64,000 bases of DNA. Origin: Marinilabiliaceae bacterium. GTDB lineage: Bacteria > Bacteroidota > Bacteroidia > Bacteroidales > Marinilabiliaceae. The position numbers were made by a program, and so were the translations under genes. This document shows, in pieces, positions 1 to 64,000 of this stretch (position 1 is its first letter; each line of letters starts with the position of its first letter). Location of the stretch: the NCBI GenBank assembly GCA_016933045.1, contig JAFGBR010000031.1, forward strand, positions 1 through 64,000, in the 5' to 3' direction. The notes under the pieces are model-generated. The model worked only from the letters and a program-made list of their open reading frames with translations, was not told where the DNA came from and searched no databases.

Positions 1-32
1 AAACTGTTGCGTTTTATTTACATAAGAAATTT

Positions 33-68
33 CATTCGCGCTAATTCGCGAAATTCGTGGTCAAAAAA
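33..68. repeat. Short degenerate direct repeat (ATTCGCG-type)
   Basis: Three imperfect tandem copies of an ATTCGCG/ATTCGTG word are followed by an A-run. From memory, similar strings occur between genes in many Bacteroidota genomes, so this may be a dispersed repeat. The rest of positions 1-328 is AT-rich and shows no open reading frame, RNA gene or clear TAnnTTTG promoter that I can support. Confidence 0.3.
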
Positions 69-328
69 AAGATTTGCGGATTTAAGGTAATAAGTTAAAT
101 AGTATTAAATGATGATGTTTTTGTTTATGAATTATTATTAATTTGCATAATAAATTTCTCTCAATAAATATGAACGAAACTGTAAAATATTTCTCCACCC
201 TTTATCACAAATTTGGAGTTGGTTTGTTCGAGTGCTGGATTATTTAAAAAGCCATTATCTCCTGTTTTATTATTTTTTCAAGCCTTTATTAGTAATAATT
301 TTATTCAATTCATTCAACATATTATTGT

Positions 329-1126
329 ATGGATGGCATAATATTTAATATTCAGCGTTTTGCTATACACGACGGGCCAGGAGTTCGTACTACCGTATTT
401 TTAAAAGGTTGTCCCTTATCCTGTCATTGGTGTCATAACCCCGAAAGTATAAGCCCCGAAATTCAGTTTGTTCAAAAGCATTATCCTTTAAATGGTAAAC
501 TTATTTGTAAAGATGAACCAATAGGTTATAAAATAAAAAGTAATGATTTGATTGATGAATTGATGAAAGATTTATTGCTTATGGATGAATCCAATGGAGG
601 TGTGACTTTTTCGGGAGGTGAGCCGTTAATGCAGAATCGTTTTTTAAATGAGATGTTGGTTTTGTGTCGTGATAGAAACATTCATACCGCAGTTGATACA
701 ACACTTTATTCAAATTTTGATGTTATTCAAAAAATACATTCTTATACTAATTTGTTTTTAGTAGATTTAAAACTTATGGATGATGTAAAACACAATTATT
801 ACACCGGGGTTTCGAACCAAAGAGTGCTTGAAAATATTATACGGCTGTCACAGCTAAAACAACCATTTCGAATACGTATTCCTCTCATTCCCGGAATAAC
901 AGATACAATAGAAAATATAAATGATTCAGTAAAATTTTTGTGCGATATAAAAACATCTGTTCAAGGTATCGATCTGCTGCCGTTTCATAACATTGCAAAG
1001 GCTAAGTACAATCGGTTCAATATCGCATATAGGTTGCAAGGTTTTAAAGAGATATCTGAGGAGAGTGTAAATAATGTTAAATCAATATTTGAAAGTGCCG
1101 GTTTTAATGTGAAAATCGGTGGTTAA
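329..1126 (+). CDS. hypE: Glycyl-radical enzyme activase (HypD-activating radical SAM protein)
   Basis: Radical-SAM protein of 265 aa that would use S-adenosylmethionine to install the glycyl radical on the dehydratase encoded 26 bp downstream. The [4Fe-4S] motif CxxxCxxC is seen at Cys28, Cys32 and Cys35 (GCPLSCHWC), and the SAM-contacting GGEP motif follows at about residue 90. The segment between these motifs has only one cysteine (Cys60), so the ferredoxin-like insert with extra clusters found in many glycyl-radical activases is absent and the protein resembles the short PFL-activase form. The specific assignment rests on adjacency to hypD. The ATG at 329 gives the typical start (MDGIIFNIQRFAIHDGPG). 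No Shine-Dalgarno sequence precedes it. Confidence 0.87.
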   Translation: MDGIIFNIQRFAIHDGPGVRTTVFLKGCPLSCHWCHNPESISPEIQFVQKHYPLNGKLICKDEPIGYKIKSNDLIDELMKDLLLMDESNGGVTFSGGEPLMQNRFLNEMLVLCRDRNIHTAVDTTLYSNFDVIQKIHSYTNLFLVDLKLMDDVKHNYYTGVSNQRVLENIIRLSQLKQPFRIRIPLIPGITDTIENINDSVKFLCDIKTSVQGIDLLPFHNIAKAKYNRFNIAYRLQGFKEISEESVNNVKSIFESAGFNVKIGG

Positions 1127-1152
1127 TTTATTAAAATGTAGTTTCATCAACT

Positions 1153-3516
1153 ATGAATACAAGAATAAAACAACTACGGGAACAAAGCCTTAATGCAGTA
1201 AACCAACTAAATGCCGAAAGAGCTCTTTTAATCACTGATTTTTATAAGAACCATTTAATACCATCGGATTCTATCCCTGTTCAGAGGGCAAAGTCGTTTC
1301 GACATATCCTTGCAAATAAAACTATTTGTATTAACAACAACGAATTGATTGTGGGCGAACGTGGCCCGGTTCCTAAAGCAACGCCTACTTATCCCGAAAT
1401 AAATCTGCATTCGTTGCATGATCTGGAGATACTCGACAAACGTGAAAAGGTGTTTTTTAAGGTTGATAATGAAACTCGTGATGCTTTTGAAAATGTAATC
1501 ATCCCCTTTTGGAAAGGAAAGTCGAACCGCGAACGTATTATGGCGCACATGAAACCGGTTTGGAAAGAGGCTTATGCAGCAGGTGTATTTACCGAGTTTA
1601 TGGAACAGCGCGCTCCAGGTCATACTGTTGCCGGCAACAAAATATATAATTTGGGCATGAACGACCTGATGTTGCAAATTAAGCAACAACTCGAAACTAT
1701 CGATTTTATTAACGATCCTGATGCTTTCGACAAGCAGGAGCAGCTTAAGGCAATGCATATTGCAGCCGAAGCTATTATGATGTTCGCCCAACGTCACGAA
1801 GAAGAATTGTTAAAACTGGCCAATATCGAAACGGATCTATCCCGAAAACAAGAGCTTTTTAAAATGGCTGAAGTTTGTCGCAATGTACCTGCCAATGCCC
1901 CAAAAACGTTTCATGAGGCATTGCAATACTATTGGTTTGTGCATTTGGGTGTTATTACCGAGTTAAACCCGTGGGATGCGTTTAATCCCGGCCGCCTCGA
2001 TCAGCATCTGATGCCGTTTTTTAAAAAAGATATTGACGATGGAATTCTTACACGGGAATCGGCTAAAGAAATTCTGCAATCATTTTGGGTGAAGTTCAAT
2101 AATCATCCTGCACCACCTAAAGTGGGTATTACTGCTCAAGAGAGTAATACTTACACCGATTTTGCACTTATAAATGTTGGTGGTGTTAAGGCCGATGGAT
2201 CGGATGCTGTAAACGAAATGACTTTTTTAATTCTCGATGTTATTGAGGAAATGCGCCTGTTGCAGCCAAGTTCAATGGTGCAGGTGAGTAAAAAAAATCC
2301 CGATCGTTTTATTAGCAGGACTCTTGATATTACAAAAACTGGTTTTGGTCAACCTTCCATCTTTAACACCGATGCCATTGTTCAGGAGTTGACCATGCAG
2401 GGGAAATCACTTGTCGATGCTCGAAACGGAGGGGCCAGTGGTTGCGTGGAGAGTGGTGCTTTTGGTACTGAGAGTTATATTTTAACCGGTTATTTTAATT
2501 TGCCTAAAATACTTGAGATTACCCTTTATAATGGCGTTGATCCTGTTACTGGGAAAACAATTGGTATTCAAACGGGCGATCCGGTAAAATTTTCCTGTTA
2601 CGACGATTTGCTCATTGCATTTTCACAACAAGTAGAACACTTTGTGAAAATTAAAATTGAAGGTAGTAATATCATTGAAAAGTTATTCATGGATTACATT
2701 CCTACACCATTCCTCTCGCTGATTATTGATGATTGTATTTCCAATGCCAAAGATTATATAAAAGGCGGAGCCCGGTATAATACCAATTACATTCAGGGTG
2801 TTGGTATGGGCACTATTACCGACAGTCTCACTGCAATAAAATATCACGTTTTCGAAAAAAAAACCATTACATTAAAAATGCTTGTTGAAGCACTTTCAAA
2901 TAATTTCGAAAACAATGACGATTTGCATTTTAAATTGGTTTACGAAACACCTAAATACGGCAATGATGATGACTGGGCTGATGATCAGTTAAGAGATGTG
3001 TTTGAAATATATTACAATGCTGTAACTGGTCATAAAAGTCCGCGTGGAGCTACTTATCGTATCAACCTGCTACCTACTACCTGCCACATTTATTTTGGAA
3101 AAGTTACACAGGCAACACCCGACGGTCGCATGTCAGGTAAGCCGCTATCCGAGGGTATATCGCCTGTTCAGGGGGCTGACCGTAATGGGCCGGGAGCCGT
3201 TATTAAATCGGCTGCAAAAATTGATCATTTGCGTACCGGGGGCACATTGCTCAATCAAAAGTTAACTCCATCATTTTTTGCCAATGAGTCGGCTAATGGT
3301 AAGCTGGTTAGTCTTATTCGTAGTTACTTCCGTATGGATGGTCATCACATACAATTTAACGTGGTTAATGCCGAAACATTAAAAGATGCACAAAAACACC
3401 CCGAAAATTATCGCGATTTAATTGTTAGGGTTGCCGGTTATAGCGATTATTTCAACGACTTGGGCGAAGACCTGCAAAACGAGATTATTACCCGAACTGA
3501 ACATTTTAATATTTAA
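1153..3516 (+). CDS. hypD: trans-4-hydroxy-L-proline dehydratase (glycyl radical enzyme)
   Basis: Glycyl-radical enzyme of 787 aa that dehydrates trans-4-hydroxy-L-proline to pyrroline-5-carboxylate, which P5C reductase can turn into proline. The sequence resembles, from memory, Clostridioides difficile HypD along nearly its whole length (789 aa there). The active-site residues known for that enzyme are present with a constant offset of three: His157, Asp275, thiyl Cys431 and base Glu433 in GCVE, and the radical Gly762 in RVAGYSD. The MEQRAPGHTV segment and the PAPPKVGIT segment are also shared. The enzyme is oxygen-sensitive and presumably cytoplasmic. It lies between its activase and an Xaa-Pro aminopeptidase. 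No proC is seen in the window, so the next pathway step must be encoded elsewhere. Confidence 0.9.
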   Translation: MNTRIKQLREQSLNAVNQLNAERALLITDFYKNHLIPSDSIPVQRAKSFRHILANKTICINNNELIVGERGPVPKATPTYPEINLHSLHDLEILDKREKVFFKVDNETRDAFENVIIPFWKGKSNRERIMAHMKPVWKEAYAAGVFTEFMEQRAPGHTVAGNKIYNLGMNDLMLQIKQQLETIDFINDPDAFDKQEQLKAMHIAAEAIMMFAQRHEEELLKLANIETDLSRKQELFKMAEVCRNVPANAPKTFHEALQYYWFVHLGVITELNPWDAFNPGRLDQHLMPFFKKDIDDGILTRESAKEILQSFWVKFNNHPAPPKVGITAQESNTYTDFALINVGGVKADGSDAVNEMTFLILDVIEEMRLLQPSSMVQVSKKNPDRFISRTLDITKTGFGQPSIFNTDAIVQELTMQGKSLVDARNGGASGCVESGAFGTESYILTGYFNLPKILEITLYNGVDPVTGKTIGIQTGDPVKFSCYDDLLIAFSQQVEHFVKIKIEGSNIIEKLFMDYIPTPFLSLIIDDCISNAKDYIKGGARYNTNYIQGVGMGTITDSLTAIKYHVFEKKTITLKMLVEALSNNFENNDDLHFKLVYETPKYGNDDDWADDQLRDVFEIYYNAVTGHKSPRGATYRINLLPTTCHIYFGKVTQATPDGRMSGKPLSEGISPVQGADRNGPGAVIKSAAKIDHLRTGGTLLNQKLTPSFFANESANGKLVSLIRSYFRMDGHHIQFNVVNAETLKDAQKHPENYRDLIVRVAGYSDYFNDLGEDLQNEIITRTEHFNI

Positions 3517-3529
3517 AATTAACAAACCG

Positions 3530-4909
3530 ATGTTTGCTCCCCAAATATATATTAACCGTAGAGAACAATTAAGAGATCAGGTTGGTAAAGGTTTAATTCT
3601 TTTGTTAGGAAATGGCGAATCGCCAATGAATTATGCCGATAACACTTATTTTTTCAGACAGGACAGTACGTTTCTTTATTTCTTTGGGATTAATATTCCT
3701 AATTTGGCCGCAATTATCGATGTTGATGAACAAAAAGAATATCTGTTTGGCGATGATTATACCATTGATGAAATTGTATGGCGTGGTTCGCAACAAAAAA
3801 TTGCTGAATATGCCCACTCAGCTGGTATTGAACAGACTCTTCCTTTTTATCGTCTTGCAGATGTGATTAAAATGGCACTTGATAGATGCCGAAAAATACA
3901 CTATCTGCCTCCATATCGGGTTGAAAACAAAATTACAATTAGTCAATTGCTCAACATACCTATTGAAGTTGTTGAAATAAATCAATCTGTCGAATTGGTA
4001 AAATCAGTTGTAAAACAACGCGAAATAAAATCGGATGAAGAGATTTGTCAAATAGAAGAAGCTGTAAATATTTCGGTTGATATGCACATTGCCGGTATAA
4101 GAGCTATTCGTCCGGGTATTAAGGAGTGTGTTGTTGCTGCAAAAATTCATGAAGTAGCACTGTCTGCCGGTGGTAATATTGGTTTCCCAATCATTGCTAC
4201 AAAAAATGGCCAAACTTTGCATAACCATTATCATGGAAATACACTGAATGATGGTGATGTTTTTTTAATCGATGCAGGAGCCGAAAACGCTATGCACTAT
4301 AATGGAGATCTGTCGAGTACCATACCTGTTTTGGGGAGTTTTTCAGTTCAACAATCCGAAATATACGAGGCAACCTTAAAGGCTCATCAGGCTGCTATTA
4401 ATACATTAAATCCCGGCATCTCGTTTAAAGAGGTACATTTTGCTGCTTGTCGCTCAATTATTAACTCAATGAAGGATTTAGGATTGATGAAAGGCAATAC
4501 TGAAGATGCTTTACATGCAGGGGCTCATGCTTTGTTTTTTCCTTGCGGAACGGGGCATATGATGGGACTTGATGTGCACGATATGGAAGACTTAGGTGAA
4601 CAATATGTTGGTTACGAAAATGAAAAAAAAAGTACCATGTTTGGTTTAAAATCGCTCCGATTTGCTAAGCTTTTGCAACCCGGTCATGTGTTTACCATCG
4701 AACCCGGAATCTATTTTATTCCCGAATTGATTGATCTTTGGCAAGCCGAAAATAAATTCAATCAGTTTTTAAACTGGGAAAAGATTAATAGCTACCGTAA
4801 CATGGGTGGCTACCGTAATGAAGAGAATTTTGTGATTACCTGTACCGGATATAAACGATTAGGAAAACTAAAACCAAAAACTGTAGAGGAGATTGTTAGT
4901 TATAGGTAG
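3530..4909 (+). CDS. Xaa-Pro aminopeptidase (M24B)
   Basis: Metallopeptidase of 459 aa that removes the N-terminal residue from peptides whose second residue is proline. It has a creatinase-type N-terminal domain (about residues 1-170) and a pita-bread M24 catalytic domain with all five metal ligands: Asp248, Asp260, His343, Glu391 and Glu432. The frame stays open upstream to 3422 inside hypD, but the ATG at 3530 is chosen because it starts the conserved N-terminus and sits 13 bp after the hypD stop. No signal peptide is seen, so it is probably cytoplasmic. Tandem placement with hypD suggests that Pro- or Hyp-containing peptides feed the dehydratase; that link is inference, since the family is also a general housekeeping peptidase. 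Confidence 0.88.
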   Translation: MFAPQIYINRREQLRDQVGKGLILLLGNGESPMNYADNTYFFRQDSTFLYFFGINIPNLAAIIDVDEQKEYLFGDDYTIDEIVWRGSQQKIAEYAHSAGIEQTLPFYRLADVIKMALDRCRKIHYLPPYRVENKITISQLLNIPIEVVEINQSVELVKSVVKQREIKSDEEICQIEEAVNISVDMHIAGIRAIRPGIKECVVAAKIHEVALSAGGNIGFPIIATKNGQTLHNHYHGNTLNDGDVFLIDAGAENAMHYNGDLSSTIPVLGSFSVQQSEIYEATLKAHQAAINTLNPGISFKEVHFAACRSIINSMKDLGLMKGNTEDALHAGAHALFFPCGTGHMMGLDVHDMEDLGEQYVGYENEKKSTMFGLKSLRFAKLLQPGHVFTIEPGIYFIPELIDLWQAENKFNQFLNWEKINSYRNMGGYRNEENFVITCTGYKRLGKLKPKTVEEIVSYR

Positions 4910-4937
4910 TAGCAATACTATCTCCTTTTTAATATTT
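4903..4937. terminator. Hairpin between convergent genes
   Basis: An 8-bp stem (one G-U pair, GCAA loop) at about 4904-4923 is followed on the plus strand by a T-rich tract. It overlaps the stop codon of the Xaa-Pro aminopeptidase gene and separates it from the convergent thioesterase gene. Confidence 0.45.
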
Positions 4938-5367
4938 ATTTTAAATCGCCAAACTCAGCCGTTTTAAATTTTTCTCTCCATTTATCAGGTATTACCTCCG
5001 AAGCATTATTCTCTTTTTTAAAGCATACCATTATGGAGTTGCTTGTAGCTTTAATTTCACCCGCTTCATCTACTATTAATTGTAACATTTTCAGACTCTT
5101 GTTGCCAAGCTCAATAACTTTTGTCTGTACCTTTATTTTTTCGGTTAAGTATATTGGAATATGAAAATCGGTGCAAATTGATGCTATTATTAAAGCATGA
5201 TTATTGTCGTATAATTTGCCTTGTTCAAATAACTTTCCTAAATAGTGCATTCGTCCTAAATCGAAATATTCCTGGATGGTTGCATTATTAATATGGCCAA
5301 GCATATCAACATCGTTAAATCTGATTTGAACGTTTGTTTCGTGATGAAAAATATTATGATTGTGCAT
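4936..5367 (-). CDS. Acyl-CoA thioesterase, 4HBT hotdog family
   Basis: Single hotdog-fold protein of 143 aa. The N-terminal helix region carries the 4HBT pattern (VQIRFNDVDMLGHINNATIQEYFDLGR), in which the Asp after RFND or nearby acidic residues normally participate in thioester hydrolysis. The length fits the YbgC/FcbC-like thioesterase family. It starts 2 bp after the upstream tsaC gene on the same strand, so the two are probably cotranscribed. The natural acyl-CoA substrate cannot be deduced. No export signal is present, so the protein is probably cytoplasmic. Confidence 0.8.
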   Translation of the reverse strand: MHNHNIFHHETNVQIRFNDVDMLGHINNATIQEYFDLGRMHYLGKLFEQGKLYDNNHALIIASICTDFHIPIYLTEKIKVQTKVIELGNKSLKMLQLIVDEAGEIKATSNSIMVCFKKENNASEVIPDKWREKFKTAEFGDLK

Positions 5368-5369
5368 TT

Positions 5370-5933
5370 TTATTGTCTGATAACTTTTATTTCACCATTA
5401 ACCCCAAGTTTAATAATACCTGATGGTTTAGCAATGGTTGTTTCATCTTGTCGGTATGTTACTACATAATCCACTGCAGATATAATATTGTTACTTATTT
5501 CACCAAAATGGCCTGGTGACGATTGTCCGCTAATGTTAGCCGATGTTGATACTATTGGTTTTTTAAATTGGTTACACAACTGTTTTGAAAATGGTTCATT
5601 AGTAATTCGGATGCCAATGCTTCCATCTTCGGCTATTAAATTATGAGCAAGATTTTTTGCTCCATCATAAATGATTGTTAGTGGCTTATCAGCCAAATCA
5701 ATTAAGTCATAAGCTATTTCGGGAACTTCCGATAGGTAACTATTCAGTTTTGCATCGTTATCTATAAGAATTAGCATGCTTTTCGAATCAGCTCTTTGTT
5801 TGAGGTCGTAAATCCTTTTTACCGCATTTGCATTTGTGGCATCGCAACCAATTCCCCAAATAGTGTCGGTTGGGTAAAGAATTATACCTCCTTTGTAAAG
5901 AACATTAAGCGCATTTTTTAAATCATCATGCAT
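5370..5933 (-). CDS. tsaC: L-threonylcarbamoyladenylate synthase (Sua5/YrdC/TsaC)
   Basis: YrdC-domain protein of 187 aa that makes threonylcarbamoyl-AMP from threonine, bicarbonate and ATP for the t6A37 modification of ANN-decoding tRNAs. Recognisable family segments are the early YPTDTIWGIGCDA, KQRADSKSM and the late VSTSANISGQ. It covers only the YrdC domain; the C-terminal Sua5 extension is absent, so this is the short TsaC form. It is the first gene of a probable two-gene unit with the thioesterase, downstream of lysA but separated from it by a strong hairpin. Confidence 0.88.
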   Translation of the reverse strand: MHDDLKNALNVLYKGGIILYPTDTIWGIGCDATNANAVKRIYDLKQRADSKSMLILIDNDAKLNSYLSEVPEIAYDLIDLADKPLTIIYDGAKNLAHNLIAEDGSIGIRITNEPFSKQLCNQFKKPIVSTSANISGQSSPGHFGEISNNIISAVDYVVTYRQDETTIAKPSGIIKLGVNGEIKVIRQ

Positions 5934-5958
5934 TGTTTGTGTGTTAATTTTTAATGTG

Positions 5959-6001
5959 TTAACCGGGTTGTTTTGTTAATAAAATAAAGCAACCCGGTTA
6001 A
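5959..6001. terminator. Strong hairpin between lysA and tsaC
   Basis: A perfect 12-bp inverted repeat (TTAACCGGGTTG with its complement) encloses a 19-nt loop immediately downstream of lysA. No long U-tract follows on the minus strand, so it may be a factor-assisted terminator or mRNA-end stabiliser rather than a canonical intrinsic terminator. Confidence 0.5.
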
Positions 6002-6005
6002 ATAA

Positions 6006-7304
6006 TTATTTTAATACAGTAAAATTTTGAAGTCCGTCAAAATCTAAAGTGGCAAATAAATCATCAAGAGATTCAGCTCTTCTAATTTGCTTTACCGATC
6101 CATCTTCGCGTAACAATAATTCGGCCGATCTTAGTTTTCCATTATAGTTAAAGCCCATTGAATGACCATGTGCACCACTGTCGTGAATAACAATTATATC
6201 GCCAACTTCAATTTTGGGCAGCAAACGGTTGATAGCAAATTTATCGTTGTTTTCGCACAACGAACCTGTAACATCATAAATTGTATTACATGTTTCTGAT
6301 TCTTTGCCTAATACAGTAATGTGATGATAGGCTCCGTATAATGCAGGTCGCATTAGGTTTGCCATGCACGAATCGAGTCCAACATATTTTTTATATGTTT
6401 CTTTTAAATGCAGTACTTTTGATACTAAAAAGCCGAATGGGCCGGTAATTGCACGTCCTGACTCGAAAAATATTTTTAAAGGATCTAATCCGTTACCTAC
6501 AATCATTTTTTCATACAATGCTTGTATTCCGGTCGAAACTTTTTCCAAATCAACTGGTTTGTGTTCGTTTTTATAAGGTATTCCAATGCCTCCTCCTAAA
6601 TTTGCAAATTCAAAACGAATCCCAACCTCTTTATAAATGTCAACAATAGTATCAAAAATTATTTCGGCTGTTTCAATAAAATATTCAGGATCTAGCTCGT
6701 TTGATGCTACCATTGTGTGTATGCCAAATCGTTTTACGCCTTTGTTTTTCAGTCGTTTATATCCTTCAAAGAGCTGTTCTCGTGTAAATCCGTATTTCGA
6801 ATCCTCGGGATTTCCAATAATTACATTACCTCCTTTAAGAGCTCCTGGGTTATAGCGGAAACAAACTAATTCAGGTATCCCGGCTGTTTTTTCCAGGTAA
6901 TCAATATGGGTTATGTCATCTAAATTAATAATTGCACCAAGTTCTACGGCCTTTTTGTATTCGTAGTCGGGAGTGTCATTCGAAGTGAACATAATCTCTT
7001 CGCCACGCATACCTAGTTTTTCGGCCAATACTAATTCGGCCAATGAACTACAGTCAATGCCAAAACCCTGGTTTCTTAATATCTTCATTAAATATGGGTT
7101 TGGACAGGCTTTAATGGCATAATACTCTTTAAATCCTTTATTCCATGAAAATGCATTTACAAAATATTTTGCATATTCCACCATGCCTTTTTCATCGTAT
7201 ATGTGAAATGGAGTTGGATAAGTCTTTATTATTGACTCAATTTGTTCTTTCGAAAACGGAATATTTTTTCCCTTCATGTCATATTTATATTTAATAGTTG
7301 TCAA
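6006..7304 (-). CDS. lysA: Diaminopimelate decarboxylase
   Basis: Fold-type III PLP enzyme of 432 aa that decarboxylates meso-diaminopimelate to L-lysine. An alanine-racemase-like barrel carries the PLP lysine Lys65 (YYAIKACPNP) and the phosphate-binding GGGIG loop. A C-terminal beta domain has the GSLCENNDKFA segment supplying the active-site cysteine and glutamate from the partner subunit. It lies 12 bp behind the dapF-like gene and is presumably cotranscribed with it. Related carboxynorspermidine or ornithine decarboxylases share the fold, but the neighbouring dapF-like and dapL genes make diaminopimelate the likeliest substrate. Confidence 0.87.
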   Translation of the reverse strand: MTTIKYKYDMKGKNIPFSKEQIESIIKTYPTPFHIYDEKGMVEYAKYFVNAFSWNKGFKEYYAIKACPNPYLMKILRNQGFGIDCSSLAELVLAEKLGMRGEEIMFTSNDTPDYEYKKAVELGAIINLDDITHIDYLEKTAGIPELVCFRYNPGALKGGNVIIGNPEDSKYGFTREQLFEGYKRLKNKGVKRFGIHTMVASNELDPEYFIETAEIIFDTIVDIYKEVGIRFEFANLGGGIGIPYKNEHKPVDLEKVSTGIQALYEKMIVGNGLDPLKIFFESGRAITGPFGFLVSKVLHLKETYKKYVGLDSCMANLMRPALYGAYHHITVLGKESETCNTIYDVTGSLCENNDKFAINRLLPKIEVGDIIVIHDSGAHGHSMGFNYNGKLRSAELLLREDGSVKQIRRAESLDDLFATLDFDGLQNFTVLK

Positions 7305-7316
7305 AATAAGATTGCT

Positions 7317-8168
7317 TTATTCATGAATTATTTCACTGCTAATTGTTCCTGATGCTATTTCTTGTATGGGACCTGTCATTTTTATGTTCCATTCGTTATC
7401 AATTTCAAGGTTTAAATTGCCACCCTGCATTTTAACAGTAATATTGTTACCCGTTAAACCTTTTTTGTACACAACACAGGCTATTGCGCTCGACGAACTG
7501 CCCGATGCCAGGGTGTATCCGGCTCCTCGTTCCCATATTAATGCTTCTACTTCGGTGTTCGAAACAGGTTTTACAAATTGAACATTAATGCGATTTGGAA
7601 ATAATGGATGATTTTCGATTAAAGGGCCATATTTTTTAACCTCTTCAATATTTAATTCATCAACAATAATAACACAGTGCGGATTGCCAACTGAAACACA
7701 ATTAACAAGGAATTGTTTATCGCCAACGGTAAGTGGTTGGTCGAAAAATATATCAAGATCAGAATTAACAGGTATTTGTCGTGAGTTAAAAATTGCTGTA
7801 CCCATATCCACTCTAATCATTTTTGCTTTACTGTTTTTTTCTTCAATTATGTATGATTGTACAATACCTCCTAGTGTTTCAATCGAAAAGTTTTTCGATA
7901 CTGTAAATTTATAATCGTAAAGATATTTTGAAAATATTCGTAACCCATTTCCACTTTTTTCAGCTTCTGACCCGTCGGGATTAAATATTTTTAATCCAAA
8001 GTCGGCTTTTGACGATGTAACTTTAAGTAATATACCGTCTGATCCAATTCCAAAATGTACGTTACATAGTTTTTGAATTATGCTTGTGGTTAGCTCAAAA
8101 TCTATGTTATCTTCATTTAGTACAATATATTCATTTCCTAGGCCATGTATTTTTACAAATTCGTTCAT
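7317..8168 (-). CDS. dapF: DapF-like diaminopimelate epimerase with Ser/Ser active site
   Basis: Member of the DapF fold (two pseudo-symmetric halves, 283 aa) that would interconvert LL- and meso-diaminopimelate. The family scaffold is clear (HGLGNEY, NPDGSEAEKSGNG, VGNPHCVI, WERGAGYTLASGS). Both catalytic cysteines of classical DapF (Cys73 and Cys217 in Escherichia coli) are replaced by serine here: Ser72 before GNG and Ser222 in ASGS. The position between dapL and lysA argues for a role in the pathway, since DapL makes LL-DAP and LysA needs the meso form. Whether it is an active epimerase, a serine variant or something else cannot be settled from sequence. A possible promoter is at 8197-8204. 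Confidence 0.8.
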   Translation of the reverse strand: MNEFVKIHGLGNEYIVLNEDNIDFELTTSIIQKLCNVHFGIGSDGILLKVTSSKADFGLKIFNPDGSEAEKSGNGLRIFSKYLYDYKFTVSKNFSIETLGGIVQSYIIEEKNSKAKMIRVDMGTAIFNSRQIPVNSDLDIFFDQPLTVGDKQFLVNCVSVGNPHCVIIVDELNIEEVKKYGPLIENHPLFPNRINVQFVKPVSNTEVEALIWERGAGYTLASGSSSSAIACVVYKKGLTGNNITVKMQGGNLNLEIDNEWNIKMTGPIQEIASGTISSEIIHE

Positions 8169-8196
8169 AAAATGTCTCTTTGAATTAATTTATTTA

Positions 8197-8204
8197 CAAA
8201 GATA
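8197..8204 (-). promoter_or_regulatory. Candidate -7 element for dapF-lysA
   Basis: The minus strand reads TATCTTTG, matching the Bacteroidota TAnnTTTG -7 consensus, 29 bp before the dapF start. No clear -33 TTG at the usual spacing was found. Confidence 0.4.
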
Positions 8205-8253
8205 TTAGTTTTCAAATTGTATTACCATCCCTAAAAGTTGTTATTTTTTACAA

Positions 8254-8273
8254 ATAGTTAAATTTTTAACTAT
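8254..8273. promoter_or_regulatory. 20-bp palindrome in the dapF/dapL divergent region
   Basis: Perfect 9-bp arms (ATAGTTAAA and its complement) with a 2-nt spacer lie between the divergent dapF and dapL genes, just upstream of a candidate dapL promoter. The size and symmetry fit a dimeric repressor operator; no regulator can be named. Confidence 0.4.
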
Positions 8274-8287
8274 ATAATTTAATTTTA

Positions 8288-8351
8288 TACATTTGTCCTG
8301 TTATTTTCACATTCAATAGTAAAATGATCTTATATTATTTTAATATCTTTG
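8288..8351 (+). promoter_or_regulatory. Two candidate promoters for dapL
   Basis: TAnnTTTG -7 matches occur at 8288-8295 (TACATTTG) and 8344-8351 (TATCTTTG), 87 and 31 bp before the dapL ATG. The second would give a short leader. Neither has a convincing -33 TTG at 19-21 bp. Confidence 0.45.
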
Positions 8352-8381
8352 TGCCCAGAAAATTCAAAATGTAAATATAGT

Positions 8382-9611
8382 ATGGCATTAATTAATGAAA
8401 ATTATTTGAAGCTTAAAGCAGGTTATCTGTTTCCTGAAATAGGTAGAAGAGTTAACGAATTTGCTGATGCGAATCCCCAAAAAAAAATTATCAGAATGGG
8501 AATTGGTGATGTTACTCAACCTTTGGTAAAAACAGTTTTAAAGGCATTTCATAATGCAGTAGATGAAATGGGTAGTGCCTCTACATTTAAGGGGTATGGA
8601 CCTGAGCAAGGATATGCATTTTTGCGAGAAGCAATTGCAAAAAATGATTATAATAACAGGGGGATAAATGTTTCGGCTGATGATATTTTTATTTCTGATG
8701 GGTCGAAATGTGATACAGGAAATATTCAGGAAATATTTGGTTTCGATAATAAAGTAGCTATTTGCGATCCTGTTTATCCTGTGTATGCCGATACAACAGT
8801 TATGTCGGGTAAAACTGGTGTTTGTGATGAAAAGGGATATTTTAAAAATATTATTTATATGCCATGTACAGATGAAAATGGCTTTGTGCCTGAATTACCT
8901 TCTGTAAAGGCTGATCTGATTTTTTTGTGTTATCCAAATAATCCAACAGGAACGGTTGCTACAAAAGAGGAATTGAAGAGGTGGGTCGATTATGCTATTG
9001 CAAATAAAAGTATTATACTTTTCGATGCAGCTTATGAGGCTTTTGTAACTGATCCTACTATCCCTCGTTCAATATACGAAATTGACGGTGCCGAAAAAGT
9101 TGCTATTGAATTTCGTAGTTTTTCGAAAACAGCCGGATTTACAGGAACCCGTTGTGCATTCACTGTTGTTCCATCAACCCTGGTTGCTTATGATGAAGGC
9201 GGGAAGGCTCATCCTGTAAAACCATTGTGGAATCGCAGGCAATCAACAAAATTTAATGGGGTTTCGTATCCGGTTCAAAAAGCTGCTGAAGCAATATATA
9301 GTGAAGAAGGTAAAAAAGAGGTTAAGGCTGTGGTTGATTATTACCTTCAAAATGCTTCAATAATGAAACAAAAACTTTCTGATGCAGGTTTTAAAGTATT
9401 TGGTGGGGTTAATGCTCCTTATGTTTGGGTTAAAACAAAGAATAATATGAGTTCTTGGGATTTCTTTGATTTATTGTTGAGAGAAGCCGGAGTTGTTGGA
9501 ACTCCTGGTTCTGGGTTTGGTCCTTCGGGCGAAGGGTATTTCCGTTTTTCTGCCTTTGCCGACCGAGATAGTGTTATTGAGGCTATGGATAATGTTACTA
9601 AATTGTTTTGA
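8382..9611 (+). CDS. dapL: LL-diaminopimelate aminotransferase
   Basis: Fold-type I PLP aminotransferase of 409 aa that converts tetrahydrodipicolinate directly to LL-diaminopimelate with glutamate as amino donor, bypassing the succinylase or acetylase steps. Family landmarks are [10 protein letters not shown], the YPNNPTG motif near residue 184, and the Schiff-base lysine Lys249 in [12 protein letters not shown]. The frame is open upstream from a TTG at 8349, but the ATG at 8382 gives the standard DapL N-terminus ([20 protein letters not shown]) and usual length. It is transcribed away from dapF-lysA and ends at a bidirectional terminator. Confidence 0.93.
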
Positions 9612-9622
9612 TAGATAGTAAT

Positions 9623-9655
9623 AAAAAAAAGCCTTCATTTTTGAGGGCTTTTTTT
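9623..9655. terminator. Bidirectional intrinsic terminator (dapL / nuclease gene)
   Basis: An A-run, a stem GCCTTCA...TGAGGGC with one wobble pair, and a T-run form an intrinsic terminator usable in both directions between convergent genes. Confidence 0.85.
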
Positions 9656-9672
9656 AATATTAATGAGAAAAA

Positions 9673-10263
9673 TTATTCGTTGTGTCTTTTGTTAATCTCA
9701 TCGCGAATTTCCGAGGCTTTCTCGTAATCTTCTTTGCTAATGGCTTCTTCAAGTAAATCCTGAAGTTCTTCTATTGTTTTTTTTCCATATCGATTTGCGC
9801 TTCCTTTTGTTGTTGTTTTTGCTTTTGAGGACTCTTTTTTTCCAAATTCTAAAACAATACCGGCTTTATCAATAATCTCTTCGTAGGTATAAATAGGGCA
9901 ATTAAAACGAAGAGCAAGAGCAACGGCATCTGAGGTTCTGGAGTCAATGCGTATTTCATTGGCTCCATCCTGACAAACAAGTTCGGAGTAAAAAATACCC
10001 TCTTCTAATTTATATATTATCACTTCTAAAACCTGTATGTTAAAAGTATTAGCAAAGTTAAAAAATAGATCGTGCGTTAATGGGCGGGGAGGTTCAAGGC
10101 CTTCAAGTTTAATGGCTATTGACTGTGCTTCAACGCCTCCAATAATTATTGGTATTCTACGATCGCCGTCTTCTTCGGCCAAAACAAGAGCATAAGCACC
10201 CGATTGAGTTTGGCTGTATGATAATCCTAAAATGTTAAGTTTTATTTTGTTATGACTGTCCAT
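9673..10263 (-). CDS. Bifunctional nuclease (BFN/DUF151) with C-terminal UVR motif
   Basis: Protein of 196 aa. Residues about 5-135 form a BFN (DUF151) domain (RRIPIIIGGVEAQSIA, PRPLTHDLF, RIDSRTSDAVALALRF), a family with reported DNase/RNase activity in plants and a possible stress role in bacteria. After a Lys/Ser/Thr-rich linker, residues about 160-196 match the UvrB/UvrC interaction motif (LQDLLEEAISKEDYEKASEIRDEI). The substrate and cellular role in Bacteroidota are not established. It is convergent with dapL and divergent from rplU. Confidence 0.82.
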   Translation of the reverse strand: MDSHNKIKLNILGLSYSQTQSGAYALVLAEEDGDRRIPIIIGGVEAQSIAIKLEGLEPPRPLTHDLFFNFANTFNIQVLEVIIYKLEEGIFYSELVCQDGANEIRIDSRTSDAVALALRFNCPIYTYEEIIDKAGIVLEFGKKESSKAKTTTKGSANRYGKKTIEELQDLLEEAISKEDYEKASEIRDEINKRHNE

Positions 10264-10402
10264 AATTTTTTTGAAACCGGGACTCTATTTTTTTTACCCG
10301 CATAACAAATATAACAAATCATTTTTAGAATAATAGTCACATTTTTAATTCGATATTTTTTGTTTCAATTACTAAATTTAAATGTTGTTTTTCGAAAATT
10401 TA

Positions 10403-10433
10403 TTGTGTGTGATGTTTTTTTTTTATACTTTTG
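10403..10433 (+). promoter_or_regulatory. Promoter of rplU-rpmA
   Basis: A TTG at 10403-10405 is spaced 20 bp from the -7 element TACTTTTG at 10426-10433, a good match to the Bacteroidota -33/-7 consensus. It predicts a leader of about 80 nt before rplU. Confidence 0.7.
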
Positions 10434-10520
10434 CAGTCCTTAGAATCTTGTGGGGTTTTGTAAAGTGACTGATAATGAGTGAGAAGTCCACCTCCTGGAA
10501 TAATTTATAAATAAATAAGA
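10434..10520 (+). promoter_or_regulatory. rplU leader with hairpin and anti-SD-like CCTCCT
   Basis: The predicted 5' leader can form a GTGACT/AGTC-CAC hairpin (10465-10491, one bulge). It also carries CACCTCCT at 10490-10497, the sequence normally found at the 3' end of 16S rRNA. Ribosomal-protein leaders often bind their own product; that this one does is only a suggestion. Confidence 0.35.
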
Positions 10521-10832
10521 ATGTACGCAATTGTAGAGATTGCCGGTCAACAGTTTAAAGTTGAGGCTGATCGTAAAATTTTTGTTCATCGTTTGAGTGC
10601 TGAGGAAGGTTCTTCAGTTGATTTCGATAAGGTTCTTTTGGTTGATAATGGTGGTAAAGTTAGTATTGGTGCTCCAGTTTTGGAAGGTGCTAAAGTAACT
10701 GCAAAAGTTTTATCTCATTTAAAAGGAGATAAAGTTATTGTTTTCAAAAAGAAAAGACGTAAAGGGTATAAGAAGAAAAACGGACATCGTCAGTGTTTCA
10801 CCCAAATTCAAATCGAAAGCATTCAAGGTTGA
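10521..10832 (+). CDS. rplU: 50S ribosomal protein L21
   Basis: Protein of 103 aa, the usual bL21 length, which binds 23S rRNA in the large subunit. Characteristic segments are [15 protein letters not shown] at the start and the basic [17 protein letters not shown] stretch near the C-terminus. It is the first gene of the conserved rplU-rpmA pair, with a good promoter and structured leader upstream. The next gene begins 23 bp later. Confidence 0.97.
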
Positions 10833-10855
10833 TAATTAAAAAAAATTAGAATAAG

Positions 10856-11119
10856 ATGGCACATAAAAAAGGCGTCGGTAGTTCCAAAAACGGTCGTGAA
10901 TCAGAAAGTAAACGACTAGGAGTAAAAGTTTTTGGTGGTCAATTTGCCAAAGCAGGAAACATTATTATTCGTCAAAGAGGAACACAGCATCATGCTGGTG
11001 ATAATGTTGGAATCGGAAAAGATCATACTTTATTTGCATTAATTGATGGTAAAGTAACTTTTCGTAAAAAGAAAGACAACAAATCATATGTTTCAGTAGA
11101 ACCAGTAGCTGCTGAATAA
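10856..11119 (+). CDS. rpmA: 50S ribosomal protein L27
   Basis: Protein of 87 aa matching bL27 ([35 protein letters not shown]). The N-terminal tail reaches the peptidyl-transferase centre. The N-terminus begins directly at MAHKKG, without the processed extension known from Firmicutes L27. It is cotranscribed with rplU and followed by a strong intrinsic terminator. Confidence 0.97.
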
Positions 11120-11145
11120 GTTTCTTTGAAAGAGTTTATAAGATT

Positions 11146-11192
11146 CTCCTGAATTTATTACTTTCGTAATGATTTCAGGAGTTTTCTTTTTT
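11146..11192 (+). terminator. Intrinsic terminator of rplU-rpmA
   Basis: An 8-bp outer stem CTCCTGAA/TTCAGGAG encloses an inner ATTAC/GTAAT hairpin and is followed by a T-rich tract. Its presence also argues against the in-frame ATG at 11169 as the serS start. Confidence 0.88.
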
Positions 11193-11219
11193 GTATCACC
11201 TTTATCATTTTTTAATTGT

Positions 11220-12491
11220 ATGTTGACTCTTAAATATATTCAGGATAACAAGAGTGAGGTAATTGAGCGATTGAGCGTTAAAAACTTTAATGCACAAACA
11301 ATTGTTAACCACATCATTGTATTGGACGATAAGCGTAAGATTTTGCAGGCTCAGGCCGATGCTAAACAAGCTGAAGCAAAGTTAATTGCAAAGGAGGTTG
11401 GCGCTTTAATGCAAGCAGGAAAAAACGAAGAAGCCGAGGTAGTAAAAAGTAAAACGGCCAGTTTAAAGGATGATGTTAAAGAGTTGAATGCTCAGCAGGT
11501 GAAAGTTGAAGAAGAGTTGCAATTGAATTTGGTTTTACTTCCTAATTTGCCTCATGTTTCAGTTCCCAAGGGAAAAGGAGCCGAAGATAATGTTACTGTT
11601 AAAACAGGAGGTGAAATACCAAAATTAGAAAATGCTTTACCGCATTGGGAGCTTGCTAAAAAATATGATATTATCGATTTTGAGTTAGGGGTTAAATTAA
11701 CCGGTGCAGGATTCCCTGTTTATAAAGGAAAAGGGGCTCGGTTGCAGCGTGCTTTAATATCATTTTTTTTAGATCAGGCCGTGAATGCCGGTTATGTAGA
11801 AGTTCAGCCACCTTTAATGGTTAATGAAGATTCGGGTTTTGGAACAGGACAGTTGCCCGATAAGGAGGGGCAGATGTATCATGCTACTGCCGATAATTTG
11901 TATTTGATTCCTACTGCTGAAGTTCCTGTAACCAATATTTATCGCGATGTTATTTTGAAAGACACTGACTTTCCGGTTAAAAATTGTGCTTATTCGGCAT
12001 GTTTTCGTCGTGAAGCCGGTTCGTATGGAAAAGATGTTCGTGGATTAAATCGCTTGCATCAGTTTGATAAAGTGGAAATTGTTCAAATTGCTCACCCTGA
12101 TTCATCGTACGAAATATTAGACCAAATGGTGTCTCATGTACAGGGATTGGTTGAAAAACTTGAATTACCTTGGAGGATTTTGCGTTTATGTGGTGGCGAT
12201 ATGAGTTTTGCTTCGGCATTAACTTTCGATTTTGAAGTGTTTTCGGCTGCCCAGGAACGTTGGCTTGAGGTAAGTTCTGTGTCTAATTTCGAAACCTTTC
12301 AGGCAAATCGTTTAAAGTGTCGTTTTAAAGATAATGAAAGCAAAGGTACTCGTTTGGTACACACCTTAAATGGAAGTGCATTGGCATTGCCTCGAATATT
12401 AGCTGCAATTCTTGAAAATAATCAAACTAATGATGGTATTAAAATGCCAAAAGTGTTAATTCCATATTGTGGATTCGATATTATAAATTAA
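11220..12491 (+). CDS. serS: Seryl-tRNA synthetase
   Basis: Class II synthetase of 423 aa that charges tRNA-Ser (and tRNA-Sec where present). The N-terminal coiled-coil tRNA-binding arm covers about residues 1-110. The catalytic core has motif 2 (CFRREAGSYGKDVRGLNRLHQFDKVEIV) and motif 3 (GSALALPRILAAILEN). The open frame extends up to 11169, but that ATG lies inside the preceding terminator, and MLTLKYIQDNK at 11220 is the conserved SerS N-terminus. A weak hairpin at 12510-12542 may end the transcript. Confidence 0.96.
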   Translation: MLTLKYIQDNKSEVIERLSVKNFNAQTIVNHIIVLDDKRKILQAQADAKQAEAKLIAKEVGALMQAGKNEEAEVVKSKTASLKDDVKELNAQQVKVEEELQLNLVLLPNLPHVSVPKGKGAEDNVTVKTGGEIPKLENALPHWELAKKYDIIDFELGVKLTGAGFPVYKGKGARLQRALISFFLDQAVNAGYVEVQPPLMVNEDSGFGTGQLPDKEGQMYHATADNLYLIPTAEVPVTNIYRDVILKDTDFPVKNCAYSACFRREAGSYGKDVRGLNRLHQFDKVEIVQIAHPDSSYEILDQMVSHVQGLVEKLELPWRILRLCGGDMSFASALTFDFEVFSAAQERWLEVSSVSNFETFQANRLKCRFKDNESKGTRLVHTLNGSALALPRILAAILENNQTNDGIKMPKVLIPYCGFDIIN

Positions 12492-12509
12492 CATAATACT
12501 GTTATAAAT

Positions 12510-12542
12510 TACAATTTCGGGCAGGTTATGTTCGGAATTGTA
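12510..12542 (+). terminator. Hairpin downstream of serS
   Basis: A 10-bp stem with one G-U pair (TACAATTTCG/CGGAATTGTA) is followed by an AT-rich stretch without a long U-run. It is a weak terminator candidate. Confidence 0.35.
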
Positions 12543-12665
12543 TTTAAATAAGATGCTTATTGTTATATTTTTAAATATTATTGATCTTGATTATTAGGTA
12601 AATACATTTAAAATAATAACTTTATATAGTATTAGAGTTTATAAACAAAACAGAATCTTTTATTG

Positions 12666-12974
12666 ATGTTTATTTTTAACACTACTTTTTCAGTAAAAAG
12701 CTCTCGGCTTGATGAATGGAATAAATGGATAAATGAAGAATATTTGCCCGAAGTAGGTGCTTTAATGATTACTAACGGGGTTGAGATTTTTGAAGTGATG
12801 ATGGCCGATCAGGACGACAGTCGAACGTTATCTATTCAATGGCGATGTATGATTCCTGATCATTTAGAAACTATTAATAATAAGGCATCTGAATTGCATG
12901 GTCGATTATCTTCTGTTTTTGGCGAAGATTGTTTATATTTTAGTACTGTTTTAAAAGAATATTCGACTGAGTGA
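12666..12974 (+). CDS. DUF4286 family protein
   Basis: Small protein of 102 aa that resembles the DUF4286 family of Bacteroidota ([30 protein letters not shown]). The ferredoxin-like alpha/beta layout is predicted only from pattern. No catalytic residues or export signal are recognisable. The frame opens three bases upstream at a TTG, but the ATG at 12666 is the natural start. Its stop codon overlaps the GTG start of ruvC by four bases (GTGA), implying translational coupling. The function is unknown. Confidence 0.75.
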
Positions 12975-13525
12975 ACCCCGAAAAAGTTATTATTGGTATT
13001 GATCCCGGAACATCAGTGTTAGGTTATGGTGTGATTGAAATTGCTGGTAAGTCAATAAAGATTCTTGCTATGGGAATTGTTGATTTAAAAAAGTACGACA
13101 ATCATTATATAAAACTTCAAAAAATTTTCGAACGGGTTCGTCAGTTAGTTGATACTTATAACCCGGATGAAATGGCCATTGAAGCTCCTTTTTTTGGAAA
13201 AAATGTTCAGTCGATGCTTAAGCTAGGACGTGCGCAAGGTGTGGCTATGACTGCTGCTCTAACCCGAAATATCCCAATTTTTGAGTATGCACCATTACGT
13301 ATTAAACAAGCTATAACAGGTAACGGATCGGCTTCGAAAGAACAGGTGGCTGCTATGTTACAACATATTCTTAATTTTAAAGATATCCCCAAATATTTAG
13401 ATGCTACTGATGGTTTGGCTGCTGCTGTTTGTCATCATTTTCAATCAAATACTCTTCAATCAGGAAAGACGGTAAAGAATTGGAAAGATTTTATTTCTAA
13501 AAATCCCGATAAGCTTAGAGGCTAA
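12971..13525 (+). CDS. ruvC: Crossover junction endodeoxyribonuclease RuvC
   Basis: Holliday-junction resolvase of 184 aa, an RNase H-fold nuclease acting with RuvAB. The four acidic catalytic residues are visible: Asp11 (GIDPGTS), Glu71 ([10 protein letters not shown]), Asp144 and Asp147 ([15 protein letters not shown]). It starts with GTG at 12971, overlapping the stop of the DUF4286 gene. The neighbouring ruvA and ruvB genes seen in some bacteria are not here. Confidence 0.93.
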
Positions 13526-13546
13526 GTATGTGATTATTTTTTGACT

Positions 13547-13554
13547 TATATTTG
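13547..13554 (+). promoter_or_regulatory. Candidate -7 element of the S9 peptidase gene
   Basis: TATATTTG matches TAnnTTTG and lies 42 bp before the chosen ATG. No clear -33 element is seen. Confidence 0.4.
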
Positions 13555-13596
13555 TTTTGTTATTGTTGTAATATATTGTTCAAATTAATAAGTATA

Positions 13597-15831
13597 ATGT
13601 CAAAATTTATTTTTATCACAGTTTTTTTCTTTTTATTTCTACAATTTCAAACAAAAGCCAGAGTTACAATTGACGATTATCGAAGAGCCGATTCGACAAT
13701 AAGGTTCAATGATATGGTGTACCAAATCATTTCGGATGTGACATGGAGTGGCGATTCTCCTTTGTTGTGGTATCGCGTTAAAACAAAAGCAGGCTTTGAT
13801 TATAAATTGGTTGATGCCATTAAAGGATCGGTTGGTTCGGCTTTTAACCTTGAAAAGCTTACAGGTAGATTGAATAAACTGAGTGGGAAAAAGTACAATC
13901 CTGATAAGCTTAAGCTATCGCAAATTAAATTTAAAACAGATGAAAAAGTATGCACATTTGTTTTGGATAGTATTAGGTGGGAGTGTAAGCTCTTGAATTA
14001 TCAAATAAAAAAACTCGATAAAATAAAAAAAACAACATCTCCTCGCTATTGGTCATCAACCGAAGGTGATTATGATTCTCCACCTGTGGCGGCTCCTGAC
14101 AGTAGTTATGTTGCATTTGTTAAAGAAAATAATGTGTTTGTTCGTTGTTTGAAAACAAGTAAAATACACCGATTGAGTTTTGATGGATCTCCTGGTGAGT
14201 TTTATTCAAAGCGTATTGTTTGGTCGCACGATTCGAAAAAACTGGCTACTTTTAAAGTTCGTCCAAACGAAAAGCACTATATCTATTTTGTTGAGTCATC
14301 GCCCAAAGATCAGTTGCAACCACGTTTGCAAAAACGAGAATATCTGAAACCCGGTGATGCGCTTCCAATTTTACAACCTGCGCTTTTTGATGTTGAATCA
14401 TTTTCGAAAATTGAAATTGATTGCGATGATTGTCCGATGCAATACTATTTGGCAAACTTAAAATGGTGGCCCGACAGCAAAGCATTTACCTTTGAGTTTA
14501 ATCAACGCGGGCATCAGGCTTATAAGGTGATTGAGGTAGATGCTCACACAGGCGTTTCGCGCGATATCATCAATGAGACCAGTAAAACATTCATCGATTA
14601 CAGCAGCAAACTTTATCGTTACGATATCAATGATACAAAAGAGATTATTTGGGCGTCGGAGCGTGATGGATGGAACCATCTTTACTTGATTGATGCAAAA
14701 ACTGGAAATGTAAAAAATCAGATTACAAAAGGTAATTGGGTGGTTCGTGGTGTTGAGTATGTGAATGAAAAAGATCGATATGTTATTTTTAAAGGTAGTG
14801 GAAGGAATGAAGGTGAAGATCCATATTTCATCCATTATTATAAAATCAATCTGGATGGAACGGACCTGGTTGATTTAACCCCCGAATCATATCAACACGA
14901 AGCAGTATTCTCAAGTGATTACAAGTATTTTGTTGACACCTATTCAACAGTGGTTGTTCCTCCTGTAAGTGTGCTTCGAAAAGCAATCGATGGATCAGTA
15001 GTAAAAATTTTGCAAAAAGCTGATATTTCACTATTAAAAGAAGCTGGATGGAAAACGCCAGAAGTATTTGTTGCAAAAGGGCGTGATGATAAAACGGATA
15101 TATGGGGTAATATTTATTATCCTACCAACTTCGATTCAACAAAGAGTTATCCAATTATCGAATATATTTATGCAGGGCCTCACAGTTCATTTGTCCAAAA
15201 GTGTTTCTCACCATATAAATATTATTTTTCAGGATTAGCAGAATTAGGCTTTATAATAGTCCAGATTGATGGCATGGGAACATCTAACCGATCAAAGGCA
15301 TTTCATGATGTGTGTTATAAAAATATTAAGGATGCAGGGTTTCCCGATCGCATAAAATGGATAAAGGCTGCTGCCGAAAAGCATCTATTCATGGATACTA
15401 CACGGGTGGGTATTTTTGGTGGATCAGCCGGGGGCCAAAGTTCAACGGCTGCATTGTTGTTTCATCCGGGTTTTTATAAGGTGGCAGTGTCGTCGTGCGG
15501 ATGCCATGATAACCGAATGGATAAAATATGGTGGAACGAACAGTGGCTGGGTTATCCAATTGGCAAACAGTACGAAGAAAATTCGAATGTGTGTAATGCT
15601 GGAAAGTTGCAAGGTGATTTGATGTTGATTTTGGGTGAAATGGATGACAATGTTGATCCCGCATCGACCATGCAACTCGCTGATGCATTAATAAAAGCCA
15701 ATAAAGAGTTTGAGTTGGTTGTACTACCCGGCATGAATCACACCCTTGGTGGTGATTATGGCGAGCGCAAACGAAGAGATTTTTTTGTGAAAAATTTGTA
15801 TCATCAGTTTCCGCCGAAAGAGAGGAAATAA
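13597..15831 (+). CDS. Exported S9 serine peptidase, dipeptidyl-peptidase IV family
   Basis: Predicted exported prolyl-oligopeptidase-clan enzyme of 744 aa. A signal peptide (MSKFIFITVFFFLFLQFQTKA) is followed by a DPP-IV-type beta-propeller (about residues 90-480, with WASERDGWNHLYL) and a C-terminal alpha/beta hydrolase domain. The triad is visible: Ser610 in GGSAGGQ, Asp683 in EMDDNVD and His715 in GMNHT. The nucleophile elbow is GGSAGG rather than the GWSYGG common in DPP-IV, so strict Xaa-Pro dipeptidyl specificity should not be assumed. The frame is open from 13552, but the ATG at 13597 places the signal peptide at the N-terminus. It probably acts in the periplasm on oligopeptides. Confidence 0.85.
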   Translation: MSKFIFITVFFFLFLQFQTKARVTIDDYRRADSTIRFNDMVYQIISDVTWSGDSPLLWYRVKTKAGFDYKLVDAIKGSVGSAFNLEKLTGRLNKLSGKKYNPDKLKLSQIKFKTDEKVCTFVLDSIRWECKLLNYQIKKLDKIKKTTSPRYWSSTEGDYDSPPVAAPDSSYVAFVKENNVFVRCLKTSKIHRLSFDGSPGEFYSKRIVWSHDSKKLATFKVRPNEKHYIYFVESSPKDQLQPRLQKREYLKPGDALPILQPALFDVESFSKIEIDCDDCPMQYYLANLKWWPDSKAFTFEFNQRGHQAYKVIEVDAHTGVSRDIINETSKTFIDYSSKLYRYDINDTKEIIWASERDGWNHLYLIDAKTGNVKNQITKGNWVVRGVEYVNEKDRYVIFKGSGRNEGEDPYFIHYYKINLDGTDLVDLTPESYQHEAVFSSDYKYFVDTYSTVVVPPVSVLRKAIDGSVVKILQKADISLLKEAGWKTPEVFVAKGRDDKTDIWGNIYYPTNFDSTKSYPIIEYIYAGPHSSFVQKCFSPYKYYFSGLAELGFIIVQIDGMGTSNRSKAFHDVCYKNIKDAGFPDRIKWIKAAAEKHLFMDTTRVGIFGGSAGGQSSTAALLFHPGFYKVAVSSCGCHDNRMDKIWWNEQWLGYPIGKQYEENSNVCNAGKLQGDLMLILGEMDDNVDPASTMQLADALIKANKEFELVVLPGMNHTLGGDYGERKRRDFFVKNLYHQFPPKERK

Positions 15832-15845
15832 TTAGCATATTGAAC

Positions 15846-15911
15846 ATTCCTGCGAAGGCAGGAACCTGTTGTTAAATGGTCCTTTTATGAGATTCCCATT
15901 TTCATGGGAAT
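15846..15911. repeat. Pair of REP-like palindromes
   Basis: Two short palindromes lie between the S9 gene and the broken gene: TTCCTGC-GAAG-GCAGGAA (15847-15864) and ATTCCCAT-TTTC-ATGGGAAT (15892-15911). A related ATTCCTGC-CTAC-GCAGGAAT copy occurs at 16783-16802. The shared core suggests a dispersed REP-like family. Confidence 0.6.
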
Positions 15912-15941
15912 GGTTAATTTTTAATCTATAGATTGCATTAA

Positions 15942-16737
15942 ATGATTAGGAAGTTTTTAAAAATAGGTTTTTTAGTTTTGTTCTTTTGCCAGAATATTTA
16001 TTCTCAACAAATTACCTCCCCTTCCAAAGAATTAAAACTGAATGTTTTTTACAAGAAATATATCAATGCAAATGGCATCCCCATTGTTAGTTCAAACAAA
16101 GTGCCTGATGCAGCTTTAATCAAAGCAGCAGAAATCATCACTTTTATGACAAACGACTTGCCAAAGTCAGTTCTAAAAAATATGCAGGATTATGGCGTTC
16201 GAGACGGAATTATGGCACGATACGAAGGCACAACAGACATTCCGGAACATGCCTATCTGGCAAATGATACAACTTTAAATTGGGATTTAAGAGCAAGGGG
16301 TTTAGGTGGTGATTTAGATTTGCCTTTAACCACATGTGCCGAGGAAAATTTGCTTTGTTATCAAATAGATAAATACCATGCTGAAGATTTATTGATACAT
16401 GAATTTGCTCACACTATTCATTTTGTAGGGATAGTTCCAATTGATTCTACTTTTAATACTCACTTGACAAAAATTATGAATGAAGCGATTGAGTCAGGTA
16501 AATATGAAAACACTTATGCAAAAACTGATATTTATGAATATTGGGCAGAGGGGGTTCAAAACTGGTTCAATACCAATGCTGAGATGCCTGGCAGATGGTA
16601 AGCATAATCAGGTGAACACTCGCGAAGAGATGAAATTATACGACCAGGCTTTATATGAGGTGGTCAGTCGTTATTTCTCCGATTTTAAAGAGAACCCATC
16701 GTGCCATGCAAGAGAAAATAAATATCAGTACAAGTAA
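15942..16737 (+). pseudogene. Frameshifted exported zinc-peptidase-like gene
   Basis: A reading frame with a signal peptide (MIRKFLKIGFLVLFFCQNIYSQQ) runs to a stop at 16601. It contains a zinc-binding HExxH (HEFAHTIHF) and, downstream, YWAEGVQNWFNTNAEMP, where the Glu of YWAEG is a plausible third ligand as in gluzincin-like peptidases. The continuation (DGKHNQVNTREEMKLYDQALYEVVSRYFSD) is in another frame ending at 16737, and removing one base near 16588-16592 would join the two. The gene is therefore a frameshifted pseudogene or carries a sequencing error. Palindromic repeats flank it on both sides. The specific peptidase family is not identified. Confidence 0.75.
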
Positions 16738-16740
16738 AAG

Positions 16741-16802
16741 CCATTCCCTCGTAGGCGGTAATATCAGGGGTGAAATCTGGAGATTCCTGCCTACGCAGGA
16801 AT
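16741..16802. repeat. REP-like palindrome downstream of the broken gene
   Basis: A perfect palindrome ATTCCTGC-CTAC-GCAGGAAT (16783-16802) is preceded by a degenerate ATTCCCTCGTAGGC stretch at 16743. The core matches the repeat at 15847-15864 and it lies just before the arabinofuranosidase gene. Confidence 0.6.
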
Positions 16803-16842
16803 GATGTTTTAATTGTTTTCTTTCAATATAAAATCCATTGCT

Positions 16843-19197
16843 ATGAAAAATATACTTTACTTATTAGTCTTCGTTTCTGTATTAGTTTCTTGTAACGAGA
16901 TACCTCCAACTATAAAGGGTCCCGACAATGAAGTCATCAATTTCAGAGCGATTCCATTTTCAATAGAAGATGTGCATCTGTTGGACGGCCCATTTTTAAG
17001 AGCAACCAAACTCAATGAGCAGATTTTAATGAACTACAATCCTGATCGGCTTTTAGCAAAATTTAGGATAGAAGCTGGTTTGCAACCTAAAGCTGAGCAT
17101 TACGGAGGATGGGAAGGCGAAACCATTGCCGGTCATAGTTTGGGACATTATTTAACTGCCATTTGTTTAATGTATCAAACTACCGGAAATGATTCGTTAT
17201 TAAAAAGGGCTCAATATATTGTTGACGAGCTGGCTGAATGTCAGAAAGCTGATGGTGATGGATATATTGGCGCATTCCCCAATGGAAAAAAAATCTTAGA
17301 AGAAGAGGTTGCTAAAGGTGATATTCGTTCAAAGGGATTCGATTTAAACGGAATTTGGGTTCCATTTTATACCCAACATAAGGTGATGGATGGTCTTTAT
17401 CATGCTTACCAATTATGTGGTATCAAAAAGGCATTGGATGTTAGCGCTCATTTTGCCGATTGGCTTTACTCTGTTGTTAAAGGATTGAATGAAAATCAGG
17501 TTCAAGCTATGCTCGATTGCGAACATGGAGGAATGAACGAAGCACTTGCTGAGTTGTATCAGGTCACTCAAAATGAGAAATATTTGAAGATGTCATATAT
17601 TTTTCATCACAAAGAGATTATCGATTCGTTGAGTCATGGAGTTGATATTTTGCCGGGAAAACATGCCAATACTCAAATTCCTAAGTTTGTAGGAACGGCT
17701 CGTCGCTATGAGTTAACGGGAAGTGAGGAGGATAAAAATGCATCGCTTAATTTTTGGGATCGTGTTGTGAATCATCATTCGTATGTTACTGGTGGAAATG
17801 GGAATCATGAATATTTTGGAGCACCTGATACTTTGCGCGACAGATTAAGTTCGGGTACTACCGAAACCTGCAATGTTTACAACATGTTAAAACTTTCGCA
17901 ACATCTGTTTTCGTGGAGTGCAAATCCTCATGTACTTGATTTTTACGAGCGTGCTTTGTTAAATCAAATATTATCTTCTCAAAATGTTAATGATGGGCAT
18001 GTGGTTTATAATTTATCGCTTGATATGGGCGGATATAAGGAGTTTCAGGATCCCGAATGGTTTACTTGTTGCATTGGAACGGGTATGGAAAATCATTCGA
18101 AATATGCAGGTAGTATTTATTTTTATAATAATGAGGAGTTGTTTGTTGGTCAGTTTATTGCTTCAGAACTAAACTGGAGAGATAAGGGTGTGAAAGTGAC
18201 ACAACAAACTTTTTTTCCTGAGGATCAGAATACCAAATTAACATTAGAATGTATTAAGCCGGTTGAATTTGGCTTAATACTTCGGTATCCCTATTGGGCA
18301 AACAATGGGATGAAAATTTATTTAAACAATGAAGAGTATAGTTTTGAAAGTGAGCCGGGAGAGTTTGTTACCATTCACCGCAGATGGAATAATGGTGATG
18401 AGGTGAGAATTGAGTTTCCTTTTTCATTGAGGTTAGAAACCATGCCCGACGATTCGAACCGTGTGGCTGTGATGTACGGTCCTTTGGTGATGGCTGGCAT
18501 TTTAGGGCCAATTGATGATGAGGCGATTAAAGATCCTATGTATGTGCCGGTTTTAAAAACTGAAGATCGTGATCCCTCTGCCTGGTTAAAAACTGTTGAT
18601 GGGCAATTATATACCTTTATTTCAAATAAAGTTGGTTACCCTCTCGATGTTGAGTTTCGGCCTTTTTTTACTGTTAACGATAAACGATATTCGGTTTATT
18701 TCGATCTGTTTTCGGTCGAAAAATGGGAGGCATTTAAGGCTGATTATGAAGCAAATGTTAAAGAACAAAAAGGTTTGGATGCTATTACACTTGATTTTTT
18801 ACAATTTGGAGAGATGCAACCTGAACGCGATCATAATTTTAAAAGCGAACGGAGTTGGGTGGGTGAGTATAAACTAAAAAAATATCGCGAAGTTGATTTG
18901 CCCGGATTTATGGAGTTTGAGATGAAAGCAAAAACAAATGAATCATTGTCGGTTATTTGCGAGTGTTGGTCGGGGTTTCCTGGAGCAAGAGCTTTTGAGG
19001 TTTATGTTAATGATATTTTAATTGGAAGTGACACCATTTCAATTCGTAATACTACTGGGTTTTATAATTCAGAGTTTTTTATTCCACAAAATGGTTTAAG
19101 TAATAGTGGGATGATAAAATTGAAAATTATGTCATCAAAAGGTTATAGAGGTGGTCCAATTTTTAGTTGTAGGCTTGTAAAGGGTAAAAAGAAATAA
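16843..19197 (+). CDS. Lipoprotein beta-L-arabinofuranosidase, GH127/GH146 (DUF1680) type
   Basis: Glycoside hydrolase of 784 aa expected to release beta-L-arabinofuranose. A lipoprotein signal (lipobox Cys17, VLVSC) precedes an alpha/alpha-barrel (GGWEGETIAGHSLGHYL, WVPFYTQHKVMDGL) and C-terminal beta domains. The zinc/cysteine active site known from Bifidobacterium HypBA1 is seen as Glu341 and Cys343 (TETC) plus Cys409 and Cys410 (WFTCC), with Cys409 the likely nucleophile. GH127 and GH146 cannot be separated by eye. The frame is open from 16813, but the ATG at 16843 starts the lipoprotein signal. It is the first gene of the carbohydrate locus, though a terminator after the next gene separates it from the GH53-SusCD operon. 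Confidence 0.86.
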   Translation: MKNILYLLVFVSVLVSCNEIPPTIKGPDNEVINFRAIPFSIEDVHLLDGPFLRATKLNEQILMNYNPDRLLAKFRIEAGLQPKAEHYGGWEGETIAGHSLGHYLTAICLMYQTTGNDSLLKRAQYIVDELAECQKADGDGYIGAFPNGKKILEEEVAKGDIRSKGFDLNGIWVPFYTQHKVMDGLYHAYQLCGIKKALDVSAHFADWLYSVVKGLNENQVQAMLDCEHGGMNEALAELYQVTQNEKYLKMSYIFHHKEIIDSLSHGVDILPGKHANTQIPKFVGTARRYELTGSEEDKNASLNFWDRVVNHHSYVTGGNGNHEYFGAPDTLRDRLSSGTTETCNVYNMLKLSQHLFSWSANPHVLDFYERALLNQILSSQNVNDGHVVYNLSLDMGGYKEFQDPEWFTCCIGTGMENHSKYAGSIYFYNNEELFVGQFIASELNWRDKGVKVTQQTFFPEDQNTKLTLECIKPVEFGLILRYPYWANNGMKIYLNNEEYSFESEPGEFVTIHRRWNNGDEVRIEFPFSLRLETMPDDSNRVAVMYGPLVMAGILGPIDDEAIKDPMYVPVLKTEDRDPSAWLKTVDGQLYTFISNKVGYPLDVEFRPFFTVNDKRYSVYFDLFSVEKWEAFKADYEANVKEQKGLDAITLDFLQFGEMQPERDHNFKSERSWVGEYKLKKYREVDLPGFMEFEMKAKTNESLSVICECWSGFPGARAFEVYVNDILIGSDTISIRNTTGFYNSEFFIPQNGLSNSGMIKLKIMSSKGYRGGPIFSCRLVKGKKK

Positions 19198-19294
19198 AAA
19201 TGTGTACAAATAATTCAATAGTTAAAATTGCAAATTAGTATATTAAAATAAGTATTATTGTATTGATATTTTGTTTAACTAATAATCTAAATTT

Positions 19295-19867
19295 ATGAAA
19301 ATGAGACTTTTTTTTGTTTTAGGCTTAATAAGTTTGTTTAGTTTTTCAACTAAAGCACAAGGTTTTACTCCACCAGCCGAAGGAAATGCTGTTGTTTATT
19401 TTGCAAGAGTAACAGTTATGGGTGCTGCTGTTTCGTTTGAGTATTTTCATAACGAAAAATTTATTGGTGTTTTTAAAGGGAAGAATTATATGAGATATGA
19501 ACTTCCTGCCGGTAAGCATTTGTTATGGGCATCATCAGAAAATAAAGAGTTTTTAGAGTGTGATTTAAAAGCCGGAGGTACATATTTGGTTTTGGTGAAC
19601 ATTCAAATGGGAGCGTGGAAAGCTCGCATGGATCTTGAGCCTGTTTTAGTCGACAATAAAGATTTTGAACGGGTTAAGGAGTTAATAATGAGCAAGGAAC
19701 CTATTACGACTCCTGATAAAGTAATAGCTAAAACAGAGAAAAAACTTGAAGAAAAAGGTTTTGTTAAAACTATTATGGAGCGGTTTGAGAAAGACTGGAA
19801 GAGTAATCCGGGGGCAACACGACAAATTACTCAGGATATGGCAATTCCTGATGATAAATTGAAATAA
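19295..19867 (+). CDS. Exported DUF2846-like protein
   Basis: Protein of 190 aa with a signal peptide (MKMRLFFVLGLISLFSFSTKAQ). Residues about 25-110 resemble DUF2846 (AVVYFARVTVMGAAVSFEYFHNEKFIGVFKGKNYMRYELPAGKHLLWASS), a small beta-rich domain of unknown role often seen in exported proteins. The C-terminal third is charged and helical. It lies 97 bp behind the arabinofuranosidase gene and ends at a good terminator. No enzymatic motif is visible, and a link to carbohydrate use rests only on position. Confidence 0.65.
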   Translation: MKMRLFFVLGLISLFSFSTKAQGFTPPAEGNAVVYFARVTVMGAAVSFEYFHNEKFIGVFKGKNYMRYELPAGKHLLWASSENKEFLECDLKAGGTYLVLVNIQMGAWKARMDLEPVLVDNKDFERVKELIMSKEPITTPDKVIAKTEKKLEEKGFVKTIMERFEKDWKSNPGATRQITQDMAIPDDKLK

Positions 19868-19882
19868 TATACATAAAATATT

Positions 19883-19922
19883 AAAAAAAGAGGCTTCTGT
19901 TTACAGGAGCCTCTTTTTTTGT
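19883..19922 (+). terminator. Intrinsic terminator after the DUF2846 gene
   Basis: An 11-bp stem with one wobble (AGAGGCTTCTG/CAGGAGCCTCT), flanked by an A-run and followed by eight T, splits the locus into a two-gene unit and the downstream GH53-SusCD operon. Confidence 0.88.
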
Positions 19923-20024
19923 TTTAATGTATAAATTTTAATAAAACCTATTTGCAATATGGGTTATGTATTAAAAATTTCATTTCCTGTAAGATTTGTT
20001 TCAGTCATTGTTTTTTTAGTAGTT

Positions 20025-20032
20025 TAATTTTG
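20025..20032 (+). promoter_or_regulatory. Candidate promoter of the GH53-SusCD operon
   Basis: TAATTTTG matches TAnnTTTG and lies between the terminator and the first GH53 gene. The -33 spacing is poor, so this is only a candidate start for the operon running to 32172. Confidence 0.35.
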
Positions 20033-20080
20033 TATTGGTATGGATGGTGTTTGAATATTAATTCGAAAAGTTATAAAGAA

Positions 20081-21262
20081 ATGTGTAAGATAAGTTTTGT
20101 AATAAGCGTTTTTTGTGTGCTAAATTTTTCGTTGATAAATGCTCAAAATGATATGCATGTTTGTTCTGATTCTGTTTTTAAAATAGATTTTGAACAGGGC
20201 GTCGATTTGTCGTATGTGAAACAGGTAGAAGATTATGGAGCTGAGTTTAAAGATGATGGTATAGCTAGTGATCCTTATGCAATATTAAAAAGTAAAGGTG
20301 CTACAATGGTTCGCTTGAGGTTGTGGCATAATCCGATATGGGTTCGTGATGTTTATAATAATCCCGGGCAGAAACTTTATAGTGGACTTGAAGATGTTGC
20401 CAATGCAATAAAACGAGCAAAAGATAATGGTTTAAAAGTAAATCTCGATTTTCATTATTCCGATATTTGGGCTGATCCGGAGCATCAAAGTGTTCCCAAA
20501 GCATGGGAGAATATTACTTCAATAAAAGACCTGACTGATTCAATATATAATTATACCTACCAAACCCTTATTTTTTTGAGTTCGAAAAATTTGATGCCCG
20601 AAATGGTTCAAATTGGTAATGAGACTAATTGTGGAATGTTGCTGCACGATGCAAATGTTTCTTTTCCTAAACTTAATATTTGTGAAAAATATTGGGGAAA
20701 TTATGGACTGGCTATCAATGCAGGAATTAAAGCTGTGCGCGATATTGATAAACAAATTGGCGCAAAAACCACTATTGCACTTCATGTTGCCGATCCCAAA
20801 AATTTAAAATGGTGGTTTGATGGAATGACTGTGAAAGGAAATGTTTCTGATTTCGATGTTATCGGATTCTCATATTACCCATTATGGCACACGACAGTTG
20901 GCATGGATAGTCTGCCAAGTATTGTCAGGGAAATGATTGAAACATATCATCGAAAAGTGATGGTTTTGGAGACAGCTTATCCATGGACAAAAGATAGTGC
21001 TGACAATTATAATAACCTGTTTGGAAGTCAGGAGCCATTGAAAGGATATCCATTTACTGTTGATGGGCAATTACAGTTTCTTGTCGATTTAACCCGGTTA
21101 ATGAAAAATGCTGGTGGTTCGGGAGTGATGTATTGGGAGCCTTGTTGGATACCATCGGGTATGAAAGATAAATGGGGGCAGGGAACATCGTGGGAAAATG
21201 TTGCATTATTCGATTTTGAAGGTAACCTGCTTAAAAGTGCTGATTATTTGAGAGAAGAATAA
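20081..21262 (+). CDS. Secreted arabinogalactan endo-beta-1,4-galactanase, GH53
   Basis: GH53 enzyme of 393 aa that would cleave internal beta-1,4-galactosyl bonds of pectic galactan or type I arabinogalactan. A signal peptide (MCKISFVISVFCVLNFSLINAQ) without lipobox suggests a soluble periplasmic or secreted form. Family landmarks are FEQGVDLSYVKQVEDYGAEF, VRLRLWHNP, DFHYSDIWADP, the acid/base Glu181 (QIGNETNCGM) and the nucleophile Glu297 (VLETAYPW). The frame is open from 19952, but the ATG at 20081 gives the signal peptide. It is 47 bp upstream of the GH2-GH53 fusion and is the first of three GH53 domains in this locus. Confidence 0.9.
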   Translation: MCKISFVISVFCVLNFSLINAQNDMHVCSDSVFKIDFEQGVDLSYVKQVEDYGAEFKDDGIASDPYAILKSKGATMVRLRLWHNPIWVRDVYNNPGQKLYSGLEDVANAIKRAKDNGLKVNLDFHYSDIWADPEHQSVPKAWENITSIKDLTDSIYNYTYQTLIFLSSKNLMPEMVQIGNETNCGMLLHDANVSFPKLNICEKYWGNYGLAINAGIKAVRDIDKQIGAKTTIALHVADPKNLKWWFDGMTVKGNVSDFDVIGFSYYPLWHTTVGMDSLPSIVREMIETYHRKVMVLETAYPWTKDSADNYNNLFGSQEPLKGYPFTVDGQLQFLVDLTRLMKNAGGSGVMYWEPCWIPSGMKDKWGQGTSWENVALFDFEGNLLKSADYLREE

Positions 21263-21309
21263 CAAATACAACCAATGGAGATGTGCTAATCATCTCAAGA
21301 AATGAATCT

Positions 21310-24300
21310 ATGAAGAAAAAAATCTATCAAATTGTTGGAGCATGTGCATTATTGCTTATTACAGCATGTTCTCAAACCAAAATAGAGAAAAGTAGTGACA
21401 GATTACGATTGAATTTCGATGAAGGATGGAAGTTTCATTTAGGACATGCAGCCGATCCATCGAAAGATTTCAATTTTAAAGTAGCCAATATTTTTGCTAA
21501 AACTGGTAAGACTGAAAACACACCTATCAATACATCTTTCGATGATGGCGATTGGAGAGATATTCAACTGCCTCACGATTGGGCTGTTGAGTTACCATTT
21601 GAAAATTCTCCCAATTTTGATGTGATGGCTCATGGATACAAACCTGTTGGAGGGCTATATCCTCAAAACAGTGTTGGGTGGTATCGCAAGTCATTTGCAA
21701 TTGCCGAAGCTGATTCTGGTAAAAGATTTTCTGTAACCTTCGATGGAATTTTTCGCGATGCAATGGTTTGGATCAATGGCTTTTACTTAGGTAATAATAA
21801 GAGTGGATATATTGGTGAAACTTATGATATTACCGACTATATCAACTTTAAGAAACCGAATGTTTTGGTAGTTCGAGTGGATGCTACACAATACGAAGGT
21901 TGGTTTTACGAAGGAGCCGGAATTTACCGTCATGTTTGGTTAAATCGTTACAATAATATACATGTGGCTCACGATGGGGTGTTTGTTCAATCCGAGCTAA
22001 ACGGAAACGAAGCAACTATAGTAGTTGAAGCAAAACTCGAAAATAAGGGGTTGAACAGTGGCTTTGCAAAGGTTAAATTTCTTATTGTTGATCGGTCCGG
22101 GCAGTTGGTTTCCGGGGCAGGCTGGATTTCTACCTCACTTGATGTAAATGAAACACCCGTTGTAAAACAAAGTTTGAAAATTCCTAACGTAAGGTTATGG
22201 AATCTTGAAGATCCATATTTATATAAGGTTATTGCTCAGGTTGCTGTTAATGATACAATTGTTGATGAAGTAATAAATAAGTTTGGGGTTCGCACCATCG
22301 AAATTGATGCTCAAAAAGGATTGTTCCTAAATGGAGAACATATAAAAATTCAAGGGACTAACAACCATCAGGATCATGCAGGGATAGGGAGCGCTTTGCC
22401 TGATGCCATGCAGTATCACCGGATAAAACTTTTGAAAGATTTGGGAGTGAACTCCTATCGTGCAAGTCACAATCCTCCAACACCCGAACTACTTGAAGCT
22501 TGTGATAGCCTGGGAATGTTGGTTATGGATGAAACTCGTCTGTTGAATAGTAGCCCCGAGTATATGAATCAGTTAGAACGACTGATTATCAGGGATCGGA
22601 ATCATCCGAGTATCTTCATGTGGTCAATTGGAAATGAAGAAGGTTTTGTTCAACGAAACAGTTATGGTAAACGAATTGCATTAACCATGTTGGCAAAGCA
22701 AAAAGAGCTCGATCCAACTCGTACCAGTACATACGCTGCTGACTTAGCAAATGATTTTGAGGGTATTAATGAGGTCATTCCGGTTCGCGGATTTAACTAT
22801 CGTGTGTTTGGATTGTCGCCGTACCATCAGGATCATCCAACTCAGCCAATTATCGGAACCGAGATGGGAAGCACAGTTACAACCCGTGGTGTTTACGAAA
22901 AAGATACCATTCGTTGCTATGTTCCCGACCAGGACATTACAGCTCCCTGGTGGGCTAATCGTGCTGAGGAGTGGTGGCCATTGGCAGCTGATAGCTCATG
23001 GATGATGGGTGGTTTTGTTTGGACAGGTTTTGATTATCGTGGAGAGCCAACTCCATATCACTGGCCTAATATTAACTCTCATTTTGGGATAATGGATGTG
23101 TGCGGATTCCCCAAAAACATCTATTACTATTATCAGTCATGGTGGACAGATAAAGATGTGTTACACATATCTCCGCATTGGAACTGGAAAGGTAAAGAAG
23201 GTGAAATGATTGATGTTTGGGTGAATACCAATGCCGATGATATAGAGTTATTCTTAAATGATGTGAGCCTTGGTAAAATAGAGATGCATCGCAATAGTCA
23301 CCTGAAATGGCAGGTGAAATATGAGCAGGGACAATTAAAGGCCATTGCACATAAAGGAGATCGCATTTTAACCGAAGTTGTTGAAACAACAGGCGAACCT
23401 TTCGATTTGGTTTTAATGCCATACAAAACAACCATGTTAGCCGATGGGAAAGATGCAACAGTGGTTAATGTGTGGACTTTAGATAAGGAAGGTCGTGAAG
23501 TGCCAACTGCACAAAATCTGATCAAATTCAAATTGACAGGTGATGCAAAAATTATCGGAGTTGGTAATGGTGATCCAAGCTCTCATGAGCCAGATAAGTG
23601 CGAGGATGGAAAGTGGCAACGCTCATTGTTCAATGGCAAATGTCAGTTAATTATCCAATCGGGGAAAACAGTAGATAAAATAAAACTCGAAGCATCAACT
23701 GATGGAGTTTACACTGCGTCTACCGAGATACATACTATTAAACCGCTTACAACTCTGCCTAATGTAGATAATGCGAATCTTAAAAAATCATCGGGTAATA
23801 AAGATTATAAAATGCTTGGAGCAGACATTTCGTTTTTACCTCAACTGGAGGCAAAGGGAATAAAGTTTAAAGAAAACGGGGTTGAGAAAGATGCTATTGA
23901 GCTGTTAAAGGAACATGGATTTAATTATATCCGATTACGATTGTTTCATAATCCATCGACCGAAAAAGGATATTCGCCCAATAAAGGATTTTGCGATTTA
24001 AATCACACCTTAAAAATGGCCAAAAGGGTTAAGGATGCCGGTTTGAAATTATTGCTTGATTTCCATTATAGCGATTATTGGGCCGATCCACAGCAGCAAT
24101 ACAAGCCTCTTGCATGGGAAGGATTATCGTTCGAAGATTTGAAAGATGCTTTGAAAAACTATACTAAGGAAGTTGTTAACGCTTTAAAATCGCAAGGTAC
24201 TACACCCGATATGATTCAAATTGGCAATGAAATTAATCATGGTATGGTTTGGCCCGATGGTCATATTGAAAATGTCGACCAGCTTGCACAACTTATAAAA

Positions 24301-24717
24301 TCAGGCATTGCAGGGGTGAAGGAAGTAGATGATTCTATATTGATTATGCTTCATGTGGCTCTTGGAGGCCAGAACGATGAATCGGTCTTTTGGTTTAATA
24401 ACATGTTTTCGCGTGGTGTTGACTGCGATGTTATTGGCTTATCATATTATCCGCGTTGGCATGGTACTCTGGCCGATTTGGAATTTAATATGAACGATTT
24501 GATTCGCAGGTATGGCAAAGATATTAACCTGGTTGAATACTCACACCGGAAAAAAGAGGTGAACGATATTGTTTTTAATCTGCCAGATGGGAAAGGGGTA
24601 GGATCCTGTATTTGGGAGCCACTTAATACATGGGAGTCTATATGCGATGAACAAGGCAATGTTAAGGAAATAATTGAAATATATAATCAAATAAAAGAAA
24701 CCTATTTGGCTAATTAG
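21310..24717 (+). CDS. Lipoprotein GH2 beta-galactosidase fused to GH53 endo-galactanase
   Basis: A 1135-aa two-enzyme polypeptide with a lipoprotein signal (lipobox Cys20, LITAC). Residues about 35-800 form a GH2 beta-galactosidase: sugar-binding and Ig-like domains, then a TIM barrel with acid/base Glu443 (SIGNEEGF) and nucleophile Glu518 (IIGTEMGS), then C-terminal beta domains. After a Lys/Ser-rich linker, residues 833-1135 form a complete GH53 domain with acid/base Glu974 (QIGNEINHGM) and nucleophile Glu1076 (LVEYSH). The frame is continuous, so endo- and exo-acting galactan enzymes share one chain. No acidic surface-export signal follows Cys20 (SQTKIEK), which is compatible with a periplasm-facing lipoprotein. 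The ATG at 21310 is preferred over the start at 21283. Confidence 0.92.
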   Translation: MKKKIYQIVGACALLLITACSQTKIEKSSDRLRLNFDEGWKFHLGHAADPSKDFNFKVANIFAKTGKTENTPINTSFDDGDWRDIQLPHDWAVELPFENSPNFDVMAHGYKPVGGLYPQNSVGWYRKSFAIAEADSGKRFSVTFDGIFRDAMVWINGFYLGNNKSGYIGETYDITDYINFKKPNVLVVRVDATQYEGWFYEGAGIYRHVWLNRYNNIHVAHDGVFVQSELNGNEATIVVEAKLENKGLNSGFAKVKFLIVDRSGQLVSGAGWISTSLDVNETPVVKQSLKIPNVRLWNLEDPYLYKVIAQVAVNDTIVDEVINKFGVRTIEIDAQKGLFLNGEHIKIQGTNNHQDHAGIGSALPDAMQYHRIKLLKDLGVNSYRASHNPPTPELLEACDSLGMLVMDETRLLNSSPEYMNQLERLIIRDRNHPSIFMWSIGNEEGFVQRNSYGKRIALTMLAKQKELDPTRTSTYAADLANDFEGINEVIPVRGFNYRVFGLSPYHQDHPTQPIIGTEMGSTVTTRGVYEKDTIRCYVPDQDITAPWWANRAEEWWPLAADSSWMMGGFVWTGFDYRGEPTPYHWPNINSHFGIMDVCGFPKNIYYYYQSWWTDKDVLHISPHWNWKGKEGEMIDVWVNTNADDIELFLNDVSLGKIEMHRNSHLKWQVKYEQGQLKAIAHKGDRILTEVVETTGEPFDLVLMPYKTTMLADGKDATVVNVWTLDKEGREVPTAQNLIKFKLTGDAKIIGVGNGDPSSHEPDKCEDGKWQRSLFNGKCQLIIQSGKTVDKIKLEASTDGVYTASTEIHTIKPLTTLPNVDNANLKKSSGNKDYKMLGADISFLPQLEAKGIKFKENGVEKDAIELLKEHGFNYIRLRLFHNPSTEKGYSPNKGFCDLNHTLKMAKRVKDAGLKLLLDFHYSDYWADPQQQYKPLAWEGLSFEDLKDALKNYTKEVVNALKSQGTTPDMIQIGNEINHGMVWPDGHIENVDQLAQLIKSGIAGVKEVDDSILIMLHVALGGQNDESVFWFNNMFSRGVDCDVIGLSYYPRWHGTLADLEFNMNDLIRRYGKDINLVEYSHRKKEVNDIVFNLPDGKGVGSCIWEPLNTWESICDEQGNVKEIIEIYNQIKETYLAN

Positions 24718-24776
24718 TAATGGTTGGCCTTATAAAATTGAATGAAACGAATTGTTAATTGACAAAACCAAAATTT

Positions 24777-27704
24777 ATGAGACAATCAGTTTTTTTGTTA
24801 AAAATCCTGTTTTTGCTGGTGGGGTTAATATTGGTTTCCAATATTAATGCCCAGAACCTTACCATAACAGGTCGTGTTACCGATGCTGAAAATGGCGAAT
24901 CCATCCCTTCCGTGTCAATTGTAATAAAAGGTACTACAAATGGAACTATTACCGATTTTAATGGGAATTATTCAGTTCAAACTAAAGTTGGTGATGTTCT
25001 GGTTTATTCATTTATTGGTTATTCAGCTCAGGAAGTTACAATTACCAACCAAAAGGTGATCAACATTGTCTTGGAATCGGAGACGATTGGAATGAACGAG
25101 GTGGTAGTAATTGGTTATGGCGAACAGAAAAGAGGCGATTTAACCGGATCTGTTGCTGCGGTTTCGAGTAAAGACTTTAAGAAGGGGGTTATGAGTACAC
25201 CGGCTGAATTGATTAACGGTAAGGTTTCCGGCGTTCAAATTATGTCGGGCAATGGTTCTCCTACCTCTGGTAGTACAATTCGTATTCGTGGAGGGGCTTC
25301 GCTTAATGCCAGTAATGATCCGTTAATTGTTCTTGATGGTGTGCCATTGGAATCGGGTGGGATAACTGGTAATAACAGCAATTTTTTGAGTTTGATTAAT
25401 CCCAATGATATTGAGAGCATGACCGTTTTGAAAGATGCGTCATCTACTGCAATTTATGGTTCTCGTGCTTCAAATGGAGTTATTATCATTACAACAAAAA
25501 AGGGAACTAATGATAAATTAAAGATTGATGTTAGCTCAACAAATTCTTTACAATTTAAAACAAAACTTGCCGATATGCTATCTAATGGTGAGTTTAATAA
25601 TGTTGTTATAACTGAAGGGTCTGCTGATCAGATCGCATTATTAGGAAATGAACATACAGATTGGAATGATCAAATTTACCAGGTAGCTTTTGGAACCGAT
25701 AATAATGTTAGCATGGCAGGATCATTGTATGAAACGCCATATCGTTTTTCGGCAGGGTTTTATAACCAAGATGGTATTATTAAGAGTGATAATGCAAAGC
25801 GTTTTTCGTCTAGTTTTACTGTTTCTCCATCGTTTTTCGATGATCATTTGAAATTGAACGTTGGATATAAACTATCATATAATAAAAACCAGTTTGCAAA
25901 TACTGGGGCAATATGGGCAGCAGCTACATATAATCCTACGTTAGCTGTGATGTCGGGTAATGATTTGTTTGGTGGTTATTCCGAGGCAATCGATAATAAT
26001 GGAGTGCCGGTTACAAGTGCTGTTCTTAATCCGGTTGGAATGCTTAATCAATATTCATCAACAAGTGATGTAATAAGAACTATTGGAAATTTTGATTTGG
26101 ATTATAAATTCCATTTTTTGCCTGAACTGAAGTTTCATACCACTCTTGGTTATGATTATGCTGAGGGTGAGGGAGATATTTATGTTCCTGCAACAGCTGT
26201 ACAGTATTATTCGTCAGATGGACGAGACTACTCTTATGGTCCGCAAAAAAAAGAGAATCGATTGTTGACAACTTATTTGAGTTATGTTAAAAATTTTGAT
26301 GCTTTAAATAGTAAAATTGATGTTACTGCCGGTTACGATTACCAGTTTTGGAAAAGTACATCGCCTTATTATGAAGTCTTTAATACGTTAAGTGAAAAGC
26401 AAAGTTCCGTTGCTGCAAGCGATCAGAGGCATGTTTTGATCTCTTTTTATGGAAGGATGAATTATGTTTTATTGTCGCGTTACATGATTACTGCTACTGT
26501 GCGTAGAGATGGTTCTTCTCGTTTTGGAGAGGATTATAATAGTGGTACATTTCCGTCATTTGCCTTGGCATGGAGATTGTCGGAAGAATCTTTTATGAAA
26601 GGTATTAGTGCTTTGAGTAATTTAAAACTCAGAGTAAGTTATGGAGAAACAGGGCAACAAGATGGTATTGGTAATTATGGTTATTTACCTGTTTATACAA
26701 TTAGTCAGGATGGGGCTCAGTATAGATTTGGAGATGAGATTGTAAACACCTATCGTCCTGAGGCTTATGTTAAGGCACTTACTTGGGAAAGTACCGAGGC
26801 TTATAACTATGGGGTTGATTTTGGCTTTTTTAAGAACAGATTATCTGGAACTGTCGAATACTACACCAGGAAAACGAAGAATTTGTTAGCAACAGTTTCA
26901 TCTCCTGCCGGAACAAATTTTGATACAAAAATTACTACTAATGTTGGTAATGTCGATAGTGAAGGTGTTGAGGTTTCATTGAATGGAACTCCAGTTGATA
27001 ATAAGAATTGGACATGGGATTTAAGCGTTAATGCAACCTGGCAAAAGCAAATTGTTAAAAACCTCTCTAATATTAAAGGACAGCCGGCCGAAAGTTCTCC
27101 AACAGGGCCAACTATCGATGGTAAAACAGTACTACGATTGGCCGAAGGTTATTCGCCAAATATGTTTTATGTTAAGCGACAGTTATATGATGGAAATGGC
27201 ACCCCAATTGAAGGTGCTTATGCAAGTGTTAACGGCGAAGAGTTTTATTATTACAATTCTCCAACTCCCGATTATATTTTGGGGTTTAGCACATCTTTGC
27301 GTTATAAAAAGTGGAGTTTAAGTACCAGTTTGCGTGCTAATATTGGTAATTATGTATATAATGGTATGGCAATGAATACAGGTGCTTTTGGAACTATGTC
27401 GTATAATGCATATCAATTAAATAATTTGCACAGCAGTTATTTGGAAACTAAATTTCAAAGCCGTCAGTACTATTCCGATTATTATGTTGAGAATGCATCT
27501 TTCTTGAAAATGGATAATTTTACGATTGGGTATAATTTCGGAAGAATAAATGATATGTTTGGACTTAATATATCGGCTATGATTCAAAATGTATTTACTG
27601 TTACAAAATATACCGGTGTCGATCCTGAGGTGCCTAATGGCATGGATAATTCATTCTATCCGCGTCCCCGAATCTTTTCATTAAGTGTTGGTATGGAGTT
27701 TTAA
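24777..27704 (+). CDS. susC: SusC/RagA family TonB-dependent outer-membrane transporter
   Basis: Outer-membrane TonB-dependent importer of 975 aa. A signal peptide (MRQSVFLLKILFLLVGLILVSNINAQ) is followed by the carboxypeptidase-D-like domain typical of SusC (ITGRVTDAENGESIPSVSIVIKGT), a TonB-box and plug region with the SusC signature (IRIRGGASLNASNDPLIVLDGVPL), and a long beta-barrel ending in the terminal Phe of GMEF. With the SusD encoded 18 bp later it should import galactan or arabinogalactan oligosaccharides. The frame opens at a TTG at 24759, but the ATG at 24777 begins the signal peptide. The substrate is inferred from neighbouring GH53 and GH2 genes. Confidence 0.95.
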   Translation: MRQSVFLLKILFLLVGLILVSNINAQNLTITGRVTDAENGESIPSVSIVIKGTTNGTITDFNGNYSVQTKVGDVLVYSFIGYSAQEVTITNQKVINIVLESETIGMNEVVVIGYGEQKRGDLTGSVAAVSSKDFKKGVMSTPAELINGKVSGVQIMSGNGSPTSGSTIRIRGGASLNASNDPLIVLDGVPLESGGITGNNSNFLSLINPNDIESMTVLKDASSTAIYGSRASNGVIIITTKKGTNDKLKIDVSSTNSLQFKTKLADMLSNGEFNNVVITEGSADQIALLGNEHTDWNDQIYQVAFGTDNNVSMAGSLYETPYRFSAGFYNQDGIIKSDNAKRFSSSFTVSPSFFDDHLKLNVGYKLSYNKNQFANTGAIWAAATYNPTLAVMSGNDLFGGYSEAIDNNGVPVTSAVLNPVGMLNQYSSTSDVIRTIGNFDLDYKFHFLPELKFHTTLGYDYAEGEGDIYVPATAVQYYSSDGRDYSYGPQKKENRLLTTYLSYVKNFDALNSKIDVTAGYDYQFWKSTSPYYEVFNTLSEKQSSVAASDQRHVLISFYGRMNYVLLSRYMITATVRRDGSSRFGEDYNSGTFPSFALAWRLSEESFMKGISALSNLKLRVSYGETGQQDGIGNYGYLPVYTISQDGAQYRFGDEIVNTYRPEAYVKALTWESTEAYNYGVDFGFFKNRLSGTVEYYTRKTKNLLATVSSPAGTNFDTKITTNVGNVDSEGVEVSLNGTPVDNKNWTWDLSVNATWQKQIVKNLSNIKGQPAESSPTGPTIDGKTVLRLAEGYSPNMFYVKRQLYDGNGTPIEGAYASVNGEEFYYYNSPTPDYILGFSTSLRYKKWSLSTSLRANIGNYVYNGMAMNTGAFGTMSYNAYQLNNLHSSYLETKFQSRQYYSDYYVENASFLKMDNFTIGYNFGRINDMFGLNISAMIQNVFTVTKYTGVDPEVPNGMDNSFYPRPRIFSLSVGMEF

Positions 27705-27722
27705 TGTATATCTGAAATTATT

Positions 27723-29300
27723 ATGAAAAAGTTAATATTTATATATTTAGTGGTAGGAGCATTGGTATATAGTTCGTGTGCCGATGATCTGAATCAATAT
27801 CCAGCAATAGAAGAAACATCTCAGTCTGTTTATTCAAATCCTGACAATTATATTTCTGTTTTAGCAAAATGCTATGGTTCTATGGTTTTGGAGGGGCAGC
27901 AAAAATGGGGTGATAATGCTGATTTGTCTATAAGGCGGAATGAAGATTATATGCGTACTTATTTTAACCTTCAGGAAGCGGGTACTGATGAAATTGGTGC
28001 TACCTGGTTAGAGGGAGATAAATTTGCAGGTATAACTTACCTTACTTGGGATAATGACGACGATTGGGTGTTTGATATGTACTATCATTGTTATTATTCT
28101 ATTTCGTTATGTAACGAGTTTCTTAAAAACAGCACTGATGCGAAAATTTCGTCTTTTACTGCCAAGCAGCAGGAAGAAATACGTACTTACAGAGCTGAAG
28201 CTCGATTCCTGAGGGCTTTATTCTATTTTCATGCAATGGATTTATTTCACGATATCCCTTTTGCTGATGAAAGTTCAATTGGTAGTTCGAGTATTCCTGA
28301 AAAATATTCGGCTTCGCAAATATTTAGTTTTGTTACTAACGAATTAAAAGATTGCAGTACTGGGATGCTTGACACTAATAATTGTGAGTATGGTCATGCT
28401 CCTCGTGCTGCGGCATGGATGCTTTTGGCACGATTATACCTTAATGCTGAAAGTTATGGTGTTAGTGCAAAATATGATTCATGTATGATTTTTAGTCAGA
28501 AAGTAATTGATGAAGGTTATGTTTTGGAATCTGACTATTCTAAACTCTTTAATGCCGATAACGATAAAAGAGTTGGTAAAGGACATGAAATAATATTTCC
28601 ATTGGTGGTTGATCATGTTTCAACAGTGGCTTCGGGTACAACTACTTATTTGATATGTGGTGAGGTCGATACTGATTATGGTCCATCGGCCGATACAGTA
28701 GGTTGTGCCAGTGCATGGAGTATGTTTCGTGTTCGTGGTGAGTTCTCTGAGTTGTTTAATAGCCAAGCCGACGATCGAAATATGTTGTATACTGATGGAC
28801 AGTCGCAATACATGGATAATGGTGTAACAGATCGCTCTGGTGGTTATTTTGCATTAAAATGGACCAATATAAACGATGCCGGAGAAATTGCATCGAATAC
28901 TATTGATGATGGTGTTGATACCGATTTTCCAATGTTTCGGTTGGCCGATGCTTACCTTATGTATGCCGAATCTGCTGCTCGTACTAATACTAATTTAGGA
29001 ACTGCTCTAACTTATGTGAATAATTTAAGATCTAAAAGAAATGCAAAGTTAGTTAATGAGGACGATTTGACTGCTACTGTTGATGGAATTGAATTTAAAT
29101 TTTTCTTGGATGAACGAGCCCGGGAGTTTTACCTGGAAGCTGTTCGTCGTACCGACTTGGTTCGTTTTGGTTGTTTTACTTCCGATAAGTACTTATGGCA
29201 GTGGAAAGGTGGTGTTGTTGAAGGTAAGGCGGTAGAAAATGATCGTAATACTTATTCTATTCCATTGGCCGATCAAAGTGCTAATCCAAATTTAAAATAG
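27723..29300 (+). CDS. susD: SusD/RagB family surface glycan-binding lipoprotein
   Basis: Surface lipoprotein of 525 aa that caps the SusC barrel and captures oligosaccharides. The lipobox Cys19 (VYSSC) is followed by acidic ADD, as expected for surface-exposed Bacteroidota lipoproteins. SusD landmarks include the TPR-like RAEARFLRALFYFHAMDLFHDIPF, PRAAAWMLLARLYLNAE and the late RLADAYLMYAESAARTN and DERAREFYLEAVRRTDLVRFG. It forms a classic pair with the preceding susC and is followed by a SusE-like gene. Confidence 0.95.
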   Translation: MKKLIFIYLVVGALVYSSCADDLNQYPAIEETSQSVYSNPDNYISVLAKCYGSMVLEGQQKWGDNADLSIRRNEDYMRTYFNLQEAGTDEIGATWLEGDKFAGITYLTWDNDDDWVFDMYYHCYYSISLCNEFLKNSTDAKISSFTAKQQEEIRTYRAEARFLRALFYFHAMDLFHDIPFADESSIGSSSIPEKYSASQIFSFVTNELKDCSTGMLDTNNCEYGHAPRAAAWMLLARLYLNAESYGVSAKYDSCMIFSQKVIDEGYVLESDYSKLFNADNDKRVGKGHEIIFPLVVDHVSTVASGTTTYLICGEVDTDYGPSADTVGCASAWSMFRVRGEFSELFNSQADDRNMLYTDGQSQYMDNGVTDRSGGYFALKWTNINDAGEIASNTIDDGVDTDFPMFRLADAYLMYAESAARTNTNLGTALTYVNNLRSKRNAKLVNEDDLTATVDGIEFKFFLDERAREFYLEAVRRTDLVRFGCFTSDKYLWQWKGGVVEGKAVENDRNTYSIPLADQSANPNLK

Positions 29301-29400
29301 ATGTTTATTTATTATTCGAGCATGATTCGTTAATTACAATCACGGATGAAAATTTATCATGCGAGTTTCATCCTATCTTACTAATAAAAATCATTTACGG

Positions 29401-31098
29401 ATGAAAACAAAAATATTTTTTATAGCAGCTATTTTCCTTGCACTATTTTCTGCTTGTGAAAAAGATGGCGAAATATTAACCGTTTCGGGTTTAAATTCGT
29501 CCGATCTGTTTACCAGTGAAACGGATGTAGTTTTGTCGAAATTAAATGCAAATACCAATGTTTTAGCTTTTAATTGGGATGTTGATTCGTTATATATAAA
29601 TGACAAATCTTTGAGCTTACCTTCTTCTATTCCTAATATTATATTGGAAGTGTCCGACTCAATTGATTTTAGCTCTAAAATTGTATATGTAAATGAGTCT
29701 GGTATAATTCAGTTTACAGGAGCAGAGTTGAATACAATGGCTAAAAATCTGGGTTTTGAGGCTTATGTAAGCACTCCAATGTTTTTTAGGGTAAAATCGG
29801 CTTATGGTTCTAATACCGATCCGTTTTATAGTAATGTAATTATAATAAATGTAACCAGTTATTATATCGATATGTCAATCGGATTTATTCTTGATAAAGA
29901 TAAAAACGATTCAGGATTTAAACTATATTCTCAAAATAGTGATGGTAATTATGCCGGTTTTGTTGGGGCAACGGCATGGAATAACTGGTTTATAAAAGAG
30001 GGTGATGATGCTGTTTGGGGTAATGTTGGTGTGGATGGTAATGAGTTTAATATATCAAATGATGTTTCATCAATGTGGAATTTCTGGTATCCCGGTATTG
30101 GTGGCTGTTATTACTCTACAGTTAGTACTGGTGATAAAGAATGGTCTGCTACATTAATTCCTTCGTTAACCATTTCGTATGATACGGTATTAATAGATAT
30201 GACATTCGATCGAGCACAGGTTAAATGGTTTGCTTCTCTAAAAACTACTACCGATAATATTTCGGTTAAAGTTAGTTGCGATAGTGCGAAGCTTTATAAT
30301 GTCTCAACTGGTACTGATGATGCTTTGGCAATTAATAAAACTTTAGGCTTTATTCCGGCTGCTGACAGCACTTTGTCAATTGACTGGAATAGTACTTCGG
30401 CTGGAAACATTACATTTGATAAGGCCGGCGATTATACGCTTACATTTTATTTGGCCGATCCTACTCATTGGACTTTCGAAATTAAATCCGGAGCTACTGT
30501 TGTTGCTGATCCTATTAGTAAATATCTTTATTTGCCCGGTATTGATGATGGTATTTCCGGCAGTTGGACTTTTGATAATTATATTGATTTAATTAGTGAA
30601 GATGATTCAACTTTTGGGGGAGCAATTAATGTTAATTCTTTGTGGGGTTATACTATGTCTCTTATTAAAGATGAATGGAATGAGGTATATAAAATGGGAA
30701 ATGCAGAAGGTGCTCTTGAGTTTAAAGGAGCCTCTAATATTATTGCTCCCGATTCTGGTTTTTATTTAATTGAGGCAGATTTAAAAAATCTAACTTATAG
30801 TCATACACTTATTGATACAATATTTATTCAGGGGTTAAATGATGTTTGGGATTTTGAATCAGTTGTTTTATTAAGTACTGAAACTGGAGTTTATAAGGGA
30901 GTTGCAACAATTAACTCACCGTCTCCTTGGGGAATAAAAATCCATATCGGAAAGTCATGGGATCGTTTTTTTGGTGGGACATTTAATTCTCTTGTATATA
31001 AAGGAACAAATATAACCGACGACCAAAGCTTAGCTGTGGGAACATATAATGTAACTGTCGATTTTATTAATAAAACCTGTTCTTTTGTGGCACAATAA
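29401..31098 (+). CDS. SusE/SusF-like outer-membrane glycan-binding lipoprotein
   Basis: Lipoprotein of 565 aa with lipobox Cys19 (LFSAC) followed by acidic EKDGE. The N-terminal portion resembles the SusE Ig-like domain (VVLSKLNANTNVLAFNWDVDSLYIN). The rest is a series of beta-sandwich repeats with recurring KYLYLPGIDDG, LIKDEWNEVYKMG and TIFIQGLNDVWDFES elements reminiscent of SusE/SusF starch-binding domains. It probably binds glycan at the cell surface and has no catalytic signature. The frame is open from 29359, but the ATG at 29401 starts the lipoprotein signal. It is 30 bp upstream of a GH53 lipoprotein gene, a typical surface-enzyme arrangement. Confidence 0.82.
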   Translation: MKTKIFFIAAIFLALFSACEKDGEILTVSGLNSSDLFTSETDVVLSKLNANTNVLAFNWDVDSLYINDKSLSLPSSIPNIILEVSDSIDFSSKIVYVNESGIIQFTGAELNTMAKNLGFEAYVSTPMFFRVKSAYGSNTDPFYSNVIIINVTSYYIDMSIGFILDKDKNDSGFKLYSQNSDGNYAGFVGATAWNNWFIKEGDDAVWGNVGVDGNEFNISNDVSSMWNFWYPGIGGCYYSTVSTGDKEWSATLIPSLTISYDTVLIDMTFDRAQVKWFASLKTTTDNISVKVSCDSAKLYNVSTGTDDALAINKTLGFIPAADSTLSIDWNSTSAGNITFDKAGDYTLTFYLADPTHWTFEIKSGATVVADPISKYLYLPGIDDGISGSWTFDNYIDLISEDDSTFGGAINVNSLWGYTMSLIKDEWNEVYKMGNAEGALEFKGASNIIAPDSGFYLIEADLKNLTYSHTLIDTIFIQGLNDVWDFESVVLLSTETGVYKGVATINSPSPWGIKIHIGKSWDRFFGGTFNSLVYKGTNITDDQSLAVGTYNVTVDFINKTCSFVAQ

Positions 31099-31128
31099 TT
31101 AGCAATTAATAATTAATTATTTTTTATT

Positions 31129-32172
31129 ATGATAGGCAAATATTTTTATTTATTCATATTTATTTTTTGCATTAGTTTTTTTTCGTGTAACTACGATGAT
31201 GATGTTATTCCATCTAGTAGTGGAAATGAAGAGCCGGTTGAGGATATGTCGGGGTTTGCAAAAGGTGCCGATGTTAGTTGGGTTACTGAAATGGAGAAGG
31301 CAGGGGTTGAGTTCTTCGATTCAACCGGAGCAAAAACTGAATGCATGGCATTAATGAAAAAACTTGGAATGAACTCGATAAGGTTGAGGGTGTGGGTTAA
31401 TCCTGTAACTGGTTGGTGTAATAAAACCGATGTTTTGGTTAAGGCAAAGCGCGCCAGTAATTTAAAAATGAGGGTTATGATCGATTTTCATTACAGCGAT
31501 GTTTGGGCTGATCCTGCAAATCAAACAAAGCCGGCTGATTGGCAAAACATGACTTTCGTGCAGTTGTGCGACGCTGTTACTGCACATACAACAGAAGTGT
31601 TATCTGCTTTAAAAACCTGGGAAATCACTCCCGAATGGGTGCAGGTTGGTAACGAAACCGGTAACGGTATGTTATGGGATGATGGCAAGGCTAATGCTAA
31701 TATGGCTAATTATGCTAAACTAAATAATTGTGGTTATGATGCTGTAAAATCAGTGTTCCCAAATGCAAAAGTTATTGTACATCTGCAAGAAGGAAATAAA
31801 AATGCTCAATTTCGCTGGCTTTTCGATGGGTTAAAAAATAATGGGGGCAAATGGGATGTGATAGGTATGTCACTTTATCCCGAGGCTGATACTTGGCAAA
31901 CATTTAATAACGACATCATTTTAAATGTTAACGATATGATTAGTCGTTATAATAAAGAGGTGGTTATTTGTGAAGTAGGCATGAGCTGGGTAGAGGAAGA
32001 TGCTGCATATAACTTTTTGTCCGATTTAATTACACGGAGTAAAGCCATTGAAAAATGTATGGGAGTGTTTTATTGGGAACCTCAGGCTTATGCAGGGTGG
32101 AAGAGCTATGATAAGGGCGCTTTTGACGATTCTGGAAAGCCTACTAAGGCTCTTGACGCATTTCAAAATTAG
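31129..32172 (+). CDS. Surface-type lipoprotein endo-beta-1,4-galactanase, GH53
   Basis: GH53 enzyme of 347 aa with lipobox Cys20 (SFFSC) followed by NYDDD, an acidic motif like the export signals that place Bacteroidota lipoproteins on the cell surface. Family landmarks are FAKGADVSWVTEMEKAG, IRLRVWVNP, DFHYSDVWADP, acid/base Glu176 (QVGNETGNGM) and nucleophile Glu282 (VVICEVGMSW). It is the last gene of the operon and the likely first cutter of extracellular galactan, making fragments for SusD and SusC. It differs clearly from the other two GH53 copies in the locus, so it is not a recent local duplicate. Confidence 0.92.
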   Translation: MIGKYFYLFIFIFCISFFSCNYDDDVIPSSSGNEEPVEDMSGFAKGADVSWVTEMEKAGVEFFDSTGAKTECMALMKKLGMNSIRLRVWVNPVTGWCNKTDVLVKAKRASNLKMRVMIDFHYSDVWADPANQTKPADWQNMTFVQLCDAVTAHTTEVLSALKTWEITPEWVQVGNETGNGMLWDDGKANANMANYAKLNNCGYDAVKSVFPNAKVIVHLQEGNKNAQFRWLFDGLKNNGGKWDVIGMSLYPEADTWQTFNNDIILNVNDMISRYNKEVVICEVGMSWVEEDAAYNFLSDLITRSKAIEKCMGVFYWEPQAYAGWKSYDKGAFDDSGKPTKALDAFQN

Positions 32173-32191
32173 GTGTTTTAAAATAAACTGA

Positions 32192-32199
32192 TACTTTTG
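32192..32199 (+). promoter_or_regulatory. Candidate -7 element for the GNAT-like gene
   Basis: TACTTTTG matches TAnnTTTG, 39 bp before the ATG at 32239. No good -33 TTG is seen. It would uncouple this gene from the upstream PUL. Confidence 0.45.
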
Positions 32200-32238
32200 T
32201 ATTATTGTAATCCTGATTTTTATTTTAATTTTTTTAAA

Positions 32239-33429
32239 ATGCAAATTGTTGAAGTTGTATCGCCTAATCATATTAAAAAATTTTTGGATGTTGTTGATTA
32301 TATTTATCGAGATGATATAAATTATGTTCGACCTCTCGATGTTATGATTGAAGAAATATTTTCTTTAAAAACAAACGATCTTTTTAAAAATGGTGATGCA
32401 ATTCGATTTTTGCTTTTTGATGATAATAAGGTAGTTGGACGAATTGCAGCTTTTGTTAATCGAAAAAAAGCATTTTTAAATTCACCTTCGGTTGGAGGAG
32501 TTGGTTTTTTTGAATGCGTAAATAATCAGGAAGCCGCTAATGAATTGTTTAATAGTGCAAAACAATGGCTAACCATTCAGGGAGTGGAGGCTATGGATGG
32601 TCCCATTAACTTTGGTGAAAATGATAATTTCTGGGGCTTGTTGGTCGATGGTTTTACTCAACCCGGTTTTGGTATGCAGTATAATCCTCCTTATTATCGG
32701 CAGTTATTTGAAAATTACGGGTTTAAAATTTATTACGAGCAAATAACAAATCATTTAAATTTGAAAAAACCTTTTCCTGATCGTTTTTGGAAAATTGCTG
32801 AGCGTGTGATGCAAAAACCGGGACTGAGTTTTAAACATTTTAAATGGAGTGATATTGATAAGTTTGCTGCCGATTTTGTTGAGATATATAATGAGGCATG
32901 GCAGTTTCACGAAGGTTTTAGTTCTATGGAGCCCAGTCATATCGCCAATATTATTAATAAGGCTAAGCCTTTTGTTATGGAGGATTTGATTTGGTTTGCA
33001 TATTATAATGGCGAGCCTGTGGGATTTATTGTTATGTTTCTTGATGCTAATCAGGTTATTAAAATGTTTAATGGCAAGCTAAATTTTATTAATAAGTTGC
33101 GATTATTGTATTATAAAAGACGAAAACTAATGACTCGTATTCGAGTTACTGTTTTAGGGGTAAAACCTAAGTTTCAGAAGATGGGAATTGAATCATGTCT
33201 TTTTTATCAATATCGTGATGTGGTTGCACAAAATCCACATATTGTTGAAATGGAATTGTCGTGGGTTGGTGATTTTAATCCAAAAATGAGAAAGCTCGAA
33301 GATGCTATGGGATCTGAATTTGGCAAAAAACATATAACGTATAGATATTTATTTAATGATAGTAGAGATGATTTTAAACAGTTTTCAGTAATACCTATGA
33401 ATACAAAAGAGATGATTGTTAATAAGTGA
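32239..33429 (+). CDS. GNAT-like N-acetyltransferase fold protein, function unknown
   Basis: Protein of 396 aa of a conserved Bacteroidota family usually annotated as hypothetical or GNAT. The region FGMQYNPPYYRQLFENYGFKIYYEQ and the later VTVLGVKPKFQKMGIESCLFYQYRDV (an acetyl-CoA loop-like Gln/Arg-x-x-Gly region) followed by MELSWVGDFNPKMRKLEDAMGSEFGKKHITYRY resemble FemX/GNAT-type folds. No substrate is evident and no export signal is seen. The ATG at 32239 is chosen over an upstream TTG. Neighbouring genes are housekeeping and give no clue to function. Confidence 0.65.
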   Translation: MQIVEVVSPNHIKKFLDVVDYIYRDDINYVRPLDVMIEEIFSLKTNDLFKNGDAIRFLLFDDNKVVGRIAAFVNRKKAFLNSPSVGGVGFFECVNNQEAANELFNSAKQWLTIQGVEAMDGPINFGENDNFWGLLVDGFTQPGFGMQYNPPYYRQLFENYGFKIYYEQITNHLNLKKPFPDRFWKIAERVMQKPGLSFKHFKWSDIDKFAADFVEIYNEAWQFHEGFSSMEPSHIANIINKAKPFVMEDLIWFAYYNGEPVGFIVMFLDANQVIKMFNGKLNFINKLRLLYYKRRKLMTRIRVTVLGVKPKFQKMGIESCLFYQYRDVVAQNPHIVEMELSWVGDFNPKMRKLEDAMGSEFGKKHITYRYLFNDSRDDFKQFSVIPMNTKEMIVNK

Positions 33430-33458
33430 AAAATAGTTTAGTTTTTGAATCGGATATG

Positions 33459-33488
33459 TTGTAATATTCAAATTAATACTTACCTTTG
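33459..33488 (+). promoter_or_regulatory. Promoter of rpmE2
   Basis: A TTG at 33459-33461 and a -7 TACCTTTG at 33481-33488 are separated by 19 bp, a strong Bacteroidota promoter match 39 bp before the start codon. Confidence 0.75.
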
Positions 33489-33527
33489 CAATCCAAATAT
33501 TTGAAAATAGATTAAAAATTTATAATA

Positions 33528-33791
33528 ATGAAACAGGGGATTCATCCAGACAACTACAGGTTGGTTGCATTCAAGGACATGTCAAATGGAGAAACTTTTA
33601 TATCGCGCTCTACTGTTAATACTAAAGATACAGAGGTGATTGACGGTGTTGAGTACCCGGTGGTGAAATTGGAAATTTCTAATACTTCTCACCCTTTCTT
33701 TACTGGTAAGATGAAATTAGTTGATACTGCCGGACGTGTTGATAAGTTTATGAATCGTTACCAAAAACATTTAGAAGGTAGAAAAAAGTAG
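33528..33791 (+). CDS. rpmE2: 50S ribosomal protein L31 type B
   Basis: Protein of 87 aa matching bL31 type B (MKQGIHPDNYRLVAFKDMSNGETFISRSTV, SNTSHPFFTGKMKLVDTAGRVDKFMNRY). It has no cysteines, so the zinc-ribbon CxxC of the type A form is absent, as usual for type B. It is monocistronic, with its own promoter and terminator. In other bacteria the zinc-free form serves under zinc limitation, but here it may be the only L31. Confidence 0.95.
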   Translation: MKQGIHPDNYRLVAFKDMSNGETFISRSTVNTKDTEVIDGVEYPVVKLEISNTSHPFFTGKMKLVDTAGRVDKFMNRYQKHLEGRKK

Positions 33792-33818
33792 TTTTTTTCT
33801 ACTATCTTAAAATACAGG

Positions 33819-33848
33819 AAAGCTTCGGTCAATGCCGGGGCTTTTTGT
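33819..33848 (+). terminator. Intrinsic terminator of rpmE2
   Basis: A 10-bp stem with two wobble pairs (AAAGCTTCGG/CCGGGGCTTT) and a short loop is followed by TTTTTG. Confidence 0.8.
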
Positions 33849-33982
33849 ATTTATTATAATTCTCGTGTGTGTGGATTATTGATTAGTAAATAATATGAGT
33901 TGGTTGAAATTATTTTGCGGTATGATTTTTTTGGTCTGTCAATTGTAATAGTTATAAACCACTTTTTTTAACGAAATATTAA

Positions 33983-33999
33983 GCCACTTTGTCAGTGGC
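33983..33999. promoter_or_regulatory. Inverted repeat just upstream of lon
   Basis: GCCAC-TTTGTCA-GTGGC lies 15-31 bp before the lon ATG. The TTTGTCAGTGGCA string recalls control regions of Bacteroidota stress genes, and TGGCA resembles half of a sigma-54 site, but the -12 half is weak and its start point would fall after the assigned ATG. Confidence 0.3.
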
Positions 34000-34013
34000 A
34001 TACCTCGTAAATT

Positions 34014-36470
34014 ATGGATAAGTATAAAATATCAATTGATCAGTTAGGAATGAATGATAATTTTGAATCTGATGGAGAAATGATACCATTAGTAGCCGAT
34101 GATGACGAACATTCGGGAGAAAATGTAAAAGTTCCTGGTGTGTTGCCAATACTGCCGTTAAGAAATACTGTTTTATATCCTGGTGTTATTGTGCCGATAA
34201 CTTTGGGACGTCAAAAGTCACTTCATTTAATACGTGAATTGCAATTATCACGTGGTTATTTTGGTGCTGTAGCTCAAAAAGATCCGAAAATTGATGATCC
34301 CGGGTTTAATGACCTTTTTGATATTGGAACGGTTGCTAAAATTATTAAAGTTTTGGAAATGCCCGATAATTCAACATCGGTTATTATTCAGGGAAAAAAA
34401 CGTTTTAAAATTGATAGTGTGGTGAGCAAGGAACCTTATTACACTGCCAAAGTGACGGGGCTATCAGATGTTTACCCGGCTGATGACGAAAAAAAGGAGT
34501 TTGAAGCAATTGTTAGCTCAGTTAAGGATTTGTCGCTTCGCATAATAAAAACATCGAATAATATTCCGGCTGAAGCTTCCTTTGCTATCCGAAATATTGA
34601 AAATAAAGAGTTTCTTATAAATTTTGTTTGCTCTAATTCGGATGTTAAGATAGAAGAGAAACAAAAATTTCTTGAGTTTGATGAACTGAAGAAAAGGGGA
34701 ATGTATCTTTTAGAGGTGTTGGTTAAAGAACTTCAGTTGCTTGAATTAAAGAATGATATCCAGTCAAAAGTTCGATTGGATATTGATCAGCAACAACGTG
34801 AATATCTTTTGCATCAGCAAATTAAAACAATTCAGGACGAATTGGGAGCTAGTCCTGTTGAACAGGAAGTAAAGGACTTAAAAGAAAAAGCAACCAAAAA
34901 AAACTGGTCTAAAGAGGTGAAAAAATCCTTTGAAAAAGAGTTAGATAAACTTCAAAGGCTTAATCCTGCTACGGGTGAATATTCAGTTCAGTATAGTTAT
35001 TTGCAAACTCTTATTGAATTGCCCTGGAATGAGTATACTAAGGATAATTTTGATTTGAACCGGGCTCGTAAAATTCTTGATCGAGATCATCATGGCCTTG
35101 ATCAGGTTAAAGATCGTATTCTCGAACATTTGGCAGTACTTAAGCTTAAAGGCGATTTAAAATCGCCAATAATATGTTTAGTTGGCCCTCCCGGTGTTGG
35201 TAAAACATCACTTGGTAAATCAGTGGCCGAAGCTCTTGGTCGAAAGTATATCCGTATGTCATTGGGGGGAGTTCATGATGAAGCTGAAATTCGCGGTCAC
35301 CGAAAAACTTACATTGGAGCATTACCCGGACGGATTATTCAAAATGTAAAAAAAGCAGGTGCTGCAAATCCTGTTTTTGTTCTTGATGAACTTGATAAAA
35401 TTGGTAATAGTTTTCATGGCGATCCTGCTTCTGCTTTACTCGAAGTGTTAGATCCTGAACAAAATATGGCTTTTCATGATAATTATCTTGAGATAGATTT
35501 CGATTTATCGAAAGTTTTGTTTTTTGCTACTGCTAATACTTTGGCTACTATATCGCCACCATTGCTCGATAGAATGGAAATTATTGATGTTAGTGGATAT
35601 ATTATCGATGAGAAGGTTGAGATTTCAAGGCGACATTTGATACCTAAAGCTATGGAAAATCATGGAGTTCCTAAAGGAACTGTTGTTTTGTCGAAATCGG
35701 TTATTGCTTATATTATCGAAAAATATACCAGGGAGTCTGGAGTGCGTGAGTTGAATAAAACATTTGCACGGTTATTTCGAAAAATTGCATTAAAAATTGC
35801 AACTGATGAAACTGTAAAGAAAAACTTGATAGTAAGTGATGTAGTTGAATTTTTGGGTGTTGAAAAGTACAGTAAAGAAAAATCATTAGGTAATGAATTT
35901 GCCGGAGTGGTAACGGGGTTGGCATGGACTGCGGTTGGTGGTGAAATTCTTTTTGTTGAGAGTAGTGTGAGTAAAGGAAATGGTAAGTTGACTCTTACCG
36001 GTAATCTTGGCGACGTAATGAAAGAATCGGCTGTGTTGGCTCTTGAATATTTGCGTTCGCATGCAAGTCAATATGGTATTGATGATTCTGTTTTTGAAGC
36101 TTGGAATGTTCATGTTCATGTGCCCGAAGGAGCTATTCCTAAAGATGGGCCATCGGCTGGGGTTACAATGATTACTTCATTAGCATCGGTATATACTCAA
36201 CGAAAGGTTAAAGATAAACTAGCTATGACCGGAGAGATTACTTTGCGAGGTAAAGTTTTACCAGTTGGGGGTATTAAGGAAAAAATTCTTGCTGCAAAAA
36301 GGGCTGGTGTTAAAGAGATTATTTTATCAGAAGATAATCGTAAAGATATTTCTGAAATAAAAGAGGTTTATTTATCAGGGCTTGAGTTTCATTATGTGAA
36401 AACAATTTCAGATGTTCTTGATATTGCTCTGTTAAAAGAAAAAGTTGTTAACCCAATAAAAATTGTATAA
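34014..36470 (+). CDS. lon: ATP-dependent protease La (Lon)
   Basis: AAA+ serine protease of 818 aa degrading damaged and regulatory proteins in the cytoplasm. The domains in order are an N-terminal LON substrate-binding region (LPILPLRNTVLYPGVIVPI), a coiled coil, an AAA+ module with Walker A GPPGVGKTS and Walker B FVLDELDK, and a C-terminal S16 protease domain with the Ser in PKDGPSAGVTM and the Lys in GIKEKILAAKRAG. The ATG at 34014 gives a somewhat long acidic N-terminus; Met13 (34050) is an alternative start. It is monocistronic and ends at a bidirectional terminator. Confidence 0.97.
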   Translation: MDKYKISIDQLGMNDNFESDGEMIPLVADDDEHSGENVKVPGVLPILPLRNTVLYPGVIVPITLGRQKSLHLIRELQLSRGYFGAVAQKDPKIDDPGFNDLFDIGTVAKIIKVLEMPDNSTSVIIQGKKRFKIDSVVSKEPYYTAKVTGLSDVYPADDEKKEFEAIVSSVKDLSLRIIKTSNNIPAEASFAIRNIENKEFLINFVCSNSDVKIEEKQKFLEFDELKKRGMYLLEVLVKELQLLELKNDIQSKVRLDIDQQQREYLLHQQIKTIQDELGASPVEQEVKDLKEKATKKNWSKEVKKSFEKELDKLQRLNPATGEYSVQYSYLQTLIELPWNEYTKDNFDLNRARKILDRDHHGLDQVKDRILEHLAVLKLKGDLKSPIICLVGPPGVGKTSLGKSVAEALGRKYIRMSLGGVHDEAEIRGHRKTYIGALPGRIIQNVKKAGAANPVFVLDELDKIGNSFHGDPASALLEVLDPEQNMAFHDNYLEIDFDLSKVLFFATANTLATISPPLLDRMEIIDVSGYIIDEKVEISRRHLIPKAMENHGVPKGTVVLSKSVIAYIIEKYTRESGVRELNKTFARLFRKIALKIATDETVKKNLIVSDVVEFLGVEKYSKEKSLGNEFAGVVTGLAWTAVGGEILFVESSVSKGNGKLTLTGNLGDVMKESAVLALEYLRSHASQYGIDDSVFEAWNVHVHVPEGAIPKDGPSAGVTMITSLASVYTQRKVKDKLAMTGEITLRGKVLPVGGIKEKILAAKRAGVKEIILSEDNRKDISEIKEVYLSGLEFHYVKTISDVLDIALLKEKVVNPIKIV

Positions 36471-36502
36471 AAAAAAGGCGACTTTTATGTCGCTTTTTTT
36501 AT
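36471..36502. terminator. Bidirectional terminator between lon and the convergent gene
   Basis: An A-run, a GCGAC-TTTTAT-GTCGC stem and a T-run form a terminator that can serve both strands. Confidence 0.82.
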
Positions 36503-36509
36503 TGTTTTT

Positions 36510-37289
36510 TTAATAAGTTGGTGCAAAAAATAGTGCTTCAAACTCTTCAATAATCCCTTCCATTTGCGATGTCATTCGCGATAGTGTTTTTCTTATTAAT
36601 GATTTTGGGATGTGATTGTAGTATGCATGAGCAATGCCACCTGTTATAGATGCAATTGTATGGCTGGGGCCTCCAATCCAAACTGCTTTCCTTATGGCAT
36701 CTTCAAAGTCAGTACTTTCTAAAAAAGCTGTTACTGCGGCAGGTACAGGCGTGTCTAAAACAGGATTGATCTTAATTTCGTTTTTAATCTCTTTTAATGA
36801 TAGATTAAGTTTGTGATTAAATTCATTCTCAATTAAATCTTTAATTTCTTGTTTAGATTGCCCCTGCTTGGCTAAATATATTGATCCTGCAACAGCGCGT
36901 GATGCTTCAATTCTTATTTTTACAGGATGTGTAATGATAGTTGATAGTTGAGCGTGATCAAGTGCGTATTCTAATGTAGGTGCAGCATATCCAATCGGAC
37001 TAATTCGTCGGGCTGCCCCATCTCCACCACTTACATAAGGGGTGTTTGATTCCGATAATGCCCAGTCGAGAAAGTTCGATTTATAACCTGCTTTCGGATA
37101 TGCTCGAACCCACTCTTTTAGTGTTTGTGCATAATCTTTGTTATTAATTATTGCATCAGCTGTTGAAAGGGTTGTAATGGTATTATCGGTATAGGCAGAA
37201 AACGGTTTTAGGAGTTGAAAATTTGTGACGTCCAAATTGTTATTTACAAATGCAGAACCTATAATGTCTCCTATAATGGCTCCTCTCAT
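36510..37289 (-). CDS. ADP-ribosylglycohydrolase family protein with degenerate metal site
   Basis: ARH/DraG-family protein of 259 aa. The N-terminal GAIIGDIIGS and the YTDNT segment (positions 33-37, family form TDDT) are present, as is the internal GGDGAARRISPIGYAAP helix pair. In active family members a late GGDSDT motif supplies two metal-binding Asp residues; here it reads GGPSHT, giving Pro208 and His210. One Asp of TDDT is also Asn36. Removal of ADP-ribose from a target is therefore doubtful, and binding or another hydrolysis is possible. It is convergent with lon and has no partner gene such as an ADP-ribosyltransferase nearby. Confidence 0.78.
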   Translation of the reverse strand: MRGAIIGDIIGSAFVNNNLDVTNFQLLKPFSAYTDNTITTLSTADAIINNKDYAQTLKEWVRAYPKAGYKSNFLDWALSESNTPYVSGGDGAARRISPIGYAAPTLEYALDHAQLSTIITHPVKIRIEASRAVAGSIYLAKQGQSKQEIKDLIENEFNHKLNLSLKEIKNEIKINPVLDTPVPAAVTAFLESTDFEDAIRKAVWIGGPSHTIASITGGIAHAYYNHIPKSLIRKTLSRMTSQMEGIIEEFEALFFAPTY

Positions 37290-37506
37290 ATAGTATTGTT
37301 TAACTCAATTTTTTAATAACTAATTATTTGTTTTTTATAAGGGTAAAGGTGTGTGTTTTTTTTTTTAGTACGAAATGTTCATATGTTTTTTTGTCTCTTT
37401 TGTTTAATTAATAGTTGATTTTATTGATTTTTTGTGTCCAAAATATAAAAAAGTCGGTACTACTATGTTTTTTTTTGTCGAAAAGCATTGAAGTGTTGAT
37501 GATCTG

Positions 37507-37526
37507 TATTTGTTGAAAAACAAATA
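37507..37526. repeat. GAAA-capped inverted repeat in the 37290-37587 gap
   Basis: TATTTGTT-GAAA-AACAAATA is a perfect 8-bp hairpin in a 298-bp AT-rich gap between two minus-strand genes. No T-tail follows on either strand. Apart from this and several T-runs I see nothing else in the gap. Confidence 0.35.
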
Positions 37527-37587
37527 AACCCAATAGTCTATGCTTTTAAATTAAAATATTTTAGAATGATTATGGGTATAATTAGCT

Positions 37588-38277
37588 TTAAAGAGAATCA
37601 GAAGTGATGGTGGCAGAGTCGTTTTTGTTGTAATTGATGTATGGTTGTTTTACTTTTATTGGAGTTTTTTCATTGTCGGGTAGAGATGAGATAATCTCTT
37701 GTAAATTGGTTTTTTTACCATCGCGTAATGCCATAATAAAAGCATCTTTAAAACCAAGGTCTTTTATTATTGAAAGAAATGATGTTGCATGGTTGTATTT
37801 TGTAAAAAGACCAACTGATATTTGATTAATGGCTCCATAGCGGTCTTGTCTTATGTTTTTTGTAAAATTAGATTCGAACATGCTTAAATCCTTGCCCTCA
37901 AAAGCACCAATTTGAATGCTGTAAATAATAGAGCTGTTTATTATTGAATCGGGAGTTCCCATTAAATAAATTGTGTCTTTTTCGATAGGACGAATTAGAG
38001 ACGTTGTTTTTTCTAAACTATCTTTAAGTTGAGCAATAGTTTCTTGATAATTGTTTTGGTTAATATTTTTGCCGGGTAAACTAATAAAACCTTTAAAAAA
38101 AAGAATAGTTAAAAAAGCTATAAAGAAAAATAACTGGAAGTAGAATATTTTTCTTAAGTTGTGAATTTTATGTGATTGATTTCGGTTGAGTTGCCTAAGT
38201 CTTTCAATCTCTTTCTCTAAGGCACTGGTTCGTGTGTCTTTTTTCCATGTGTTATATTCACTGTCGATTTCACTCAT
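37588..38277 (-). CDS. Single-pass membrane protein with SPOR-like C-terminal domain
   Basis: Protein of 229 aa. A charged N-terminal coiled coil (about residues 15-42) is followed by one transmembrane helix (FYFQLFFFIAFLTILFFKGFISL). The C-terminal part contains YSIQIGAFEGKDLSMFESNFTKNIRQDRYGAINQISVGLFTKYNHATSFLSIIKDLGF, which has the repeat pattern of SPOR peptidoglycan-binding domains (xxQxGAF ... xxVGxFxxxxxA). It is probably inner-membrane anchored with the SPOR domain in the periplasm, possibly at the division site. It is divergent from pyrE. The family is assigned by pattern only. Confidence 0.65.
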   Translation of the reverse strand: MSEIDSEYNTWKKDTRTSALEKEIERLRQLNRNQSHKIHNLRKIFYFQLFFFIAFLTILFFKGFISLPGKNINQNNYQETIAQLKDSLEKTTSLIRPIEKDTIYLMGTPDSIINSSIIYSIQIGAFEGKDLSMFESNFTKNIRQDRYGAINQISVGLFTKYNHATSFLSIIKDLGFKDAFIMALRDGKKTNLQEIISSLPDNEKTPIKVKQPYINYNKNDSATITSDSL

Positions 38278-38345
38278 AACTATTACCTATTTTATGCAAG
38301 ATAAAAAAAACGTTAATATATTTCACAGGTTTTATTAAAATCTAA

Positions 38346-38353
38346 TATTTTTG
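38346..38353 (+). promoter_or_regulatory. Candidate -7 element abutting the pyrE start
   Basis: TATTTTTG matches TAnnTTTG and ends 5 bp before the pyrE ATG. If used, the transcript would be leaderless or nearly so. No -33 TTG is seen. Confidence 0.35.
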
Positions 38354-38357
38354 CGTT

Positions 38358-39023
38358 ATGGAAAAAGTATCAGAAATTATTGCCAGTCAATTATTGCAGA
38401 TAAAAGCAATAAAATTGCAGCCATCTACTCCTTTTACATGGGCATCGGGTTGGAAATCGCCAATTTACTGCGATAACCGAAAAGCATTGTCGTATGGCGA
38501 TGTTAGGAATTTTATTAAGATGCAGTTTGCCCGGTTAGTAGCAGAGATGTATCCCGATGTTGATGTAATAGCAGGTGTTGCCACTGGAGCTATTGCTCAA
38601 GGTGCTTTGGTGGCCGATTTGTTAAATAAACCGTTTATTTATGTGCGTTCATCGCCCAAGGGGCACGGTTTGGAAAATCTTGTTGAAGGCGATATGAGTG
38701 TCGGGCAAAAAGTGGTTGTTATTGAGGATTTGATTTCAACCGGTGGTAGTAGCCTTAAAGCTGTTGAAGCCATTCGTAATAATGGTGGTAATGTGTTGGG
38801 TATGATGGCTATTTTTACTTATGGTTTTCAAAAAGCTGTTGATAGCTTTGTTGAAGCTAATGTTGATTTAACAACTCTTAGCGATTATAATACGTTAATA
38901 CAGGTTGCATCTAAAACTGGTTATGTAACCGCCGATGATGTTGAAACATTGACGAACTGGAGAAAAGATCCGGCTGGTTGGGGTAAAAAAATTACAAAAC
39001 GTAGAGTGCCTAAAACGGTTTAA
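38358..39023 (+). CDS. pyrE: Orotate phosphoribosyltransferase
   Basis: Type I phosphoribosyltransferase of 221 aa that joins orotate to PRPP to give orotidine 5'-phosphate in pyrimidine synthesis. Seen are FTWASGWKSPIYCDNRKALSY at the N-terminus, VATGAIAQGALVADLL, the flexible-loop YVRSSPKGHG and the PRPP-binding VVVIEDLISTGGSS. The length is close to the family norm. It is followed 102 bp downstream by an SRPBCC gene, possibly cotranscribed. Confidence 0.95.
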   Translation: MEKVSEIIASQLLQIKAIKLQPSTPFTWASGWKSPIYCDNRKALSYGDVRNFIKMQFARLVAEMYPDVDVIAGVATGAIAQGALVADLLNKPFIYVRSSPKGHGLENLVEGDMSVGQKVVVIEDLISTGGSSLKAVEAIRNNGGNVLGMMAIFTYGFQKAVDSFVEANVDLTTLSDYNTLIQVASKTGYVTADDVETLTNWRKDPAGWGKKITKRRVPKTV

Positions 39024-39125
39024 ATTCAATTATTTATAGATAATAAGTAAATGAATGTAGTTATTTGTTTTTGTAATATTAAGTGTTGATATTATTTTAA
39101 GAAGTCGGTTTTTTTTTGATTAATT

Positions 39126-39524
39126 ATGACATCGTTTCAGAGTAGCATACAAATATCGCATCGTTCAGATTCGGAATTGTTTGGTTTATTATCAAACTTT
39201 AATTCGATGGAAAAAGTGTTGCCACGCGATAAATTAAAAAACTGGCAGGCCGAAAATGATTCTTGTAGTTTTTTTGTAGATGGATTAGGCGAAGTTGGTT
39301 TAAAAATTTCAGGTTTTGAAACTGATCGTTTAGTTAAGTATGTGGGCTTTGGAAAAATTCCTTTTAATTTTTATTTGTTTGTGAATCTTACTCCTGCTGT
39401 TTATGAGGGTACACAGGTTCAGGTTTGTGTCGATGCAAAGTTAAATCCACTTGTAAAGATGGTTGCATCGCCACAAATTAAAAAATTTATCGAAACATTG
39501 GTGCAGTCTATTTCTGCTTATTAA
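39126..39524 (+). CDS. SRPBCC (START/Bet v1-like) family protein
   Basis: Small protein of 132 aa with the SRPBCC lipid- or ligand-binding pattern (ISHRSDSELFGLLSNFNSMEKVLP near the start, GLKISGFETDRLVKYVGFG in the middle, and a long C-terminal helix). It lacks a signal peptide. The stop codon overlaps the stop of convergent birA by four bases (TTAA shared), so the two transcripts must overlap at their 3' ends. The ligand and role are unknown. Confidence 0.72.
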   Translation: MTSFQSSIQISHRSDSELFGLLSNFNSMEKVLPRDKLKNWQAENDSCSFFVDGLGEVGLKISGFETDRLVKYVGFGKIPFNFYLFVNLTPAVYEGTQVQVCVDAKLNPLVKMVASPQIKKFIETLVQSISAY

Positions 39525-40279
39525 AATCGTGTTTCTTTTTCAATAATAAAGGCTACATCTTTAAATTCGTAGCATCTGATTTCATTGTTAGCCGTTTTTA
39601 TTAGCAATCGGCCAAACGAATCAACTCCTTTTATTATTCCGTTAAATATTCCACTGTTATCTTTATAGTTGGCATTTTCATTAATTCTATAAAGTAATTG
39701 AAGGTATTTTTTATCTATTTCGGAGGTTTTATTTTGTTGTATTAAAATGTAATAATTAATAATATTATTGACAATATCATTTAGTATAGGATTAATATCG
39801 TAAGTTTTATTATTAATAATTGCAAGTGATGTAGCGTTTGGTGCGTTGTTGCTAAAAATTATTTGATTAATGTTTAAGCCAATGCCGATAATAGAGTTGA
39901 ACAATTGTTTGCCCATAATGCTGTTTTCGATTAATATCCCTGCAATTTTTTTGTTATCAACATAAATATCGTTTGGCCATTTTATTTTTAGTTTTTCAAT
40001 GCAAAATTTTTCAAGTGATTTTATAATTGCAAGAGAAGTTATTTTTGAAATAATAAACTGATCCTGAATAGGAAGAAATGTGGGTTTAAGAAATATGCTA
40101 AAGGTTAAATTTTTATCTTTTTCACTCTCCCAGCAATTCCCCATTTGCCCTCGTCCGGCATACTGATGGGTTGTTTGTATTATTGAAAATTCTTCTGGAG
40201 AAGATGTTTCAATAAGTTCTTTCATTTTGTTGTTGGTCGATGATGTCTCTTTTAGAAATATATACTTAGGTTTTGACAT
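39521..40279 (-). CDS. birA: Biotin-[acetyl-CoA-carboxylase] ligase
   Basis: Biotin protein ligase of 252 aa that activates biotin as biotinyl-AMP and attaches it to carboxylase carrier proteins. The motif GRGQMGNCW (family GRGRxGRxW) and KWPNDIYVDNKKIAGILIE are visible, with a small C-terminal SH3-like domain. No N-terminal winged helix is present, so this is the monofunctional (non-repressor) form. It is convergent with the SRPBCC gene and divergent from rsfS. Confidence 0.9.
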   Translation of the reverse strand: MSKPKYIFLKETSSTNNKMKELIETSSPEEFSIIQTTHQYAGRGQMGNCWESEKDKNLTFSIFLKPTFLPIQDQFIISKITSLAIIKSLEKFCIEKLKIKWPNDIYVDNKKIAGILIENSIMGKQLFNSIIGIGLNINQIIFSNNAPNATSLAIINNKTYDINPILNDIVNNIINYYILIQQNKTSEIDKKYLQLLYRINENANYKDNSGIFNGIIKGVDSFGRLLIKTANNEIRCYEFKDVAFIIEKETRF

Positions 40280-40366
40280 ATATGCATTTTTTCGGTCATA
40301 TTGACATTATTGCTGGATGGAGTTTATCAGAGTTTTTTTTCCTACGTTAAATAATGACAAAAATAG

Positions 40367-40374
40367 TATCTTTG
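40367..40374 (+). promoter_or_regulatory. Candidate -7 element of the rsfS-ftsH-cdsA-psd operon
   Basis: TATCTTTG matches TAnnTTTG, 57 bp before rsfS. The -33 region is weak. The downstream genes run with short gaps to a terminator at 45094. Confidence 0.5.
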
Positions 40375-40430
40375 GCCATAATATATTGATAACACACTAT
40401 GAAATTGATTTTTGGCAGGAGGTTATTTGA

Positions 40431-40811
40431 ATGATTGATAATAATGAGGCGTTGATAAATTCTGAACAATTAGTTGATGCAGTTGTTTTTGGTCTACAAG
40501 AAAAGAAAGGCACAGATATTGTAATTCTGGATATGCGTAAGCTCGAAAATTGTGTAACTAGTTTTTTTGTGCTTTGTAGTGGCGAAAGTACAACACATGT
40601 ATCAGCAGTTGCCGATTCCGTTGAGGAACAAGTATTGAAACGATTAAGTGATAAACCTATACACATCGAAGGTAAAAATAATTCTTTATGGGTTTTACTA
40701 GATTATGTTGATGTGGTGGTTCATGTGTTTCAGCGTTCGGTGCGTGATCATTATAACATTGAATCGTTATGGGCCGATTCAGTACGCAAAGAGATAGATA
40801 ATTTGTTTTAA
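40431..40811 (+). CDS. rsfS: Ribosomal silencing factor RsfS (Iojap/YbeB)
   Basis: Protein of 126 aa that binds L14 and blocks subunit joining during starvation. Family segments seen are KKGTDIVILDMRKLENCVTSFFVLCSGESTTHVSAVADSVEE and the C-terminal WVLLDYVDVVVHVFQRSVRDHYNIESLWADS. It heads a five-gene cluster (rsfS-ftsH-LUD-cdsA-psd) whose order is, from memory, conserved in Bacteroidetes. Confidence 0.93.
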   Translation: MIDNNEALINSEQLVDAVVFGLQEKKGTDIVILDMRKLENCVTSFFVLCSGESTTHVSAVADSVEEQVLKRLSDKPIHIEGKNNSLWVLLDYVDVVVHVFQRSVRDHYNIESLWADSVRKEIDNLF

Positions 40812-40833
40812 TAAATTGAGATATAAATATAAT

Positions 40834-42846
40834 ATGGCAGAAGAAAAACCAAACACTCCTCTTGGAGAAAACAAAGATAAACCTAAATTACCTAAGTTTA
40901 ATTTGTACTGGATTTATGGGGCAATATTTTTTGCACTAATCATTTATAGTGTTTTAAACATGAATGGGAATGCTGTTCCTATAGAATATGGCCAGTTTGA
41001 GGAGCGGATGCTTATGAGTGGCGATATCGATAAAATGGTTTTGGTGCGAAATAAAGGTATTGTTGAGATAACATTAAAAGAAGGGGCACTCGATAATTAT
41101 AAGGATCTTTTTAAGGGTAAGATGACTACTCCTCCAACTGAAGGTCCTCATTTTACGGTTGAAATTCCATCGAGCGAAGAATTGGCTTCTGCTCGTCAAA
41201 AAGCTAAAGATGCAGGAAAAGATATCCCTAATTTTGATGTTCAAACAAGGCAGGATATTTTTACTGACTTTTTAAGTTTTATTTGGCCTATAGCTATTTT
41301 AATTGTTATTTGGATTTTTATATTTCGACGTATGGGAGCTCAGGCCGGTGGTGCTGCAGGTAGTATTTTTAGTGTAGGTAAATCAAAGGCCAAGATATTT
41401 GATAAAGAGTCGAGCATTAATGTAAATTTTAAAGATGTTGCAGGTTTGGCTGAGGCAAAACAAGAACTTGAAGAGATTGTTGAGTTTTTAAAGCGTCCTG
41501 AAAAATATACCGAGTTGGGAGGTAAAATACCTAAAGGGGCTTTGCTGGTAGGACCTCCGGGTACCGGAAAAACTTTATTGGCAAAGGCAGTAGCCGGCGA
41601 AGCTAATGTGCCATTTTTTAGTATGTCGGGTTCCGATTTTGTTGAGATGTTTGTTGGAGTTGGAGCTTCGCGTGTGCGCGATTTATTTAAACAAGCAAAA
41701 TCTAAATCGCCATGTATAGTTTTTATTGACGAGATTGACGCAATTGGTCGTGCCAGGGGTAAAAATCCTAATATGGGCTCGAATGATGAACGTGAGAATA
41801 CTTTAAACCAGTTACTAACCGAAATGGATGGTTTTGGAACTAATAGTGGGGTTATTATTTTGGCTGCAACTAACCGTGCTGATATTTTAGATAGAGCTTT
41901 AATGCGAGCCGGTCGTTTTGACCGACAGATTCAGGTCGAATTGCCTGATTTAAATGAACGGCAGGAAATATTTGAAGTTCATTTGCGACCGTTAAAGTTG
42001 AGTAGTGATGTGAAATCTGATTTTTTAGCACGTCAAACACCAGGTTTTTCTGGAGCAGATATAGCCAATGTTTGTAATGAAGCTGCTCTTATTGCTGCTC
42101 GACGAAATAAAACAATTGTTGAAAAAGAGGATTTTCTCGATGCAGTTGATAGGATTGTTGGAGGTCTTGAAAAGAAAAATAAAATTATTTCTCGTGGCGA
42201 AAAGGCTGCAGTGGCTTATCATGAAGCTGGTCATGCTTCAATTAGCTGGTTGTTGGAATATGCCCATCCGTTGGTTAAAGTTACTATTGTGCCACGAGGT
42301 AAAGCATTAGGAGCTGCATGGTATTTGCCCGAAGAACGTCAGTTGACGACTAAAGAGCAAATTCTTGATGAGATGTGTTCGGCACTTGGAGGCCGTGCTG
42401 CTGAAGATTTAATTTTTGGAAAAGTGAGTACCGGAGCCTTGAACGATTTGGAAAAGGTTACTAAGCAAGCTTATGCTATGGTAACTTATTTTGGAATGAG
42501 TGACAAAATAGGGAATATTAGCTTTTTTGATTCTACCGGTCAAAATGAGTATGCTTTTAATAAGCCTTACAGTGAAAAAACTGCTGAAATAATTGATGAA
42601 GAGGTTGCTAAGTTGATTGAAGATCAGTATTTAAGAGCAAAACAGATATTGACTGATAATAAAGATAAACATAAGCAACTGGCCGAATTATTACTAGAAA
42701 AAGAGGTTATTTTTAGTGAAGACCTTGAAAAAATATTTGGGGCTCGTAAGGTTGGAGGTCATGTTATACAGGAAGAGAACGGAGTTAACGACATTAAACC
42801 GGTTTTGGATGATAAAGAACCTGGTGCTGAAACAATTTCTGCTTAA
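40834..42846 (+). CDS. ftsH: ATP-dependent zinc metalloprotease FtsH
   Basis: Membrane-anchored AAA+ metalloprotease of 670 aa for quality control of membrane and regulatory proteins. Two transmembrane segments (about residues 24-44 and 147-165) flank the periplasmic domain. The AAA+ module has Walker A GPPGTGKT, Walker B IVFIDEIDAIG and the second region of homology ATNRADILDRALMRAGRFDRQ; the M41 domain carries the zinc motif HEAGH. The frame opens at a TTG at 40816, but the ATG at 40834 (MAEEKPNTP) is preferred. It follows rsfS by 22 bp. Confidence 0.97.
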   Translation: MAEEKPNTPLGENKDKPKLPKFNLYWIYGAIFFALIIYSVLNMNGNAVPIEYGQFEERMLMSGDIDKMVLVRNKGIVEITLKEGALDNYKDLFKGKMTTPPTEGPHFTVEIPSSEELASARQKAKDAGKDIPNFDVQTRQDIFTDFLSFIWPIAILIVIWIFIFRRMGAQAGGAAGSIFSVGKSKAKIFDKESSINVNFKDVAGLAEAKQELEEIVEFLKRPEKYTELGGKIPKGALLVGPPGTGKTLLAKAVAGEANVPFFSMSGSDFVEMFVGVGASRVRDLFKQAKSKSPCIVFIDEIDAIGRARGKNPNMGSNDERENTLNQLLTEMDGFGTNSGVIILAATNRADILDRALMRAGRFDRQIQVELPDLNERQEIFEVHLRPLKLSSDVKSDFLARQTPGFSGADIANVCNEAALIAARRNKTIVEKEDFLDAVDRIVGGLEKKNKIISRGEKAAVAYHEAGHASISWLLEYAHPLVKVTIVPRGKALGAAWYLPEERQLTTKEQILDEMCSALGGRAAEDLIFGKVSTGALNDLEKVTKQAYAMVTYFGMSDKIGNISFFDSTGQNEYAFNKPYSEKTAEIIDEEVAKLIEDQYLRAKQILTDNKDKHKQLAELLLEKEVIFSEDLEKIFGARKVGGHVIQEENGVNDIKPVLDDKEPGAETISA

Positions 42847-42855
42847 TTTATTGCA

Positions 42856-43497
42856 ATGAGTGATGTTAATTGCGGATCGCGTGATGCGATATTGGAAAAA
42901 TTAAGAAAAGGAAGATCTGAAAGGACTGAAAGTTTTTATGAACAACCCGATTGGAATGATGATGTTGTTCCTGTTCCTGTAAATTTATTGGATACGTTTA
43001 AGGATGAACTTGAAACTATTAAAGGGGAGGTTTTTGTTGGTGAATCTGATGATGATTTGGTTGAACTTTTAAAGATGGTTTTGGCAATTAAGAATCTTGA
43101 TTCGGTATTTTGTGTTGATACATTGTTGTTGCAAAGTATATTAAATAAGGTTAATGTTATTTCTGATAAGAAAAGTTTTAATAGTGTTAAGGCTATTATA
43201 ACCCGTTGCGAAAATTTGGTTGCCCGAACAGGTTCTGTTTTTGTTAGTTCGGCTCATGAGTCGGGGAGGCGTTTTAATATATTTCCAGATATACATATTG
43301 TTTGGGCAATGGCAAGCCAATTAGTTCCTATGGTTGAGGATGCAATTATTGCAATAAAAGAGAGATATCTAAATGGGTTGCCTTCTCAAATAACAGCTAT
43401 AACTGGCCCCAGCCGAACTGCTGATATTGAAAAGACATTGGTGCTAGGAGCTCATGGTCCTAAAGAGTTGATAGTACTGATTAATAGAAATGCTTAG
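42856..43497 (+). CDS. LUD-domain protein (LutC/YkgG-like)
   Basis: Protein of 213 aa matching the LUD (lactate utilisation) fold: an N-terminal helical portion (ILEKLRKGRSERTESFYEQPDW), a central Ser/Gly-rich LVARTGSVFVSSAHESGRRFNIFPDIHIVWA and a C-terminal ITAITGPSRTADIEKTLVLGAHGPKELIVLI. The family is best known from LutABC lactate oxidation, but LutA and LutB are not encoded here and the gene sits inside the ftsH-cdsA-psd cluster, so a lactate role should not be assumed. It has no transmembrane segment. Confidence 0.82.
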   Translation: MSDVNCGSRDAILEKLRKGRSERTESFYEQPDWNDDVVPVPVNLLDTFKDELETIKGEVFVGESDDDLVELLKMVLAIKNLDSVFCVDTLLLQSILNKVNVISDKKSFNSVKAIITRCENLVARTGSVFVSSAHESGRRFNIFPDIHIVWAMASQLVPMVEDAIIAIKERYLNGLPSQITAITGPSRTADIEKTLVLGAHGPKELIVLINRNA

Positions 43498-43570
43498 TAG
43501 GATTTAAAAGAAAATGATAATTTTACACCTGTAATAATATCAAAGTCTATTCTTAATCAATAAAGCTATA

Positions 43571-44383
43571 ATGAATAATTTTTGGAAAAGAACGTTGACA
43601 GGTATTGTATTTATTTTTGCAATTATCTGTTCAATAGTATTTCACCCTTTTGTTTTTGGTATTGTGTTTTTAATTATATCTCTTTTGGGATTGTTTGAAT
43701 ATCAGAATATTATAAGAAAGTCGGGGGGTAATATTCAGGTAATAAACAGTTTTGTAGGAGGTTTAATAATTTATGTTACTGGCTTTTTGGTAAGTTATTA
43801 TGGTGTAGATTTTAAATGGTTTTTGTTGTTGGTGCCTGTATTTATTTCTATAATATCTGTTGAATTGTTTAAAGGTAATACTAATCCGTTTGAAAATATT
43901 TCGTTGACAGTTTTTTCTTTTGTATATACAGTAATTCCTTTTGTGTTTTTAGTACAGTTGGGGTTTGTTGAAAATGGTGTTTATAATTGTCACCTTCCTT
44001 TAGTTTTCTTTTTAATGATTTGGATGAATGATACAGGGGCATATTTGGTAGGGGTATCATTCGGTAAAAGAAGATTATTTCCTCGAATATCACCTAAAAA
44101 AAGTTGGGAAGGTTTTGTTGGAGGTGTTGTGCTGACTCTCTTTTTGGGGGTTGTGTTGTCGCAGTTTATTAGTGTAATATCATTGTTTGATTTTATTGTA
44201 GCTGGATTAATTATTTCGGTATTAGGTACTTGGGGTGATTTGACGGAGTCGATGTTGAAGAGAAGTAAGGGCATAAAAGATTCAAGTGATTTATTGCCCG
44301 GACATGGAGGAATTCTTGATCGTTTTGATGCTTTAACATTTGCAGCTCCAATGGTGTATATATATTTTGAATTTTTTAAGTAA
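43571..44383 (+). CDS. cdsA: Phosphatidate cytidylyltransferase
   Basis: Polytopic membrane enzyme of 270 aa that makes CDP-diacylglycerol from phosphatidate and CTP. About seven hydrophobic segments are visible. The C-terminal CTP-transferase signature is present as WGDLTESMLKRSKGIKDSSDLLPGHGGILDRFDAL, including the paired Asp residues that bind metal. It lies 24 bp upstream of psd, so two consecutive parts of phosphatidylethanolamine synthesis are coexpressed. Confidence 0.95.
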   Translation: MNNFWKRTLTGIVFIFAIICSIVFHPFVFGIVFLIISLLGLFEYQNIIRKSGGNIQVINSFVGGLIIYVTGFLVSYYGVDFKWFLLLVPVFISIISVELFKGNTNPFENISLTVFSFVYTVIPFVFLVQLGFVENGVYNCHLPLVFFLMIWMNDTGAYLVGVSFGKRRLFPRISPKKSWEGFVGGVVLTLFLGVVLSQFISVISLFDFIVAGLIISVLGTWGDLTESMLKRSKGIKDSSDLLPGHGGILDRFDALTFAAPMVYIYFEFFK

Positions 44384-44407
44384 TTTTGTAGTGCAAATTA
44401 AAAAGAA

Positions 44408-45067
44408 ATGACAATACATAAAGAAGGTTTTGGTACAATTGCAGTTGTGTTTATTTTATTATTAATGGTAAATGCTTTTGCAGGATATTTATCAGATTGG
44501 GATTCGAATGTAATTAAAATTACATCAATACCCTCTTTAATTGTTTTGGTTTTGGTAATAAATTTTTTCCGAAGTCCTAAACGAGATGCTGTATTAAATG
44601 AAAAAGCAGTTATTTCACCTGCAGATGGTAAAATTGTAGCCATTGAAGAAGTTGAAGAGACTGAATATCTGAAAACAAAGTGTATTCAGGTATCGGTTTT
44701 TATGTCGGTTTTTAATGTGCATATTAATTGGTTTCCTATTTCGGGAGTAGTAAAATATTCAAAACATCATAATGGTCGGTTTTTGGCAGCTTATTTGCCA
44801 AAGTCATCTACCGAAAATGAGCGGACTACTGTTGTTGTGGAGGCTAAAAACGGGCAGCAAATATTGTTTAGGCAAGTAGCTGGTGCTATGGCACGACGAA
44901 TTGTTTGTTATGCAAAGGAGGGGGAAACTGTTAAGCAAAGTGCGCAAACAGGGTTTATTAAATTTGGTTCGCGGGTGGATGTTTATTTTCCTATTGGCAG
45001 TCAGATTGATGTTAAACTTGGTCAGAAAGTTAGCGGTAGTCAAACTATTCTGGGGTTGATTGATTAA
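44408..45067 (+). CDS. psd: Phosphatidylserine decarboxylase
   Basis: Short-type (archaeal/Gram-positive-like) decarboxylase of 219 aa that forms phosphatidylethanolamine. Two N-terminal hydrophobic segments anchor it. Seen are ISPADGKIVAI, VFMSVFNVHINWFPISGVV and the self-cleavage site in IKFGSRVDVYFP, where Gly-Ser would be split to generate the pyruvoyl cofactor. It is the last gene of the cluster before a good terminator. The phosphatidylserine synthase gene is not in the window. Confidence 0.94.
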   Translation: MTIHKEGFGTIAVVFILLLMVNAFAGYLSDWDSNVIKITSIPSLIVLVLVINFFRSPKRDAVLNEKAVISPADGKIVAIEEVEETEYLKTKCIQVSVFMSVFNVHINWFPISGVVKYSKHHNGRFLAAYLPKSSTENERTTVVVEAKNGQQILFRQVAGAMARRIVCYAKEGETVKQSAQTGFIKFGSRVDVYFPIGSQIDVKLGQKVSGSQTILGLID

Positions 45068-45093
45068 GTAGTTAAGTTTACTTTTATATGAGA

Positions 45094-45121
45094 GGGTTTC
45101 CATTTATGGAAACCCTTTTTT
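45094..45121 (+). terminator. Intrinsic terminator after psd
   Basis: GGGTTTCCAT-TTATGGAAACCC with a perfect stem is followed by six T, ending the rsfS-psd operon. Confidence 0.9.
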
Positions 45122-45227
45122 GGTTTGTTACTTTATGTAATTTTCGTTTCTGCTTATTGTTTTGGTATAAATTTATAGTCTTTGAATAAATTTTTTTGAT
45201 AGCTACCCGTAAAACATTAAATTTTTT

Positions 45228-45258
45228 AACAACCCCCTATATATTTATGGGGGTTGTT
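45228..45258. repeat. GC-rich hairpin upstream of the torF promoter
   Basis: A perfect 10-bp stem AACAACCCCC/GGGGGTTGTT encloses an 11-nt AT loop in an otherwise very AT-rich region, about 40 bp before the torF -33 element. No U-tract follows on either strand, so it is not a standard terminator; an operator or promoter-proximal structure is possible. Confidence 0.5.
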
Positions 45259-45298
45259 GTGAAAAAATAATAAAAATAATAAAAGATACCCTAAAATA

Positions 45299-45329
45299 TT
45301 TGGAGTATAAATATAAATTTCTACATTTG
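45299..45329 (+). promoter_or_regulatory. Promoter of the torF-glnB-amtB module
   Basis: TTTG at 45299-45302, a 19-bp spacer and TACATTTG at 45322-45329 form a near-perfect Bacteroidota promoter. The predicted leader of about 85 nt contains a hairpin AAAGATC/GATCTTT at 45367-45387. Confidence 0.8.
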
Positions 45330-45421
45330 TACTGTTGTTGCCCCCTGAAAATGATTTTAGATGTAGAAAGATCGTCAGATGATCTTTATTGGATGTATTT
45401 ATTAACCTAAAACATACTGTA

Positions 45422-46069
45422 ATGAAAAGGACAATTTTAACTGTTGTTGTGGCCTTGTTTATGGCCGTTGGTGCATTTGCACAAGAGTTTAGTATTTCGA
45501 CTGATGTAGTAAGTCGTTATGTTTGGAGAGGGTCTCAGTTTGCTGCTGCTTCAGTTCAACCTGGTATTGGTTATTCAAATGGTGGTTTATCATTAGGAGC
45601 TTGGGGAAGTTATGATTTAGCAGCTGGAGTTGGCAGTGAATTAGATTTGTATGTAGGATACGATTTTGATTTTGGATTAGGGTTAATTGTAACAGATTAT
45701 TTTTTTCCTCAAGATCCAATATCTGCTCCAAAAGCTGGATACTTTGAATTTGACAGTTTACATACAGTTGAGGTAGGTGCTACTTATTCTGTTGGTAAAA
45801 TTTCATTAGGGGCTTATGTTTATGCAACTGCTGATAATAACGATATGTATTTTGAGGCTAGTTATGCATTCAACGATAATTTGTCATTAACTGTTGGTGC
45901 CGGAAATGAGTCTTATACAGATTCAGGTGAATTTAATGTGTGTAATATGGGTTTGTCGTACAGTAAAGAAGCTAAGCTTACTGAGTCATGGACTGTATCT
46001 CCTTTTGCATCATTTATTCTTAATCCAAATCGGGAACAGGTATTTCTTGTTGTAGGGGTTTCATTTTAA
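45422..46069 (+). CDS. TorF/Gcw_chp-type outer-membrane beta-barrel protein
   Basis: Predicted outer-membrane protein of 215 aa with a signal peptide (MKRTILTVVVALFMAVGAFAQ). Alternating beta strands (SISTDVVSRYVWRGSQFAAASVQPGIGYSNGGLSLGAWGSYDL) and a C-terminal Phe (VGVSF) fit a small barrel. The opening SxDVxSRYVWRG resembles the TorF/Gcw_chp family, which in many proteobacteria lies next to glnK-amtB. The same linkage is seen here, so a role in passage of ammonium or nitrogen compounds is a reasonable inference but unproven. The ATG at 45422 is chosen over an upstream start because it begins the signal peptide. Confidence 0.78.
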   Translation: MKRTILTVVVALFMAVGAFAQEFSISTDVVSRYVWRGSQFAAASVQPGIGYSNGGLSLGAWGSYDLAAGVGSELDLYVGYDFDFGLGLIVTDYFFPQDPISAPKAGYFEFDSLHTVEVGATYSVGKISLGAYVYATADNNDMYFEASYAFNDNLSLTVGAGNESYTDSGEFNVCNMGLSYSKEAKLTESWTVSPFASFILNPNREQVFLVVGVSF

Positions 46070-46080
46070 AAAATAAAAAT

Positions 46081-46214
46081 AAAACCGGGACGAGTTACCC
46101 ATTTATTCTCTTTTAAACCGAAAGCCAACTTATAATCCGTTTGTTAAAAGTTGGTGACTACAACTAGATACCGTTTATTTAATACCATCCGTTAGTAACT
46201 CTCCCGGTTTTTTT
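46081..46214 (+). ncRNA. Candidate structured RNA / attenuator between torF and glnB
   Basis: The 17-bp closing helix AAAACCGGGA(C)GAGTTAC (46081-46098, one bulged C) pairs with GTAACTCTCCCGGTTTT (46195-46211) and ends in a T-run, like an oversized intrinsic terminator. Inside is a second hairpin CCAACTT/AAGTTGG (46125-46154) plus two copies of ATCCGTT and an AAACCG that could compete for the 3' CGGTTT. It starts 12 nt after the torF stop and lies 60 nt before glnB. It matches no riboswitch class I can recognise. A long terminator hairpin or a small excised RNA are alternatives. Confidence 0.6.
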
Positions 46215-46274
46215 AAAATATGGTTAATGGATGGATGACCGAGTACGATAAAAAAATCTTAAATATTATTTCGT

Positions 46275-46631
46275 ATGAAAAAAATAGAAGCAGTTATTAG
46301 AAAAACCAAATTTGAAGAGGTTAAAAATGCTCTTCATGAGGTTGATATTGAATTTTTCACTTATTGGGAAGTTCGTGGTCATGGAAAAGCACATCAGGAG
46401 CGTATATACCGGGGCGTTATGTACGATACGAGTATTATTGAGCGTTATATGATCTCTTTTGTTGTTCGTGATATCAATCTTGATAAGTCTGTTAAAGCAT
46501 TGTTGAAATCGGCATATACCGGTGAAGTTGGAGATGGACGGATTTTTATCTCTACAATAGACCAGTCATTACAAATTCGTACCGGATTTGAAGGCGATGA
46601 ATCACTTTACGACAAAGAAACAGGTAAGTAA
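46275..46631 (+). CDS. glnB: Atypical P-II nitrogen regulatory protein
   Basis: P-II signal protein of 118 aa expected to form a trimer that binds adenine nucleotides and plugs or regulates AmtB. The beta-alpha-beta start (MKKIEAVIRKTKFEEVKNALHEVDI) and the B-loop YTGEVGDGRIFIS are canonical. The T-loop keeps Tyr50 (RGVMY, equivalent to Tyr51) but is one residue shorter, and the position of Gln39, which helps bind 2-oxoglutarate with Mg-ATP, is Ala39. Lys60 is Met59. 2-oxoglutarate sensing is therefore probably altered. Cotranscription with amtB (20-bp gap) supports a role in ammonium uptake control. Confidence 0.9.
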   Translation: MKKIEAVIRKTKFEEVKNALHEVDIEFFTYWEVRGHGKAHQERIYRGVMYDTSIIERYMISFVVRDINLDKSVKALLKSAYTGEVGDGRIFISTIDQSLQIRTGFEGDESLYDKETGK

Positions 46632-46651
46632 TCAATTAATTTTTGGAAATT

Positions 46652-47890
46652 ATGGAAACAATTGATATAACGAAAGCATTGGCGGAGAACGCTTTTTCGA
46701 TAGATACATTATGGATATTGATTGCTGCAATTTTGGTATTTTTTATGCAGGCTGGTTTTGCCTTGGTTGAGGCAGGTTTTACACGATCTAAAAATACTGT
46801 GAATATTTTGATGAAAAATTTTGTAGACTTTGCATTTGGGTCTTTAATATTTTTCATTATTGGCTTTGGGTTTATGTTTGGCGATGATATTGCCGGTTTT
46901 ATAGGAACCCCCGATTTATTCTTTTCAAATGGATGGGAAGGTGGAGTTACAGGTTTAGGATTTTTGTTTTTTCAAACTGTTTTTGCTGCAACTGCTGCAA
47001 CAATAGTTTCAGGTGCAATGGCCGAACGTACACACTTTAGTTCGTATATGGTTTTTAGTATTGTTATTACCATGTTTATTTATCCAATTTCTGGTCACTG
47101 GGTGTGGGGAGGTGGTTGGTTAAGTGAGCTTGGTTTTCACGATTTTGCCGGTTCTACAGTTGTTCACTCTGTTGGTGGATGGGTTGGTTTAGTTGGAGCT
47201 GCTATGTTAGGTCCTCGTATTGGTAAGTTTAACGGAAAGACGAATGCTATTCCCGGTCAAAATCTTACTTTAGCAGGTCTTGGAGTGTTTATTTTGTGGA
47301 TGGGTTGGTTCGGTTTTAACCCTGGTTCGCAGTTAGCTGCAAGTGGTACTGATAATGCTTCGGCTATTTCGTTAATATTTGTAACTACAAATCTTGCAGC
47401 TGCTGCCGGTACTGTTGGGACTTTAATTACTGCCTGGATTAGATACGGAAAGCCATCGTTGTCGTTAACACTTAATGGTACATTGGCGGGCTTAGTTGCT
47501 ATTACTGCCGGATGTGATACTGTGAGTCCGGTTGGTGCTATGGTAATTGGTTTATTGGCTGGTGTTTTATTGGTGTTCTCGGTTAGTTTTATCGAGAGTG
47601 TTCTGAAAATAGATGACCCGGTTGGTGCTTCTTCTGTTCATGGTGTTGTAGGTGCTTTTGGAACCCTTATGGTTGGTTTGTTTTCAACTAGTGATGGATT
47701 GCTTTACGGTTTTGGTGGAAAATTGCTTTTGACCCAGTTTATTGGTGTTGTTTCAATTGGTGCATGGGCAATGGGGTGTGGATTTGTATTATTCTTTATT
47801 CTTAAGAAAACTGTTGGATTACGAGTTGATAAAAGGGTTGAAATTGAAGGTTTGGATATTTATGAACATGGTGAAAATGCATATAGTTAA
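46652..47890 (+). CDS. amtB: Ammonium transporter AmtB
   Basis: Amt/Rh-family channel of 412 aa with 11 predicted transmembrane segments. Seen are the family signatures (FFMQAGFALVEAGFTRSKNTVNI, GNxxFGS-like region, GSTVVHSVGGWVGLVGA) and the second pore histidine in GASSVHGVVGAFGTLMVG, giving the conserved twin-His pore. It conducts ammonium across the inner membrane as a trimer controlled by P-II. The start ATG at 46652 follows the glnB stop by 20 bp, and an upstream TTG is less likely. A strong terminator follows. Confidence 0.96.
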   Translation: METIDITKALAENAFSIDTLWILIAAILVFFMQAGFALVEAGFTRSKNTVNILMKNFVDFAFGSLIFFIIGFGFMFGDDIAGFIGTPDLFFSNGWEGGVTGLGFLFFQTVFAATAATIVSGAMAERTHFSSYMVFSIVITMFIYPISGHWVWGGGWLSELGFHDFAGSTVVHSVGGWVGLVGAAMLGPRIGKFNGKTNAIPGQNLTLAGLGVFILWMGWFGFNPGSQLAASGTDNASAISLIFVTTNLAAAAGTVGTLITAWIRYGKPSLSLTLNGTLAGLVAITAGCDTVSPVGAMVIGLLAGVLLVFSVSFIESVLKIDDPVGASSVHGVVGAFGTLMVGLFSTSDGLLYGFGGKLLLTQFIGVVSIGAWAMGCGFVLFFILKKTVGLRVDKRVEIEGLDIYEHGENAYS

Positions 47891-47904
47891 TTGTATTATT
47901 AAAT

Positions 47905-47947
47905 AAAAAGGAGGCATCTCAATTCGAGATGCCTTTTGCATTTTTTA
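47905..47947 (+). terminator. Intrinsic terminator after amtB
   Basis: A perfect GGCATCTC-AATTC-GAGATGCC stem is followed by TTTTGCATTTTTT, ending the ammonium module. Confidence 0.88.
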
Positions 47948-47974
47948 CTGTTTTTAATTTTTTGTTGGCAATAT

Positions 47975-48412
47975 TTACTTGTAAATAGTTAAGAGTTCGC
48001 TGTTGTATCTGCCTAACCATGAGTAAGCTGCCTCTAATGTTGAGAAAACATTGGCATTAACTGTTGCAAATTTTTGAATAAGGTTTGAAAAAATAATGGC
48101 TTTTGAAGTTTCTTTAGGTGTTTGAGCTATTAATGCACTTCTTCGGTTTCCAATGTTATTTTTGTTTGTTGAAAAAAAATCGAGTAGGTCAGTCATTGGT
48201 TCATCAAATGAAAAGTTTGCATTTCTTAAATCTGCTATTATGTCAAAATCTTTGTTAAAATTTGCATCAGCAAATTGTTTGGTTTTCATTTCTACATAAT
48301 TAGCTAATGTTACTGAACCCTGATAAGTTTCAATAATCAATTGGTATTTTGGTAATATTAAATATTGGATGTGGACTTTCATTGCAGTTTGTTCTTTTGA
48401 GGTAAAGTACAT
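47975..48412 (-). CDS. SpoIIAA/STAS-like cytoplasmic protein
   Basis: Protein of 145 aa with an alpha/beta pattern (HIQYLILPKYQLIIETYQGSVTLANYVEMKTKQFADANFNKDFDIIADLRNANF) that resembles SpoIIAA-like STAS domains found widely in Bacteroidota. The DLR segment follows a beta strand as in the family, but no phosphorylatable Ser/Thr can be assigned confidently. Met11 (48382) is an alternative start. It is convergent with amtB. Its role is unknown. Confidence 0.55.
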   Translation of the reverse strand: MYFTSKEQTAMKVHIQYLILPKYQLIIETYQGSVTLANYVEMKTKQFADANFNKDFDIIADLRNANFSFDEPMTDLLDFFSTNKNNIGNRRSALIAQTPKETSKAIIFSNLIQKFATVNANVFSTLEAAYSWLGRYNSELLTIYK

Positions 48413-48568
48413 ACTTTTTTAGATTTTTGATTTGCAATGCAAAATTCATACTTTTTTATGTGATGTTCATGTCAATGTATGTTAATACAATATGAATAAT
48501 GTTAATATAATGATTGATTTTTAGGTGATTAAGTTAGGTTGATAGCTCTTTTAAAACATTTAATTAGC

Positions 48569-49405
48569 CTATTTTTTTATATGAAACTCTATTAATCCTT
48601 GCATTGGAGATGATTCAATTTTTCCATTTTTAAGTTTAAAATGTGTTAAAGAATCTTTTAAAATGTCAGAAAAATAAAATGCAATGCTTCCGGTAAAATG
48701 TATATCGAGTTTTTTGATATTTGAATAGTTTAAAATATTACGATTGATAAATGATTGAAATTCTGACGATATTAAACTATAAATCGCTGAATGATTTTTG
48801 TGTTTTTTTAAAAAAAATGTAAATCGAGAGAGGTAACGGTTGGGAAATGGTTGTTTGTATACATTATCTAAAATTTCGGCTGTAGATAAATTATAGGTGT
48901 TGTTAAAATCATTTATAATTTCTGAGGGTAATTGTTTTTTTAGAATATTGCCAATTAATTTTTTGCCCAATACAGCACCGCTACCTTCATCGCCTAAAAT
49001 ATAACCTAAGGGCGATACATTTTCAACAATTTCAGTACCATTATATCTGCATGAGTTTGAACCGGTTCCTAAAATGCAGGCTATGCCTTCGTTATTGCCA
49101 CACAGTCCACGAGCTGCGGCTAGCAGATCACTTGCTATATTTACTTCTGCATTTTTATAATGTGTTTTTAAGGCATTTTTTACGATGTTGTTTTTTTCGG
49201 TATTAGTGCATCCTGCACCATAAAAATATATTGTTTCAATACTATTATTATAGTTTGGTAAGTGATTATTAATAAGTGAGTAAATGTCTTTTTTGTTTTG
49301 ATAATATGGATTTATACCCGGGGTGTCAATTGATTTTACAATTGAATTATTGTCTAAAAAACACCATTGTGTCGATGTTGACCCACTGTCTGCTATAAGA
49401 ATCAC
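48569..49405 (-). CDS. BadF/BadG-type ATPase, probable N-acetylglucosamine kinase
   Basis: Sugar-kinase/actin-fold (ASKHA) protein of 278 aa. Phosphate-binding motifs are visible as LIADSGSTSTQW (residues 3-14) and CILGTGSNSC, followed by LGYILGDEGSGAVLGKKL, all typical of the N-acetylglucosamine kinase branch of the BadF/BadG family. It is expected to phosphorylate an amino sugar, possibly from peptidoglycan turnover, in the cytoplasm. It is divergent from the golvesin-like gene. The substrate is inferred from family only. Confidence 0.8.
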   Translation of the reverse strand: MILIADSGSTSTQWCFLDNNSIVKSIDTPGINPYYQNKKDIYSLINNHLPNYNNSIETIYFYGAGCTNTEKNNIVKNALKTHYKNAEVNIASDLLAAARGLCGNNEGIACILGTGSNSCRYNGTEIVENVSPLGYILGDEGSGAVLGKKLIGNILKKQLPSEIINDFNNTYNLSTAEILDNVYKQPFPNRYLSRFTFFLKKHKNHSAIYSLISSEFQSFINRNILNYSNIKKLDIHFTGSIAFYFSDILKDSLTHFKLKNGKIESSPMQGLIEFHIKK

Positions 49406-49462
49406 GAATTTTTTATTTGTTTAGCGAATATACTTAATCTATTTTTGAATTTATTAATATAC

Positions 49463-52438
49463 ATGATGCCTGTGAAAAAAAACATATTTATAATAGTGAC
49501 TTTTGTTTTTTTGATGGCTCTTTCTTATATAGTTAGTGCACAAAATAAAAAAGAGTTGAGATGGGCCGAAAAAATTAAACAAAGGCTCGATATTAATTGG
49601 GAAGTTGAGTTGTTGATTAAACAGCATGTTGGAAATGTTAAAGTTGATTCGACCTATGTAAACATGGATGAACATAGTGTTGAGATTTATTTTAATAAGG
49701 CATTTTCGTATCTGCCATTTCGTGAGCCTTTTGTGTTAAAAATAAAGGATGAAATAAAAGATAATATTAAATGCAGGTTCCGTAAGTTCAATATGTTTGT
49801 TTTTGCCGATAATAAACCAATAGAGTCGCTAATACCAAATTATTACAGGAAAAATTTTTTATTTGATTCTTTGAGGTTTAGTAAGTCTGCTGTTAAAATG
49901 AAGCCATTTGTTACTTGTGTTAATAAACCTTTTTTTAGTTGTGGATTATCAGGATTAAATATTGCTTTGTGGGGTAGTCATGGCAGGTATTACGATATTA
50001 CAAACGATCGGTGGAAGTGGCAAAGACCACGTCTTTTTGGTTCGGTTGAAGATTTGCTCCCAACGGGATTTGTATTGAATTATGTAACTCCAATGCTCGA
50101 AAATGCAGGTGCTTATGTTATGATGCCTCGCGAACGTGATACTCAAACAAATGAGGTGATTGTTGATAACGATTGGTCATCGGGGAAATCTCGTTTTTTT
50201 ATGAACCTATCAAAAGATTTGATTATTGAAAAACAACCTGGTTTCGCATGGAAAGATACTTTGTTTGATGGTGATAATCCTTTTTTAGCAGGTACTTGTT
50301 TAAGTGTTAATAATGTACTAAAAGGTGATATTGTTGTTGAGTATATACCTGATATTCCTGAAGATGGTTATTATGCTGTTTATGTGTCTTTTGCAACTGG
50401 TAATGTTGGGGGAGGTAAAGTTAAATATGAGGTGTTACATAGCGGAGGAGTTACAACATTTATTGTTAATCAGTCCATTGGAGGTGGTACGTGGATTTAT
50501 CTTGGGACTTTTAAGTTCAATAAAGGAATAAATTCAGGTTCAGGAATTGTAAAATTGAGCAGTATTGGAGATTCTGCTGTGTTATCGGCTGATGCTGTTA
50601 GGTTTGGAGGTGGAATGGGGAATGTGGCTAGGCGAGTAAATGAAGAACAAAGTTGGACACTTAGTGGTGTGCCACGTTACATGGAGGGAGCAAGATATAA
50701 TTTGCAATACAGTGGTTTTCCTGCCGAAACTGTTTATAGTCTGCAACATTATTCGAATGATTATAAAGATGATTACTTGTCGCGTGGCGAATGGATTAAT
50801 TATTTATCAGGACAATGTGGTGATGGAACTAGTGTTAAAGGTTTAAATATACCAATTAGTTTGGCTCTTGCATTTCATACCGATGCAGGTATTACTCAAA
50901 ATGATTCTGTTGTTGGTACGCTTGCTATATTTAGTACAGAAAGGCATGATGGCGTTTTTCCTGACGGTCGGTCGAAAATGATTAATCGTGATTTTGCCGA
51001 TATTCTTCAAACCCAATTGGTAAATGATTTAAATACCGAAGTCGGTTCTATTTGGCAACGAAGGGGATTATGGGATAAACAATATTCTGAAGCCTGGCGT
51101 CCTAAGGTACCTATTGTGTTGCTTGAGTTACTTTCGCATCAAAACCTGGCTGATATGAAACGGGCTTTAGATCCTCGTTTTCAGTTTGTTGTAGGGCGTG
51201 CTATTTATAAGTCGTTTTTAAAACATCAGGCTTTTCAGGATGGGAGAGATGCAATAGTTCAGCCGTTACCGGTATCTCATCTTGCAATAACTCGTGTTGA
51301 GGGTAAACGTATACTGTTAAGTTGGCAATCGGTATCTGATCCGTTGGAGTCATTAGCTGAAGCAAGTTATTTTATGGTTTACAAGAGAATTGGAGATGAT
51401 GGTTTCGATAATGGAATAAGGGTTGATGATAAACATCTTGATTTAGAGTTAGATCTATATAATCAAATGTATAGTTTTAAGGTTACAGCAGTTAATGATG
51501 GAGGGGAGAGTTTTCCATCAGAGATATTATCAGTTGGGTTGGTAGATTCGATCAGTAAACCTGTTTTAGTTGTAAACGGGTTTGACCGGGTTTGTGCTCC
51601 ACATACATTTTTGAATGGCAATATTGGAGGAGTTGCATGGTGGGATGATGAAGGTGTGGTTTATAAAAAAAGTATTATTAATACCGGTAATCAATATAAC
51701 TTCGATTGTAATTCTAAATGGGTAGACGATGATGCTCCAGGCTGGGGTGCCAGTTATGCTGATATGGAAGGACTGAATATGCCGGGAAATAGTTTCGATA
51801 ATGTATTTGTACATGGACAGGCTATTATGTCAAATGGTTTTTCGTTTGTGTCGATGAGTGATGAAGCATTTGAGATAAGTTCAAGTAATAAAGATTATTC
51901 AGTTATTGATTGGATTGCAGGTGAAGAGAAAACAACAAGCAGTTTAAAAAGTGAGAATACAAAGGAGTTCTCGGTTTATTCCTCTGAAATGATAAAACAA
52001 CTTACCTGTTTTCTCGATTCTGGCGGTAACCTTTTTTTATCGGGAGCTTATGTTGGCACTGATTTAAAAAACTCTATGCATGATTCATTGGCAATTCGTT
52101 TTGCTGCCGATAAACTGCATTTTAAGCTGCAGACCAATCATGCTTCTAAACAAGGAAATATTGATGTTATCGATAGTGGGATGCCAATTTTTTCATCTCC
52201 ATTATTTTTTAACACTACGAACAATGCAAAAATATATAAAGTTGAAAGCCCCGATGCTATTAAGTCTGTTACTGAAGGAAATGATGTGTTGCGTTACTCT
52301 GAAAATGGTACAACATCGGCTGTTGCATTTGATGGTTATTATAAAACTATTGTGATGGGTTTTCCTTTTGAAACTGTTGTTGATGATGCCCGAAGAAATA
52401 AATTAATGGGCGAAATATTATCATTCTTTAATAAATAA
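49463..52438 (+). CDS. Large exported amidase-like protein with golvesin and Fn3 domains
   Basis: Exported protein of 991 aa with a signal peptide (MMPVKKNIFIIVTFVFLMALSYIVSAQ). The central part has an N-acetylmuramoyl-amidase-like layout (LWGSHGRYYD, YVTPMLENAGAYVMMPRERDTQTNE, LALAFHTDAG, IVLLELLSHQN) interrupted by a beta-sandwich of golvesin/xanthan-lyase C-terminal type (YVSFATGNVGGGKVKYEVLHSGG). A fibronectin type III-like stretch (LAITRVEGKRILLSWQSVSD ... FKVTAVNDGGESFPSEI) and a C-terminal flavodoxin-like region follow. Related proteins in Bacteroidota are often labelled xanthan lyase, but no lyase evidence is seen. It is directly upstream of a glycosyltransferase gene, with a 15-bp gap. 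Confidence 0.7.
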   Translation: MMPVKKNIFIIVTFVFLMALSYIVSAQNKKELRWAEKIKQRLDINWEVELLIKQHVGNVKVDSTYVNMDEHSVEIYFNKAFSYLPFREPFVLKIKDEIKDNIKCRFRKFNMFVFADNKPIESLIPNYYRKNFLFDSLRFSKSAVKMKPFVTCVNKPFFSCGLSGLNIALWGSHGRYYDITNDRWKWQRPRLFGSVEDLLPTGFVLNYVTPMLENAGAYVMMPRERDTQTNEVIVDNDWSSGKSRFFMNLSKDLIIEKQPGFAWKDTLFDGDNPFLAGTCLSVNNVLKGDIVVEYIPDIPEDGYYAVYVSFATGNVGGGKVKYEVLHSGGVTTFIVNQSIGGGTWIYLGTFKFNKGINSGSGIVKLSSIGDSAVLSADAVRFGGGMGNVARRVNEEQSWTLSGVPRYMEGARYNLQYSGFPAETVYSLQHYSNDYKDDYLSRGEWINYLSGQCGDGTSVKGLNIPISLALAFHTDAGITQNDSVVGTLAIFSTERHDGVFPDGRSKMINRDFADILQTQLVNDLNTEVGSIWQRRGLWDKQYSEAWRPKVPIVLLELLSHQNLADMKRALDPRFQFVVGRAIYKSFLKHQAFQDGRDAIVQPLPVSHLAITRVEGKRILLSWQSVSDPLESLAEASYFMVYKRIGDDGFDNGIRVDDKHLDLELDLYNQMYSFKVTAVNDGGESFPSEILSVGLVDSISKPVLVVNGFDRVCAPHTFLNGNIGGVAWWDDEGVVYKKSIINTGNQYNFDCNSKWVDDDAPGWGASYADMEGLNMPGNSFDNVFVHGQAIMSNGFSFVSMSDEAFEISSSNKDYSVIDWIAGEEKTTSSLKSENTKEFSVYSSEMIKQLTCFLDSGGNLFLSGAYVGTDLKNSMHDSLAIRFAADKLHFKLQTNHASKQGNIDVIDSGMPIFSSPLFFNTTNNAKIYKVESPDAIKSVTEGNDVLRYSENGTTSAVAFDGYYKTIVMGFPFETVVDDARRNKLMGEILSFFNK

Positions 52439-52453
52439 TTGCTATCAGATATT

Positions 52454-53890
52454 ATGTTAAAGCCAATTACTTGTTTTATTTCCGATGGAGAATCTAGTGT
52501 AAATAATGATTTATTTAAATCGTTTATGGCTACTTCGTTGGTCGAAGATGTGTTTGTGTTTTCGGGCCAGGGAAAGTCGCTCGCATTGTTAAGTTCGGAA
52601 ACTATGAAAGAGATTGCCGGACAGGCACAAACCGAATATGTCCTTTTATATTTCAAAAGTTCACCAATTTATATCGGGCAAGATTCTTTGCATCGCATGG
52701 TGCAGATTGCAGTTGATACTGGTGCCGGAGTGGTTTATGCCGATTATTATCAGCAGAAACGTGGTGATTTGTTGTCTGTTCCACTAACCGATTATCAGGT
52801 GGGTAGTTTGAGAGATGACTTCAATTTTGGGTCATTGGTGTTGCTTAATACCTCTTTACTGAAAAGTGTTGTTAGTCAAATGCAGGATAATTTCCAGTTT
52901 GCAGGGTGGTACGATGTACGGTTAAGGTTATCGAAAATGACAGATTTGATTAGAATTCCGGAGTTTTTATACACCGAAATAGAAACTGATGTGCGAGAGT
53001 CGGGCGAAAAGCAGTTCGATTATGTCGACCCGCGAAATCGTGCTGTACAAATTGAAATGGAACTTGTTTGTTCCGAGTTTTTAAAGTCAGTTGGCGGATG
53101 GTTGGAGCCTTCGTTTAAGCAAATTGACTTAAAAAGTGAATTGTTTGAGTTTGAGGCGTCAGTTGTTATACCAGTTAAAAACAGGGTGAAAACCATATCT
53201 GATGCTATTCAGTCTGTTCTTATACAAGAGGCTTATTTTCGATATAATGTGATTATTGTTGACAATCATTCGACTGATGGAACGACTGATATAATTAAAG
53301 AATTTGTTAAGAATGATGATAGGGTAATTCATTTAACACCTCAACGAACTGATTTAGGTATTGGAGGTTGTTGGAATGCAGCATTAGAACATGAGAAATG
53401 TGGCAGGTTTGCTATTCAGCTCGATAGTGATGATCTTTATATTGACAGTCAGGTGTTGGTTAAGATTGTAAAAACCTTTTATGAGCAAAAATGTGCTATG
53501 GTTATTGGATCCTATCAGGTGGTTAACTTTAAGTTGATGCCAATTTCTCCCGGTTTAATTGATCATAAAGAGTGGACACCTGAAAATGGGCATAATAATG
53601 CGCTTAGAATAAACGGGTTGGGTGCCCCAAGGGCTTTTTATACCCCACTATTGCGTAAAGTTAAAGTTCCCAATGTGAGTTATGGTGAAGATTATGCTGT
53701 TGGTTTAAGGATAAGTCGCGAGTATCAAATCGGACGAATTTACGATCCATTGTATCTGTGTCGTCGTTGGGATGATAACTCTGATGCAGCTCTCGATACT
53801 GCTAAAATAAATCAATATAATGCTTACAAAGATTGCTTGAGAACCATAGAGTTAAAGGCAAGAATGCAAATGAATAATGTGATGAAATGA
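52454..53890 (+). CDS. Glycosyltransferase with GT2 catalytic domain
   Basis: Protein of 478 aa. Residues about 235-440 form a GT2 (GT-A) domain: ASVVIPVKNRVKTISDAIQSVL, VIIVDNHSTDGTTDIIKEF and the DxD-type IQLDSDDLYI. The N-terminal half (ISDGESSVNNDL, GAGVVYADYYQQKRGD) looks like a second, divergent GT-A-like domain. No signal peptide or transmembrane span is seen, so it probably works on the cytoplasmic face. It follows the golvesin-like gene within 15 bp, suggesting that the pair makes or remodels an envelope glycan. The ATG at 52454 is preferred to the upstream TTG. Confidence 0.85.
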   Translation: MLKPITCFISDGESSVNNDLFKSFMATSLVEDVFVFSGQGKSLALLSSETMKEIAGQAQTEYVLLYFKSSPIYIGQDSLHRMVQIAVDTGAGVVYADYYQQKRGDLLSVPLTDYQVGSLRDDFNFGSLVLLNTSLLKSVVSQMQDNFQFAGWYDVRLRLSKMTDLIRIPEFLYTEIETDVRESGEKQFDYVDPRNRAVQIEMELVCSEFLKSVGGWLEPSFKQIDLKSELFEFEASVVIPVKNRVKTISDAIQSVLIQEAYFRYNVIIVDNHSTDGTTDIIKEFVKNDDRVIHLTPQRTDLGIGGCWNAALEHEKCGRFAIQLDSDDLYIDSQVLVKIVKTFYEQKCAMVIGSYQVVNFKLMPISPGLIDHKEWTPENGHNNALRINGLGAPRAFYTPLLRKVKVPNVSYGEDYAVGLRISREYQIGRIYDPLYLCRRWDDNSDAALDTAKINQYNAYKDCLRTIELKARMQMNNVMK

Positions 53891-53945
53891 TTTGAAATAA
53901 TTTGTTTTTTTATAATTTGTTTCATTGAAAAATTTTAATAATTAT

Positions 53946-55124
53946 CTATTTTTTTATAAGTTTTTGGGTTTTAATTATTTCGTTGTTTTTTGAAAAAGTG
54001 ACAAAATAAATTCCCGGAGGTAAATTGGATATATCTGTTTTATGGGGTATTGATGAATTCAATTTGCAATAAACAGTTTGTGAAAAATGATTGAAAATTG
54101 TTATTTTGATACAATCCAATTGTTTATTTGAAGTAATGACTATTTCATCAGAAGATGGATTGGGGATGATTGAGAAATCAATTGTGTTATGCTTTGGATT
54201 TATTTTGCTTAACTGAAGTTCTCGATATTTCATCGCAATTCGGTAATTACCGTTTTCTTTTTTGTGATAGTATATTCGTGATTTGTCTTTTACAATTGAC
54301 ACTGCTTCAATCATATTCTCTAATGTTTCGAAGAATAAAATTGTTGGAGTGCCAAACGCTTCGATGGGTGAATTTCGAACGGCGACACAAATTTCAGAAG
54401 TCGTGTTTGCTGTTGGTGTCTCATTTAAAAATCTTGCGTAATAAAGTTCCAGATTGTCGCTGCTAATGCATGGGGCGTAATATATATATCTTGCATCATT
54501 TATGTTTTTAAGTAATTCATCTGAATTGTAAAGTTTATTAAATGTCGAATCATTAAGTTTTGAAGCAACACCAATCTCTGTTTCCTTTGGACCTGTATTA
54601 GTTCCGTCAAATCGTGCGTTGTTGTAATATAAATATTGTCCATTGGCTGAGAGTCCATGGTCCATTGTAAGCCAACCTGTAATGTTCTTGTAAAAATTAC
54701 CATAAACCCGGCATGTATCTCTTACCGTTCCATTGACGTATTTACCCTGGAACAAATTATTCATTTTCGCAGGGTAATTTCTTGTAGATGTCCAGATGAA
54801 ATGTCTCGATTCATCCATGTCGGCAACTGCATCTAAATGGGGTAAGGTTGTTTGGTTGGTGCCGTTTAGCTCACCTTGAAAGGTGAAAGTTGAATCGTTG
54901 ACTTTTAATGCATAATATAAATTGGTATTGATGCCATCGTTGGTGTTATTAAAGAATAGAATGAGCCCATCGCTGGAAATTAATGGTTCCATGGCATCGT
55001 TTTGGTTATAGCCATTAATAGTTACTTTAATTTCTTTTCCATATTTTGGTTGGGTAATGCCTAAAATTGGGGTGAATGTTGCTGCGATAAATAAAATAAC
55101 TGCTTTTAAAACATAGCTGTTCAT
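53946..55124 (-). CDS. T9SS-secreted protein with PD40-like propeller
   Basis: Exported protein of 392 aa with an N-terminal signal peptide (MNSYVLKAVILFIAATFTPILGITQ). Repeated segments (EPLISSDGLILFFNN, SANGQYLYYNNAR, APCISSDNLELYYARF) are typical PD40/TolB-like beta-propeller blades. The last 80 residues fit the type A T9SS C-terminal sorting domain (FSIIPNPSSDEIVI ... LPPGIYFVTFSKNNEIIKTQKLIKK), so it is probably secreted through the type IX system and surface-attached or released. No catalytic motif is visible. It is convergent with the glycosyltransferase gene. Confidence 0.8.
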   Translation of the reverse strand: MNSYVLKAVILFIAATFTPILGITQPKYGKEIKVTINGYNQNDAMEPLISSDGLILFFNNTNDGINTNLYYALKVNDSTFTFQGELNGTNQTTLPHLDAVADMDESRHFIWTSTRNYPAKMNNLFQGKYVNGTVRDTCRVYGNFYKNITGWLTMDHGLSANGQYLYYNNARFDGTNTGPKETEIGVASKLNDSTFNKLYNSDELLKNINDARYIYYAPCISSDNLELYYARFLNETPTANTTSEICVAVRNSPIEAFGTPTILFFETLENMIEAVSIVKDKSRIYYHKKENGNYRIAMKYRELQLSKINPKHNTIDFSIIPNPSSDEIVITSNKQLDCIKITIFNHFSQTVYCKLNSSIPHKTDISNLPPGIYFVTFSKNNEIIKTQKLIKK

Positions 55125-55150
55125 AATAATATGATTAAGGTTTGTTGATT

Positions 55151-55182
55151 CAAATGTATGTAATAATATTACGTTATTGCAA
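55151..55182 (-). promoter_or_regulatory. Promoter of the T9SS cargo gene
   Basis: On the minus strand TTG (55182-55180) is spaced 21 bp from TACATTTG (55158-55151), 26 bp before the start codon. The rest of the 55125-55371 gap has a 7-bp palindrome at 55331-55348 and nothing else I can interpret. Confidence 0.6.
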
Positions 55183-55371
55183 GCACAAGTAAGTAGCGTA
55201 TGTTTTAGTATTTTGGGTTTTTAAAAAATGTTAGTTTTTTTAGTCGCGAGTTGTAATAGCGCGATAGCTGCGGCTAATAACAGTGAATATGATTATAGAT
55301 GTTAATATAAACTATTAATGAATAGTAATAAGTTGCATATTTGCAACTGGTATATGGGGTGTATTTGTATT

Positions 55372-57243
55372 TTAATTGTCTATTTCTTCAATTTCTTTTA
55401 GTTCGAACCATCGCATTTCAACTTCTTCAATTTGTTGCAAAACTTCTCCAAATCGTATTGTTTTTGTTGATAATTCCTCAGCAGAATAACTGCCATCAGC
55501 CAGTCCTTTTTCAATGGCAAATTTTTCATGTTCCAGCTCACTCAATTTTTTTTCGAGTTGCTCTAGTTCGCGTTTTTGTGCATAGGATAGCTTGTAGGTG
55601 TTTTTATTTGTTTTTTCAACGATAGATTGAATTTGTGTAGATTCTTTTTTTTGCAGCCGTTCTTCTTTAGTCCGTTTTTCCAGGTAATCGCTGTAGTTTC
55701 CGGGATAATCTTTGATAATACCATCTCCTTTAAATGCAAATACATGATCAACGACTTTATCCATAAAATAGCGGTCGTGCGATACAATAATAACACATCC
55801 TTTAAAGCTTTTCAGATACTCTTCAAGAACATTCAGTGTAAAAATATCGAGATCGTTGGTCGGTTCATCCAGAATTAAAAAGTTTGGGTTTCGCATTAAA
55901 ACCGTCATCAAATGGAGTCGTTTTCGTTCGCCTCCACTCAATTTGTTTACTTGCACATAATGCATCTCATTGGGAAATAAAAAATACCTTAAAAATTGGG
56001 CTGCCGAAAAGCTTTGTCCTTCGCCTAAATCTATTTTTTCAGATATTTCGGATATTACTTCAATAACCTTTTTGTCGTCGTTTACTTCAATGCCTTGTTG
56101 TTGGTAATAACCCCAAACAACTGTTTCTCCTACTTCTATTGTTCCTGTATCGGGGGGTAATGATCTGGTAATAATATTTAAAAATGTTGTTTTACCTGTT
56201 CCATTATTTCCAATTATACCAACTTTTTCGAGTCGGGCAAATTTATAGGTAAAGTTATTTATGAGTTTTAAATTGTTGTAAGCCTTACTTATATGGTCGA
56301 GTTCAAGTATTTTTTTACCAAGGCGAGCGCCTGTAATGTTTAAGTCCATTGATCTGTTGTCGAGTTTTTGATTGGCAACATCTTTTAAATCGTAATAGGC
56401 ATCAATTCGGTATTTGGCTTTGGTTGCCCGAGCCTGTGGCTGTCGGTTCATCCAATCCTGTTCGCGTTGAAGAAGGTTGCGGGCTTTTTCTATTTCTTGT
56501 GTTTTCAGATTAATTCTTTCTTCTCGTTTCTCAAGGAAGTACTTGTAATTTCCCTGGTATTGATAAATGGTTTCGTCATCGAGTTCGAGAATGTGGTTAC
56601 AAACGCGGTCGAGGAAATAGCGGTCGTGAGTTATCATCAAAAGAGTGGCTTTTGATTTACTCAAGTATTGTTCGAGCCATTCAATCATGTCCAGATCGAG
56701 GTGGTTTGTTGGTTCATCCAACAAAATAAAATCGGGTTCACTCAAAAGTACCTTTGCCAAGGCAACACGTTTTTTTTGTCCTCCCGACAAGTTACCTACC
56801 AACTGATCGAACTGGTCAACTTTTAATTCTGATAATATTTGTTTAATGCGGTTTTCGTAATCCCAGGCATTTAGATGATCCATCTTGTCTGTTAATACAG
56901 CTATCTTATCAATGTTGTTGTGCTGAATGGCATTTTCGTATTGTTGAATGGTTTTGATTAACTCTCCGGGGGCATCAAACAGTTCTTGTAAAACAGTATT
57001 TGCAGGATTTAGGTAGGGATCTTGATGTAAATAGCCTACTTCGATGCCGTTTCGAATAGTAACGGCTCCTGCCTGTGGAGGAATATTTCCTGTGAGTATG
57101 TTAAATAGCGTTGTTTTACCGGCGCCGTTTCTGGCTATTAATGCTACTTTTTGCCCCTGTGCAACTCCAAATGAGACCTCATTAAAAAGCAGAATATCGC
57201 CATAATGATAGGTTACATTCTCTACCGACAAATAATTGATCAT
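55372..57243 (-). CDS. ABC-F family ATPase (Uup-like)
   Basis: Soluble protein of 623 aa with two ABC ATPase domains and no membrane segments. Walker A motifs are ARNGAGKTT and GNNGTGKTT; signature motifs are LSGGQKKR and LSGGERKR; Walker B regions end in LLDEPTNHLD and LDEPTNDLD. The linker (about residues 240-310) and a C-terminal coiled coil rich in Lys/Glu (ELEQLEKKLSELEHEKFAIEKGL) match the Uup subtype, which acts on ribosomes or DNA intermediates rather than transport. A candidate -7 (TATTTTTG on the minus strand, 57270-57263) precedes it. Confidence 0.9.
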   Translation of the reverse strand: MINYLSVENVTYHYGDILLFNEVSFGVAQGQKVALIARNGAGKTTLFNILTGNIPPQAGAVTIRNGIEVGYLHQDPYLNPANTVLQELFDAPGELIKTIQQYENAIQHNNIDKIAVLTDKMDHLNAWDYENRIKQILSELKVDQFDQLVGNLSGGQKKRVALAKVLLSEPDFILLDEPTNHLDLDMIEWLEQYLSKSKATLLMITHDRYFLDRVCNHILELDDETIYQYQGNYKYFLEKREERINLKTQEIEKARNLLQREQDWMNRQPQARATKAKYRIDAYYDLKDVANQKLDNRSMDLNITGARLGKKILELDHISKAYNNLKLINNFTYKFARLEKVGIIGNNGTGKTTFLNIITRSLPPDTGTIEVGETVVWGYYQQQGIEVNDDKKVIEVISEISEKIDLGEGQSFSAAQFLRYFLFPNEMHYVQVNKLSGGERKRLHLMTVLMRNPNFLILDEPTNDLDIFTLNVLEEYLKSFKGCVIIVSHDRYFMDKVVDHVFAFKGDGIIKDYPGNYSDYLEKRTKEERLQKKESTQIQSIVEKTNKNTYKLSYAQKRELEQLEKKLSELEHEKFAIEKGLADGSYSAEELSTKTIRFGEVLQQIEEVEMRWFELKEIEEIDN

Positions 57244-57311
57244 GTATATTAGTTTTGAAGCTCAAAAATAGGTAAAAGAAAAGTGGTTACGAAGAAATGT
57301 TTGTAATTTGA

Positions 57312-57345
57312 TTGCAGTCCGTAAAGTGTATATTGTGGACTGCAA
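57312..57345. repeat. Perfect hairpin between the ABC-F and aldo/keto reductase genes
   Basis: TTGCAGTCC and GGACTGCAA form a 9-bp perfect stem around a 16-nt loop. It lies downstream of the reductase gene but lacks a U-tract, so it may be a weak terminator or mRNA-end structure. Confidence 0.45.
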
Positions 57346-57368
57346 AAATGTTATTTAATAAGTTAGTT

Positions 57369-58361
57369 TTACTGATTTTTAAGAATTGTTTCTATTTGAA
57401 TTAGTTCATCGTTCGAGAAATTTAAATTTTTTAATGTGTCCAGATTATTTTGAAGTTGTTTAACTGAACTGGCTCCAATGAGTACAGATGTAATTCTTTT
57501 GTCTTTTAAAAGCCATGCAATTGCCATTTGAGCTAGTGATTGACCTCGGTTTTGTGCAAAATCATTTAGCTTGCGAATAATTTCAAAGCGTTCTGGCGAA
57601 ACATTTTCTTTTTTCAAAAATTGGTTCCGTGCCATTCGGGAGTCTGTTGGTATTTCTTTTAAATATCTGTCGGTTAAAAGTCCTTGTGCTAATGGAGAAA
57701 AAGCAATGCAGCCAATGCCTTCTTCTTCGAGTACATCTAAAAGACCTCCTTCAACCCAGCGTTCGAACATGCTGTATTTAGGCTGGTGTATGATGCAGGG
57801 GGTTCCTAAATTTTTTAAAATCTTAGCAGCTTCTTTTGCCAGTTCTGCCGGATAGTTTGATAAACCAACATATAAGGCTTTTCCTTGTCTTACAATTTGA
57901 TCTAAAGTGGCCATGGTTTCTTCTAATGGAGTTTCTGGGTCGGGTCGGTGATGATAAAAAATATCCACATACGAAAGTCCCATTCGGTGAAGGCTTTGTT
58001 CCAGACTGGCAATAAGGTATTTTTTCGACCCCCAGTCGCCATAAGGGCCTTTCCACATATAATAACCGGCTTTGGTGCTGATGACCATTTCATCGCGATA
58101 AAGCCTTAGGTTGTGGTGAAGTATTTTACCGAAGTTTTCTTCGGCCGATCCTGGCTCCGGGCCATAATTATTAGCTAAATCGAAATGGGTAATACCACTG
58201 TCGAATGCATTTAATATGATAGTTTTCCCATTTTCAAAAATATCAACGGAACCAAAGTTGTGCCATAGTCCAAGTGAAATTGCAGGTAGTTTTAATCCAC
58301 TTTTCCCGCATCGGTTGTATACCATTGTGCCGTATCTGTGATCTAAAGCTCTGTGTAGCAT
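57369..58361 (-). CDS. Aldo/keto reductase, YghZ-like (L-glyceraldehyde 3-phosphate reductase type)
   Basis: NADPH-dependent (beta/alpha)8 oxidoreductase of 330 aa. The N-terminus YNRCGKSGLKLPAISLGLWHNFG is nearly diagnostic for the YghZ (AKR14) branch, which reduces L-glyceraldehyde 3-phosphate and methylglyoxal. The tetrad is visible as Asp and Tyr in FDLANNYGP, Lys in STKAGYY and His in YHHRPD. The C-terminal SVLIGASSVKQLQNNLDTL binds the cofactor. The role is probably detoxification of reactive carbonyls. Confidence 0.88.
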   Translation of the reverse strand: MLHRALDHRYGTMVYNRCGKSGLKLPAISLGLWHNFGSVDIFENGKTIILNAFDSGITHFDLANNYGPEPGSAEENFGKILHHNLRLYRDEMVISTKAGYYMWKGPYGDWGSKKYLIASLEQSLHRMGLSYVDIFYHHRPDPETPLEETMATLDQIVRQGKALYVGLSNYPAELAKEAAKILKNLGTPCIIHQPKYSMFERWVEGGLLDVLEEEGIGCIAFSPLAQGLLTDRYLKEIPTDSRMARNQFLKKENVSPERFEIIRKLNDFAQNRGQSLAQMAIAWLLKDKRITSVLIGASSVKQLQNNLDTLKNLNFSNDELIQIETILKNQ

Positions 58362-58482
58362 TTTATATGTTTTTTGAACATTATTTTTGAGTATTAAAAC
58401 ACTGCAATTTCTTATTATTATTTTATTTATTTATGTAATCTATTTAAAATAACAACATGTTAACATTTATAGTTTATAATGT

Positions 58483-60684
58483 TTAGCTAATTTCTATTTG
58501 ATTGTGTGAGTTTACAAACAGAATTGTACCAAGGTTATCATAACCATCAAATACTTCATCTTTTTGATGTTTAAGAATTTCGCTTCTAAAACCAAGAATG
58601 GTTAATCCGGCATTCGATGAGTGTTTGTTAATGACTTCTTTTATGGGAATGTGATCGTGTTGAGGTATTATTTCAATGTTATGTGTTGTAATGGGTAAAC
58701 GGCCTGCTTTTACTAATGTTTCGAGGCGAATACGGGTTTCTTCAATCTTTTCTTTTGGGCTGATTTCAAATATCTTAATACTCGACTTTTTCCAATCGGG
58801 ATGACCTAAAATAATAAAGCTTAGCATAATCATTAAATTGGCATTGTCGCTGTCTGACGATTTTATCCATATGTGAATTCCATTGGTGAAATTTATATTG
58901 CGAGACGATGATGCCATAATGCAAACATCAAAATCACCTGCTTTTACAAGTGAATAGTTGTCTATAATATTTGTAAGGTTGTTTTTTGTTTCTTTTTCAT
59001 ATTCAAATACTACCATGTTGTTTTCCATGCCGGCAATGCCTGGGAGTTGGATTGCTTGAGCAATGGCCGATGTGTATGAAGGAGAAATGAGTGTGTCGAT
59101 GTATATTTGACCTTTTGTGTCGGTCGATCTGTTTATTAGTTCCTGTAGTTCGTTTTTTGATTGTTGAAAAGTTGCTTTGCTGAAATAACCGGGTATTAGA
59201 TGCAGATAAGTGCTAAAGCCATATTTATACGATAGCCAGTTGAGCAATTTAAAAATCTGATCGCGTTTTAATGAATCGGACGAGATACATATTGCACTTG
59301 GACGCCATTCTTCTTGTTGTTTAATGCTGGTTGTGCGTTGAAGATAAACTTGTATGTTACGATTAATCTGAAATATTGCATTGGCAAATATTGATTGAAG
59401 TCCTCCTCGTTCTTTATTATAGTAGTTTATAAAAAGATATAGTAATGACATTATTACAAGTGATGATAATGCATAAAGAGCATCTATTTTGAACATAATC
59501 CATCCGGCAGTTAGAAAACCAATGAGTGAGAAACCCCATTTTGAGCTAAAGGTTGGTCGGTAAGAAGGTGATGAGCCAAAGTGATGTAGGAATGATATTA
59601 AACAGATGGAGCCGTATGTTACCATAAAAAACATCGATATGATGGTTGCGACTGCATCAACATCGCCTAATGCTACAAAAATAATTGCGATTATTATTGT
59701 TATAACGGATGCGTTTCTTGGTTCGCCGTTATGGTTATGAGCCAGCCATTTATTAACTGTTTGGTTTGGAAATGATTTATCATGAGCCAATGCCTGTAGC
59801 GTGCGTGGGGCAACCATTATTGAACCTAAAGCCGATGATATTGTAGATGCTGCAAGGCCAAGTGGTATAATTGCAAATCCTCCAATTGCTATTTTTGACA
59901 TAACCAATTGATCAACTAATAACTCATCGATAGAAGCAGAACCTGCTAATTTATAAACTACAAAAAAGTATATTATCATTCCTGAAAATGTAGCTAATAC
60001 GGTTCCCCGTGGTATTGATTTTGATGGGTCTTTTAAATCGCCGGAAAGTCCTACCCCGGCAGTCATGCCAGTAAAAGCGGGGAATATTATTGCAAATGCA
60101 ACAAAAAACATATTCCCGTTTCGAAAGGTGGTGTTGCCAAAAGTAAAACCTTCAATGGCATTTTCAGTTGGATGTCCAAAAAAAAACAGGGCAAGTGAAA
60201 TAAATAAAATACCAACAACATAATAAAGTGCTTTAACTCCAAGGTTTGCTCCTTTCTTGTAAATCATAAAACCTAACATTATCATTACCGGCAGACTAAT
60301 AACTTGTCGGGGTAAATCGATGTTGAAATGGCTTATAAAAAAGTTAAACAGAAATGAGAATGATTCAGTAAATGCTATAACATAAAAAGCAACACTAATT
60401 GCTTGCGATAAGAACAGAGCAAAACCTATGGTTGCACCAATATTTAATCCAAATGAGCGTGAAATAATAAAATATTCACCTCCGCCAAGTACACGACGGT
60501 TTGTGGCAAGCTCTGATATTGCTAAAGCTGTTGGTATTGTTACGAGGTGACCAAGTAAAATAATTAAAATAACACCCCAAAAACCTAAGGTGCCAACAGC
60601 CCACCCAAAGCGGAGAAATAATATTGCTCCTAGAATGGTTGATATAGCTGTGAAAAATACTGGTGCAGTGCCAAATTTTTTCAA
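58483..60684 (-). CDS. SLC12-like cation-chloride/amino-acid permease (APC superfamily)
   Basis: Membrane transporter of 733 aa. Roughly the first 450 residues hold about 12 transmembrane helices of the APC fold; the start (GTAPVFFTAISTILGAILFLRFGWAVGTLGF) and FPAFTGMTAGVGLSGDLKDPSKSIPRGT resemble eukaryotic NKCC/KCC cation-chloride cotransporters. The remaining 280 residues form a soluble cytoplasmic domain like the SLC12 C-terminus. Bacterial homologues are poorly characterised, and the transported solute cannot be deduced. It lies between the aldo/keto reductase gene and a Crp/Fnr gene, all on the minus strand. Confidence 0.82.
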   Translation of the reverse strand: MKKFGTAPVFFTAISTILGAILFLRFGWAVGTLGFWGVILIILLGHLVTIPTALAISELATNRRVLGGGEYFIISRSFGLNIGATIGFALFLSQAISVAFYVIAFTESFSFLFNFFISHFNIDLPRQVISLPVMIMLGFMIYKKGANLGVKALYYVVGILFISLALFFFGHPTENAIEGFTFGNTTFRNGNMFFVAFAIIFPAFTGMTAGVGLSGDLKDPSKSIPRGTVLATFSGMIIYFFVVYKLAGSASIDELLVDQLVMSKIAIGGFAIIPLGLAASTISSALGSIMVAPRTLQALAHDKSFPNQTVNKWLAHNHNGEPRNASVITIIIAIIFVALGDVDAVATIISMFFMVTYGSICLISFLHHFGSSPSYRPTFSSKWGFSLIGFLTAGWIMFKIDALYALSSLVIMSLLYLFINYYNKERGGLQSIFANAIFQINRNIQVYLQRTTSIKQQEEWRPSAICISSDSLKRDQIFKLLNWLSYKYGFSTYLHLIPGYFSKATFQQSKNELQELINRSTDTKGQIYIDTLISPSYTSAIAQAIQLPGIAGMENNMVVFEYEKETKNNLTNIIDNYSLVKAGDFDVCIMASSSRNINFTNGIHIWIKSSDSDNANLMIMLSFIILGHPDWKKSSIKIFEISPKEKIEETRIRLETLVKAGRLPITTHNIEIIPQHDHIPIKEVINKHSSNAGLTILGFRSEILKHQKDEVFDGYDNLGTILFVNSHNQIEIS

Positions 60685-60805
60685 AATTAAATGATTAATG
60701 TTAAACTCTTAAAAATAAAATAATTTGTTAGTAATGGCATGGACACTTATATTTTTTTACTAAAAAAAATGATGAAGTTTTGATAATAATGAGTTTTCGA
60801 GTTTA

Positions 60806-61528
60806 TTACCTGTATATATTACCAATACGGGCTAGTTGTTTTTTGTTTAAAAGCTTAATCTTTCGACCTTCGATATATATTAATCCTTCGTGTTTAAACT
60901 CCGAAAGTAACCGTATTGCCGATTCGGTTGCTGTACCTACCATATTAGCCATTTCTTCGCGAGTGAGTGATATGTTTATGAAGTTTTCGCTGTCAACACC
61001 AAATGTGTTATGCATAAATAAAAGTATTTCGGCGAGTCTTTCTTTAACTTTTTTTTGTGCCACATCGGTAAGGTATTTATTGGTCGTGTTTAGTTCTTTA
61101 CATGCTTTTCTAATTAACGACAAGGAAAAATCAGGATTTGCTTTAATTATGTTAATAAATTGCTCGCCTGGAATTTGGTAAACTATTGATTCGTAAATAA
61201 CCTTTGTTGATGTATTAGATATTTCTTCATTTAATAACGAATTAAAACCAATAATATCACCAGGTTTTTCAAAACGTAATATTTGTTCTTTGCCATCAAA
61301 TCCAGTGCTATATGTTTTTGATATGCCTTTTATTACTACATATATACTACTGGTTCTGCTACCTTCATGAATAATTACAGTGCCTTTGTGGTATTGATTG
61401 CAGATAATATTTTGATTTAGATATTCAATTTGCATTTGGGTTAAGGAATTGAACAATTCAAAATCAGATAGATTAATATTGTTGTTGTATAATATTGTTT
61501 TTTTGTTGTTCATGGCAATGTAATTCAC
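60806..61528 (-). CDS. Crp/Fnr family transcriptional regulator
   Basis: Regulator of 240 aa with an N-terminal cyclic-nucleotide-binding-type beta roll (KGTVIIHEGSRTSSIYVVIKGISKTYS), a dimerisation helix and a C-terminal winged HTH (LTREEMANMVGTATESAIRLLSEFKHEGLI). It lacks the N-terminal cysteine set of oxygen-sensing FNR, so an iron-sulfur sensor is unlikely; the effector is unknown. It is divergent from the OsmC gene and could regulate it or the SLC12-like gene 121 bp downstream. Met6 (61513) is an alternative start. Confidence 0.9.
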   Translation of the reverse strand: MNYIAMNNKKTILYNNNINLSDFELFNSLTQMQIEYLNQNIICNQYHKGTVIIHEGSRTSSIYVVIKGISKTYSTGFDGKEQILRFEKPGDIIGFNSLLNEEISNTSTKVIYESIVYQIPGEQFINIIKANPDFSLSLIRKACKELNTTNKYLTDVAQKKVKERLAEILLFMHNTFGVDSENFINISLTREEMANMVGTATESAIRLLSEFKHEGLIYIEGRKIKLLNKKQLARIGNIYR

Positions 61529-61640
61529 AGTTAAGTTACCATAAAATTCTTTTGTGCGAAATTTGTAACCATAATCATTTGGTTTTTGTAAACATTATTA
61601 TTGCAGAGAGCGTTATTTAATAAAGTAAATTATTATTAGT

Positions 61641-62057
61641 ATGAAATCGGTAATAAATGTAAAGTGGTCTGGAAATATGGCTTTCGAAACAGATATTGAA
61701 GGTCATAAATTAATTATGGATGCAGATAAAGCGAGCGGAGGTGAAGATAAAGGATATCGACCTAAAAGACTTCAATTGGCATCTTTAGGTGGTTGTTCGG
61801 GAATGGATGTAGTATCGGTATTAAAAAAGATGAGAGTTGAGGTGGATGATTTTGAAATGATTATTGAAGGAGATTTAACAGAAGAGCATCCAAAGTATTT
61901 TCGGTCAATTCACGTTGATTATATTTTTAAAGGAAAGGACTTATCTTATGATAAACTGGAAAAAGCAGTGATATTAAGTCAGGATAAATATTGCGGAGTA
62001 TCTGCATTGTTTAAGTTGGCAATTCCGGTAACTTATTCTATTAAGATTATTGAATAG
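61641..62057 (+). CDS. OsmC family peroxiredoxin-like protein
   Basis: Protein of 138 aa of the OsmC/Ohr fold that reduces organic or hydrogen peroxides through two cysteines. Both are present: Cys52 in LGGCSGMD and Cys118 in KYCGVSAL. The sequence is closer to the YhfA-like branch than to Ohr, so a different substrate is possible. It is divergent from the Crp/Fnr gene (112-bp gap) and convergent with pheS. Confidence 0.88.
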   Translation: MKSVINVKWSGNMAFETDIEGHKLIMDADKASGGEDKGYRPKRLQLASLGGCSGMDVVSVLKKMRVEVDDFEMIIEGDLTEEHPKYFRSIHVDYIFKGKDLSYDKLEKAVILSQDKYCGVSALFKLAIPVTYSIKIIE

Positions 62058-62088
62058 TAATATAATTTAAACGATTGTTAACCATGAT

Positions 62089-62133
62089 AATACTAGCAGG
62101 AGTTTTATTGTTAATAAGATTCCTGATAGTATT
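62089..62133. terminator. Long imperfect hairpin between osmC and pheS
   Basis: A 13-bp stem with one mismatch (AATACTAGCAGGA/TCCTGATAGTATT) encloses a second TTATT/AATAA hairpin between convergent genes. No U-run follows on either strand, so it is an atypical terminator candidate. Confidence 0.4.
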
Positions 62134-62161
62134 GTAAAAAAAATAATATTTATAAGTAGTT

Positions 62162-63181
62162 TTAATGAGCAGATGTGAATTGATTTAAAAACCGAATGTC
62201 ATTTTCGAAAAATAGTCGGATATCTTTAATTTGATATTTCAGCATGGTTATTCGTTCAATACCCATGCCAAAAGCAAAGCCAGTATATCTTTCGTTGTCG
62301 ATATTGCAATTTTCAAGTACATTAGGGTCAACCATACCACATCCTAAAATTTCGACCCAGCCGGTATATTTGCAAACATTACAACCTTTGCCGTTACATA
62401 ATGAGCATGAAATATCCATTTCGGCTGATGGTTCAGTGAATGGGAAAAAGGAAGGTCGTAATCGAATTTGCGTGTTTTGGCCAAACATTTCTTTGGCAAA
62501 ATAAAGCAAGGTTTGTTTTAAATCGGCAAACGAAACATTTTCGTTAATATATAATCCTTCAACCTGATGAAAAATGCAGTGTGCACGAGCTGAAATTGCC
62601 TCATTGCGAAATACGCGTCCCGGAAATAACGATCGGATAGGAGGTTGGTTGTTTTTCATTACTCTTGTTTGTACCGATGAGGTGTGGGTACGTAATAAAA
62701 TATCTGGTTTTTGTGCAATAAAAAAGGTATCCTGCATATCACGAGCAGGGTGTTCCTCGGGGAAGTTTAATGCTGTAAATACGTGCCAGTCGTCTTCAAT
62801 TTCGGGTCCTTCTGCAACATTAAATCCTAAACGGGCAAATATTTCAATTATTTCATCTTTAACAATGGTTAACGGGTGTTTGCCTCCTAGTGGAATAGAT
62901 ACTCCGGGAGCTGTCAGATCATTTTTAGTATTGTCGGAATTTGTTTTTGAATGGCTCTCCTTAAGGTTGTTTATGCGTTCTGTAGCTTCTGTTTTAAGTT
63001 CATTAAGTACTTTTCCAACCTCACGTTTTAGATTGTTATCAATGTTTTTAAATTCATCAAAAAGACTGGTAATAATTCCTTTTTTACTAAGGTATTTTAT
63101 GCGTAATTGTTCAGCCTCATCAGCCGAATTAGCAACTAATTCTTTTATTTCCCGGCTTATTGCTTTTATTTTATCAAGCAT
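62162..63181 (-). CDS. pheS: Phenylalanyl-tRNA synthetase alpha subunit
   Basis: Class IIc synthetase subunit of 339 aa that charges tRNA-Phe together with PheT. An N-terminal coiled coil (about residues 1-90) precedes the catalytic core with [26 protein letters not shown], motif 2 around [22 protein letters not shown] and the C-terminal [32 protein letters not shown]. It also has the Cys-rich loop [17 protein letters not shown]. pheT is not in the window. A candidate -7 (TAATTTTG on the minus strand, 63209-63202) lies 21 bp upstream. Confidence 0.96.
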
Positions 63182-63387
63182 TTTGTTTTTATTTTATATT
63201 GCAAAATTAATAAAATGGTTGTGGCTGTAAAATTATTATTGGTTAGTTTTATGTGGCAATTGAAAAAAGTATGAATATGAAACGAGCATTTTTAAGCCTA
63301 AACACTACTTGTTCCGAAATGAAGGAAAACTTGTATAAACAAAATTATGCAAGTACTATTTTGCCTTTTAAAAACAATTATTTAAGT

Positions 63388-64000
63388 ATGAAAATTTTTT
63401 CTTTTTTTGTGTTATTCTTTGCTTTATTTCCGTTTGGGTTTTATGCACAAATTAATCCTGCAACTGATTATCCTGATTTGTTTAAAGCTGTTCAAATGAG
63501 TGGTATGTTTCCCGATTCTAAAACATTTTGTGATGCCATACCTAAGATTGAAGCAAGGAAACTTAATAGCCGCTATCGGATAAAAAGTGAAAAACCCGAT
63601 TTTTCATTGCAGCATTTTGTCGACTCTCTTTTTATTATTCCTGACACTATTTCTGTTACGATAAGAAAGGAGGAAAATGTAAAAATTCATATAGATAAAT
63701 TGTGGGATGAACTTACTGTAAAAACGTTAACGAACGAAGGTAGTTTAATTGCATTGCCTCATCCTTATGTAGTGCCGGGTGGGCGTTTTCGTGAAATGTA
63801 TTATTGGGACAGCTATTTTACCATGATAGGTTTGGCTCAGTCGGGACGTAAAGATTTGATTAAAAATATGCTTGATAATTTTAAGTTTCTGATTGATACC
63901 TATGGATATATTCCTAATGGAAACAGATCGTATTATTTGACTCGTTCTCAACCTCCTTTCTTTTCATTAATGGTGAAATTATATGCCGATATAACCGATA
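63388..64000 (+). CDS. treA: Periplasmic trehalase (GH37), 5' part
   Basis: Open frame truncated by the window edge (204 codons visible). A signal peptide (MKIFSFFVLFFALFPFGFYAQ) is followed by PDLFKAVQMSGMFPDSKTFCDAIPK and the trehalase signature PGGRFREMYYWDSYF, then IDTYGYIPNGNRSYYLTRSQPPFF, closely matching GH37 trehalase TreA. It would hydrolyse trehalose to two glucose units in the periplasm. The frame is open upstream to an ATG at 63277, but that would bury the signal peptide behind 37 residues. Transcription is divergent from pheS. The catalytic Asp/Glu pair lies partly beyond the visible part. Confidence 0.9.
   Translation, partial: MKIFSFFVLFFALFPFGFYAQINPATDYPDLFKAVQMSGMFPDSKTFCDAIPKIEARKLNSRYRIKSEKPDFSLQHFVDSLFIIPDTISVTIRKEENVKIHIDKLWDELTVKTLTNEGSLIALPHPYVVPGGRFREMYYWDSYFTMIGLAQSGRKDLIKNMLDNFKFLIDTYGYIPNGNRSYYLTRSQPPFFSLMVKLYADITD

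Follow-up and report, generated by a model that had tools for sequence, protein, structure and literature searches.

A long-loop hairpin element at the junction of a porin gene and glnB-amtB in Bacteroidales

P-II is the central sensor of ammonium and AmtB its central transporter; in the Marinilabiliaceae genome considered here their genes follow a porin gene across a gap that holds a predicted RNA structure. What might such a structure do at this place, and does it recur at the same junction in other genomes? We analysed a stretch of 64,000 nucleotides (the window), in which all features given below lie on the forward strand. The genes glnB (P-II; 46275-46631) and amtB/amt (ammonium transporter; 46652-47890) are clearly identified by PF00543 (E 2.5e-20) and TIGR00836 (E 7.1e-137), as the preliminary description had named them. 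Its third name, torF, is less secure: the gene at 45422-46069 encodes a torF-like outer-membrane porin whose match to TIGR02001 (E 1.4e-8, 34.6 bits, from a profile search that took 45425-46066 with the first Met left out) falls below the curated cut-off of 47.15. By pattern match, a putative torF promoter of the Bacteroidota -33/-7 type, TTG-N19-TACATTTG, lies at 45300-45329; the -7/-33 consensus is that given in PMC7366714. A consensus terminator scan listed five hairpins, against 1.9 from shuffles, including short-loop terminator-like hairpins past amtB (47909-47937) and in the upstream flank of the torF unit (45090-45119). Given the promoter and these flanking hairpins, the structure appears to be internal to a single torF-glnB-amtB transcription unit.

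The element was first described as a 134-nt structure with a 17-bp closing helix, a bulged C, an inner hairpin and a terminal T run, and refolding of 46081-46214 returned the same architecture. Its minimum free energy (MFE) is -33.9 kcal/mol, as against a mean of -19.75 for shuffles (sd 3.27; z -4.33), and none of 200 dinucleotide shuffles was as stable. In the MFE fold the 5' strand of the closing helix (46081-46098, with C46091 bulged) pairs with a 3' strand at 46195-46211, which is also recovered in folds of the growing transcript. The 96-nt interior thus enclosed contains an inner hairpin of 8 + 4 bp (46124-46155), predicted from position 46156 on in growing transcripts, and a small weak hairpin (46165-46181). 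A T7 run read in the sequence (46208-46214) forms a terminator-like 3' end. When the full 205-nt torF-glnB gap was taken, the long-range helix was reached by 0 of 60 dinucleotide shuffles. BLAST of the element against the genome that carries it returned no match but itself at E≤0.001. The repeated ATCCGTT words reported earlier are present in two copies within the element, with no role found for them. By eye, a 26-codon frame (46220-46300) begins 6 nt past the T run and runs out of frame over the glnB start, possibly for translational coupling, or by chance.

For comparison we used glnB loci gathered by GlnB similarity, a non-random set of which 198 had a glnB start and 188 were classed after removal of duplicates. 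Thirty-one of these, chosen by eye from folds, carry a long-range element; 77 have torF and a gap of less than 60 nt, too short for the element; 30 have torF and a 60-300 nt gap with no long-range element; and in 50 no torF was recognised within 300 nt. In many Bacteroidales a long closing helix precedes glnB, with a sequence different from that in the window. In gaps of 90-290 nt, with a helix interior of 35-130 nt and with glnB genes lacking torF included, the strongest long-range helix was reached by none of the 60 shuffles in 24 of 57 glnB-upstream gaps and by at most three in 35. For control gaps, taken elsewhere in the window and in loci L062-L141 and delimited by a simple ORF-based definition of genes, the corresponding figures were 1 and 7 of 73. 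Twenty-one of the 24 best gaps belong to the 31 picked by eye, and three (L145, L148 and L200) lie outside that set. A visually clear element, in L122, fails the test (58/60 shuffles reach it), and the long-range helix of L037, where no torF was recognised, was reached by 2/60. The sole control gap to beat all shuffles, L134:1437-1532, lies between torF and a gene that looks by eye like an aminotransferase gene, and holds another long-loop hairpin with a T run. In the 200 nt 3' of TorF-family genes away from glnB, no long-range helix was found at the level of three shuffles or fewer (0/8); a ninth such gene had just 12 nt left on its contig. The element is real, and the Bacteroidales junction hairpin is genuine and recurrent.

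Its distribution is nevertheless patchy. The element is lacking in both L033 and L034, the relatives that stand nearest to the window by GlnB: the former (79% GlnB identity) has other hairpins and a long-range helix that is not significant (31/60 shuffles), and the latter (73%) has a 44-nt gap. A run of at least four T within the last 24 nt is found in 25 of 30 trimmed elements versus 1 of 13 plain hairpins, the hairpins having been picked by eye and cut by eye to stretches of differing length. The 77 gaps shorter than 60 nt, and the plain hairpins that occur elsewhere mostly without a T run, indicate that the element is dispensable; it is perhaps exchangeable for a stability hairpin.

The preliminary description had counted complete constitutive termination together with a separate glnB promoter against its proposal; no canonical glnB promoter was found in the torF-glnB gap of the window. 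None of the 31 element gaps contains the motif TAnnTTTG (2.5 expected), nor do the 77 torF-glnB gaps below 60 nt (0.8 expected) or the 30 other torF-glnB gaps (0.9 expected). Among the 50 regions upstream of glnB in which no torF was recognised, 31 have the motif (7.6 expected) and 19 have full promoters (1.0 expected), all expectations being from mononucleotide shuffles. This promoter contrast is conservative, because at least two of the loci filed in the class without torF (L034 and, by eye, L078) are in fact linked to torF. As TAnnTTTG is missing from every element gap, expression of glnB-amtB probably needs read-through. The distance from the trimmed element to the ATG has a median of 38.5 nt (range 17-113, n = 30) and in the window is 57 nt, or 60 nt from the T7 run; it exceeds 50 nt for 10 of the 30 elements, the window included, which leaves room for an unusual promoter. 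A strict sigma54-like site was found in 0/30 element gaps (0.04 expected) and GG-N10-GC in 1/30 (2.5 expected). The lack of canonical glnB promoters may be compatible with unusual ones.

The preliminary description had looked to covariation in related torF-glnB gaps. This is seen in two groups of relatives, B and C, and the window's own sequence has no homologue among 100 relatives. In group B the element is present in six of the nine genomes of genus g3, within the window's family, the other three having either a gap of 34 or 35 nt or a plain hairpin; 10 of 32 pairs are changed on both sides, a count reached by 0 of 500 shuffles. Group C comprises 12 genomes of genus g13, also of the window's family, and L186 from another genus. 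Here the sequence of the closing helix varies around a steadier loop: 12 of the 13 sequences have ACCTTTATC in it, and 9 of the 13 have ACCTTTATCGCCA. In an alignment of eight group C sequences, pairing holds in 99.0% of cells and covariation scores 0.318 (0.110 shuffled), both values exceeding all 500 shuffles; pairs changed on both sides number three, which is no excess (242/500 shuffles reach it). With all 13 sequences in a hand-made register, 153 of 156 cells pair, compared with a maximum of 134 in 2000 shuffles in which strands were dealt among the sequences, and both-sided change is seen in 12 of 12 pairs; this register was set by hand on the innermost pair, so the test leans towards structure. 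Groups B and C both show compensatory changes. Group A (Bacteroides, Parabacteroides and L168) has common loop words that differ from those of the other groups. RNAalifold returned 0 pairs for the group A alignment, which we attribute to misaligned helices, and we make no covariation claim for this group.

A covariance model built from the eight group C sequences (R1) gave a match adjacent to glnB in all 12 g13 genomes having a glnB match, eight of them training genomes and four outside the training set, and no match in the two g13 genomes without one. Every strong match of R1 (≥39 bits), and of a second model built from group B (R2; ≥77 bits), adjoins glnB, the six strong R2 matches all being training sequences. 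Away from glnB there are weaker R1 matches in G056 (two), G100 and G007, and weak R2 matches in G034 and G010.

Is the window copy itself related by sequence to these elements? BLAST against the 100 relatives gave a best E elsewhere of 0.0107, with short matches. R1 lists 26 matches over 12 kb up to E 10, and the window element is not one of them. With R2 it ranks first of 32 matches in 8 kb, matching end to end at 21.7 bits (E 0.0022), another stretch of the window scoring 21.6 bits and default filters leaving the window element unlisted. On local alignment to 29 relatives' elements, the scores for L177 and L175 were reached by 4 and 7 of 400 shuffles, respectively. The best overall alignment score was reached by 246 of 400, so that the likeness to groups A and C is not significant. 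The window copy is treated here as sharing the predicted architecture and the place of its relatives' elements, no sequence homologue having been found in the genomes searched. If the element indeed stays while sequence and porin change, it would be a clean case of position and architecture being conserved and sequence not, and family searches would have difficulty in detecting it.

The porin does change. Some genomes of g3 and g13 have BBP2 (PF07642) rather than TorF as the porin ahead of the element, an assignment made by profile match for the L057 protein and by reading for the other loci. A search of 15 genomes showed BBP2 in 11 of them, with one copy in each and coordinates adjoining the glnB match. 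The group C element stands behind TorF in L060 (G058) and behind BBP2 in L180 (G012), and the group B element behind TorF in L059 and behind BBP2 in L057. Since it is kept across unrelated porins, the element belongs to the junction and not to the 3' end of one porin gene. In L098 a 311-aa transposase-like frame (by eye) occupies the porin's place, with the element and glnB still there.

Of 95 regions upstream of torF, 41 have words of the type GGGGGT/ACCCCC within 200 nt of the gene (3.4 expected); such words also precede all five BBP2 genes examined, a count that has no shuffle control. Upstream of glnB the counts are 4 of 31 for element gaps (0.9 expected), 1 of 107 for torF-linked gaps without the element (1.1 expected) and 9 of 50 for regions without torF (3.2 expected). 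By eye many of the words form pairs, with a spacing of about 50-54 nt in one orientation or of 37-39 nt when inverted, and the window has copies at 45232-45254 and a GCCCCC at 45340. These words are a candidate operator of a Bacteroidota nitrogen regulator, and their place before the porin suggests regulation at the promoter of the first gene.

We consider it reasonably probable that this is a cis-acting element within the torF-glnB-amtB unit that acts like a long-loop intrinsic terminator or a 3'-end barrier. It would probably set the ratio of porin to glnB-amtB, a leaky stop keeping glnB-amtB below the porin. Transcription would begin at the torF promoter. With polymerase at 46208-46214, the 3' strand would zip onto a 5' strand made some 110 nt earlier, closing over the pre-folded inner hairpin beside the U run. 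Many transcripts would then end past torF, or be trimmed to the hairpin, so that the porin mRNA would be stable; the remaining ones would read through to yield less P-II and AmtB. Folds of the growing transcript agree with this order of events: the 5' strand is only weakly paired until the 3' strand emerges, and the predicted energy, -15.5 kcal/mol at 46198, has reached -33.2 kcal/mol 12 nt later at 46210, beside the U run. A hand-picked 7-bp competitor, AGTTACC/GGTGACT, was tried as an antiterminator and rejected: with it the fold is 2.0 kcal/mol less favourable than that of the free prefix, and the outer 10-bp helix is left in place. Termination itself, partial read-through and any control of read-through are what we infer, the terminator reading being based on the predicted structure, the T run, the position, the lack of a canonical glnB promoter, and the recurrence and covariation among relatives. 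Against a terminator, the 96-nt interior is unusual, and the element is missing from the list given by the consensus scan; its lack in the two relatives nearest by GlnB, its dispensability, the room for an unusual promoter and the want of a sequence homologue of the window copy also count against this reading.

The main rival to the terminator reading is a hairpin for mRNA stability or processing, which would block 3'-5' exonucleases or be cut within the helix so that torF mRNA outlives glnB-amtB, with no termination involved. Sister genomes do have plain stable hairpins at the junction, mostly without a T run, and differential decay of operon segments is reported in PMC5927463. Such a barrier would explain neither the run of four or more T near the end of 25 of the 30 long elements and the T7 of the window, nor the near-invariant loops of group C, which would be superfluous to it, and we regard it as rather unlikely. 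A somewhat lower probability still attaches to a nitrogen-responsive attenuator, a regulated form that overlaps the terminator reading, in which a protein or ligand would bind the interior and prevent or promote the closing helix. The gene context and the retention of the group C loop words despite a changing helix favour this idea, but MFE folds of transcript prefixes give no strong antiterminator, no Rfam family matches at threshold, the loops vary between groups, the GGGGGT/ACCCCC words point to control at the promoter, and the 77 distinct torF-glnB gaps below 60 nt have no room for an element. Control by nitrogen status through the element is thus possible but unsupported. We hold equally doubtful the broader proposal that the Bacteroidales porin-glnB junction carries an undescribed regulatory-RNA superfamily, in which a fast-turnover closing-helix terminator would carry a conserved sensory or protein-binding loop and nitrogen would set read-through into glnB-amtB.

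Explanations that place the function of the RNA elsewhere fare less well. A trans-acting sRNA released from the 3' end of torF mRNA, with the conserved loop as its seed, would suit the size, the T-run end and the conserved loops, and intra-operonic sRNAs are described for Bacteroides thetaiotaomicron in PMC7366714. The strong R1 and R2 matches are nonetheless all beside glnB, the gaps are without canonical promoters, and a 10-nt complement of the loop was found in two of four group C loci, at differing places, and also in one control locus; we think this reading improbable. The rod with an internal bubble would also suit a housekeeping RNA, such as 6S RNA in a diverged form, and RF00013 and RF01685 are both unmatched in the window's genome, although RF01685 matched none of the controls either, which makes its absence there weak evidence. 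The element is missing from the junction in many relatives and has no promoter of its own, and where RF01685 does match, in 10 of 61 genomes, the matches are all below the cut-off and away from known glnB matches, so that this is a very improbable explanation.

The preliminary description had taken the element for an undescribed structured RNA unlike the glutamine riboswitches, and the Rfam search agrees: at gathering score there was no match for the window or for 20 relatives' loci, relaxed E values giving sub-threshold matches only. Searches of the openly available literature gave no paper on a mechanism at the torF-glnB junction of Bacteroidota, and none of the words sought in PMC8040213 occur there. 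Among known systems, the malE-malF REP element is an intercistronic stability hairpin. It resembles the present element as a stable structure between the gene for an envelope protein and the genes that follow, from which it differs in that our element ends in a U run and has one genomic copy by BLAST. 6S-Flavo RNA has a rod-like shape. Its model (RF01685) has 108 positions and it belongs, like the element, to Bacteroidota; it is classed as not cis-regulatory in PMC2864571. The same source describes the glnA RNA (glutamine riboswitch, RF01739) as preceding P-II and ammonium transporter genes. RF01739 is cyanobacterial and marine, whereas our element has the same gene neighbours in Bacteroidota and is unmatched by that family both at gathering score and at E≤10. 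With an intrinsic terminator or intercistronic attenuator the element shares a G+C-containing stem that is followed by U7 inside a transcription unit. Intrinsic terminators have loops of 3-8 nt, whereas the element encloses a 96-nt interior with a hairpin of its own, and in group C, unlike in intrinsic terminators, the loop is conserved. The long-loop junction hairpin is new in detail and probably ordinary in principle.
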